Shown: piece by piece, positions 1 to 37,450 of the stretch | Layout: every line of letters begins with the position of its first letter | How positions within the stretch are numbered: the stretch's first letter is position 1 | Assembly: GCA_944322805.1 (NCBI GenBank) | Contig: CALUQC010000085.1 | Location: 1 to 37,450 of the forward strand | DNA length: 37,450 nt | Source: an uncultured Bacteroidales bacterium | Lineage (GTDB): Bacteria > Bacteroidota > Bacteroidia > Bacteroidales > UBA932 | Direction of reading: 5' to 3' | The notes under the pieces: generated by a model | Databases searched by the model: none | The model's input: the letters and a program-made list of their open reading frames with translations, nothing else | Told to the model about the DNA's origin: nothing | Translations under genes and position numbers: made by a program

Positions 1-1467
1 TCACCCGAAATACCGCCTCTCGTGCCGTACCAGGGCGATGAAGATGAACAGCAGGACGGTGAATGCCCAGAGCGACGAGCCTCCGTAGCTTACGAACGGC
101 AGGGGAATCCCTATGACGGGCATTATCCCGATGGTCATACCGATATTTATGAAAAGATGCATGAAAATGCAGCTCGCCACACAGTAGCCGTATATTCTTG
201 TGAAAGCCTCCCGGCTGCGCTCCGCATTCTGGATTATCCTCCATATCATGAACGCGAACAGCAGGATGGTGAATGCGCTTCCCACGAAGCCCCATTCTTC
301 GCCTATGGTGCAGAAAATAAAGTCCGTGCTCTGCTCCGGTACGAATCCGTAGGTCGTCTGCGTCCCCTTCAGGAAACCCTTTCCCAAAAAACCTCCGGAC
401 CCGATGGCTATCATCGACTGGTTCACGTTGTATCCGACTCCTGTCGGGTCATCCTTCAGCCCGAGCAGCACCTCTATGCGCTTCCTCTGATGGTCCTGGA
501 GTATGTCATGGAAAATGAAGTCCACGGAAAAGATGAAAACTATCCCTGCCACGAAAGAAGCTATGGACAGCCATCTGAAACGGCTCCTTTCCCTGTACGC
601 CTTCACAGCGAAATATGGAATGGCGCAAAGTCCGGCTCCGGCCAGTACATAGTCGAGACGTATCCTGCCCATGAACGAATCCGCCCCGGCTCCCGTGGCT
701 TCCGTCAGTTTTTCCATACCCATCGGCAGAAAAAACAGGGCTGCCAGGACAGGCAGGACCGTGATTATCCACTTCCTTGCCGACCCTGAGTAAAGGCTGT
801 TGCACAAACTTACTATTGCGGTCAGCACCAAAATCGACATGTATGATGAAGTGGTCATGGTCAGGATGAACAGCAGGATGGCAACGCCTATCATGAACAG
901 CAGCCATCCGGAAAGCCCTTCCCTGTAAAGCATGAAGATGAAGCCTGTATATACCAATGCCGACCCTGTCTCGCTCTGAGCCACTATGATAGCCATCGGC
1001 ACCATTATTATTGCCGCCGTCAGTATGAAATTGCGCGGGCTGCTCAGCTTGTACCCGTACTGGCTCATTACCGTGGCAAGCATCAGCGATGTGGATATCT
1101 TGGAAATTTCAGCCGGCTGAAAACGTATGGGGCCGAATTCGAACCAGGAACGGGACCCTTTTACTTCCACTCCGAGAAAAATGACCGCCACAAGCAGCAG
1201 GATTGTCCCCAAATATACCGGCAGTGAAATGCTTTCGTAGATTCTCGGATTTATGACGAACAATATGAAGACCGCCAGCACCAGTGCCGTGCCTATCCAG
1301 ATGAGCTGTTTCCCGCTGCGGCCCGACATGTCAAGGATGGACATCGGCTCGCCGGACTGTACGGAGGCGTATATGTTGATCCATCCGATGAACACCAACA
1401 GCAGATAACAGACAATCAGCGGCCAGTCCACGGTTTCCCTTAATCCTCTCCCTTTGAAACTTTCCAT
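1..1467 (-). CDS. rodA: RodA, SEDS-family peptidoglycan glycosyltransferase
   Basis: Integral membrane SEDS protein of 488 residues that polymerises lipid II into glycan strands for side-wall growth, as partner of the PBP2 transpeptidase encoded just upstream. Many hydrophobic segments are visible along its length. Family signatures include the segment GSRSWFEFGPIRFQPAE near residue 105, QSETGSALV (in place of the more usual QPDxGTA), and EQSTDFIFCTIGEEWGFVGS followed by the C-terminal VSYGGSSL stretch. It is the last gene of the mreB-mreC-mreD-mrdA-rodA cluster, and its ATG lies 3 bases after the mrdA stop. The stop codon is the first three bases of the window, so the gene is complete. The protein is longer than proteobacterial RodA (about 370 residues). 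Confidence 0.95.
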   Translation of the reverse strand: MESFKGRGLRETVDWPLIVCYLLLVFIGWINIYASVQSGEPMSILDMSGRSGKQLIWIGTALVLAVFILFVINPRIYESISLPVYLGTILLLVAVIFLGVEVKGSRSWFEFGPIRFQPAEISKISTSLMLATVMSQYGYKLSSPRNFILTAAIIMVPMAIIVAQSETGSALVYTGFIFMLYREGLSGWLLFMIGVAILLFILTMTTSSYMSILVLTAIVSLCNSLYSGSARKWIITVLPVLAALFFLPMGMEKLTEATGAGADSFMGRIRLDYVLAGAGLCAIPYFAVKAYRERSRFRWLSIASFVAGIVFIFSVDFIFHDILQDHQRKRIEVLLGLKDDPTGVGYNVNQSMIAIGSGGFLGKGFLKGTQTTYGFVPEQSTDFIFCTIGEEWGFVGSAFTILLFAFMIWRIIQNAERSREAFTRIYGYCVASCIFMHLFINIGMTIGIMPVIGIPLPFVSYGGSSLWAFTVLLFIFIALVRHERRYFG

Positions 1468-1470
1468 ATT

Positions 1471-3309
1471 CTAATCCGTCTTTACCTTGTCTAACAGATT
1501 GCCTTCCATTATCCTCTGTTCCAATGCCTTCCTGCCTTCGGAGATTTCCCCGGAAAGATATTTCTCAGCTAACAGCGACGCTATCGGGGCAGCCCACCTC
1601 GCTCCGAAAGAGCCGTTTTCCACATACGCCGCTACCGCTATCTTCGGATTGTCCTTCGGCGCGAAACATATGAACACGGAATTGTCGTCACCGCGCGGAT
1701 TCTGGGCCGTTCCTGTCTTTCCGCAAATGTCCAAACCCTCCACTGCGGCAATGGTAGCCGTTCCTCCCGAGCCGTAACCGCTGTTGACAGCCCGGTACAT
1801 GCCTTCGATGACTTCATGGAAATGCACCGTATCCACTAATGTGTACTGCTTTTCCTTGTATTTCGGGTCGATGGCCACTTCTTTGGAGTCCTTGACGAGA
1901 TGCGGGATATAGTAATAGCCCCTGTTGGCGATAGTGGCGCACAGGTTGGCCAAATGCAGCGGGGTGCAGCCTATTTCACCCTGACCGATGGACAGGGAAA
2001 TGACATTGGTGGCCTTCCATCTGCCTTTCCCATAGACCCTGTCATAATAGGACGCATCCGGAATGAATCCTCCGAGTTCCGACGGGAAATCGCTCCCTAA
2101 CTTGCGCCCGAAACCGAAACTCTCCACATATCTGTGCCAGACATCCAGGGCTTCCGCTACCGAGCCGTACTTGTCGTTTTCGAGAATGTTCCTCAGGACA
2201 TAGCAGTAGTACGCATTGCATGACATCATTATGGATTCCTCGAAATTCAGGGGCGAGCGGTGGGCGTGGCAGCCCAACTTGTTCCTGCCGAAGTGGTATC
2301 CCATGCTGCACGGATATTCCGTATCCGGTGTGAAAACGCCTTCCTGCAGGCCTATCAGCCCGTTTACGAGTTTGAATACGGAGCCGGGGGGATAAGCTGA
2401 CTGGACAGCCCTGTTGAACATCGGCTTGTACGGATTCGACAGTATCTCATTATAGTGCGAGCCGATGTCCGCAAGCATGTCCACGTCGATTCCCGGGCTC
2501 GAAACCAATGTAAGTATCTCTCCGGTAGCCGGCTCTATGGCCACGAGGCTGCCTACCTTGTTCTGCATCAGCGCCTGTCCGTAATGTTGCAGTTCGGCAT
2601 CTATCGTAGTGGTAATGTCCTTGCCCGGAACGGCTTCCTTGTCCATTTCCCCGTCGCGGTATCTGCCTTCTATCTTGTTCCTCGAGTTCCTCAGATAGAT
2701 GTTGTAGCCCTTTTCTCCTTTCAGATATTCTTCGCAGGTAGCTTCGATGCCGGTTTTCCCCGCGTAGTCCCCTGCGGAATAGTCCTCATGCGTTTTCAGG
2801 AAATCCGCATCCACTTCGGAAACATAGCCTAAAAGATTGCCTCCGGCGTTGTACGGGTACTCCCTTATGCTTCTTGCCTGTCCGCGGAATCCCGGGAATC
2901 TGTACGCTATTTCGGCGAATTTCATGTATTGCTCCGGCGTCATCTGCTTGAGCATCACCACCGACTGGTAGCCAATCTTCCTGCGGTTGCGGTGATATTC
3001 GTCCATCTTTTCCCGGATGAATGCTTCGTCGACATTCAGGGCGGACGCGAGGGCCGCGGTGTCGAATTTTTCCACTTCCTTCGGGGTGACGAGCAGGTCG
3101 TATGCTATTTTGTTCCCTACGAGGATTTTGCCGTTCCTGTCGTCTATGATGCCTCGCGGAGGGTATATGATGGCATACGACATGGAGTTGTTGCTCGCGT
3201 CTATCTTGTATTTTTCATCCACAATCTGTATTACGAACAGCTTGACGATGAGGATCGATATCGCGATGACCAGTCCCGCTTTCAGTTTGTTGGATTTGTC
3301 GAGTTTCAT
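1471..3309 (-). CDS. mrdA: Penicillin-binding protein 2, elongasome transpeptidase
   Basis: Class B penicillin-binding protein of 612 residues that crosslinks peptidoglycan in the periplasm during cell elongation, together with RodA. One N-terminal membrane anchor lies at about residues 10-28. The dimerisation/pedestal domain follows, beginning with the typical PPRGIIDDRNGKIL at about 50. The transpeptidase domain has all three catalytic motifs: SVFK with nucleophile Ser310, SCN at 363-365, and KTGTAQ at 531-536. It lies 15 bases after mreD and 3 bases before rodA, so co-transcription with mreBCD is very likely. Nothing appears truncated. Confidence 0.96.
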   Translation of the reverse strand: MKLDKSNKLKAGLVIAISILIVKLFVIQIVDEKYKIDASNNSMSYAIIYPPRGIIDDRNGKILVGNKIAYDLLVTPKEVEKFDTAALASALNVDEAFIREKMDEYHRNRRKIGYQSVVMLKQMTPEQYMKFAEIAYRFPGFRGQARSIREYPYNAGGNLLGYVSEVDADFLKTHEDYSAGDYAGKTGIEATCEEYLKGEKGYNIYLRNSRNKIEGRYRDGEMDKEAVPGKDITTTIDAELQHYGQALMQNKVGSLVAIEPATGEILTLVSSPGIDVDMLADIGSHYNEILSNPYKPMFNRAVQSAYPPGSVFKLVNGLIGLQEGVFTPDTEYPCSMGYHFGRNKLGCHAHRSPLNFEESIMMSCNAYYCYVLRNILENDKYGSVAEALDVWHRYVESFGFGRKLGSDFPSELGGFIPDASYYDRVYGKGRWKATNVISLSIGQGEIGCTPLHLANLCATIANRGYYYIPHLVKDSKEVAIDPKYKEKQYTLVDTVHFHEVIEGMYRAVNSGYGSGGTATIAAVEGLDICGKTGTAQNPRGDDNSVFICFAPKDNPKIAVAAYVENGSFGARWAAPIASLLAEKYLSGEISEGRKALEQRIMEGNLLDKVKTD

Positions 3310-3324
3310 ACCGTTCCCCTCCTT

Positions 3325-3837
3325 TTATTTTTCATCGGAAGCCAGCATGTTGAACAGCGGTATGGACAGGACATAGCTGCAACAGAGGGAGATTGCGAAC
3401 TTTATCAGGATGAAAAGGAAAGGTACGGTGCCGGCTCCGTCGGCAATGATGTAAATCGCCGAAAATACCGACTGGCAAATGATAATGGCCGCGGACACAC
3501 GCAGGAATCCGTTTTTCCTTATGGAAATGCCTTCGGCCCTGTCCGTCTTGTCCTTTCCGAACAGGAGGGAGACCGTGAAATTCCGGATGAACGCTACCGG
3601 TACCGCTGCCAGCATGTTGAGCCCGACAATACCTTCCGCCAGCCAGTCTACGGCAAGTCCGGTAATCGCGGCAATGAACATGAGCAGCATGACGGGGATA
3701 TTCAGCGGCAGGCACAGCACGAGAACGGGCAGTATGGAGACGGACACATATGTCCCGACGTTGATGAAATTGCAGATAAGTATCTGCGCTGTCACCGCCA
3801 TGAGATACATCAGTGTGAAATTCTTTTCAGTCTTCAT
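3325..3837 (-). CDS. mreD: MreD, rod-shape-determining membrane protein
   Basis: Small integral membrane protein of 170 residues, with hydrophobic helices over nearly its whole length. Its identity rests on size, membrane topology and position between mreC and mrdA, because MreD is poorly conserved in sequence. MreD belongs to the elongasome and connects MreC and the PBP2/RodA pair with the MreB filament. The start codon overlaps the end of mreC by 11 bases, which suggests translational coupling. The segment NFINVGTYVSVSILPVLVLCLPLN near the N-terminus fits Bacteroidota MreD-type proteins. Confidence 0.88.
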   Translation of the reverse strand: MKTEKNFTLMYLMAVTAQILICNFINVGTYVSVSILPVLVLCLPLNIPVMLLMFIAAITGLAVDWLAEGIVGLNMLAAVPVAFIRNFTVSLLFGKDKTDRAEGISIRKNGFLRVSAAIIICQSVFSAIYIIADGAGTVPFLFILIKFAISLCCSYVLSIPLFNMLASDEK

Positions 3838-4651
3838 CGCGTCCCTCCAATTCCTTTATTTCCCCGTTGTCCGTATTGTGCACGATGGTCACATACCTTA
3901 TGGAACTGAAATCCGTGAAAAGGGTGACTTTCACGTTGAAAGTGGAGCCGTTCACTACCGTGGATTCTCCCGTGACTCCGAGCGGTATGTCCGGTGGAAA
4001 AATCGAGGAAAATCCGCTCGTGTAAACGGTGTCTCCGGGCTGTACGGCAATATGATGCGGAATTTCGCGCAGGACAGCCCCGTTCGACGAAATGCCGTCC
4101 CACATGATTTCTCCGGTCGGACCCTCTTTCCCTATCCTGGCACTGACCACCATTCCCGAATTCTTGAACGACCGGGCATAGGAATAACGCTTGCCGACAG
4201 CATCGATGATGCCGACTATCCCGTTGGAAGTGATGACTCCGGAAAGTTCCTCTACTCCGTCTTCCGAGCCTTTGTCGAGAATCAGGTAGTTGTGCATCCT
4301 GTTGTTGCTGATTTTTACGGCATCGGCATGGATATACCTGTATCCTCCCGTTGTTTCGGGAATGCTGTCGCCGTCCATTTCCCTGCCGGTGAGTTCCCTG
4401 TAGGCGCGGATAGTCTGCGACAGCCGGAAATTTTCTTCAGCCAGCGCCGCATTCTGTTTTTTCAGGCTGAAATAGTCCCTTATATTCTCGGCTCCGCCCC
4501 AGAAGAATGCGTGGAAGGCATGTATCCCTTTCGAAATCCAGATGTTCTGCATCTGTCCGTTGTGGCTCAGCATAACCAATGCAGCTACCTCCAAAAGTAT
4601 GAAGACAGCTGCATTGACACATATTCTGAATATGTTCCTTTTTCCGGACAT
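3827..4651 (-). CDS. mreC: MreC, rod-shape-determining scaffold protein
   Basis: Bitopic inner-membrane protein of 274 residues. A membrane helix lies at about residues 8-27, a predicted coiled coil around 55-85 (SLKKQNAALAEENFRL), and then the periplasmic beta-rich MreC domain with GVITSNGIVGIIDAVG and the late GDTVYTSGFSSIFPPDIPLG, both typical of the family. MreC organises PBP2 and links it to MreB and MreD. It starts one base after the mreB stop and overlaps mreD by 11 bases, so the genes form a tight operon. Length is normal for Bacteroidota MreC. Confidence 0.95.
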   Translation of the reverse strand: MSGKRNIFRICVNAAVFILLEVAALVMLSHNGQMQNIWISKGIHAFHAFFWGGAENIRDYFSLKKQNAALAEENFRLSQTIRAYRELTGREMDGDSIPETTGGYRYIHADAVKISNNRMHNYLILDKGSEDGVEELSGVITSNGIVGIIDAVGKRYSYARSFKNSGMVVSARIGKEGPTGEIMWDGISSNGAVLREIPHHIAVQPGDTVYTSGFSSIFPPDIPLGVTGESTVVNGSTFNVKVTLFTDFSSIRYVTIVHNTDNGEIKELEGRDED

Positions 4652-4652
4652 C

Positions 4653-5675
4653 CTATCTCATGAGGAAAGGATAGCGGTCAGTATGTTTCAGGGCCAGGCA
4701 GGTCCCCCGTGCTACTGCCCTGAGAGGGTCCTCCGCCACATGGAAAGGAATATTCACTTTCTCGGACAGTCTCTTGTCCAGGCCTCTCAGCAGGGCGCCT
4801 CCTCCGGAAAGATAGATTCCCGTCTCCACGATATCGGAATACAGTTCCGGCGGGGTCTGTTCGAGGACATGCAGTACTGCGGCTTCGATTCTTGCTATGG
4901 ATTTGTCGAGACAGTGTGCCACCTCCTGATATGTTATGGTTGCATCTACAGGATGTGCCGTCATCAGGTTAGGCCCTCTTACCAGCATCGGCTCCGGCTC
5001 CACTTCCAGGTCCGTTATGACCGCACCCACCCCGATTTTTATCTTCTCGGCGGTGATTTCTCCCACCTTGATGTTGTGCTGCTGCTTCATGTAGTACTGG
5101 ATGTCGCTCGTGAATACGTCGCCAGCCACCTTGATGCTGTTCTGCTGCACGATGCCTCCGAGCGAGATGACGGCTATTTCCGTAGTACCGCCTCCGATGT
5201 CCACGACCATGTTACCTTTCGGGGCCTCCACATCCATGCCTATTCCCAGGGCTGCCGCCATCGGCTCGAATATCAGGTACACGTCACGTCCTCCGGCATG
5301 TTCGGCCGAGTCGCGCACTGCCCTGATTTCCACCTCCGTACTGCCTGACGGGATGCCGACCACTATTTTGAGGTTGGGCGTGAAAAGCGTGCGCTTGCGG
5401 CTGTTCACCTGCTTGATGAATCCGCGGATCATCAGCTCCGCCGCATTGAAGTCGGCTATGACTCCGTCTTTCAGCGGCCTTATGGTCTTGATGCTCGGAT
5501 TTACCTTTTCGTGCATCAGTTTTGCCTTCTGGCCCAGCGCGATGGGCTTGCCTGTATTGTTGTCGATGGCTATGATGCTCGGCTCGTCCAGGACGATTTC
5601 GTCATTCTGGAAAATGACTGTATTGGCGGTGCCGAGATCCATTGCCAGTTCTTGTGTCAAGAAAGAAAATCCCAT
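4653..5675 (-). CDS. mreB: MreB, actin-like rod-shape protein
   Basis: Bacterial actin homologue of 340 residues that forms membrane-bound filaments guiding side-wall synthesis. The N-terminal phosphate-1 motif DLGTANTVIF is at about residues 13-22, the phosphate-2 motif VVDIGGGTTEIAVIS around 158, and the late adenosine-binding GGGALLRGL around 292. The N-terminus MGFSFLTQELAMDLG matches the expected start. It is the first gene of the cell-shape operon, is transcribed away from ispD, and has a good promoter about 40 bases upstream. Confidence 0.97.
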   Translation of the reverse strand: MGFSFLTQELAMDLGTANTVIFQNDEIVLDEPSIIAIDNNTGKPIALGQKAKLMHEKVNPSIKTIRPLKDGVIADFNAAELMIRGFIKQVNSRKRTLFTPNLKIVVGIPSGSTEVEIRAVRDSAEHAGGRDVYLIFEPMAAALGIGMDVEAPKGNMVVDIGGGTTEIAVISLGGIVQQNSIKVAGDVFTSDIQYYMKQQHNIKVGEITAEKIKIGVGAVITDLEVEPEPMLVRGPNLMTAHPVDATITYQEVAHCLDKSIARIEAAVLHVLEQTPPELYSDIVETGIYLSGGGALLRGLDKRLSEKVNIPFHVAEDPLRAVARGTCLALKHTDRYPFLMR

Positions 5676-5714
5676 TATCTGTATTTCAATTTTTTGCAGT
5701 GTTCAAAAATCTTT

Positions 5715-5745
5715 CAAATTTAGAAACTGTTTTGAAATTTTTCAA
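5715..5745 (-). promoter_or_regulatory. Promoter of the mreB operon
   Basis: On the minus strand a -7 box TAAATTTG (5715-5722) fits the Bacteroidota consensus TAnnTTTG, and a TTG box (5743-5745) lies 20 bases upstream. The predicted transcript start near 5708 gives a leader of about 33 bases before mreB. The spacer ends in AAAACAGTTTC, which recurs next to two other -7 boxes in this window (see findings). Confidence 0.7.
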
Positions 5746-5796
5746 CAATTCTTTTAATTGTATTAACGAAAAAATCGACACTGCCGCGATTTATGA

Positions 5797-5804
5797 TATC
5801 TTTG
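5797..5804 (+). promoter_or_regulatory. Promoter (-7 box) of ispD
   Basis: TATCTTTG matches TAnnTTTG and is followed by a G/C-containing start region. The predicted transcript start near 5811 lies about 17 bases before the GTG start of ispD. I see no convincing -33 box. The position rules out the in-frame ATG at 5642, which lies upstream of this promoter and inside mreB. Confidence 0.55.
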
Positions 5805-5827
5805 CACCAGTAAATCGAAAGAATACG

Positions 5828-6547
5828 GTGGAAAGGGAAAAATATCTGATTTTGGTTGCCGGAGGCAGCGGAACGAGAATGGGAGGAAAGATTCCGAAGC
5901 AGTTCATCAATATCAGGGGCAAGGCTGTCCTGCACCATACTCTCGACAAGTTCACGGCTGCCGTGGCGGATCTTCATGTCATTATCGTACTTCCAGACGA
6001 GTGGCGCCAGGCGTGGAAGGACTATTGCTGCGGACACGGGCCTGTATGCCGGCAGACATTGGTATCCGGAGGCATCACGCGTTTCCATTCAGTGCGCAAT
6101 GCCCTGTGCAAGGTGCCGGATGGCGCCGTGGTGGCAGTCCATGACGGGGTGCGTCCCCTGCTTTCGACCGGGATGATCGGACGCCTTTTCGGACTGGCCG
6201 GAACTTTCCAGGCTGTCGTGCCCGCAGTCCCGATTGTGGATACGGTAAAGGTCCTGAAAAAGTCGTCCGTACCGGACAGCGGGATCGTGTATGAAGCCGT
6301 GCCTGGAGAGACGGCGGACCGAAGCAGGCTTTTCGCGGCGCAGACACCGCAGATTTTTCATTCCGAAGTGTTGAAGCGGGCTTACTGCCAGCCTTATTCT
6401 ACCGCATTCACCGATGATGCGTCAGTGGTGGAAAATGCCTGCATTGAGGGAGTGAAAATAATTTATCCGGAGGGTGAAAAATATAATGTCAAACTCACGA
6501 CTCCGGATGATTTGCTTATTGCAGACGCCCTGCTGGCGCGTGGATGA
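5828..6547 (+). CDS. ispD: IspD, 2-C-methyl-D-erythritol 4-phosphate cytidylyltransferase
   Basis: Cytosolic enzyme of the non-mevalonate isoprenoid pathway that joins CTP and methylerythritol phosphate to make CDP-methylerythritol. The 239-residue product has the CTP-binding loop GGSGTRMGGKIPKQF near the N-terminus, then VAVHDGVRPLLS, and finally TDDASVVE, all family signatures. The reading frame stays open upstream to an ATG at 5642, but that ATG lies inside mreB. The GTG at 5828 places the nucleotide-binding loop at the usual distance from the N-terminus and lies just after a promoter. Downstream, palindromic repeats begin 4 bases after the stop. Confidence 0.92.
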   Translation: MEREKYLILVAGGSGTRMGGKIPKQFINIRGKAVLHHTLDKFTAAVADLHVIIVLPDEWRQAWKDYCCGHGPVCRQTLVSGGITRFHSVRNALCKVPDGAVVAVHDGVRPLLSTGMIGRLFGLAGTFQAVVPAVPIVDTVKVLKKSSVPDSGIVYEAVPGETADRSRLFAAQTPQIFHSEVLKRAYCQPYSTAFTDDASVVENACIEGVKIIYPEGEKYNVKLTTPDDLLIADALLARG

Positions 6548-6551
6548 ATGT

Positions 6552-6629
6552 TAACGTCAATTCGACGAATTTATGTTGTTCCGGACCAGGGAATTCGTCG
6601 AACAGTCGTTAAGGATTTCTTCGAAATCC
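6552..6629. repeat. Palindromic repeat family A, copy 1
   Basis: Arms of 20 bases, TAACGTCAATTCGACGAATT (6552-6571) and AATTCGTCGAACAGTCGTTA (6592-6611), flank a 20-base spacer and form an imperfect palindrome with three mismatches. A second small hairpin, GGATTTC-TTC-GAAATCC, follows at 6613-6629. The whole unit recurs in inverted orientation at 29000-29077. It starts 4 bases after the ispD stop and lies between convergent genes. Confidence 0.85.
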
Positions 6630-6646
6630 AAAATTCTCAAACCCCA

Positions 6647-6678
6647 GTCGCTGTAGCGACAGCCCCTTTTCAAGGGGC
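6647..6678. repeat. Two short perfect hairpins inside the composite repeat
   Basis: GTCGC-TGTA-GCGAC (6647-6660) is followed directly by GCCCCTT-TTC-AAGGGGC (6662-6678). These G+C-rich hairpins join palindromic repeat A to repeat B. They could stop transcription coming from either side, but neither is followed by a clear T-run. Confidence 0.6.
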
Positions 6679-6713
6679 GCCACCCCCATTCGCCCCCTCG
6701 CCGGGGGCCCGTC

Positions 6714-6778
6714 GCAGGACTTCCGTCCTGCTCCTCAGAGGAAGTTCGATGATTTTTAATAAATTAAAATTCATCGAA
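6714..6778. repeat. Palindromic repeat family B, copy 1
   Basis: A hairpin GCAGGAC-TTCC-GTCCTGC (6714-6731) is followed by an A+T-rich palindrome (6745-6778) whose arms begin TTCGATGA and end TCATCGAA. The same pair of palindromes, in inverted order and orientation, occurs at 36045-36108 after the flippase gene. The flanking GGGGGCCCG is also shared. Here it lies just after the 3' end of the lrp-like gene, between convergent genes. Confidence 0.85.
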
Positions 6779-6790
6779 CCTACGTTAATG

Positions 6791-7318
6791 TTATTCCGTT
6801 TCTTCTTCGCTTTCCGATGATTTGCGGACGTTTGCCATGAAACTCGTATTCTGGTATTCTTTGACCCATACCTGGCGCTCTATGGCCTGGTCGAGGGAAA
6901 TCTGCGTTTCCGTAGACTGTACGTACGGTATTTTCTGAATGGTGTTTACGAGGATTTCCATCAGGTGGTCATGGTTGAAACAGTAGATTTTCAGCAAAAG
7001 CGCATATTTCCCCGTGACGAAATGACATTCGACTATTTCGGAAATTTTCTTGAAAGACTCTATTACTTCCGGATACTTGTTCGCTACGGACAGTGATACG
7101 CTGACATATGCGCATACATTCAATCCGAGAGCCTGCGGCTTTACAAGGAGCCTCGAGCCAGTGATGACCCCGTTGGCTTCCAGCCTTTTGACTCTCTGGT
7201 GTATGGCCGCGCCCGAAACACCGCACTCCCGTGCAATCTCGAGAAACGGCATCCTCGCATTCTTTACAAGGAATGACAGGATTTTCTGATCGATCTGGTC
7301 GATATGATAACTTTGCAT
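6791..7318 (-). CDS. Lrp/AsnC-family transcriptional regulator
   Basis: DNA-binding regulator of 175 residues. An N-terminal winged helix-turn-helix spans about residues 5-60 (IDQIDQKILSFLVKNARMPF, then GVSGAAIHQRVKRLEANGVI), followed by a RAM/AsnC ligand-binding domain (GLNVCAYVSVSL, then ALLLKIYCFNHDHLMEIL). Such proteins sense amino acids and often control their metabolism; the ligand here cannot be told from sequence. The protein ends in an acidic tail (SSESEEETE), slightly longer than usual. It lies 97 bases after topA and has its own likely promoter, so it may be transcribed separately. Confidence 0.93.
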   Translation of the reverse strand: MQSYHIDQIDQKILSFLVKNARMPFLEIARECGVSGAAIHQRVKRLEANGVITGSRLLVKPQALGLNVCAYVSVSLSVANKYPEVIESFKKISEIVECHFVTGKYALLLKIYCFNHDHLMEILVNTIQKIPYVQSTETQISLDQAIERQVWVKEYQNTSFMANVRKSSESEEETE

Positions 7319-7344
7319 TTTGTAAGCCCTTTTAATTCAAAACG

Positions 7345-7376
7345 CAAAATTATAATAAAATTTTTAAGAATCACAA
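7345..7376 (-). promoter_or_regulatory. Promoter of the lrp-like gene
   Basis: On the minus strand TAATTTTG (7345-7352) fits the -7 consensus TAnnTTTG, with a TTG (7374-7376) 21 bases upstream. The -7 box ends 26 bases before the ATG. It lies in the 97-base gap after topA, which holds nothing else recognisable. Confidence 0.55.
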
Positions 7377-7415
7377 CTTGTTTCGACCAAATAGTAATAA
7401 ATTGTAATCCAATAC

Positions 7416-9740
7416 CTATTTTTTGTTATTTTTCGATACCGTACGCCTTCTCCCGCGTCCGGTAGGCTCGCCTTCCTCTATGATTTTCCTGCAGTCTTCC
7501 TCTGTCAGGGCGGCCGCATCGGTCCCTTTCGGGATTCTGTAGTTGCTTCCGGAGTATTTTATGTAAGGTCCGTAGTTGCCGGCTATCACCTGGATGCCGC
7601 TTTCGGAAAATTCCGAAATTATCTGTTTTTCAGCCTTGTTCCCGGCATTTTCTATCAACTCTATGCACTTGTCTAATTCCACCCTGAGAGGATCTGCGCC
7701 CCTTGGCAGGGAAACGTTTTTGTCCCCGTATTTCAGATATGGCCCGAAACGCCCTTTCGTGGCAATGATATCCACGCCCTTGTACTGTCCTACCGTGCGC
7801 GGAAGGCTGAACAGCTTGAGAGCGTCCTCGAGCGTGATGCTTTCGATCAGCTGGCCGGGACCGAGGCTCGCATATTGCCTGTCTTCACCCTCGCCTTTCT
7901 GTATGTAGGGTCCGTATTGCCCGTACCGGGCCACTACCGTCTTTCCGTCGGACGGATCGGTGCCCAGTTCCCTGCTGACGCGGCTGTATTCCTTGTTGTT
8001 GAGGGTTTCTTCCACCTTTTCGTGAAACGGAGTATAGAAAGCGGCAATCAGGTCCTCCCATTTCATGTCTCCCCCGGCTATCTGGTCGAATTCCTTTTCC
8101 ACGTTGGCCGTAAAGCCGTAGTCGAGGATAGTCTTGAATTTTTCCACCAGGAAGTCCGTGACTATCATGCCGATTTCCTGCGGAAGGAGCTTCCCTTTTT
8201 CCGCACCGACGGTTTCCGTCCTTGATACTGGCGAAATCTTTCCTCCTTTAAGCATGAAATCCGTCACCTCCATCTTCTCGCCTTCCTTGTCTCCCTTTAT
8301 TATATATCCGCGCCCTTTGGTGAGGGTGGAAATGGTAGGGGCATATGTGGACGGCCTGCCTATGCCGAGCTCCTCTAATTTTTTGACCAACGTCGCTTCG
8401 GAATACCTTGCCGGCGGGGCAGTGAATCTGCACAGGGCCGAAATGCCGCGCTCTTCCATCTTTTCGCCCGGCTTCATTTCGGGAAGGAGCACGTTCTCGC
8501 TGTCCTGGTCATCGTCGGAACTTTCCATGTAGAGCTTGAGGAACCCGTCGAAAAGGACTTCATTCGCCTGTGTGACGAATACTTCCGGAAACCTGTCCGA
8601 CCCTGTCTTCATATCCGTTCTCAGGATTTTCGCATCGGACATCTGGGATGCGACCGTCCTTTTCCATATCAGGTTGTACAGTTTCTGCTCCTGCGGAGTT
8701 CCCGGTATGGAAGTGTTCGTAATGAAAGTCGGCCTGATGGCTTCGTGAGCCTCCTGCGCACCCTTGCTTTTGGTCTTGTACTGTCTCGGACGCGAATATT
8801 CTTCTCCGAAGTGCCCGACAATGTACTCTTTTGCGGTATTTATGGCCAAAGACGACAGGTTGGTGGAGTCGGTACGCATGTAGGTGATGTATCCGGATTC
8901 ATACAGGCTCTGGGCGATGTTCATCGTCTGGCTTACGGAAAAATGCAGCTTCCGGGAGGCTTCCTGCTGGAGTGTGGAAGTGGTGAACGGAGCGGCCGGA
9001 GTACGGCTTCCTTCCTTTTTCTCCATGTCGGTTATGGAGAACGAAGCCCCGATGCACTTTTCTAAAAATGCCGTCGCTTCCTCCTTCGTCTTGAAACGCT
9101 TGTCGACGGCGGCTTTCACCGAAACGTTCTCGGGAAGGCTTGCCGGATGGAAAACGGCCTCGATGCGGTAATAGCTTTCCTTGCGGAAGCCGATGATTTC
9201 CTTTTCGCGGTCCACTACTAACCTGAGAGCGACGGACTGCACGCGGCCGGCCGAGAGCTTGGGCTGGATTTTTCTCCACAGGATGGGGGAGAGTTCGAAG
9301 CCGACCAATCTGTCGAGGATGCGCCGCGCCTGCTGTGCATCCACCAGGTCCATGTCTATCTCCCTCGGGTTCTTTATGGCGTTCAGTATGGCGTCTTTCG
9401 TGATTTCGTGAAAGACTATCCTTTTCGTATTCTCCTTGGCAAGTCCGAGAGTTTCATACAGATGCCACGATATGGCTTCCCCTTCGCGGTCTTCATCGGA
9501 TGCGAGCCATACGGTAGTCGCCTTTTTCGCGGCTTTTTTCAGTTCCGCCACGACGGCCTTTTTGTCCGACGGGATTTCATATTCCGGCTTGAAACCGTTT
9601 TCTATATCGATACTGAGCTTGCTTTTGCTGAGGTCCCTGATATGTCCGAAACTCGATTTTACGGTGAAATCCTTTCCCAGGAATCCCTGGATGGTGTGTG
9701 CCTTGGCCGGCGACTCAACGATGACTAAATTCTCCTCCAT
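7416..9740 (-). CDS. topA: DNA topoisomerase I (type IA)
   Basis: Relaxes negative supercoils by single-strand passage. The 774-residue product begins with a Toprim domain (LVIVESPAKA at residues 5-14 and the acidic triad in SDEDREGEA at 81-89). The type IA core follows, with the catalytic tyrosine in ITYMRTDST (Tyr287). The C-terminus has no four-cysteine zinc fingers; instead it carries repeated GPYIxKG-type segments (about residues 600-615, 667-675 and 725-745), the C-terminal topoisomerase repeats common in Bacteroidota and other groups. Length is normal for this subgroup. The start at 9740 gives the expected N-terminus. Confidence 0.96.
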   Translation of the reverse strand: MEENLVIVESPAKAHTIQGFLGKDFTVKSSFGHIRDLSKSKLSIDIENGFKPEYEIPSDKKAVVAELKKAAKKATTVWLASDEDREGEAISWHLYETLGLAKENTKRIVFHEITKDAILNAIKNPREIDMDLVDAQQARRILDRLVGFELSPILWRKIQPKLSAGRVQSVALRLVVDREKEIIGFRKESYYRIEAVFHPASLPENVSVKAAVDKRFKTKEEATAFLEKCIGASFSITDMEKKEGSRTPAAPFTTSTLQQEASRKLHFSVSQTMNIAQSLYESGYITYMRTDSTNLSSLAINTAKEYIVGHFGEEYSRPRQYKTKSKGAQEAHEAIRPTFITNTSIPGTPQEQKLYNLIWKRTVASQMSDAKILRTDMKTGSDRFPEVFVTQANEVLFDGFLKLYMESSDDDQDSENVLLPEMKPGEKMEERGISALCRFTAPPARYSEATLVKKLEELGIGRPSTYAPTISTLTKGRGYIIKGDKEGEKMEVTDFMLKGGKISPVSRTETVGAEKGKLLPQEIGMIVTDFLVEKFKTILDYGFTANVEKEFDQIAGGDMKWEDLIAAFYTPFHEKVEETLNNKEYSRVSRELGTDPSDGKTVVARYGQYGPYIQKGEGEDRQYASLGPGQLIESITLEDALKLFSLPRTVGQYKGVDIIATKGRFGPYLKYGDKNVSLPRGADPLRVELDKCIELIENAGNKAEKQIISEFSESGIQVIAGNYGPYIKYSGSNYRIPKGTDAAALTEEDCRKIIEEGEPTGRGRRRTVSKNNKK

Positions 9741-9812
9741 AAATTTCTTCTTAAAATTCTCTTATGCCGTAGCCGGCAACGGAAAAATCTTTTCGGACTG
9801 CAAAGTAAATCA

Positions 9813-9820
9813 CAAACTTA
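9813..9820 (-). promoter_or_regulatory. Possible -7 box for topA
   Basis: TAAGTTTG on the minus strand matches TAnnTTTG, 72 bases upstream of the topA ATG. No clear -33 box is visible. It lies back to back with the promoter candidate of the penicillin-binding protein gene in the 149-base divergent gap. Confidence 0.4.
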
Positions 9821-9841
9821 ATAATTTTCAAATTTTGTTGT

Positions 9842-9849
9842 TATTTTTG
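9842..9849 (+). promoter_or_regulatory. Possible -7 box for the class A PBP gene
   Basis: TATTTTTG matches TAnnTTTG and lies 40 bases before the ATG at 9890. No convincing -33 box is seen in the A+T-rich region upstream. Confidence 0.45.
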
Positions 9850-9889
9850 CAGTTTGTCCCCGACCGGCGGAAAATAAAATAGGAAAAGG

Positions 9890-12235
9890 ATGAAAGAAAT
9901 AACGAAAAAAAGGATAGTCAAGTGGTTCTGGATAATATTGCTCGTACCTATAGCCTGTGCAGTGCTGTTGATCCTGTCGGTATGGGCATTCGCGGATATA
10001 CCTTCGTTCGAGGAACTGGAAAACCCGGAGAGCAAGCTGGCTACCCAGGTGATAGCGGAGGACGGCGAAATCCTGACCACGTTCCACATAGAGAACAGAT
10101 CGTATGTCAGCTATGAGGATTTGTCCCCGTATCTTATAGAGGCTGCGGTGGCTACGGAAGACGCCCGTTTTTACTCACATTCCGGGATAGATTTCAAAAG
10201 TCTGGCGAGGGTGCTGGTCAAGACGCTGATTCTGAACGATTCGAGCCAGGGAGGCGGAAGCACCATCACGCAGCAGCTGGCGAAAACCCTTTATCCGCGC
10301 GAGGACGTAAGCGGGAATTTTCCCGGGGTGAGACAGATGAAAATGGTGTGGATAAAACTGAAAGAGTGGATCACCGCGGTAAAGCTCGAAAGAAACTACA
10401 CCAAGAGCGAAATTCTGACGATGTATATGAATGCCGTCTTTTTCGGCAGCAACGCATACGGCATCAAGACGGCTTCCCAGACTTTCTTTTCCAAGAATCC
10501 GTCCGAACTGACTGCGGAAGAAAGCGCCATGCTGGTCGGAATGGTGAACAAGCCTACCCGGTACAATCCGGTCCTCAACCCTGACAAGGCTTTGGGCCGC
10601 AGGAATTTCGTGCTGAAACAGATGGCTAAGGCCGGTTATCTGACGGATGCCCAGGCCGATTCCATCAGCCGGATTCCGATAACCCTGGCATATCAGGTGC
10701 AGGACCACAATGCTGGGCTTGCCCCGTATTTCAGGGACATGCTCCGCAGGACCATGAACGCGAAGCAGCCGAAGCGCTCGTCCTACAGCATATATGAAGA
10801 CTACAAGGTGGATTCCCTGCTCTGGGCCGATGACGACCTGTACGGATGGCTGCACAAGAACAAAAAGGCGGACGGGACTTCCTACAGTCTCGACAGGGAC
10901 GGCCTGAGGATTTATACCACCATCAATTACAAGATGCAGCAGTATGCGGAGGAGGCCGTCGCCGAGCATCTCGGCAAGGACCTGCAGCAGAGTTTCTGGA
11001 GGGACTTGCGGAATAAGACGAACAAGCCGTTCTCGAACGACGTTGACAAGGCTACGGTCGACAGGCTGATGGCCCAGGCTCGCAGGTGGAGCGACAGGTA
11101 TCGCACGATGAAGTCGAGAGGGGCTTCCGAGCAGGAAATCCTGAAAAGTTTCCGGGAAAAAGTGAACATGAGGGTCTTTTCCTGGCAGGGGAAAGGATAT
11201 ATCGATACGCTGATGACTCCGGACGATTCCATTAAATATTACAAGTCGCATCTGCGGGCCGGATTCATGGCTATCGAGCCGGAAACCGGACATGTGAAGG
11301 CTTATGTCGGAGGTCCGGACTACAGATATTTCAAGTACGACAACGTCCGCCAGGGCAAAAGGCAGGTGGGCTCCACCATCAAGCCGTTCCTTTACACTTT
11401 GGCCATGCAGGAGGGCATGTCTCCCTGCGACAAGGTGGTAAACGTGCCTCAGACCTTTATTGTCGGGGACGACACCTGGACACCGAGAAGTACGGACAGG
11501 GACGAATGGATAGGGCAGACCGTCACTCTCAAATGGGGACTGACAAAGAGCAGCAACAATATTTCCGCATATCTCATGAAGCAGTTCGGACCGCATGCCA
11601 TGGCTGAAATGATGCGGAAAATGGGTATAGGCAGCCATATCGATGAGGTGCCGTCGCTTTGTGTGGGACCGGCCGACCTGTCCCTGTATGAAATGGTGGC
11701 GGCCTACAATACATTCCCGTCGCGCGGCGTGTATGTCGAGCCATTGTTCGTGACGAGGATAGAAGACAATATGGGGAATCTCCTGTCAGAGTTCAGCAAT
11801 TCCAAGCGGGAGGCCATCAGCGAACAGACGGCATACCTTATGGCCAATCTGATGCAGGGGGTAGTGACCGGAGGAACGGCAGTCAGGCTGCGTTTCAAAT
11901 ATCAGCTGACCGGAGAGATAGCGGGCAAGACCGGAACTACGAACGACCAGTCCGACGGGTGGTTCATAGGCTATACTCCTGTGCTTACGGCCGGAATCTG
12001 GGTCGGTGCCGAAGACCGTCAGGTGCATTTCGAATCCCTGTCTCTCGGTGGAGGCTCCAATATGGCTCTGCCGATATGGGGTATTTTCATGAACAAGGTC
12101 TTGAAAGACGGGACATTGGGCATTACCGGAGACGAGAAGTTCATGGCTCCGGCCGGAATGCATCTCGACCTGAATTGCGACGGCAGTGATGCCGATGCCG
12201 TTTCGGAAACATCGGCCGATGATTTTTTTGATTGA
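9890..12235 (+). CDS. mrcA: Class A penicillin-binding protein (PBP1A-like)
   Basis: Bifunctional peptidoglycan synthase of 781 residues, anchored by one helix at about residues 12-34. The glycosyltransferase (GT51) domain has catalytic Glu90 in EDARFYSHSG, GGGSTITQQLAK at 121-132, and ERNYTKSEILTMYMN at 177-191. The transpeptidase domain has STIK with Ser495, SNN at 555-557, and KTGTT at 680. The region of about residues 300-440 between the domains carries extra sequence. The gene leads a plus-strand run with ddl and prmC, linking it to other wall-precursor functions. The symbol follows E. coli practice; orthology to mrcA specifically is not proven. Confidence 0.94.
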   Translation: MKEITKKRIVKWFWIILLVPIACAVLLILSVWAFADIPSFEELENPESKLATQVIAEDGEILTTFHIENRSYVSYEDLSPYLIEAAVATEDARFYSHSGIDFKSLARVLVKTLILNDSSQGGGSTITQQLAKTLYPREDVSGNFPGVRQMKMVWIKLKEWITAVKLERNYTKSEILTMYMNAVFFGSNAYGIKTASQTFFSKNPSELTAEESAMLVGMVNKPTRYNPVLNPDKALGRRNFVLKQMAKAGYLTDAQADSISRIPITLAYQVQDHNAGLAPYFRDMLRRTMNAKQPKRSSYSIYEDYKVDSLLWADDDLYGWLHKNKKADGTSYSLDRDGLRIYTTINYKMQQYAEEAVAEHLGKDLQQSFWRDLRNKTNKPFSNDVDKATVDRLMAQARRWSDRYRTMKSRGASEQEILKSFREKVNMRVFSWQGKGYIDTLMTPDDSIKYYKSHLRAGFMAIEPETGHVKAYVGGPDYRYFKYDNVRQGKRQVGSTIKPFLYTLAMQEGMSPCDKVVNVPQTFIVGDDTWTPRSTDRDEWIGQTVTLKWGLTKSSNNISAYLMKQFGPHAMAEMMRKMGIGSHIDEVPSLCVGPADLSLYEMVAAYNTFPSRGVYVEPLFVTRIEDNMGNLLSEFSNSKREAISEQTAYLMANLMQGVVTGGTAVRLRFKYQLTGEIAGKTGTTNDQSDGWFIGYTPVLTAGIWVGAEDRQVHFESLSLGGGSNMALPIWGIFMNKVLKDGTLGITGDEKFMAPAGMHLDLNCDGSDADAVSETSADDFFD

Positions 12236-12266
12236 AAACCATGACTTTCAGAGGTCTGTTGATAAT

Positions 12267-13283
12267 ATGAGCAAGTATAAATCCATTGCAGTAATTTACG
12301 GCAGCGATTCTTCCGAATGGGAAATTTCCTGCCGCAGCGGAGAATTTACGGCGTCGCGCATAGACGGGACGAAATACGATGTTTACGAGATTTTTGCCCG
12401 TTTCGGGCAATGGTCGCTCGTTGCATACAGGAAGCGCAATTCGGTGAGGAACATATTGCCGGAAGGCAGCCGTATCCGTGTGGACAAGACCGATTTTTCC
12501 GTCGTTTTGGACGGTGAGAAGATAAAGTTTGACTTTGCATATATAATGCAGCACGGGAATCCGGGGGAGAACGGACTGATGCAGGGCTATCTGGAAATGC
12601 TCGATGTGCCTTTCAGCAGCTGCAGCTCTTTCGTGTCGGCCATTACTTTCGACAAATTCACCTGCAAGAATTATCTCCGCAACGTGGACTACGTGAAGTG
12701 TGCGGATGACGTATTCATCAGGCAGGGGGAAGTCACCCCGGAACTTTCGAAAAAGGTTGTCGAACGGCTCGGCCTGCCTCTTTTCGTGAAGCCTACCGAC
12801 GGAGGCTCGAGTTTCGGAGTGGTGAAAGTCAAGAAGGCGGAAGAATTCGACGATGCCGTGAAGACCGCTTTTTCCGAAGGGAAAATGATCCTGGCGGAAA
12901 AATTCATACCTGGCAGGGAAATAACCGATGCCGTTTATTTCGATGGAAAGGAATTGGTGGCGCTGCCCGTTATCGAGATCGTCACTGACCACGAGTTCTT
13001 CGACTATGATGCCAAGTACAACGGATTCAGCGAGGAAATCTGTCCTGCCCCGCTGCCTGACGAGGTGGCGGAAATGGTCCGGGAGACCTCCAGGAAAATC
13101 TATCGCAGGCTCGGATGCTCCGGCGTGGTAAGAGTGGATTACATCCTTTCCGGGGATGATCTTTATTTCCTGGAAGTCAATACGATTCCGGGCATGACAA
13201 GCGCCTCTTTGGTGCCCAGGATGGTGAGGACGGCCGGTTTGGACATGACTGACTTCCTTACTTCGATCATCGAATCAAGATAA
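12267..13283 (+). CDS. ddl: D-alanine--D-alanine ligase
   Basis: ATP-grasp ligase of 338 residues that makes the D-Ala-D-Ala end of the peptidoglycan precursor. The ATP-binding loop FVKPTDGGSSFGV, the GREITDAV strand, the catalytic segment EIVTDHEFFDYDAKYNG, and the metal/phosphate motif VRVDYILSGDDLYFLEVNTIPGMT are all present in order. The frame is open upstream into the PBP gene, but the ATG at 12267 gives the standard N-terminus MSKYKSIAVIYG. It lies 31 bases after the PBP stop. Its stop overlaps the prmC start (TAATG). Confidence 0.94.
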   Translation: MSKYKSIAVIYGSDSSEWEISCRSGEFTASRIDGTKYDVYEIFARFGQWSLVAYRKRNSVRNILPEGSRIRVDKTDFSVVLDGEKIKFDFAYIMQHGNPGENGLMQGYLEMLDVPFSSCSSFVSAITFDKFTCKNYLRNVDYVKCADDVFIRQGEVTPELSKKVVERLGLPLFVKPTDGGSSFGVVKVKKAEEFDDAVKTAFSEGKMILAEKFIPGREITDAVYFDGKELVALPVIEIVTDHEFFDYDAKYNGFSEEICPAPLPDEVAEMVRETSRKIYRRLGCSGVVRVDYILSGDDLYFLEVNTIPGMTSASLVPRMVRTAGLDMTDFLTSIIESR

Positions 13284-14140
13284 TGAATATCAGGGAATTC
13301 GTGGATTCGGCGAAAGCGAGGCTCATCCCGCTGTACGGTCCGCGTGAAGCACAGTCGATAATCGGTCTCCTGTACGGCTCGGTCCTGAATGTGCCTGCTT
13401 ATTTCCATGTTACGGAGCCTGAATACACGATAGGTGCGGCTGATGAAGTGTTCCTGACGGAAAGCATGGAGCGTCTGTGTGCAGGCGAGCCGCTGCAGTA
13501 CGTGCTGGGAAAAGCCGGATTCTGCGGGCTTGAATTCAAGGTCTCTCCTGCTGTCCTGATTCCGCGTCCTGAGACGGAGATGCTGTGCAGGATTCTGATT
13601 GATGAAGTCCTGCTGCCATCCGGGCGGCCCGCCCCGCGCATTCTCGACTTGTGCACCGGCTCGGGCTGCATTGCATGGACTCTCGCTCATTATGCCCGAG
13701 GCTCGGAAGTCACCGGTGTCGATATTTCGGAGGAGGCTTTGAAAGTGGCAGCCTCGCAGAACGTCAGCGAAAACATTCCGGAATTTCTCCTTTGCGATAT
13801 CCTTGACGAATCCAGGGATATTTTCCATGGACGGATGTTCGACGTCATTGTCAGCAATCCTCCTTATGTGCGGGATTCGGAAAAGGCCCTTATGCGCGGA
13901 AATGTACTCGATTTTGAGCCATCGTCCGCCTTGTTCGTTCCAGACGATGACCCGCTCGTATTCTACCGTGCGATAGCGCGCATTGCCTCGGGGCACCTTG
14001 CTCCCGGAGGCTGTCTCGCTGTCGAGATAAATGAAGCATTCGGACCCGAAGTCCGCGATATTTTCGTTTCTGCCGGCTTTCCCGGCGCCGTTGTCCGCAA
14101 GGACCTTTCCTCACGGGACCGATTCGTCATCTGCGGATGA
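13283..14140 (+). CDS. prmC: PrmC, release-factor glutamine methyltransferase
   Basis: Methylates the glutamine of the GGQ motif in peptide release factors, using S-adenosylmethionine. The 285-residue protein has an N-terminal helical domain, then IPRPETE (about residues 94-100), the SAM-binding loop LDLCTGSGCIAW (121-132), and the catalytic SNPPY (191-195). Its start overlaps the ddl stop by one base, which suggests coupled translation. Length and motif spacing are normal. Confidence 0.94.
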   Translation: MNIREFVDSAKARLIPLYGPREAQSIIGLLYGSVLNVPAYFHVTEPEYTIGAADEVFLTESMERLCAGEPLQYVLGKAGFCGLEFKVSPAVLIPRPETEMLCRILIDEVLLPSGRPAPRILDLCTGSGCIAWTLAHYARGSEVTGVDISEEALKVAASQNVSENIPEFLLCDILDESRDIFHGRMFDVIVSNPPYVRDSEKALMRGNVLDFEPSSALFVPDDDPLVFYRAIARIASGHLAPGGCLAVEINEAFGPEVRDIFVSAGFPGAVVRKDLSSRDRFVICG

Positions 14141-14202
14141 TGGCATTTTCCCAAACGGATAAATTTTCAGCTGCCGAGAATTCGGGCATTGCAGGTCCGT
14201 AC

Positions 14203-14248
14203 ATCCGTTTTTTCTCAAATTACACGTTTAATCCTTGAGAAAACGGAT
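14203..14248. repeat. Inverted repeat after prmC
   Basis: Arms 14203-14218 (ATCCGTTTTTTCTCAA) and 14235-14248 (TTGAGAAAACGGAT) pair except for two extra T residues, around a 16-base loop. A third ACGGAT lies near 14154. It sits in the 145-base gap between prmC and the lipoprotein gene and could be a terminator or a regulator site. No long T-run follows the 3' arm. Confidence 0.45.
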
Positions 14249-14285
14249 AGATAGTGCTCACTTTGCGGGAAAAAAGGAGAGTACC

Positions 14286-15527
14286 ATGAAAAGAAATTCT
14301 TTGAAACTGTATGCGGCGGCAGGATTATGTTTCACGGTTTTCAGCTGCATAGACCCCATACCGGAGGATGACGGCGGGCCTGTGACCGGTGCCGGGCCTG
14401 CCGGGCCTCCTCTCTCGGAGATTGCAGGTCTGCTCGCGGAACTTCCTTTCGGGCCGGAACATGTAAGGGAAGTGCATAATGCAGTGTCCGCCTCATCTGA
14501 AAACGGCTATGATGAAGAGTACACCATGGCGAATCTTTTTTCCGTGCCTGGATCCGGTGTCGGAGACGAGCATACAGGCACGAAAGCCGCTGAATATGCC
14601 AATCCCGTATCAGACCTTATCAGGGAGCATCTGTTGTCTAAGGCGCGCACGAAGTCTGCGGCGGGCGGCAGGACTTTCGAGAATGAAGAGGATGTCGAAA
14701 AATACATAGAAGCCCTGGCATCTTCCGATATCCAGGTCTATTGGCCGTTTTCCGACAGATGGAACGGGAGTGGAGAGATCCCGGTCATTACTTTCGATCC
14801 GGAGAACGAATCCACGACCAATATAGGATACAGGATACGCAGGACAGGGGACGGCATGACGGAAGTCGACACCGTAGTGGTGGATGAAAAGATGGCCGAA
14901 GAAAATCCCGTGTGGGTGGTGAACAGGAATTCCGACAGCGGATTCCTGAGTCTCGACATGATGAGGCAGTTGTATCCGGGGTGGACCGGAGAGGGCGGCA
15001 CCATCGTCGTAAATCCATCCCGCTCATCGTCCGGAAACACTTCCGCCGGCTCGGTCAGGACCCTGATTCTCAAGGATTTTACCATGAACAGGAATTATGA
15101 TTCATGGTTTGCGGGAGCTTCGGAATTCTTCGTCAAGTGCGGGGCGGTGGAGAATTTTACCGCCAGTACGGAAGCTGAATTGCAGCTGTATTCACCATCC
15201 ATTACGGATTTCATGATAGTCGTGAAGCGAAACCAGGTAGGGAAGGCCCAGCCTTTCAATGCCGTCCTGATTTCCGACTGGACCGGACAGGTGGACAACT
15301 GTGCGTTCATGATTATCGAGGACGACGGCGGCAAACAGACTTCATGGGAATGCACCGCTCTTGTAAGGATAGAATCCAAGAGCTATGGAATAGAGGTTGA
15401 TCTGCCGTTCAGGACGCGGGACGACATAGTCTGGAGGGGCTCTTTAAGCAGCCGCTATCTTGAGGCGCATGACAATACTCCGGAAAATTTCGGAGACGTG
15501 ACCATTACGTTCGAGATTGAGGATTGA
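14286..15527 (+). CDS. Hypothetical lipoprotein
   Basis: I do not recognise this 413-residue protein. The N-terminus is a clear lipoprotein signal: MKRNSLKLY, a hydrophobic stretch, then VFSC with Cys21 as the lipidated residue, followed by an acidic, Gly/Pro-rich linker. The remainder is soluble and rich in beta-prone stretches (for example FFVKCGAVENFTA and NAVLISDWTGQVDNCAFMII), with no repeats or catalytic motif that I can name. The chosen ATG has a good AGGAG upstream; an earlier in-frame ATG at 14235 lies inside the inverted repeat region and would spoil the signal peptide. The last 23 bases overlap the 3' end of the convergent U32 gene. Confidence 0.85.
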   Translation: MKRNSLKLYAAAGLCFTVFSCIDPIPEDDGGPVTGAGPAGPPLSEIAGLLAELPFGPEHVREVHNAVSASSENGYDEEYTMANLFSVPGSGVGDEHTGTKAAEYANPVSDLIREHLLSKARTKSAAGGRTFENEEDVEKYIEALASSDIQVYWPFSDRWNGSGEIPVITFDPENESTTNIGYRIRRTGDGMTEVDTVVVDEKMAEENPVWVVNRNSDSGFLSLDMMRQLYPGWTGEGGTIVVNPSRSSSGNTSAGSVRTLILKDFTMNRNYDSWFAGASEFFVKCGAVENFTASTEAELQLYSPSITDFMIVVKRNQVGKAQPFNAVLISDWTGQVDNCAFMIIEDDGGKQTSWECTALVRIESKSYGIEVDLPFRTRDDIVWRGSLSSRYLEAHDNTPENFGDVTITFEIED

Positions 15528-17391
15528 TTATGGCCATCTCGCAATTCCTGCAGTCGAAGTGCAGCGCGAAACGGCGTCCGTTGTTTTCAAGGAAAAGTTT
15601 CTCCGGCCATTTCTCTCCGTGATACTTCGGGCATTTGCCGAACTGGTACCTGATGCAGTATTTTGTCCGCATCAGTTCGGCTCCCTCCTTTTGTTCCAGT
15701 TCATAGGCAGGCTCAACGTCCGCCGCACCGAGAGCATTGAAAAGCTCGAGAGCTTTTCCGTTTGAGATGTTTTCCTTGTATGACATGTGTTTTCCGGAGA
15801 TGAAGCTGCAGGCTTTTTCCGGGTTTCCATCCTGTCTGTACAGCTGTCTTGTGCGCAGCGGCATCCTGTCGAGTTCATCCGCAATCCTGCGTCTGAATGC
15901 ATTCAGGACCGACATTGGCAGGAACGGAAGTCCGTTTGCGGAAAATTCTTCCACCGAGAACGAGTAGTGCCCGCACGACTTTGAAAGCTGGGAGATGACG
16001 GTTTTCCGCATGCCGTCCCGGTTTTTTGCCGGCTCTGCGTTTTCTCCGAGCGTGCCGGACCATGTCCTGCCGTCCGCGGTTTCCGCAGAGACGGACAGTA
16101 TCCCGTCATTGCCTGAAACGGACAGCCTTACATCCATATACCTCGACGGCATGTCTGTTTCGAGTTCTTTCTCGAAGGCGGTGTCTATATTCCTGTAAAG
16201 CGTCATTCCGCATTTCAGTTCCGGCACCGGCTTGCACCTTATGGTCATGCCGTCGCACACGTCTCCGCGGAATCCGATGACTTCATTTGCATTGGACACG
16301 AAGCAGAAGCCGTCTCCGTTCCTCAGTTTCAGGGATGAGGTTGCCGGACGCAGCCGGATGGCGGTGAAGTCGGGGGATAAGGATATGACCGTCCCTGCTG
16401 TTTCACCCATTGACTTAGCTGCTCCGGAACTGGCCCATTTGCCCCTTTTGCCGTCTATGTACAGCTCCGTATAGCCTCTGTTGAATGTCTTGTCCGGCGC
16501 CGGGATGAATCCTCCGGCAATTCTTCCGAACGAGGCCCTCCTGTATTTTTCCGGATATTTCCGCACGAGGGCGTCAAGGGCGAGAGAATGGTCTCTTACG
16601 ACATTCTTGACATAAGACATGTTTTTGAGGCGGCCTTCGATTTTGAATGACGACACTCCGGCTTCGGCAAGGTCTTCAAGCCTGTTTTTCAGGTTGAGGT
16701 CTTTCAGGGAAAGCAGAGGCTTGTTGGAAACGAGTTTCCTTCCGGTTTCATCTATGAGGTCGTACAGCGAGCGGCAGGCCTGTATGCAGGCTCCGCGATT
16801 GGCGCTGCGGCCCGAGATGTTTTCCGAAATATAGCATTGCCCGCTGTAACATACGCAGAGTGCTCCGTGTACGAAAAATTCCAGTTCGCAGCTTACCGCG
16901 GCGCGGATTGCCCGGATGTCATCCAAAGACAGTTCCCTTTCCAGTATCAGCCTCGAGAAACCGAGGCTTTCCATAAAGGCGGCCTTTTCAGGTGTCCGTA
17001 TGGCGCATTGTGTCGAAGCATGAAGCGGGATTTTCAGTCCGGATGTCCGTGCAGTCCCTTTTGGACCGTCCCCGTATGAGCGCACTGCCATGGCGAGCCC
17101 CGCATCCTGGATGATGACCGCATCCGCGCCGGCATCCTGAAGCCGGAACAGCATTTCACAGGCCCTGTCCATTTCATCATCATATATGATGGTGTTCAAG
17201 GCTGCAAATATCCTGACTCCGAATTTGTGGGCATACTCGCAGAGCCTTCCGATATCTTCAATGGAATTTCCCGCTGCCTGCCTTGCTCCGAATTCCGGTC
17301 CGGCAATATATACGGCATCGGCACCGCAGTCGATGGCTGCGATGCCGATATCCGCCGTCCTGGCCGGGGCCAAAAGTTCAAGGTCTGTCAT
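15505..17391 (-). CDS. U32 peptidase-family protein (RlhA/TrhP-like)
   Basis: A 628-residue member of the U32 family, annotated as peptidases but in E. coli (RlhA, TrhP) needed for hydroxylation of 23S rRNA or tRNA. The N-terminal barrel begins LELLAPARTADIGIAAIDCGADAVYI. The family signature EFFVHGALCVCYSGQCYIS lies at 171-189, and the likely Fe-S cysteines are Cys179 or Cys181, Cys186, Cys202 and Cys206. The long C-terminal part resembles RlhA more than TrhP and ends with further cysteines (KYCIRYQFGKCPK, FDCRNCEM). The frame is open upstream to 17556, but ATG 17391 gives the standard start, 22 bases after the TPR gene. Its end overlaps the convergent lipoprotein gene by 23 bases. Confidence 0.9.
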   Translation of the reverse strand: MTDLELLAPARTADIGIAAIDCGADAVYIAGPEFGARQAAGNSIEDIGRLCEYAHKFGVRIFAALNTIIYDDEMDRACEMLFRLQDAGADAVIIQDAGLAMAVRSYGDGPKGTARTSGLKIPLHASTQCAIRTPEKAAFMESLGFSRLILERELSLDDIRAIRAAVSCELEFFVHGALCVCYSGQCYISENISGRSANRGACIQACRSLYDLIDETGRKLVSNKPLLSLKDLNLKNRLEDLAEAGVSSFKIEGRLKNMSYVKNVVRDHSLALDALVRKYPEKYRRASFGRIAGGFIPAPDKTFNRGYTELYIDGKRGKWASSGAAKSMGETAGTVISLSPDFTAIRLRPATSSLKLRNGDGFCFVSNANEVIGFRGDVCDGMTIRCKPVPELKCGMTLYRNIDTAFEKELETDMPSRYMDVRLSVSGNDGILSVSAETADGRTWSGTLGENAEPAKNRDGMRKTVISQLSKSCGHYSFSVEEFSANGLPFLPMSVLNAFRRRIADELDRMPLRTRQLYRQDGNPEKACSFISGKHMSYKENISNGKALELFNALGAADVEPAYELEQKEGAELMRTKYCIRYQFGKCPKYHGEKWPEKLFLENNGRRFALHFDCRNCEMAIINPQSRT

Positions 17392-17413
17392 CTGACCGTC
17401 CGCCCGACAGGCA

Positions 17414-18352
17414 TCAGTTGCATTTAAGAGCTGCAATCTGCTGCTTTGCAGTCTCTCCGTATTTTGCGTTGGATGTGATTTTCTGATAGTATCCGCATGC
17501 CTTGGCATTGTCTCCGCCCTGCTGTGCAAGCACGGCGATGGAGTAGTAGATGTCATCTACGTTCCTTGCGGTAGGAGCCAGTGCCACATATTTCTCGAAA
17601 TAGCTGATGGCTTCAGCGTTTTTGCCGAGCTGGAGGGAAGCCTGTCCGGCCACCTGCATTGCGGTAGCATTCTCCGAATACTCATTCGACTTGAGGGCAT
17701 AGTTGACCGCATCCTCGTATTTCTTGGCTTTCAGGGAAGCTGCGGAAAGTTTGATATACGTGTTGGAAAGCTGCTTTACTGCATTTTTCTCCTGTCCGTT
17801 CCTCATTGCCATCTTGTAGGCGGCTTCCGCTCCTGCGATATCGCCTGCGGATGCCAGCGCCATTCCGAGCCTGAGACTTGCCATGCCGTTAGTGGAGTCG
17901 ATGGCTATGGACTGCCTGTAGCTTTCTGCCGCACCTGCGAAATCCTTGCTGTTCAGAAGAGTGTTGCCTTTCTGGATATATACCTGCGGGATAAGTTCGC
18001 CTGCCTCGGCCGTCACATCCGCATTCTGGTATTCCTCACCGATTTTCACTGCTTCGTTCAGCTGCGCAACTGCATTGTCGTAGTCTTCGGCCTTTATCAT
18101 GTCCTTGGCTATGGAAAGGGTGATCTTCGGGATGATATCCTTGCAGTTCGTTACGATTTCAGCGCCTTCTTCGCCGCAGGCTTCTGCCTGGGTGAGTGCA
18201 TCACGGAAATACTGGAGGGCTCCGTCATTGTCGCCCATACTCAAAGCAGTGGCTCCATTGTTGTAGGTTTCCGTTGCCGTAGCCATGTCCTGGGCGGAAA
18301 GAGCCGCTCCGGAAATGAGCATAGATAATGCGATGAGAGTGATTTTCTTCAT
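17414..18352 (-). CDS. Secreted tetratricopeptide-repeat protein
   Basis: A 312-residue protein with a Sec signal peptide (MKKITLIALSMLISGAALSA, cleavage before QDMA) and about seven TPR-like helical pairs across the mature part, such as YNNGATALSMGDNDGALQYF and GKNAEAISYFEKYVALAPTA. TPR arrays bind partner proteins; the partner here is unknown. The in-frame ATG at 18388 would place extra charged sequence before the signal peptide and lies upstream of the likely transcript start, so 18352 is preferred. It precedes the U32 gene by 22 bases and probably shares its transcript. Confidence 0.88.
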   Translation of the reverse strand: MKKITLIALSMLISGAALSAQDMATATETYNNGATALSMGDNDGALQYFRDALTQAEACGEEGAEIVTNCKDIIPKITLSIAKDMIKAEDYDNAVAQLNEAVKIGEEYQNADVTAEAGELIPQVYIQKGNTLLNSKDFAGAAESYRQSIAIDSTNGMASLRLGMALASAGDIAGAEAAYKMAMRNGQEKNAVKQLSNTYIKLSAASLKAKKYEDAVNYALKSNEYSENATAMQVAGQASLQLGKNAEAISYFEKYVALAPTARNVDDIYYSIAVLAQQGGDNAKACGYYQKITSNAKYGETAKQQIAALKCN

Positions 18353-18395
18353 AATTATTGAATTTATTTTCGACATTCGTTTTTGCACATCATTG

Positions 18396-18403
18396 CAAAA
18401 ATA
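18396..18403 (-). promoter_or_regulatory. Likely -7 box of the TPR-U32 operon
   Basis: TATTTTTG on the minus strand fits TAnnTTTG, 43 bases before the ATG at 18352. It nearly touches the opposing -7 box at 18418-18425, so the two divergent promoters overlap and may exclude each other. Confidence 0.5.
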
Positions 18404-18417
18404 GAAAAATTTTGTTT

Positions 18418-18425
18418 TACTTTTG
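18418..18425 (+). promoter_or_regulatory. Likely -7 box of the M16-like gene
   Basis: TACTTTTG fits TAnnTTTG, with a TTG at 18393-18395 (spacing 22, slightly long). The transcript start predicted near 18432 leaves a short leader before the ATG at 18455 and excludes the earlier in-frame ATG at 18383. Confidence 0.5.
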
Positions 18426-18454
18426 TTCAGTCAAATAAGAAAAATATCTTTTTG

Positions 18455-21022
18455 ATGAAAAAACATATCATAAAGACGATTATTGCCATTGCAGCAGCCG
18501 TTCAGTGCTTTGCCGCAAGTGCCGCCACGGTTATCAAAACCGATCCGGCGGTATCTTCCGGCAAACTCGACTGCGGGCTGTCATACTACATAGTGTCCAA
18601 TCCTTCTAAAAAGGGCCTTGCCGACTTCGCCTTGGTCAGGAAGCTCGACATGGACTCCACGCGGACGCTTCAGGACGAGATAGCGGTTGCTCGCGGAAGT
18701 CTTGACTCCCTGCCTCATTTTACGCACAGAAGCCCGCTGGATTTCCTGTCCGGGAACGGCATAGTTTATCCTCGTACGGGATATTTCTCGGTGGAAAAAG
18801 ATGCCGTCCTGTATCATTTCCGGGATATCCGCCTGGACAGGACGGCCAAAATCGCGGATTCCACCCTGCTCCTGCTGTTCGATATCGTGCAGAAACTGGC
18901 GGAGGCCTCCGATCGTCCCGATTCACTCGGAAGGAATGTCGGGGATCAGGCCGTGATTGTCGCGGGAGACATAGACAAGGCGGCGATGCTGAAAAAAATG
19001 GACATGCTCTCCCTGATGATAAACAAGGGAGCGGATGCCGTACCGGCAATGTCCGACAGTACCGTGCATGATTCCGGGGCCGGTGCCTGCGGACTTGAAT
19101 TGCATGTAAGGGAAGACTCCCTGAGCGGGACTGCCTCTGTCAACGCCGCTTTTTACGGGCCTGCGATGTCACGCGAGCACCGCGGCACGACCGCATATCT
19201 GCTTTCCGTCCAGTTCTGGAACGAGTTCCGGACCGCCTTCGAGATGCGCATGTCATCGCTGCTCGGACAGGAGGGGATTCCGTGTCCGGCGATCCGCCTG
19301 CATTGCTCCGACTGTCCTGATGCCTGCGGCAAGGAAAAATACACGATTTCGGTATTGTCTGCGGCAGCAGATACCGCCAGGGTCGAATCATTGCTGCTTT
19401 CCGTCCTGTCTGACCTGAAGCGGGAGGGACTTGCGCCGGAAGAATATTCATTTGTACGGGCAATATCCGATAACAGCCTGTATATGAAGTCTCTGTCCCA
19501 TTCTGCGGATAATGCCGACTATGTGCGGAAATGCTTTTCAGCGTTCGTTTACGGGTCCGGTATCGTTTCTGCTTCGGACGAGGCCGATTTTTTCCTGTCT
19601 TCAGGGCTGCCGGATTCCGTCAGGAACGGTTTTCTGAACAGGTATCTCGCCTCTCTTTTGCCCGATATCAGCGAAGCCGCGGACATCAGGAGCCAGGCTG
19701 CGGGATTAAATCTGCGCGACACTTTGCTGTTTCCCGGAGGGCAGACGAAAGTCAGAATCAGGAAAATGAGGAACAACAAGGACTTCGGGGGAAGCACCTG
19801 GATCTTCTCGAACGGCATGACGGTCATGTACAAAAAGATGGAGACGGGCGGCCGGATGTATTATTCGTGGGTTTTGCGCGGAGGAATAGCTTCTGTGGCG
19901 GATTTGAAGGCTGGAGAAGGCGCTTTTTACCCGGACATGCTGTTCACGGGCAGGATTTGCGGCATCGAAGGGCACGTGTTCAGGAAAATGCTTGCTGCGG
20001 AAGGCATAAGCATGGATGTCCATGTCGGATTTGCGGATATGAAAATTTCCGGCTCGCTGCCTTTTGACAGGATGACTCTGCTCATGAAAGCGCTTACGGC
20101 CGTTTCAACCGGATATTCCGCGGACGGGCAGGCCGGTCTGTATTACATGGAAAGCGAGCGCATGAGGCTGTCTTCCGCGAGAGGCGAATACCGTTCCCGG
20201 CTGGCTGTCATCGACAGTATCATGTATCCGGGCTACAGATATTATCTGAACAAGTCTCTGTCTGGACTGTATCCTGACCTGCCTTCACGTGCCGAGCAGT
20301 TTTACAAGGCAAGATTCTCCCGGGCGAACGACGGCGCGCTGATACTTGTCGGAGACATGGACGAATATGATGTGAAGAAAATCCTCGAATCGTATCTCGG
20401 GGACTTTCTGACGCAAAAGTATGAATTCAGGCGGCCGCATGTCATGTATCAGCCTCTTTCGGGGTGGAGCACATACGTTTCTGACGGCCGGGTCGCTTCC
20501 CTGGACGCAGTCATGTCGACAAGGCTTATGATGAATTCGTCGAACTATATGTCGTCGCAGATAGTGACGATGGCGATGGCGGAAGTCATAAACAGGACTT
20601 TGGCCGCATCCGGAATGACGACCAATATTTCCGGTTCGGTCTCCATGTTCCCGCACGAGAGATATACGGTATCTGTTTCGGCCATGCCCGTGTCCTTGTC
20701 TTCCCTGCCGTCGTCGGTGGTGTCCCAAAGCTATTACCATGTGTTGTACGATATCCGGTCCGCTATTGCCGGACTTGCTGACAAGGGCCTGGACGACAGC
20801 CTGATATCCGTTTACAAATCAGCGCTTTCCGACAGATACGCTTCCATGCAGCAGAATCCTGAATACTGGATAAAAGCGATGTCCGACAGGGTGGTCTCCG
20901 GGAAAAACCTGGATTTCGGATACGGGGACAAGATTTCGGCCGTTACTGCGGACAATGTCAATGCCGTGCTGAAATCCCTTTACGAGGGCAGCCTGGTAGA
21001 ATATATCATAAAGAAGGATTGA
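18455..21022 (+). CDS. M16 (insulinase)-like protein, probably without protease activity
   Basis: Exported protein of 855 residues with a signal peptide (about residues 1-23, ending AASA). The start of the mature part, KLDCGLSYYIVSNPSKKGLADFALVRK, matches the opening strand of Bacteroidota M16 zinc peptidases. The later halves also look M16-like, for example FSNGMTVMYKKMETGG and FYKARFSRANDGALILVGDMD. The zinc-binding HxxEH motif that should follow the first strand is absent; RTLQDEIAVARGSLDSL occupies that place. M16 family members often pair an active with an inactive subunit, and no active partner is encoded here. A DUF3109 gene follows after 44 bases. Confidence 0.82.
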   Translation: MKKHIIKTIIAIAAAVQCFAASAATVIKTDPAVSSGKLDCGLSYYIVSNPSKKGLADFALVRKLDMDSTRTLQDEIAVARGSLDSLPHFTHRSPLDFLSGNGIVYPRTGYFSVEKDAVLYHFRDIRLDRTAKIADSTLLLLFDIVQKLAEASDRPDSLGRNVGDQAVIVAGDIDKAAMLKKMDMLSLMINKGADAVPAMSDSTVHDSGAGACGLELHVREDSLSGTASVNAAFYGPAMSREHRGTTAYLLSVQFWNEFRTAFEMRMSSLLGQEGIPCPAIRLHCSDCPDACGKEKYTISVLSAAADTARVESLLLSVLSDLKREGLAPEEYSFVRAISDNSLYMKSLSHSADNADYVRKCFSAFVYGSGIVSASDEADFFLSSGLPDSVRNGFLNRYLASLLPDISEAADIRSQAAGLNLRDTLLFPGGQTKVRIRKMRNNKDFGGSTWIFSNGMTVMYKKMETGGRMYYSWVLRGGIASVADLKAGEGAFYPDMLFTGRICGIEGHVFRKMLAAEGISMDVHVGFADMKISGSLPFDRMTLLMKALTAVSTGYSADGQAGLYYMESERMRLSSARGEYRSRLAVIDSIMYPGYRYYLNKSLSGLYPDLPSRAEQFYKARFSRANDGALILVGDMDEYDVKKILESYLGDFLTQKYEFRRPHVMYQPLSGWSTYVSDGRVASLDAVMSTRLMMNSSNYMSSQIVTMAMAEVINRTLAASGMTTNISGSVSMFPHERYTVSVSAMPVSLSSLPSSVVSQSYYHVLYDIRSAIAGLADKGLDDSLISVYKSALSDRYASMQQNPEYWIKAMSDRVVSGKNLDFGYGDKISAVTADNVNAVLKSLYEGSLVEYIIKKD

Positions 21023-21066
21023 AATGCCGAACAGGCTCGTTATAACTGATTTGAAATTTTAGGAAA

Positions 21067-21663
21067 ATGAATGGACCGGCAATGATTCAGATAGACGACT
21101 GTATTGTCTCGGCGGATATTCTGACGGAATTTTTTGCCTGCGACTACGGTGTATGCAAGGGGGCATGCTGCGTGATCGGGGACAGCGGCGCTCCGCTTGA
21201 GGACTGCGAGCCCGGGGCGCTGGAAGAAAATTATCCCTGTTACAGCCAGTTGATGAGTGCGAAGGGGCGCGAAACTGTGGAAAAGTGCGGCTTTGCGGTC
21301 GTGGACCGGGACGGCGACTTGGTGACACCCCTCGTCCCTCATACGGAGGAATGCGCCTACAGCGGCTTCGACCGGGAGGGTAACTGCTTTTGTACCGTGG
21401 AGCGCTGCTGGATGCGCGGAAACGGCTCATTCCGCAAACCGATATCCTGCTGGCTTTATCCCATACGTGTCTCGCAGCTTGGGAGCGGCATGCGTGCCCT
21501 GAATCTGCACCGCTGGGATATCTGTAAATGCGCTTTCGAAAAAGGCCGCAGGGAACATGTCCGTGTTTACGAATTTCTCAAGGACCCCATTATCCGCTAT
21601 TTCGGCGAGGAGTTCTACGACATGCTCGAATCTGCCGCATCATCCCTTTTTGCGGCCAAATGA
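21067..21663 (+). CDS. DUF3109 family protein
   Basis: Cysteine-rich cytosolic protein of 198 residues, recognised as DUF3109 and widespread in Bacteroidota. Motifs are CDYGVCKGACC (about residues 25-35), ECAYSGFDREGNCFCTVERCW (about 98-118), KPISCWLYPIRV, and WDICKCAFEKG. The arrangement resembles proteins that bind metal or an Fe-S cluster through cysteines; no function is established. The start could also be the ATG at 21082 (MIQIDDC). It lies 44 bases after the M16-like gene and just before a strong two-way terminator. Confidence 0.88.
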   Translation: MNGPAMIQIDDCIVSADILTEFFACDYGVCKGACCVIGDSGAPLEDCEPGALEENYPCYSQLMSAKGRETVEKCGFAVVDRDGDLVTPLVPHTEECAYSGFDREGNCFCTVERCWMRGNGSFRKPISCWLYPIRVSQLGSGMRALNLHRWDICKCAFEKGRREHVRVYEFLKDPIIRYFGEEFYDMLESAASSLFAAK

Positions 21664-21724
21664 TGCTGTGAAAAATAACATTCTTGTGAAAACGTTCACG
21701 GGCGGGCGTTCGCTGATGCTCATA

Positions 21725-21780
21725 AAAAAACTCAAAAAAGAGAAAATCTTTTCAAACTGTTTCTCTTTTTTGAGTTTTTT
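21725..21780. terminator. Bidirectional intrinsic terminator
   Basis: Perfect 21-base arms (21725-21745 and 21760-21780) around a 14-base loop. Each arm has an A-run outside and an inner CTC...GAGAAA segment, so the RNA hairpin ends in a run of six U residues on either strand. It lies between the convergent DUF3109 and TonB-receptor genes and should end both transcripts. Confidence 0.9.
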
Positions 21781-21810
21781 ATCAGCAGTACGATAGAAAG
21801 CGTCCGATCA

Positions 21811-24800
21811 TCAGAACGTCACCCTGAGACCTACCTGGCATCTCCACCTTGAATAGAAGTCGTCAAGACTGAGTGTCTGAGGGCCGCTTGCCCGGTATGA
21901 ATAGGTAGGAGTCATGTTGCCGTTGCCGTCGTCTGTCAGACTGTCGACATTTATGATGTTGAGCATCCATGCTCCATAGTTGTACCTGCCCCATTCCGGG
22001 TTGAACATGTTCCCGATGTTGAGGATGTCCACGACAAACTGAATCTTGCGGCCGCTCTGCCTGTCATAGAAGAAGTCCTGGGCAATATGCAGGTCGAAGT
22101 GATTCTCGAATTTGCCGATTCCGGCGTTTCTTTCGGACCACTGGCCTCTGTGGCTGCGAAGATACTTGTCACTCTTGATAAACTGCTCGAATTTTTCGGC
22201 ATCTCCGTCATTTGCCCACGTCATCAGAGAAACTTCTTCTGCAGTCGGTATGTAGAGCAGGGTATTGGCCTCGTCGCCGTCGCATCCGTCTCCGTTGAAA
22301 TCTTCCGATTCATTCATGGTATAAGAATATCTCTGTCCGCTTGTCCCGGTATAGGTAAGGGAGACAGATGTCTGAAGCCGGCCGGCAGCATATCTCGGAG
22401 TGGTGTATGTAATGGCGGCCATTATCTTGTGAGGCCTGTCGAAAAGGGAATGCGAAAGCACTACATCGTTAGGGTCTACCGAGAAATAGTTTTCCCAGTT
22501 TGATTTCGCTACAGACGAAGTTCCGTCGTTTACGGAATACGAGTGTCCGAAAGTATAGGCGGCCATGAGGTCAAGACCAAAGTCGAAACGTTTTTCTATC
22601 TGACCGCTCAATGAATATGAATATCCTTTGTTCGTATTCTCAAGGGCGATGATGGTCGAATAGTCTCCCCTGCTGGAATAATAAGGGGCTGTATTGATAT
22701 CGTTGGCGGCCGCTTTGCTGACTGCATAAGTCACTCCGGTCTGCTCGATGGCGAGATTCCTGAAATATACATTGTTCAAGCCTTTTGAGTAAAGGGCGTC
22801 GAACGTGAATTTCCATCCGTAGCCGAAATCCTGCTCATACCCGAGGTTCACACGGAAAGACTGCGGATATTTGAAATTCCTCGACAATGTATTTATGGTC
22901 GAACCGGCTGTTCCGGAGGCGATTCCCGGCTTGACTATATCTTCGTACGGATTGCTTGTCAAAGGAAAATCGGAAGGGACGTTACGCAGATAGATGGATT
23001 TGGATTCCACGCCTGTATTGTTGAATGCATTAGTCAGCCATACGAAAGGCACACGTCCGGTGAAAAGACCGGCACCTCCGCGCAGAAGCGACTTGCGGGC
23101 CTTGTCCATATACCAGCGGAAACCCACGCGAGGCGAGAAAAGCACGGAAGCCTTCGGCGTTACGCCTACATACTGGCTGTTTTCCTTTGCTATATCGGTT
23201 GCGTTGAACTCAGCGTTTTCACTCGGCTTGTTCAGCAACATCGGCAGATCCATGCGGAGTCCGTAGGTAAGGGAAAACTGCGTATTCGGTTTCCATTCGT
23301 CCTGGGCGTAAAGTCCGAACTGTGCAGACCAGACGTTTGCTGCCCACCTGGTGTTTCCTCCCGTCAGTTCCGGGTCGGAATAACCGAATCCGTATCCTCC
23401 GTTGATGGTGTTGTTCATGAAGTCATTTATGGAAGCGAACCCGTACGAGCCGTAAGCTCCCTGAATGAACAAATTATTGAAACGGAATATCTCGTTATGG
23501 GTACCCACGGTAATATTATGGTTGCCCTTGAATATGGACACGTTGTCGGAAATGGTATAGACATCAGAATCAACGGAATTTGCACCTGATGAATAATCCG
23601 TACCGAGGCTTACGCTCAGGTTGTCCGAAACGGTGATGTTGGCACCCGGATATGCGATAGACCTGTGGTCCCTGACAAAAACCGCAGTGGCACGGAATTC
23701 ATTTGAAACGATATCCGATATGCGGGAGTTCAGCTCGGCCACGAGGGTATGTGTCTGATTTGCCTGTTTGTACGACGAATTGTTGAACATGTACTCTCTT
23801 GCGCTGGCATCATACTGGTCTGCGTAAGCATCCATGAACTGGTAGCGGAACATGAACTTGTGGTTGTCCTTTATGTTCCAGTCGATGCGTGCCATGGCGT
23901 TTATGGACTGGTCGATGACCTGGTGCTGGCCGAAAGTCTCTCCTGTATCCGATATGCCGTAATTCCTCTCGTAGTGGTCTATCATGGCGGCAGCTATCGT
24001 CTCATTGAAGATATTGCCGAGATTGGTCCCGTCCTGGAGGACGACGTCACTCTTCAACTGCGTACCGTTATATGACCCGTTCACAGGCGAATAGACATTC
24101 GGGCTGGAGTTCCTCTTGTATTCCGCGCTGGCGAAGATGAAGAGCTTGTTCTTTATGATAGGCGCGCCGATTGTAAATCCGTAGGTCTGGGTGAACTGCT
24201 GGGCATACTTTTCCCTTGTCTGTCCATCCTGCAGGATGCCTGGCGTCTTGCCTATCATGTCCTGGTTGTTGATATAGCTGTAGGCGGAACCCGTCACGGT
24301 ATTTGTACCGGATTTGGTGATGGCATTGATTGCACCTCCGGTAAAGCCGGACTGGCGCACGTCGAAAGGTGCGACCACCACCTGTATCTCGTCGATGGCA
24401 TCGAGGGCGATAGGATTGGCCCCGGTCTGTCCGCCGTTGGTCCCCGAGGATGCAAGTCCGAATGCATCGTTTGCAACTGCTCCGTCCACCTGGAAACTGT
24501 TGTAGCGGTTGTTCGTACCGGAGAACGAAATGCCGCCTCCCTTGGTTAGCGTGGCCTGCGGAGTATATTGCACCACGTCGTAGATGCTCCTGTCGATAGA
24601 CGGGGTGTTTTCCACAGTACTGCGGCTGAAGCTGGCACCTGCCCCGGTCTTGTCTGCATTGAATGAACTTTCGCTGACCACAATGACGGCATCGAGTTCA
24701 TTCGAGACTTTCATGACAGCATTGAGTTCGTATGGTTCGCCGAGCTTCAGGGTAATCCCCGAATAGTCAAGAGTGGTCATTCCGATATAAGAGACTTCCA

Positions 24801-25041
24801 CTTTGTACGGACCTCCCGTACGCATACCGTTGATAGTATAACGGCCTTCTTCGTTCGACACGGCTGTGTACTGCGTGCCGGATGGGGTATGCACGGCAAT
24901 GATTGCAGCCCCGATAAGGGCTTCTCCGTCTTCGTCCGCGACGTACCCGTTCATGCTCGATGTTGTAACCTGAGCAAAGGCGATTATGCCCGAAAAGAGC
25001 AATGCCAACGCTGTAAGTGTCGCATTAAATGCGTGTTTCAT
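21811..25041 (-). CDS. TonB-dependent receptor, Oar-like
   Basis: Outer-membrane receptor of 1076 residues. The order is signal peptide (about 1-23), a carboxypeptidase-regulatory-like beta-sandwich (GYVADEDGEALIGAAIIAVH to about residue 108), a plug domain (SIYDVVQYTPQATLTKGGGISFSG, then the typical AINAITKSGTN), and a long beta-barrel ending with the aromatic signal VGLRVTF. The pattern IDEIQVVVAPFDVRQSGFTGGAINAITKSG is that of Oar-like receptors. No SusD-like lipoprotein or glycan enzymes lie nearby, so it is not a polysaccharide-utilisation pair; the substrate is unknown. It stands alone, with a terminator downstream. Confidence 0.93.
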   Translation of the reverse strand: MKHAFNATLTALALLFSGIIAFAQVTTSSMNGYVADEDGEALIGAAIIAVHTPSGTQYTAVSNEEGRYTINGMRTGGPYKVEVSYIGMTTLDYSGITLKLGEPYELNAVMKVSNELDAVIVVSESSFNADKTGAGASFSRSTVENTPSIDRSIYDVVQYTPQATLTKGGGISFSGTNNRYNSFQVDGAVANDAFGLASSGTNGGQTGANPIALDAIDEIQVVVAPFDVRQSGFTGGAINAITKSGTNTVTGSAYSYINNQDMIGKTPGILQDGQTREKYAQQFTQTYGFTIGAPIIKNKLFIFASAEYKRNSSPNVYSPVNGSYNGTQLKSDVVLQDGTNLGNIFNETIAAAMIDHYERNYGISDTGETFGQHQVIDQSINAMARIDWNIKDNHKFMFRYQFMDAYADQYDASAREYMFNNSSYKQANQTHTLVAELNSRISDIVSNEFRATAVFVRDHRSIAYPGANITVSDNLSVSLGTDYSSGANSVDSDVYTISDNVSIFKGNHNITVGTHNEIFRFNNLFIQGAYGSYGFASINDFMNNTINGGYGFGYSDPELTGGNTRWAANVWSAQFGLYAQDEWKPNTQFSLTYGLRMDLPMLLNKPSENAEFNATDIAKENSQYVGVTPKASVLFSPRVGFRWYMDKARKSLLRGGAGLFTGRVPFVWLTNAFNNTGVESKSIYLRNVPSDFPLTSNPYEDIVKPGIASGTAGSTINTLSRNFKYPQSFRVNLGYEQDFGYGWKFTFDALYSKGLNNVYFRNLAIEQTGVTYAVSKAAANDINTAPYYSSRGDYSTIIALENTNKGYSYSLSGQIEKRFDFGLDLMAAYTFGHSYSVNDGTSSVAKSNWENYFSVDPNDVVLSHSLFDRPHKIMAAITYTTPRYAAGRLQTSVSLTYTGTSGQRYSYTMNESEDFNGDGCDGDEANTLLYIPTAEEVSLMTWANDGDAEKFEQFIKSDKYLRSHRGQWSERNAGIGKFENHFDLHIAQDFFYDRQSGRKIQFVVDILNIGNMFNPEWGRYNYGAWMLNIINVDSLTDDGNGNMTPTYSYRASGPQTLSLDDFYSRWRCQVGLRVTF

Positions 25042-25174
25042 AATAATTTAGCTGTTAATAATAGTTGTTTTGTCGGGACGAATATAATACTTTTTACAAT
25101 TTATTCCCGTATTCTCCCGATATTTAATATTAACTTAATAAATTTCCGACGGCAAAAAATTCTCGCCGGAAGTC

Positions 25175-25204
25175 TTGCAGAACGGGCCAAAATGTATATC
25201 TTTG
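25175..25204 (+). promoter_or_regulatory. Promoter of the metK leader
   Basis: TTG (25175-25177) and TATCTTTG (25197-25204) are separated by 19 bases, a near-ideal Bacteroidota promoter. The predicted transcript start near 25211 places the SAM-II aptamer at the very 5' end of the mRNA, which supports both calls. Confidence 0.75.
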
Positions 25205-25213
25205 CACCCGAAA

Positions 25214-25260
25214 TGTGGAGAGATTTGGCTGCTTGCAACCACACAAAAAAATGCTAAAAT
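25214..25260 (+). ncRNA. SAM-II type riboswitch aptamer ahead of metK
   Basis: The stem TGTGG (25214-25218) / CCACA (25239-25243) encloses AGAGATTTGGCTGCTTGCAA. An A-rich linker and ATGCTAAAAT follow. The loop ATTTGGC can pair with GCTAAAAT to form the H-type pseudoknot, with one bulged A. The GATTT...TTGCAA core and the GCTAAAA end match the SAM-II consensus as I remember it. SAM-II senses S-adenosylmethionine and usually lowers expression of methionine/SAM genes; the next gene is SAM synthetase, which fits. The 25042-25393 gap holds this aptamer, its promoter and a terminator candidate. Confidence 0.85.
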
Positions 25261-25307
25261 GATTGTCCGGCTTTCGGGCGGACAGCGGTTTTTAGGTATC
25301 GGTTTGT

Positions 25308-25336
25308 GCTCCTCATTTCATGCAGGGGCTTTTTTT
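25308..25336 (+). terminator. Terminator-like hairpin in the metK leader
   Basis: GCTCCT (25308-25313) can pair with AGGGGC (25324-25329, one G-U pair) around a 10-base loop, followed by seven T (25330-25336). It lies between the SAM-II aptamer and metK, 57 bases before the start codon, so it could be the expression platform. The stem is short and I found no clear antiterminator linking it to the aptamer. A competing stem CAGGG/CCCTG (25323-25327 / 25340-25344) overlaps it. Confidence 0.5.
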
Positions 25337-25393
25337 ATGCCCTGACCGGCAGCTGCCGTAATGAAGGGGATTAATTCAATAAAAAATAATATC

Positions 25394-26731
25394 ATGGCAT
25401 ATTTGTTTACTTCAGAATCAGTGTCCGAGGGACACCCGGACAAAGTGGCGGACCAGATTTCGGATGCCATCCTCGACGAATTCCTCCGCCAGGACCCGGA
25501 AGCGAAAGTCGCATGCGAGACGTTCTGCAGCACCGGCCTCGTGGTAGTCGGCGGCGAAGTCCGCTCGGAGGATGCCTATGTCGATATTCAGAACATAGCG
25601 CGGAAAGTCATCAACAGAATAGGGTACAACAATGCCGACTATATGTTCGACGGAAACTCCTGCGGCGTGATTTCAGCCCTCCACGAGCAGTCTCAGGACA
25701 TAAACCGGGGGGTCGTCACGGAAAATGCCGACGAACAGGGTGCCGGAGACCAGGGCATGATGTTCGGCTATGCATGTGATGACACGGCAGAGTATATGCC
25801 TCTCCCTTTGGCTCTTGCACACAAGGCCCTTATGATCCTTTCCAGGATACGGAAGGAGACGCCGCAGCTGATGCCTTATCTTCGCCCAGACTCCAAGTCC
25901 CAGTTCACTATCGAATACGATGACCTGACCCACAGGCCGCTGAGAGTGCATACGATAGTGATTTCGACGCAGCATGACGAATTCGTGCCGGCAGAGCTCG
26001 GCAACATGAGCTATAAGGATGCCTGCGGGCAATACGGACAGAAACGCGTGGATGCCGCGATGCAGGCAAAAATCCGCAGGGACGTGGAGGAAATCCTGAT
26101 ACCTGCGCTCATTGAAGAATTGCCGGCGGAAACTGCCGCACTTTTCAAGGGAGACCATATACTGCACGTGAATCCTACCGGGAAATTCGTCATAGGCGGT
26201 CCTCACGGGGATACCGGCCTGACAGGAAGGAAGATTATCGTGGATACGTACGGAGGCAAGGGCGCTCATGGCGGGGGAGCCTTTTCAGGAAAGGACCCGT
26301 CCAAGGTGGACCGTTCTGCCGCGTATGCCGCCCGGTATATCGCCAAGAATATGGTGGCGGCGGGCCTTGCTCATGAGATGCTCGTCCAGCTGGCATATGC
26401 GATAGGCGTGGCGGAACCGGTAAGCGTCTATGTCAACACTTACGGCACCGCAGCTAAGGATGCTTCCGGAGAACGTATCAGCGATTCCCTCATTGCAGAG
26501 CGCATAAAGGAACTTTTCGACCTCCGTCCGGCTAAAATCATAGAAAAATTCCAGTTGAAGAAACCGATTTACGAGCCGACGGCGGCATACGGACACGTGG
26601 GAAGAAAACCGTACAAGGACTTTGTCGAGGTAGTGCGCGGCGGAAAGAAGTCGCAGGAGTTCGTCCAGTTCTTCGGATGGGAGCTTCTGGATTCCGTAGA
26701 CCTGATCAGGAAAGAGTTCAATCTCGCATAG
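25394..26731 (+). CDS. metK: S-adenosylmethionine synthetase
   Basis: Makes S-adenosylmethionine from methionine and ATP. The 445-residue protein starts [25 protein letters not shown], the canonical N-terminus. It also contains the signature [12 protein letters not shown] and the late [21 protein letters not shown] and [19 protein letters not shown] motifs. The frame is open to an ATG at 25361, but conservation begins at 25394. The protein is longer than E. coli MetK (384); insertions around residues 130-200 are typical of Bacteroidota forms. It is controlled by the leader described above and is followed by dusB and lpxK at short spacing. Confidence 0.96.
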
Positions 26732-26779
26732 GTCCGGAGCAGGCCTGTAACCAGAAAACCTTCAAACACCCAAGTCCGC

Positions 26780-27805
26780 ATGAAGATAGGAGAAATAGAT
26801 CTCGGGAAACAGCCCCTGTTCCTTGCCCCGATGGAAGACGTGACGGATGCGTCTTTCCGCTTCGTATGCAAGGAATTCGGCGCCGACATGATGTACACTG
26901 AATTCGTGTCTTCCGACGGACTCATCCGGGATGCGAAAAAATCCCTGGACAAACTCCGCACATACGATTATGAGACCCCCATCGGCATCCAGATTTACGG
27001 AAATATCCCCGAGGCCATGGTGGACGCCGCGCGTATGGCTGAAAATGCCGCGGAGTTGGTCGGCGGCCACGGAGCGGACCTCGTCGACATCAATTTCGGC
27101 TGTCCTGTCAACAAGATTGCACGCCGCGGGGCCGGGTCCGGAATGATGAGGGAGCCGGACAAAATGGTGCGTATCACGAAAATGGTGGTGGATGCGGTCC
27201 GTCTTCCCGTCACCGTCAAGACGAGGCTCGGCTGGGATGAGGATTCCAAAATCATAGTGGAACTTGCGGAGAGGCTGCAGGATGCCGGTATCAAGGCTTT
27301 GACCGTCCACGGCCGGACGCGTTCGCAGATGTACAAGGGAGACGCCGACTGGACATTGATAGGAAAAGTGAAGGAAAACCCGCGCATGCATATCCCCGTC
27401 ATCGGAAACGGCGACATAGACTCTCCCGAAAAGGCGAAAGAGTGCTTCGACAGATACGGGGTGGACGGGATAATGATAGGCAGGGCGACATACGGCCATC
27501 CGTGGATATTCAGGGAAATACGCCATTATTTGGACACCGGCGAACTGCTTCCTCCCATGGGGGTGGACGAGAGGGTCGCTCTTGCAAAGCGGCATCTTGC
27601 CAAATCCATAGAGGTTAAAGGCGAAAAAGTCGGCGTCCTTGAGATGCGGAGGCACCTGTCCGCATATTTCAAGGGGCTTCCGGATTTCAAGGAGACTCGC
27701 CTGAAACTTGTGACTCTCACCGACCCGTCCGAACTGTATGACACTCTCGACTATGTGGCTTCCCGCTGGGGCTCAGATATTGTCACGGACGACACTGCCT
27801 CATAG
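26780..27805 (+). CDS. dusB: DusB-like tRNA-dihydrouridine synthase
   Basis: Flavoenzyme of 341 residues that reduces uridine to dihydrouridine in tRNA. It is an FMN-binding TIM barrel: LFLAPMEDVTDASFR at the N-terminus, the catalytic Cys108 in NFGCPVNK, KTRLGWDE around 150, the HGRTRSQMYKGDADW loop, and PVIGNGDIDSPEKA. These match the DusB subgroup best. It follows metK by 48 bases and precedes lpxK by 28, so the three genes likely form one transcript. Confidence 0.94.
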   Translation: MKIGEIDLGKQPLFLAPMEDVTDASFRFVCKEFGADMMYTEFVSSDGLIRDAKKSLDKLRTYDYETPIGIQIYGNIPEAMVDAARMAENAAELVGGHGADLVDINFGCPVNKIARRGAGSGMMREPDKMVRITKMVVDAVRLPVTVKTRLGWDEDSKIIVELAERLQDAGIKALTVHGRTRSQMYKGDADWTLIGKVKENPRMHIPVIGNGDIDSPEKAKECFDRYGVDGIMIGRATYGHPWIFREIRHYLDTGELLPPMGVDERVALAKRHLAKSIEVKGEKVGVLEMRRHLSAYFKGLPDFKETRLKLVTLTDPSELYDTLDYVASRWGSDIVTDDTAS

Positions 27806-27833
27806 CCGTCCCGGACCGTATCATCTCTGTTAA

Positions 27834-29078
27834 ATGACGATGAACATGATGATAGACAAATTTTTACTCGCACCATATTACCTGACCTTGAAATTCAGGC
27901 ACTTTCTGTACGACAAGGGCCTTAAAAAAACCGCAAGGGCTGATGTGCCCACCGTCTGTATCGGTAATATTACCGTAGGGGGTACCGGAAAGACCCCGCA
28001 TACGGAACTTACAGTCAGGACATTGCTCGAAATGCCTGAAACGGCAGGCAAGAACATCGCGGTCCTGTCCCGGGGCTACGGACGCAGGAGTAAGGGTTTC
28101 CAGCAGATTCTGCCAGGAGACAATGCCGATTTCGCCGGTGACGAGCCGTTGCAGATAAAGACGAAATATCCGGACATAACCGTAGCTGTGGATGCGAAGC
28201 GAGTGGAAGGCTGCGATTTCCTTTCCCATCCGGAAAAAGCCGGCACTCAACCGAAAGGCAGGGAATGTCTCCATAAGGATTTCCCGCCGGCGGACATCAT
28301 CGTCCTGGACGACGCATTCCAGCACAGGGCATTGTCTCCGACCATTTCCATACTTCTGATGGACTATTCCAGACCGGTTTCGAAAGACCTCCTCCTGCCT
28401 CTCGGACGCCTCAGGGACCTGCGCGGCAGGGCATCGGCAGCTGATGTCATCATCGTGACCAAAAGTCCGGCATACATAGACGAAACACATAAGAGAGAGT
28501 GGATTTCCGATTTCCTGTCCTTGCGGAACTTCGATCCGGATACGCTCCGGGGCGAGACTCCCGAAGGAAAGATGCAGACGGTCCTGTTTACTTCGGTGCG
28601 CTATTGCGAAGCTGCTCCCGTATTCCCGGAAGGGGACCAAAGATATGTCTATGCAAAAAGGGCCGTCGCTTTTTCAGGCATTGCCGACGATTCCCGGTTT
28701 ATGGCATATCTGGCAGGCAAATACAAGGTGGTCAGGCATATCGCCTTCAGTGACCATCATAAGTTCTCGGCTTCCGATATCGGTACGATATCCGCAGCCG
28801 CCATGTCCGAGCCGACCGCATTGGTCGCGACCACCGAAAAGGACAGCCAGAGACTTAAAACCATGAAGAAGATACCCGAAACACTCAGAAAAAGAATGTT
28901 CCGGATACCGATAGAAGCGTATTTCCTGACAGAAAAGGAAGAGACGGTTTTCCGCAATCTCCTGTTGCAAGCCGCATCCTCTAAGCCGGAACTAAAATTG
29001 GATTTCAAAGAAATCCATAACGACAGTTCGACGAATTCCTTAGTCCTGAACAACATAAATTCGTCGAACTGTCGTTAA
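27834..29078 (+). CDS. lpxK: LpxK, tetraacyldisaccharide 4'-kinase
   Basis: Inner-membrane-associated kinase that adds the 4'-phosphate to the lipid A precursor. The 414-residue protein has the membrane-proximal N-terminus FLLAPYYLTLKFRHFLYDKG, the Walker A loop GNITVGGTGKT (44-54), SRGYGRRSKGF, and DDAFQHR. It is longer than typical LpxK (about 330-380), partly because residues from about 390 to 414 and the stop codon lie inside palindromic repeat A (29000-29077). The enzymatic core is therefore intact, but the tail is recent repeat-derived sequence. Alternative starts at 27840, 27846 and 27849 are possible. Confidence 0.92.
   Translation: MTMNMMIDKFLLAPYYLTLKFRHFLYDKGLKKTARADVPTVCIGNITVGGTGKTPHTELTVRTLLEMPETAGKNIAVLSRGYGRRSKGFQQILPGDNADFAGDEPLQIKTKYPDITVAVDAKRVEGCDFLSHPEKAGTQPKGRECLHKDFPPADIIVLDDAFQHRALSPTISILLMDYSRPVSKDLLLPLGRLRDLRGRASAADVIIVTKSPAYIDETHKREWISDFLSLRNFDPDTLRGETPEGKMQTVLFTSVRYCEAAPVFPEGDQRYVYAKRAVAFSGIADDSRFMAYLAGKYKVVRHIAFSDHHKFSASDIGTISAAAMSEPTALVATTEKDSQRLKTMKKIPETLRKRMFRIPIEAYFLTEKEETVFRNLLLQAASSKPELKLDFKEIHNDSSTNSLVLNNINSSNCR
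29000..29077. repeat. Palindromic repeat family A, copy 2
   Basis: The hairpin GGATTTC-AAA-GAAATCC (29000-29016) is followed by a perfect 20-base inverted repeat, TAACGACAGTTCGACGAATT (29018-29037) and its complement (29058-29077), around a 20-base spacer. The complement of this unit matches 6552-6629 closely through arms, spacer (TATGTTGTTC) and side hairpin. It overlaps the 3' end of lpxK and lies 33 bases from the end of the convergent aroF-type gene. Confidence 0.9.
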
Positions 29079-29110
29079 CTTTAGAACATCCACTGCTCCG
29101 CCGCGCTCAA

Positions 29111-30238
29111 TCAGGCCCCGGCTTCGGCTTCGGTTTCGGAGTTTCCGGTAAGAATCTCGTTCTGTACCTGCACGGAAGCATCATGGATGGCGTTGAAGAC
29201 AGTCGAAAGGAATTTTTCCGACAGCCCTTGTTCCTTGCCGCGCTCTATGACCTTTTCAAGCAGGGCATCCCACCGTGAAGTCTGGAGGATGGCTATGTTG
29301 TTCGTCTTCTTGTATTCCCCTATCTGGCGGCTGATATTCATTCTCGAGCCGAGCAGATACAGCAGGCTTTCGTCTATTACGTCGATTTTCGCCCTCAACT
29401 GATGGATATTCTCCTTGTATTCGGGACTGTCCGAGTCCGCTTCCCTGACAACCAGTTTGGACATCATTTCTTCCAGTTCCTTTGGAGTGAGCTGCTGCTT
29501 TGCATCGCTGAGTGCACAGGTCGGATCACAGTGGGATTCTATCATCAGCCCGTCGAGTCCCAGGTCCATCGCGGTCTGGGAAATTTCCAGAAGATATTTC
29601 TTTGCCCCTCCCATATGGCTCGGATCACAGAAAAACGGCAGTTCAGGATACCTGCTTCTGAGTTCGATGGCTATCTGCCAGTCCGGCCTGTTCCTGTACG
29701 GGATTTTTTCCGAAGTGGAGAAGCCTCGGTGAATCACGCCTAATTTCTTCACACCTGCCTGATTCAGCCTTTCCAGTGCTCCTATCCAGAGGTCAATGTC
29801 TGGATTTACCGGATTCTTTACGAGGACCGGAATATCGGTATCTTTCAGGGCGTCGGCTATTTCCTGCACCAGAAACGGATTCGCTGTAGTCCGTGCGCCT
29901 ATCCATACCATGTCCACCCCGAATTTGATGCAGTCGAATATGTGTTTTTCGCTTGCCACCTCCGTGCAGATTTTCATTCCGAGTTCATTTTTCACCCTCT
30001 GCATCCATTTCAGCCCCGGCGTACCTACGCCCTCGAATGTATTCGGATGAGTGCGCGGCTTCCATATTCCTGCACGGAATACGCTTATCCCCATGGCTTT
30101 AAGTCCCCTGGCTGTCTCCATTATCTGGATTTCCGATTCCGCACTGCATGGCCCGGCTATCAGGAACGGCCTTTTCTCATTGAACAGGTTGAACAGATTC
30201 CATTCTTTCAGCGGAATGATTTCGAGTCTTTTTTCCAT
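29111..30238 (-). CDS. aroF: DAHP synthase / chorismate mutase fusion
   Basis: Bifunctional enzyme of 375 residues. The first part (about 1-265) is a KDO8P-synthase-like (type I beta) DAHP synthase, the first step of the shikimate pathway, with AGPCSAES, GIWKPRTHP, WIGARTTANPFLVQ, IHRGFS and FCDPSHMGG. The last 100 residues are an AroQ-type chorismate mutase (LRAKIDVIDESLLYLLGSRMNISRQIGEYK). Such fusions are known in Bacteroidota, for example in Porphyromonas. It is the last gene of the pheA-aminotransferase-tyrA operon, so entry and branch-point steps are encoded together. It lies 12 bases after tyrA. The gene symbol is a convenience name. Confidence 0.95.
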   Translation of the reverse strand: MEKRLEIIPLKEWNLFNLFNEKRPFLIAGPCSAESEIQIMETARGLKAMGISVFRAGIWKPRTHPNTFEGVGTPGLKWMQRVKNELGMKICTEVASEKHIFDCIKFGVDMVWIGARTTANPFLVQEIADALKDTDIPVLVKNPVNPDIDLWIGALERLNQAGVKKLGVIHRGFSTSEKIPYRNRPDWQIAIELRSRYPELPFFCDPSHMGGAKKYLLEISQTAMDLGLDGLMIESHCDPTCALSDAKQQLTPKELEEMMSKLVVREADSDSPEYKENIHQLRAKIDVIDESLLYLLGSRMNISRQIGEYKKTNNIAILQTSRWDALLEKVIERGKEQGLSEKFLSTVFNAIHDASVQVQNEILTGNSETEAEAGA

Positions 30239-30250
30239 AACAAGTTCGTT

Positions 30251-31117
30251 TTATCTGATTATTCTTTTTATCCTGTTTGCGTCTTCTATGAGCGAGCGGA
30301 TTCCCTTTTCATCGAATTCGTCTATCGCCTTTCTGAACGCATTTATTTTTTCTATGTATGTGTCAATGACCTTCAGCAGATTGTCCCTGTTCTGGGAAAA
30401 AATCGGCACCCACATGTCCGCATTGCTTTTCGCAAGCCTGACGGTGGAAGAAAAACCTCCGGAAGCCAGGTCGAATATGTGTTTTTCGTTTTTTTCCTTG
30501 TCCAAGACCGTAAGGGCCAGTGCGAATGACGTGATATGCGAAATATGTGACACGTATGCCGTATGCACGTCGTGGCTTGAAGCATTCATGTATATCGGTC
30601 TCATGTTCAGGCAGTCGTACATCTTTTCCACAATCCTTACCGCAGCCGGACTTGACTCCTCCTGATTGCATATTATGCAGGCCCTCCCGTCGAAAAGTCC
30701 CGGCATGGCGGCCCATGGACCGGAATATTCCGTACCTGCCATAGGATGAGTGGCCACATACCTCATGCGCATCGGATGATAGTGCACCGTCCTTATCAGC
30801 TGCTCTTTCGTAGAACATGTATCGATAACGATTTTCCTGCATGAACTGCCGTTTTCCGTCTCTTTCTGGAAAATGTCCAAAATTTCAGGCAGAAGTTTGA
30901 TGGCTGCCCCTACGGGTACAGCCAATATTATCATGTCGCACGAGCCCGCACATTCTTCCAATGTCGTTATCTCGTCTACAAGTCCTATTTTCATGGCGGC
31001 CGCAGCATTCACACTGTCCGACTCTACTCCCTTCAACTTTTCCGCAAAGCCCCTTCTTTTGAGGTCTATGGCCATGGAGCCGCCGATGAGGCCCAACCCT
31101 ATTATTCCTATATTCAT
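30251..31117 (-). CDS. tyrA: Prephenate dehydrogenase
   Basis: Oxidatively decarboxylates prephenate to 4-hydroxyphenylpyruvate, the tyrosine branch. The 288-residue protein begins with a NAD(P)-binding fold, MNIGIIGLGLIGGSMAIDLKRR. The family segments IILAVPVGAAIKLLPEI, VIDTCSTKEQLI and THPMAGTEYSGP (substrate-binding His) follow. There is no ACT domain and no chorismate mutase; the mutase is fused to the neighbouring DAHP synthase. It lies 46 bases after the aminotransferase gene in the phe/tyr operon. Confidence 0.94.
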   Translation of the reverse strand: MNIGIIGLGLIGGSMAIDLKRRGFAEKLKGVESDSVNAAAAMKIGLVDEITTLEECAGSCDMIILAVPVGAAIKLLPEILDIFQKETENGSSCRKIVIDTCSTKEQLIRTVHYHPMRMRYVATHPMAGTEYSGPWAAMPGLFDGRACIICNQEESSPAAVRIVEKMYDCLNMRPIYMNASSHDVHTAYVSHISHITSFALALTVLDKEKNEKHIFDLASGGFSSTVRLAKSNADMWVPIFSQNRDNLLKVIDTYIEKINAFRKAIDEFDEKGIRSLIEDANRIKRIIR

Positions 31118-31163
31118 CGTGTCCCGGTTTCTTTTATGTGATATTTGCGTTTTTCTGTGCCCC

Positions 31164-32384
31164 TCACATTCTCCGTATCTTCTCTGCGGCGCTTTCCAGC
31201 ACTTCCGGCCTTGCGCACAGGGAAATCCTTATATAGTCCCTGCCGTTTTTCCCGAAGATGAATCCCGGCGTGATGAACACTCCAGCCCCGTACAGAATCC
31301 TGTCCGAAATCCTCTCTCCGGGCGATTTCCCTGTCCATTCTCCTTCGGCATCGCGCTCCTGCTGCAGCAGCCTGCACTTCTGCGATACGCGCCCCCATAG
31401 AAACATTCCGCTGCTGTCCCTGTCATATTCCGCCCCCACGATATCGAAAATCTTTCCCGCGAGCACTCTGCGCCTCCTGTATTCCTCATTCAGTTTTCCG
31501 AACCATTCGGGCCCCTGTTTCAAGGCCTCTATGGCAGCCAGCTGGAGCGGCTTGAACATGCCAGAATCCATCTGGCTTTTGACCTTGAGTATCTGCGAAA
31601 TCATTTCTGCATCGCCGGCTACCATTCCGATACGCCATCCGGACATGTTGTGCGCCTTGCTGAGGGAATTCAGTTCGAGACAGCATTCCCGGGCACCTTC
31701 GGCCGCCAGAATCGACAGGGGGTTGTCGTTGAGGATGAAACTGTAAGGATTGTCATTGCAGATCAATATCCCGTGCCTCCGCCCGAAATCAGCCAGTTTC
31801 CGGTACAGTTCCCCGGTGGCCGGCGCACCCGTAGGCATGTTCGGGTAATTGGTCCACATTATTTTCACTCCGGAAAGGTCCGTCTTTTCCAACTTCTCGA
31901 AATCAGGCTGCCATCCGTTTTCCGGCACCAGGTCATAAGTGACTGTTTCCGCTTCCGCAAGGGCGGATGCCGATGAATATGTCGGGTAGCCCGGATCCGG
32001 AACGAGGACCTTGTCCCCCTTGTCTATGAACGCAAGCGAAATCAGCAGGATGCCTTCCTTGGACCCTACGAGCGGCTGGATTTCCGTAGCGGGATTCAAT
32101 TCCACATGGTAGTACCTGGCATACCAGTCGGCAAAAGCCTGCCGCAGGGCCGGTATCCCGATATAGCTCTGGTATGCGTGGTTGCCAGGCTGCGAAGCAG
32201 CTTCCTTAAGCGCCTCTATTGCCGCGGCAGGCGGCATCCCGTCCGGAGCGCCTATGCCGAGATTTATTATTCTGTCCTTGCCGTCGGCTTCCCTTTCGGC
32301 ATTCATCCTGTCGATTTCCTTCAGTTTCCTTGAAAAATAGTATTCCTGGACTGATTGTGTCCTTTTTGCCGGTTGTATTATCAT
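31164..32384 (-). CDS. Class I/II aminotransferase, probably aromatic
   Basis: PLP-dependent aminotransferase of 406 residues. NLGIGAPDG near residue 41, PGYPTYSSA at 131-139, MWTNYPNMPTGAPAT around 176-190, and the PLP-binding Lys243 in SLSKAHNMSGWRIG are typical of the fold-type I aspartate/LL-diaminopimelate group. Its place between pheA and tyrA suggests it converts phenylpyruvate and hydroxyphenylpyruvate to Phe and Tyr; substrate preference is inferred from context only. It lies 52 bases after pheA. Confidence 0.9.
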   Translation of the reverse strand: MIIQPAKRTQSVQEYYFSRKLKEIDRMNAEREADGKDRIINLGIGAPDGMPPAAAIEALKEAASQPGNHAYQSYIGIPALRQAFADWYARYYHVELNPATEIQPLVGSKEGILLISLAFIDKGDKVLVPDPGYPTYSSASALAEAETVTYDLVPENGWQPDFEKLEKTDLSGVKIMWTNYPNMPTGAPATGELYRKLADFGRRHGILICNDNPYSFILNDNPLSILAAEGARECCLELNSLSKAHNMSGWRIGMVAGDAEMISQILKVKSQMDSGMFKPLQLAAIEALKQGPEWFGKLNEEYRRRRVLAGKIFDIVGAEYDRDSSGMFLWGRVSQKCRLLQQERDAEGEWTGKSPGERISDRILYGAGVFITPGFIFGKNGRDYIRISLCARPEVLESAAEKIRRM

Positions 32385-32436
32385 AATCCTTTGTTTTTAT
32401 CGTTATCATGCCTGCCTCTGCCTCCTGTCCGGGTCC

Positions 32437-33300
32437 TTACAGGGCAGCCTCGTATTCGCCGAGAATATTCAGGTCCTCCATCAGCGGCCTTACGGCTGAA
32501 ACGGCCTGGCTGTAGCGCAGATAGCTGTCGAACTTTATGTCCGCATAGAAGAAATACTGCCATGATTTCCCGGGTATGGGCAGGGACTGGATTCTCGTCA
32601 GATTCATATCGTAGAACGACAGGATAGTGAGAATCTGCGCCAGCGAGCCGGCCTTGTGAGGAAGGGTAAAGCATAGGGACACCTTGTTCACTTTTTCCTT
32701 TGGCACCATGATTCTGTCATCGAGGATCAGAAATCTCGTGAAATTCTGTTTGTAAGTCTCTATGCTTTCCTTCAGCACTTCCAGTCCGTAGAGTTTCGCT
32801 GCGAAGAGGGAAGCCACGGCACCGACGCCCATGAGTTTCTGAGAAGCCACGTCCGCCGCGCTTTTGGCCGTATCTTCGGATTCTACCAGCCTGATATGCG
32901 GATAAGACTGGAAGAAAGGGCGTGTCTGGTTGATGGCCATATAATGCGTCCTCACTTCCTTTATGTCTTCTATTTTCTGTCCGGGCAGCGCCATCAGATT
33001 CTGCTGGATGCGCAGGAAGACTTCTCCTTTTATCTTGACATTGTATTTTCTCAGAAGCTCAAAATTTGGCAGGAGACCGCCGGATACGGTATTTTCGATT
33101 GCCATTATCGCCGCATCGGCATTGCCGGTGTCCATCGCCTTGTAGAGATCGTCGAATGTGGCGCATTCCACTATTTCAGGCTCCGTGCCGTCGAATTTCT
33201 TGTAGAATACCCGGGCTGCCTCTTCATGGAAGCAGCCGGAGTAGCCCTGGATTGCCACTCTTTTGGGACTGTTGTCTGTCATATTCATGTTCCGATTCAT
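32437..33300 (-). CDS. pheA: Prephenate dehydratase
   Basis: Converts prephenate to phenylpyruvate, the phenylalanine branch. The 287-residue protein has the periplasmic-binding-like catalytic domain, starting VAIQGYSGCFHEEAA, then AIENTVSGG and the catalytic NFTRFLIL (TRF at 188-190). A C-terminal ACT domain follows (about 207-283) for feedback control; the usual ESRP segment reads IQSLP (237-241). No chorismate mutase domain is present. It is the first structural gene of the operon and lies 22 bases after an attenuator terminator. In-frame ATGs at residues 5 and 7 are alternative starts. Confidence 0.95.
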   Translation of the reverse strand: MNRNMNMTDNSPKRVAIQGYSGCFHEEAARVFYKKFDGTEPEIVECATFDDLYKAMDTGNADAAIMAIENTVSGGLLPNFELLRKYNVKIKGEVFLRIQQNLMALPGQKIEDIKEVRTHYMAINQTRPFFQSYPHIRLVESEDTAKSAADVASQKLMGVGAVASLFAAKLYGLEVLKESIETYKQNFTRFLILDDRIMVPKEKVNKVSLCFTLPHKAGSLAQILTILSFYDMNLTRIQSLPIPGKSWQYFFYADIKFDSYLRYSQAVSAVRPLMEDLNILGEYEAAL

Positions 33301-33322
33301 TTCCTTGTTAAAGTGCCGGTAT

Positions 33323-33353
33323 AAAAAAAGAGCCGCCCGCGTCCGGACAGCTC
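33323..33353 (-). terminator. Attenuator terminator of the phe/tyr operon
   Basis: On the minus strand GAGCTGTCC (33345-33353) pairs with GGGCGGCTC (33330-33338) over nine base pairs, two of them G-U, around the loop GGACGC, followed by seven T (33323-33329). It ends 22 bases before the pheA ATG and after a Tyr/Phe-rich leader peptide, so it is the conditional stop of an attenuator. Confidence 0.88.
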
Positions 33354-33435
33354 ACTATACTATTATTATATTATGGTATGCACACGTGACGTCCGGCTAT
33401 TATCCTTCTGGAAAATAGAAATAAAAATACCCGGA
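33343..33435 (-). promoter_or_regulatory. Alternative pairing regions 1, 2 and 3 of the attenuator
   Basis: On the minus strand, region 1 TCCGG (33431-33435) lies in leader codons 11-12. Region 2 CCGGACG (33390-33396) lies just after the leader stop. Region 3 TGTCCGG (33343-33349) overlaps the terminator's 5' arm and loop. Region 2 can pair with region 1 or with region 3, and region 3 pairing destroys the terminator. A ribosome stalled at Tyr/Phe codons 13-18 covers region 1 and frees region 2 for antitermination; one reaching the stop covers region 2 and lets the terminator form. Confidence 0.75.
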
Positions 33436-33465
33436 TGCGCTAAATCGTGTGTTCATGTTTTTCAT
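33400..33465 (-). CDS. Phe/Tyr-rich leader peptide of the pheA operon
   Basis: A 21-codon reading frame starting MKNMNTRFSASG and followed by YFYFYF and PEG, with tandem stops TAA TAG. Six of the last nine residues are Tyr or Phe in strict alternation (codons 13-18, 33412-33429), and a further Phe is codon 8. Its job is to report the supply of charged tRNA-Phe and tRNA-Tyr by ribosome stalling, not to make a protein. It lies between a good -7 box and the terminator ahead of pheA. Translation could also begin at the second ATG (33456), because the first is very near the predicted transcript start. Confidence 0.88.
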   Translation of the reverse strand: MKNMNTRFSASGYFYFYFPEG

Positions 33466-33476
33466 GTCTTACTTAG

Positions 33477-33484
33477 CAAATATA
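33477..33484 (-). promoter_or_regulatory. -7 box of the phe/tyr operon
   Basis: TATATTTG on the minus strand fits TAnnTTTG. The transcript would begin near 33470, only a few bases before the leader-peptide ATG (33465). I see no clear -33 box. Confidence 0.65.
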
Positions 33485-33557
33485 GTAAAAAATCTTGTAT
33501 CGGGACACATGATGAGGAAAAACTTGTACGAAAAAATCAGACATGTCTGTAAAAGAT

Positions 33558-33589
33558 GAGCCAGTCCTGATTCACACCGGGACTGGCTC
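33558..33589 (-). terminator. Hairpin downstream of the cyclophilin gene
   Basis: A perfect 10-base-pair stem GAGCCAGTCC / GGACTGGCTC with a 12-base loop. On the minus strand it is followed by ATCTTTTAC, a weak T-run, then by the small palindrome CAGACATGTCTG (33538-33549) and six T (33531-33536). It may end the cyclophilin transcript. It lies in the 33301-33703 gap, which otherwise holds the phe attenuator and the orphan promoter-like site. Confidence 0.5.
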
Positions 33590-33656
33590 GCAATTCTAAC
33601 CTAAAACTTAACCTATGAAAAAACTATTCGGTCGTAAAATTTTACAATAACTGTGC

Positions 33657-33687
33657 CAAATTTGGAAACTGTTTTGAATTTTTCGAA
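33657..33687 (-). promoter_or_regulatory. Orphan promoter-like element related to the mreB promoter
   Basis: On the minus strand the sequence GAAAAATTCAAAACAGTTTC is followed by CAAATTTG (33657-33664), one base off TAnnTTTG. It closely matches the mreB promoter through spacer and -7 box. It would transcribe towards the hairpin at 33558-33589 and the phe leader, with no gene in between, so it is either a relic or the promoter of a small RNA. Confidence 0.4.
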
Positions 33688-33703
33688 AATTCTAATGATT
33701 GTC

Positions 33704-34375
33704 CTAAAAATTGCCGTCCTGGCTTGCTGCCGGCTTTATGTATTTTATGTGAATGTCATCGACCGGCCTGTCCCGCCTGTCCGTGGCGCAGGCAGCTATC
33801 CTGTCCACAACGTCGAGTCCGTCGATTACTTCTCCGAATACCGTATAGGAGCCGTCGAGCTGACTGCAGTTTTCCTCGTCCTGGACAATATAGAACTGTG
33901 AGCCTGACGATTCCTTTTTAGGATTGGCAGCATCGCCTCTGCGGGCTGCCGCAAGCGCTCCTTTCTTGTGCCTCAGGGCCGGATTGAACTCTGCCGGAAT
34001 CGTATATCCCGGTCCTCCCGTGCCGTACATATCCGCCTTCTCCGGAGATTTCGTGAGAGGATCACCTGTCTGTATCATAAAACCGTCTATTACGCGATGG
34101 AAAAGCACTCCATCGTAATAACCCTCCGATACTAACTTCACGAAATTGTCCCGGTGCAGGGGCGTTTCCTTGTAAAGTCTTATCCTTATTGTCCCGAGGT
34201 CGGTGACAATATCGAATACCGGCTCTTCCGCCGAACTTTTTGTCTGCAATGCCATATCTCCTGAATTGTTGCCGGCGGCACTCTGCTCTGCTGCATTTTC
34301 CTGCTTCATGGAGCAGGAAACGGCCGTTGCCGCCATTGTTAAAGATAGAAATATTTTGAATAATGTCTTGACCAT
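33704..34375 (-). CDS. Cyclophilin-type peptidyl-prolyl isomerase, lipoprotein
   Basis: A 223-residue protein with a lipoprotein signal (hydrophobic stretch ending AVSC, Cys21), so anchored in an envelope membrane and acting on exported proteins. After a low-complexity linker the cyclophilin fold follows: LGTIRIRLYKETPLHRDNFVKL, the catalytic FHRVIDGFMIQTGD, GSQFYIVQDE, and YTVFGEVIDGLDVVDRI. It catalyses cis-trans isomerisation of proline peptide bonds. It stands alone on the minus strand, divergent from the flippase gene. Confidence 0.93.
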   Translation of the reverse strand: MVKTLFKIFLSLTMAATAVSCSMKQENAAEQSAAGNNSGDMALQTKSSAEEPVFDIVTDLGTIRIRLYKETPLHRDNFVKLVSEGYYDGVLFHRVIDGFMIQTGDPLTKSPEKADMYGTGGPGYTIPAEFNPALRHKKGALAAARRGDAANPKKESSGSQFYIVQDEENCSQLDGSYTVFGEVIDGLDVVDRIAACATDRRDRPVDDIHIKYIKPAASQDGNF

Positions 34376-34442
34376 ATTGAAAACGATTCTTGATTTCCGT
34401 TGTATAAGATGCAGAACATGTGAAAAAAGTTGCCGCGAAATT

Positions 34443-34474
34443 TTGAAATTTCTCGCAACAGTTTCTTAATTTTG
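34443..34474 (+). promoter_or_regulatory. Promoter of the flippase gene
   Basis: TTG (34443-34445) and TAATTTTG (34467-34474) are 21 bases apart, and the spacer ends CAACAGTTTCT as in the mreB promoter. Only 8 bases lie between the -7 box and the ATG at 34483, so the transcript would have almost no leader. Confidence 0.65.
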
Positions 34475-34482
34475 CCTGCATT

Positions 34483-36033
34483 ATGGCAAATCCGATAAAA
34501 CAGCTTGCAGGGGAGACAGCCCTGTACGGCCTCAGCACCATTCTTGCCCGGGTCATCAATTTTCTGTTCGTCCCGTTCTATACCCGCCTCCTTACGACGG
34601 AAAGCTACGGCGTGGTCACTGAATTCATGGCTTATATCGCTGTTTTACAGGTGGTCCTCGCACTCGGACTGGAAACGGGATGTTTCAGATTCGCGAACAG
34701 AAAGGATACCGATCCGGTAAAAGTATATTCCGATGCCTTGGGGATAGTGTCGGCGGTCAGCATTGTATTCCTGCTGCTTATGGTGGTGTTTGCGGGCAAC
34801 ATAGCCGACATGCTCGGGTATCACGGCTATCAAGCCTGTATCATGTATGTGGGCGGCATCCTTGCCTGCGATTCGTTTACCGCCATTCTGTTCGCAAAGC
34901 TGCGGCAGGAGCACAAGGCCTTGAAATTCGCACTGCTGAAGACAGTGAAAATCCTGACGGAAACGGCCGCGAACTTTCTCCTCTTTTTCGGATTTGCAGC
35001 ATATTGCAGGCGGACTGCGGCTGCGGCCGGAATTCAGCCTGCGGATCTCACGCCGTCTGATGTATGGCTGTTGTCCTTCATTTCACCGACTCCAGATTTC
35101 AGCTATGTCATTTTCGCCATTTTCATCAGCTGCATCGTATGTGTACTGCTGTTCATTCCGGACATTCTTAAGTTCAGATTCGTTTTCGACCGCAAACTTG
35201 CCGGACAGATGCTGGCGTATTCGCTTCCGCTCATGGTGGCCGCCCTGCCCGGTATCGTCAACGACTTCCTGGACAGAATCCTGTTCCGGTTTTTCGATAC
35301 CGGCTCCGATGTATGGCAGTCGAGCCTCGGGATATTCCAGGCCGGAGTGAAAATTTCCGTCATCATGTCGCTTTTCGTCCAGATGTTCCGCTTTGCGGCC
35401 GAGCCGTTTTTTTTCCAGAGGGCCGCAGACCGGAATTCAAGGGAACTGTATGCTGTCGTGATGGAATATTTCACGGCTTTCTGCGGACTGATATTCCTGG
35501 GCGTCATCCTTTACATTGATGTCATATCCCTGATTCTCGGGCGGGATTTCAGGGCTGGCATCAGCATTGTCCCCATCATGCTGCTTTCCTACATGGTGCT
35601 CGGGATGCTGTTCAATGTCTCGATGTGGTACAAATTGTCCGGCAAAACGGGCGTCGCCATTTACATTACTCTTGCCGGGCTGGCCGTCACTGCTGCAGTC
35701 AATGTCGTTTTCATGCCGGAATATTCTTATTACGCCGCCGCATGGGGACATTTGGCCAGTTACGTCGTGATGTTCGTCATCAGTATCCTGCTTGGCAACA
35801 GGTATTATCCCATACCGTACAACTGGCGCCGTATTTTCAGCGTATTCGTTGTCATGGGCCTGATCTACGGGGCTTCCGTCCTGATTGAGAAAGCCTTTTT
35901 CGAGGGAGTGACATTTTCCGGCTCTGGTGCAATGATGGCTTTGAAGATAGGAATCAACACTTTGCTTATTCTTGCATATCTTGCCTACAGCTATTTTTTC
36001 ATACACAGAAAGAATATCGTGAAGATCGCATAG
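34483..36033 (+). CDS. Polysaccharide/oligosaccharide flippase (MATE-like, Wzx type)
   Basis: Integral membrane protein of 516 residues with about 14 hydrophobic segments. The N-terminus MANPIKQLAGETALYGLSTILARVINFLFVPFYTRLL is typical of polysaccharide-biosynthesis export proteins that move lipid-linked sugars across the inner membrane. The substrate is unknown, as no glycosyltransferases lie nearby. A loop around residues 165-200 (CRRTAAAAGIQPADLTPSDV) is longer than usual. It is a single gene, with its own promoter and a palindromic repeat 11 bases after its stop. Confidence 0.9.
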   Translation: MANPIKQLAGETALYGLSTILARVINFLFVPFYTRLLTTESYGVVTEFMAYIAVLQVVLALGLETGCFRFANRKDTDPVKVYSDALGIVSAVSIVFLLLMVVFAGNIADMLGYHGYQACIMYVGGILACDSFTAILFAKLRQEHKALKFALLKTVKILTETAANFLLFFGFAAYCRRTAAAAGIQPADLTPSDVWLLSFISPTPDFSYVIFAIFISCIVCVLLFIPDILKFRFVFDRKLAGQMLAYSLPLMVAALPGIVNDFLDRILFRFFDTGSDVWQSSLGIFQAGVKISVIMSLFVQMFRFAAEPFFFQRAADRNSRELYAVVMEYFTAFCGLIFLGVILYIDVISLILGRDFRAGISIVPIMLLSYMVLGMLFNVSMWYKLSGKTGVAIYITLAGLAVTAAVNVVFMPEYSYYAAAWGHLASYVVMFVISILLGNRYYPIPYNWRRIFSVFVVMGLIYGASVLIEKAFFEGVTFSGSGAMMALKIGINTLLILAYLAYSYFFIHRKNIVKIA

Positions 36034-36044
36034 GACAACGCGAG

Positions 36045-36108
36045 TTCAATGAATTTTAATTTATTGAAAATCATTGAATTACTGATGAGGGACAGGACGG
36101 AAGTCCTG
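36045..36108. repeat. Palindromic repeat family B, copy 2
   Basis: An A+T-rich palindrome (36045-36078, arms TTCAATGAATTTTAAT and ATTGAAAATCATTGAA) is followed by CAGGAC-GGAA-GTCCTG (36093-36108) and then ACGGGCCCCCGGCG. Read on the other strand this matches 6714-6778 with its flank. Some changes in the arms look paired (TTCGATGA versus TTCAATGA, with matching changes opposite). It fills the gap between the convergent flippase and chrA genes. Confidence 0.85.
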
Positions 36109-36151
36109 CAACGGGCCCCCGGCGGGGCGGTGCGGATTCGCCGGACTGGCA

Positions 36152-36700
36152 TTAATACAATATGAATCCGAGCACGCCCCCGGCCATAATCACGTAGATC
36201 GGATTGGCCTTCCATACCCAGGATACAATGAATGCCGCAGCGAACAGCACCCAGCTGGTCCAGTGAGGAAAATTTTCCGGCGTTATCAGCAATATGGCCG
36301 CGGCCCCGATAAGTCCGACTACGGCAGGTTTCAATCCGCCCATTACGCTGTCGAAAATATTATTGCCCTTGAATCTGTTGTACATCCTGCATATCATAAG
36401 GACAATCAGGAATGACGGAAGCACGACGGCAAAAGTGGCAGTGCAGGAGCCCAGTATGCTGACAAACTGCGATGCTCCGCTTTCCTCGAGGACGGAATAT
36501 CCGATATAGGTGGCACTGTTGATTCCTATCGGGCCTGGCGTCATCTGGGATATCGCCACAATGTCGGTGAATGTATGTTCATCTATCCACTGATGTACGG
36601 TGACTACCTGGGTCTGGATGAGCGGCAGCATGGCATATCCTCCGCCTATCGTGAACAGGCCTATTATGAAAAATGTCATGAAAAGTTCTGCAAATATCAT
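36152..36700 (-). CDS. chrA: CHR (chromate) transporter subunit, second half
   Basis: A 182-residue membrane protein of the short-chain CHR family. FTIGGGYAMLPLIQTQVV near the N-terminus and DIVAISQMTPGPIGINSATYIGY are family signatures, followed by about five further hydrophobic segments. Short CHR proteins work as pairs of unlike subunits; the partner is the gene just upstream, whose TGA overlaps this ATG (ATGA). The family exports chromate or transports related anions, but the substrate here is not shown. The long open frame extending upstream to 37282 is an out-of-frame shadow over the partner gene. Confidence 0.92.
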   Translation of the reverse strand: MIFAELFMTFFIIGLFTIGGGYAMLPLIQTQVVTVHQWIDEHTFTDIVAISQMTPGPIGINSATYIGYSVLEESGASQFVSILGSCTATFAVVLPSFLIVLMICRMYNRFKGNNIFDSVMGGLKPAVVGLIGAAAILLITPENFPHWTSWVLFAAAFIVSWVWKANPIYVIMAGGVLGFILY

Positions 36701-37251
36701 TTTCTGCCCTCCTTTTCTCTGCTGTCGCGGTATTTTGCTGCGGCAAAGGATATTATTATGATGACTATTAATATATATATAGGTGATACTTTCAGAAAGC
36801 CGACGGCTGTCAGGACAACGGCTGAAAGCAGATAGGCTTTCCAGTTGCGGTTGCTTTTTTTGGCCATCTGCAACATTGGAACGGCAATCAGCGCTACTAC
36901 TACGGGTCTGATTCCCTTGAAAATACGTATTACTACGGGATTGTCCTGATAGCCGGTAAACAGCATGGCGATCAGCAATATGATGAGAAATGGCGGCATG
37001 ATGCTCCCGAGCGTCGCAATGATGCTTCCTTTTACTCCTTTGAGACGGTAGCCTATGAATATGGATATGTTTACCGCCAAAAGTCCGGGAGCGCTCTGTG
37101 AAAGGGCTATGATGTCGGGGAAGTCCTTTTCGTCTATCCATCCGCGCTTGACGATTTCGTTCTGAATCAGCGGAATCATTGCCATGCCTCCTCCGAGGGT
37201 GAAGGCTCCGATTTTTGCGAAAATGATGAATATTTGCCAGTAAGTGGCCAT
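36697..37251 (-). CDS. chrA: CHR (chromate) transporter subunit, first half
   Basis: A 184-residue short-chain CHR membrane protein. AKIGAFTLGGGMAMIPLIQNEIVKRGWIDEKDF and DIIALSQSAPGLLAVNISIFIGYRLKG are the counterparts of the motifs in its partner, showing that the two arose by duplication. The frame is open upstream to 37443, but the ATG at 37251 gives the standard start and follows a good promoter. Its last bases overlap the partner's start by four bases (ATGA), so the two are translationally coupled. Confidence 0.92.
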   Translation of the reverse strand: MATYWQIFIIFAKIGAFTLGGGMAMIPLIQNEIVKRGWIDEKDFPDIIALSQSAPGLLAVNISIFIGYRLKGVKGSIIATLGSIMPPFLIILLIAMLFTGYQDNPVVIRIFKGIRPVVVALIAVPMLQMAKKSNRNWKAYLLSAVVLTAVGFLKVSPIYILIVIIIISFAAAKYRDSREKEGRK

Positions 37252-37279
37252 GTCGGTAGATTTTTGGTTTTCTGCAGGA

Positions 37280-37311
37280 CAAAAGTACGCAGAAGCCGAG
37301 AGCGGAGCAAA
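37280..37311 (-). promoter_or_regulatory. Promoter of the CHR transporter operon
   Basis: On the minus strand TTTG (37308-37311) and TACTTTTG (37280-37287) are separated by 20 bases, an excellent Bacteroidota promoter. The transcript would start near 37273, about 22 bases before the ATG at 37251. Confidence 0.75.
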
Positions 37312-37345
37312 TTTATTTCCATTCGGCAAAAAAAGTGAAAAAAGA

Positions 37346-37376
37346 TTTGGAAGTAAATAAAAAGTGCGTATCTTTG
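37346..37376 (+). promoter_or_regulatory. Promoter of the gene at the right edge
   Basis: TTTG (37346-37349) and TATCTTTG (37369-37376) are 19 bases apart, matching both boxes of the Bacteroidota consensus. It drives plus-strand transcription off the window, away from the CHR operon. Confidence 0.75.
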
Positions 37377-37422
37377 CAGCCCGTTTCGGAAAATACGAGG
37401 GAACGGAAGTTGATTGACAATA

Positions 37423-37450
37423 ATGAATGAAAGACAAGTACAAGCAATAA
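37423..37450 (+). CDS. Start of a gene cut by the window edge
   Basis: ATG at 37423 opens a frame reading MNERQVQAI to the last base of the window, about 47 bases after a strong promoter. Too little is visible to name the product. An alternative ATG at 37427 runs into a stop after seven codons, so the 37423 frame is preferred. Confidence 0.4.

Follow-up and report, generated by a model that had tools for sequence, protein, structure and literature searches.

A probable Phe/Tyr-reading transcription attenuator ahead of the pheA operon of an uncultured Bacteroidales bacterium

Organization of the locus

The window (the whole stretch of DNA that was analysed, 37,450 nucleotides of contig CALUQC010000085.1 from an uncultured Bacteroidales bacterium, GenBank assembly GCA_944322805.1) carries a four-gene operon on the minus strand in the order pheA–aminotransferase–tyrA–aroF/CM, with the attenuator-like element described below located ahead of pheA, the ATG of which is at 33300. 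The closest named relatives of its PheA, with 86-89% identity, belong to uncultured Bacteroidales and Candidatus Cryptobacteroides merdigallinarum. The features of the leader and the genes are as follows.

33477..33484, minus strand: -7-type promoter box TATATTTG, of the Bacteroidota type TAnnTTTG (sequence)
33400..33465, minus strand: leader peptide ORF MKNMNTRFSASGYFYFYFPEG, 21 aa, ending SGYFYFYFPEG (ORF translation)
33431..33435, minus strand: segment 1, TCCGG, core of protector hairpin 1:2, which is extended by flanking pairs
33412..33429, minus strand: sensor codons Tyr-Phe-Tyr-Phe-Tyr-Phe (sequence)
33402-33400 and 33399-33397, minus strand: tandem stops TAA and TAG (sequence)
33390..33396, minus strand: segment 2, CCGGACG, beginning 3 nt past the first stop codon
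33343..33349, minus strand: segment 3, TGTCCGG, with segment 2 (antiterminator) or the terminator 3' arm as partner
33323..33353, minus strand: intrinsic terminator, stem 33353-33330 (10 pairs, loop of 4) and T7 33329-33323
32437..33300, minus strand: pheA, prephenate dehydratase (PF00800, E 1.2e-49, domain residues 15-195 of 287, the remainder of the protein having no domain assignment)
31164..32384, minus strand: class I/II aminotransferase (PF00155)
30251..31117, minus strand: tyrA, prephenate dehydrogenase (PF02153 and PF20463)
29111..30238, minus strand: aroF-type DAHP synthase fused to chorismate mutase (PF00793 and PF01817)

Judging from its gene context, the aminotransferase is probably an aromatic aminotransferase. 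A ten-pair hairpin found by eye at 33558-33589 is situated between a cyclophilin-type gene (34375-33704, minus strand) and the leader promoter and is probably the terminator of that gene. Elsewhere in the window, a SAM-II riboswitch (RF01726, 62.8 bits) occupies 25209-25267 on the plus strand; downstream of it a hairpin with a T run (by eye) is followed by an ORF, which from its first residues we take to be an S-adenosylmethionine synthetase.

The leader element

The ATG of the leader ORF is 11 nt downstream of the -7 box, whose pattern TAnnTTTG is the -7 consensus of Bacteroidota, and codon 4 is a second in-frame ATG. The leader stop is 99 nt from the pheA start, with the stem and T7 in between. 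As expected of an attenuator, a leader ORF rich in codons for the end products thus follows soon after the promoter and an intrinsic terminator separates it from the first gene. The 161-nt leader RNA has a predicted folding energy of -44.6 kcal/mol (z = -3.07), which was equalled by one of 200 shuffles. An earlier sequence-only reading of this DNA had reported the -7 box, the 21-codon leader with its YFYFYF run and the tandem stops, all with parts and coordinates that agree with the minus-strand sequence; it had also given the hairpin nine pairs and seven T, of which the seven T stand and the pair count becomes ten.

Conservation in relatives

Regions upstream of PheA-encoding genes were gathered from the window's family, named genomes, the order, the class and the phylum. 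This yielded 281 distinct loci, of which 276 were used, the other five having less than 150 nt upstream. A fixed rule was applied to call leaders (an ORF of 8-70 codons with at least five Phe/Tyr in seven, whose end is 20 nt or more ahead of pheA). By this rule, 194 of the 276 regions contain a Phe/Tyr leader and 176 contain a leader together with a terminator, compared with 57 and two, respectively, of 1380 dinucleotide shuffles (five per region, n = 276). On the reverse strand a leader was called in 16 of the 276 regions. When all 190 residue pairs were scanned over the same regions, FY ranked top with 194, followed by FL and FS with 110 each. The calling is mechanical: an overlapping ORF was sometimes taken (two loci) and a spaced run was missed in another.

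The frequency of the element varies with relationship to the window. A leader was called at 32 of 51 loci in the family group (30 with a terminator), 144 of 156 in the order and named group (132), 17 of 33 in the class group (13) and one of 36 in the phylum group (one, with a terminator), where one leaderless class genome is counted with the phylum, so that 17/34 and 1/35 are the better readings for class and phylum. These group labels are rough, since the family group comprises the family loci and 25 named loci with 62-89% PheA identity, and the order group comprises all remaining named loci, including a few labelled Lentisphaerae, Chlorobi and Saprospiraceae.

A survey of Bacteroidales was made with the window's family left out. 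The pheA gene is kept in 132 of the 294 genomes searched; 107 of these were taken (27 + 80 loci), one of which was too short, leaving 106, and the remainder were the window, three family members and 21 other PheA-matching genomes. A Phe/Tyr leader precedes pheA at 100 of the 106 loci, with a terminator as well at 94. Relatives therefore keep both the Tyr/Phe run and the terminator, the absence of either of which had been named as grounds for abandoning the attenuator proposal. Leaders occur in 46 of 47 families; in the one family without a pheA leader (three genomes) the leader sits before tyrA. Among the named carriers are Dysgonomonas sp. 520, Natronoflexus pectinivorans, Alistipes sp. An66, uncultured Bacteroides and uncultured Parabacteroides, and all of these have a listed terminator apart from the Alistipes and one Bacteroides out of two.

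The promoter box recurs with the leader. Of 171 leaders scanned (five of the 176 were dropped), 131 have an exact TAnnTTTG within the 90 nt leading up to the Phe/Tyr run, compared with 9.2 of 171 after base shuffling. In these 131 relatives, a median of 21 nt separates the -7 box from the first in-frame start. A nearly leaderless ORF as a general trait, which the 11 nt in the window had prompted, was rejected given this longer spacing in relatives.

The fixed rule left 19 of the 51 family-group loci and 16 of the 33 class-group loci with no called pheA leader. Five leaderless copies close to the window's family have an upstream gene that stops at most ~70 nt from the pheA start, and one near relative keeps a terminator after the upstream gene with no called leader. 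At the leaderless loci of the phylum group, no linked tyr/aro gene was found with the window's queries within 2-5.5 kb; the single phylum-group locus with a leader is a linked operon. Ten leaderless class-group loci do have a linked aminotransferase, and these may be without such control or may have runs that the calling rule missed. Some leaders contain Cys codons in or beside the Phe/Tyr run, for example FYCFYF, YYFC and RFCFCF.

Competing RNA structures

In the window, the three segments can pair in mutually exclusive ways. Without a ribosome, a transcript ending just before the terminator is predicted to form the extended 1:2 hairpin (-24.8 kcal/mol). RNA that is free only past the Phe/Tyr run and made up to segment 3 is predicted to form the long 2:3 antiterminator (-18.0 kcal/mol), and the terminator is predicted to fold (-19.4 kcal/mol) when a ribosome at the stop codon hides segment 2. 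With segments 2, 3 and 4 all free at equilibrium, the terminator (-21.9 kcal/mol) is preferred over the antiterminator (-18.0 kcal/mol); read-through must therefore depend on 2:3 folding first. Segment 2 starts 3 nt past the first stop codon, so from its position a terminating ribosome would be expected to cover it. Similarly, segment 1 occupies the codons just before the run, where a stalled ribosome would cover it.

The 2:3 pairing is supported across loci. Where both leader and terminator were called (176 loci), segments 2 and 3 have a complementarity score of 19.9, compared with 12.5 after shuffling, and at 77% of these loci at most one of 30 shuffles is equally good. Replacing the terminator arms by those of other genomes lowers the score from 19.9 to 14.1 (Wilcoxon p 1.8e-30, with shared ancestry ignored), and own arms have a rank of 0.09, compared with 0.5 expected. 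The position of segment 2 relative to the stop codon has a median of -8 nt (5-95% range -25 to +14.5) over the same loci. The 1:2 pairing was assessed by a swap test on the base-pair probability of segment 2 pairing with the leader, own versus swapped. This probability is 0.97 versus 0.44 for the window leader, 0.71 versus 0.44 in the family group (n = 30), 0.61 versus 0.43 in the order group (n = 132) and 0.38 versus 0.30 elsewhere (n = 14), with an overall p of 2e-19 (shared ancestry ignored). An ungapped version of the 1:2 test is much weaker, with 15.7 versus 13.7 after shuffling. The protector pairing is thus present but weaker than 2:3; it is strong in the window and the family group and weaker farther out. 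In the genus alignment (14 rows of 18 sequences) segment 3 is nearly invariant, and pair covariation there is consequently uninformative among close relatives.

An antiterminator that excludes the terminator and a protector near the sensor codons are therefore both found. The fold energies in the window and the swap tests over 176 loci support the proposal of mutually exclusive pairing among TCCGG, CCGGACG and TGTCCGG, and the positions given by the sequence-only reading, with segment 1 directly before the run and segment 2 near the stop codon, are confirmed.

Leader codons and operon content

The strongest evidence for an attenuator is the match of the Tyr codons to the content of the operon. 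Only loci for which 4500-4800 nt or more of downstream sequence was available entered this comparison, the final count being 99 of 112 loci with a called leader. An operon was scored as linked if aminotransferase, tyrA, aroF or shikimate genes lie downstream, a grouping chosen after the data had been seen. With this grouping, at least two Tyr codons are present in the run of 86 of 90 linked leaders and none of nine solitary pheA leaders (Fisher 4e-10, ancestry ignored), the solitary leaders having 0-1 Tyr. Taken by family mean, the counts are 42 of 42 and none of five, and an earlier count gave 101 of 103 for leaders with a linked tyr/aro gene of any kind and none of five for solitary leaders. 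The contrast is repeated within one family (f65) and within one genus of the window's own family, where two genomes have a linked operon with Tyr in the leader and two have a solitary pheA with one Tyr. Four linked leaders have fewer than two Tyr, and in three of these (G091, G033 and G011) no tyrA was found in the operon. The presence of tyrA alone is a weaker predictor, with at least two Tyr in 86 of 87 leaders with tyrA and 15 of 21 without (p 0.0002, ancestry ignored); nearly all of these 15 have aroF. The codon set thus fits the operon, being Phe only, or nearly so, before solitary pheA and Phe plus Tyr with linked tyr/aro genes, which supports the suggestion of the sequence-only reading that charged tRNA-Phe or tRNA-Tyr is sensed.

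In several lineages (six loci), the attenuated pheA operon also includes genes of the shikimate pathway, which from sequence features we take to be aroB-, aroD-, aroC- or aroA-like. Trp occurs in the pheA leaders of 12 of 39 loci with shikimate genes and four of 69 without (p 0.001, by locus); this association is not significant when counted by family (p 0.16).

For genomes in which pheA stands apart, tyrA and the DAHP synthase were sought elsewhere, and 21 genomes were tabulated. Of the 18 tyrA-side stretches tabulated, 17 have their own Tyr-bearing leader and terminator. In the nine genomes with both leaders, the Tyr count is higher on the tyrA side in all nine, the smallest difference being 0 versus 1. 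Eight genomes have a called leader on the tyrA side only. One genome has no called leader at either pheA or tyrA, another has no tyrA match and no leader was seen in the tyrA regions of G033 and G091. Three of the eight, from another class lineage, have a tyrA-side leader with TYYY and a single Phe followed by a terminator, no aroF-like ORF within ~1.1 kb downstream of that leader and no called leader at pheA; their TYYY element is a candidate Tyr-dominated attenuator. One Trp is present in seven of the tyrA-side leaders.

Proposed mechanism and alternative explanations

From the anatomy of the element, its conservation, the competing pairings and the codon match, all of which are established at the level of sequence, we infer a cycle of stalling, coupling, termination and read-through. 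The element is, with a probability of about 0.9, a ribosome-mediated transcription attenuator through which the joint Phe/Tyr operon responds to the supply of charged tRNA-Phe and tRNA-Tyr together. When both charged tRNAs are plentiful, the ribosome would pass YFYFYF, reach the stop codon and cover segment 2; segment 3 would then pair with the terminator 3' arm and transcription would end. When either is scarce, the ribosome would stall in the run and cover segment 1, leaving segment 2 free, and 2:3 would pair before the 3' arm is made, which would allow read-through into pheA–aminotransferase–tyrA–aroF/CM. Without translation 1:2 would form, and consequently the terminator as well.

The same attenuator could sense Phe only, with the Tyr codons arising by chance or from a U/A-rich codon composition. 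Phe does outnumber Tyr in the runs (792 F and 591 Y of 1934 residues), and the known enterobacterial leader has Phe only. A bystander role for Tyr is nevertheless improbable: two or more Tyr codons separate 86 of 90 linked leaders from all nine solitary ones, and Tyr is found in the tyrA-side leaders, including the three genomes with TYYY and a single Phe before tyrA.

Two further explanations dispense with attenuation. The leader might be translated with control exerted on pheA translation or ribosome reinitiation, the hairpin being simply a stable 5' structure. Excerpted text of one study proposes reinitiation at leader peptides, with a peak of 11-14 bp from leader stop to start codon in Bacteroidetes (PMC4833913); the 99 nt in the window, with a stem and T7 between, is far from this arrangement, and the joint recurrence of leader and terminator at 94 of 106 order loci also makes it a decidedly improbable account. 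Still less credible, and in our estimate barely worth retaining, is a terminator that belongs to an upstream transcript and a fortuitous Phe/Tyr ORF. The near relative with a similar terminator after its upstream gene and no called leader would suit it, but the window has a separate hairpin (33558-33589, by eye) behind the upstream gene, only two of 1380 shuffles combine leader and terminator, and an exact -7 box stands ahead of 131 of 171 leaders. Attenuation with joint Phe and Tyr sensing is thus the preferred reading.

On a wider scale, we lean towards regarding the element as an order-wide, re-programmable aromatic sensor, in which one architecture is kept and the codon set is rewritten upon gain or loss of operon genes: Phe only where pheA is solitary, mainly Tyr where tyrA stands alone, Phe and Tyr in joint operons, with Trp perhaps added where shikimate genes or aroF are included. 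The Phe/Tyr part of this proposal is strongly supported and the Trp part is only suggestive. Since solitary and joint operons occur in one family, and even in one genus, they constitute a natural experiment by which bivalent sensing is directly testable. The element is likely to control the Phe/Tyr operon in Bacteroidales that keep pheA, and the match suggests that leader codons may predict the product of an uncharacterized operon.

Comparison with known systems

No Rfam family matched the leader at gathering score in the window or in the loci of 12 relatives; the matches away from the leader in these sequences were a SAM-II riboswitch and a tRNA. Within 33280-33560, three models matched at E up to 1, all below gathering: sbrA, a Listeria sRNA (28.2 of 45 bits, E 0.0005), GibS (25 of 115 bits, E 0.14) and Phe_leader (RF01859, 20.6 bits compared with a gathering score of 55, E 0.31). 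The sbrA and GibS scores probably reflect likeness to a terminator hairpin. No described metabolite-binding or tRNA-binding family, such as a riboswitch or T-box, was matched in this interval.

The enterobacterial phe leader is a Phe-only leader. The pheA leader represented by RF01859 resembles the present element in having a leader peptide, competing pairings and an intrinsic terminator before pheA. It differs in that Phe and Tyr alternate here and the operon also contains tyrA and aroF/CM. The appeal of the sequence-only reading to enterobacterial phe and trp attenuators thus holds for the classical logic, and since the phe leader there is Phe-only, the window's leader is a bivalent variant of that layout.

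A cis-regulatory RNA of Bacteroidetes is already represented by Bacteroid-trp (RF01692), a trp attenuator candidate that precedes trp genes and not pheA. At gathering score this family is not matched anywhere in the window, and even E up to 1 brought no match within 33280-33560; when 41 genomes were searched at E 0.001 with stricter filters, three gave a match, and the window's own genome is not among them. Bacteroid-trp itself is listed in Weinberg 2010 (PMC2864571). Attenuation was also surveyed in 2010 by Lopatovskaya and colleagues (cited in PMC4833913), whose list may include candidates from Bacteroidetes. Excerpts of a Flavobacteriaceae study report strong clues of leader-peptide attenuation ahead of amino-acid operons and a conserved structured 5' element upstream of pheA without an Rfam hit (PMC9723704). 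That element is like the present one in phylum, gene and lack of an Rfam hit; the excerpts give no codon run, Tyr role or comparison with operon content for it. In Bacteroides thetaiotaomicron, sORFs reminiscent of leader peptides have been described, with pheA not appearing in the text of that study (PMC7366714). Our searches of the open-licence literature uncovered no account of a Phe/Tyr leader ahead of pheA in Bacteroidota.

Enterobacterial leaders can be multivalent, as in thr (Thr/Ile) and ilv (Ile/Val/Leu). The present leader resembles these in that one leader senses several amino acids for a joint pathway, and it differs from them in the amino acids, the genes and the phylum. The kind of system is therefore known, and leader peptides in Bacteroidota are partly known; the bivalent Phe/Tyr code, its order-wide extent and the match of codons to operon content were not found described in the open-licence literature. 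These bear on the known reach of leader-peptide attenuation across bacterial phyla, for which the authors of a 2010 survey stated that they knew of no demonstrated case beyond Proteobacteria and Actinobacteria (PMC2965389).
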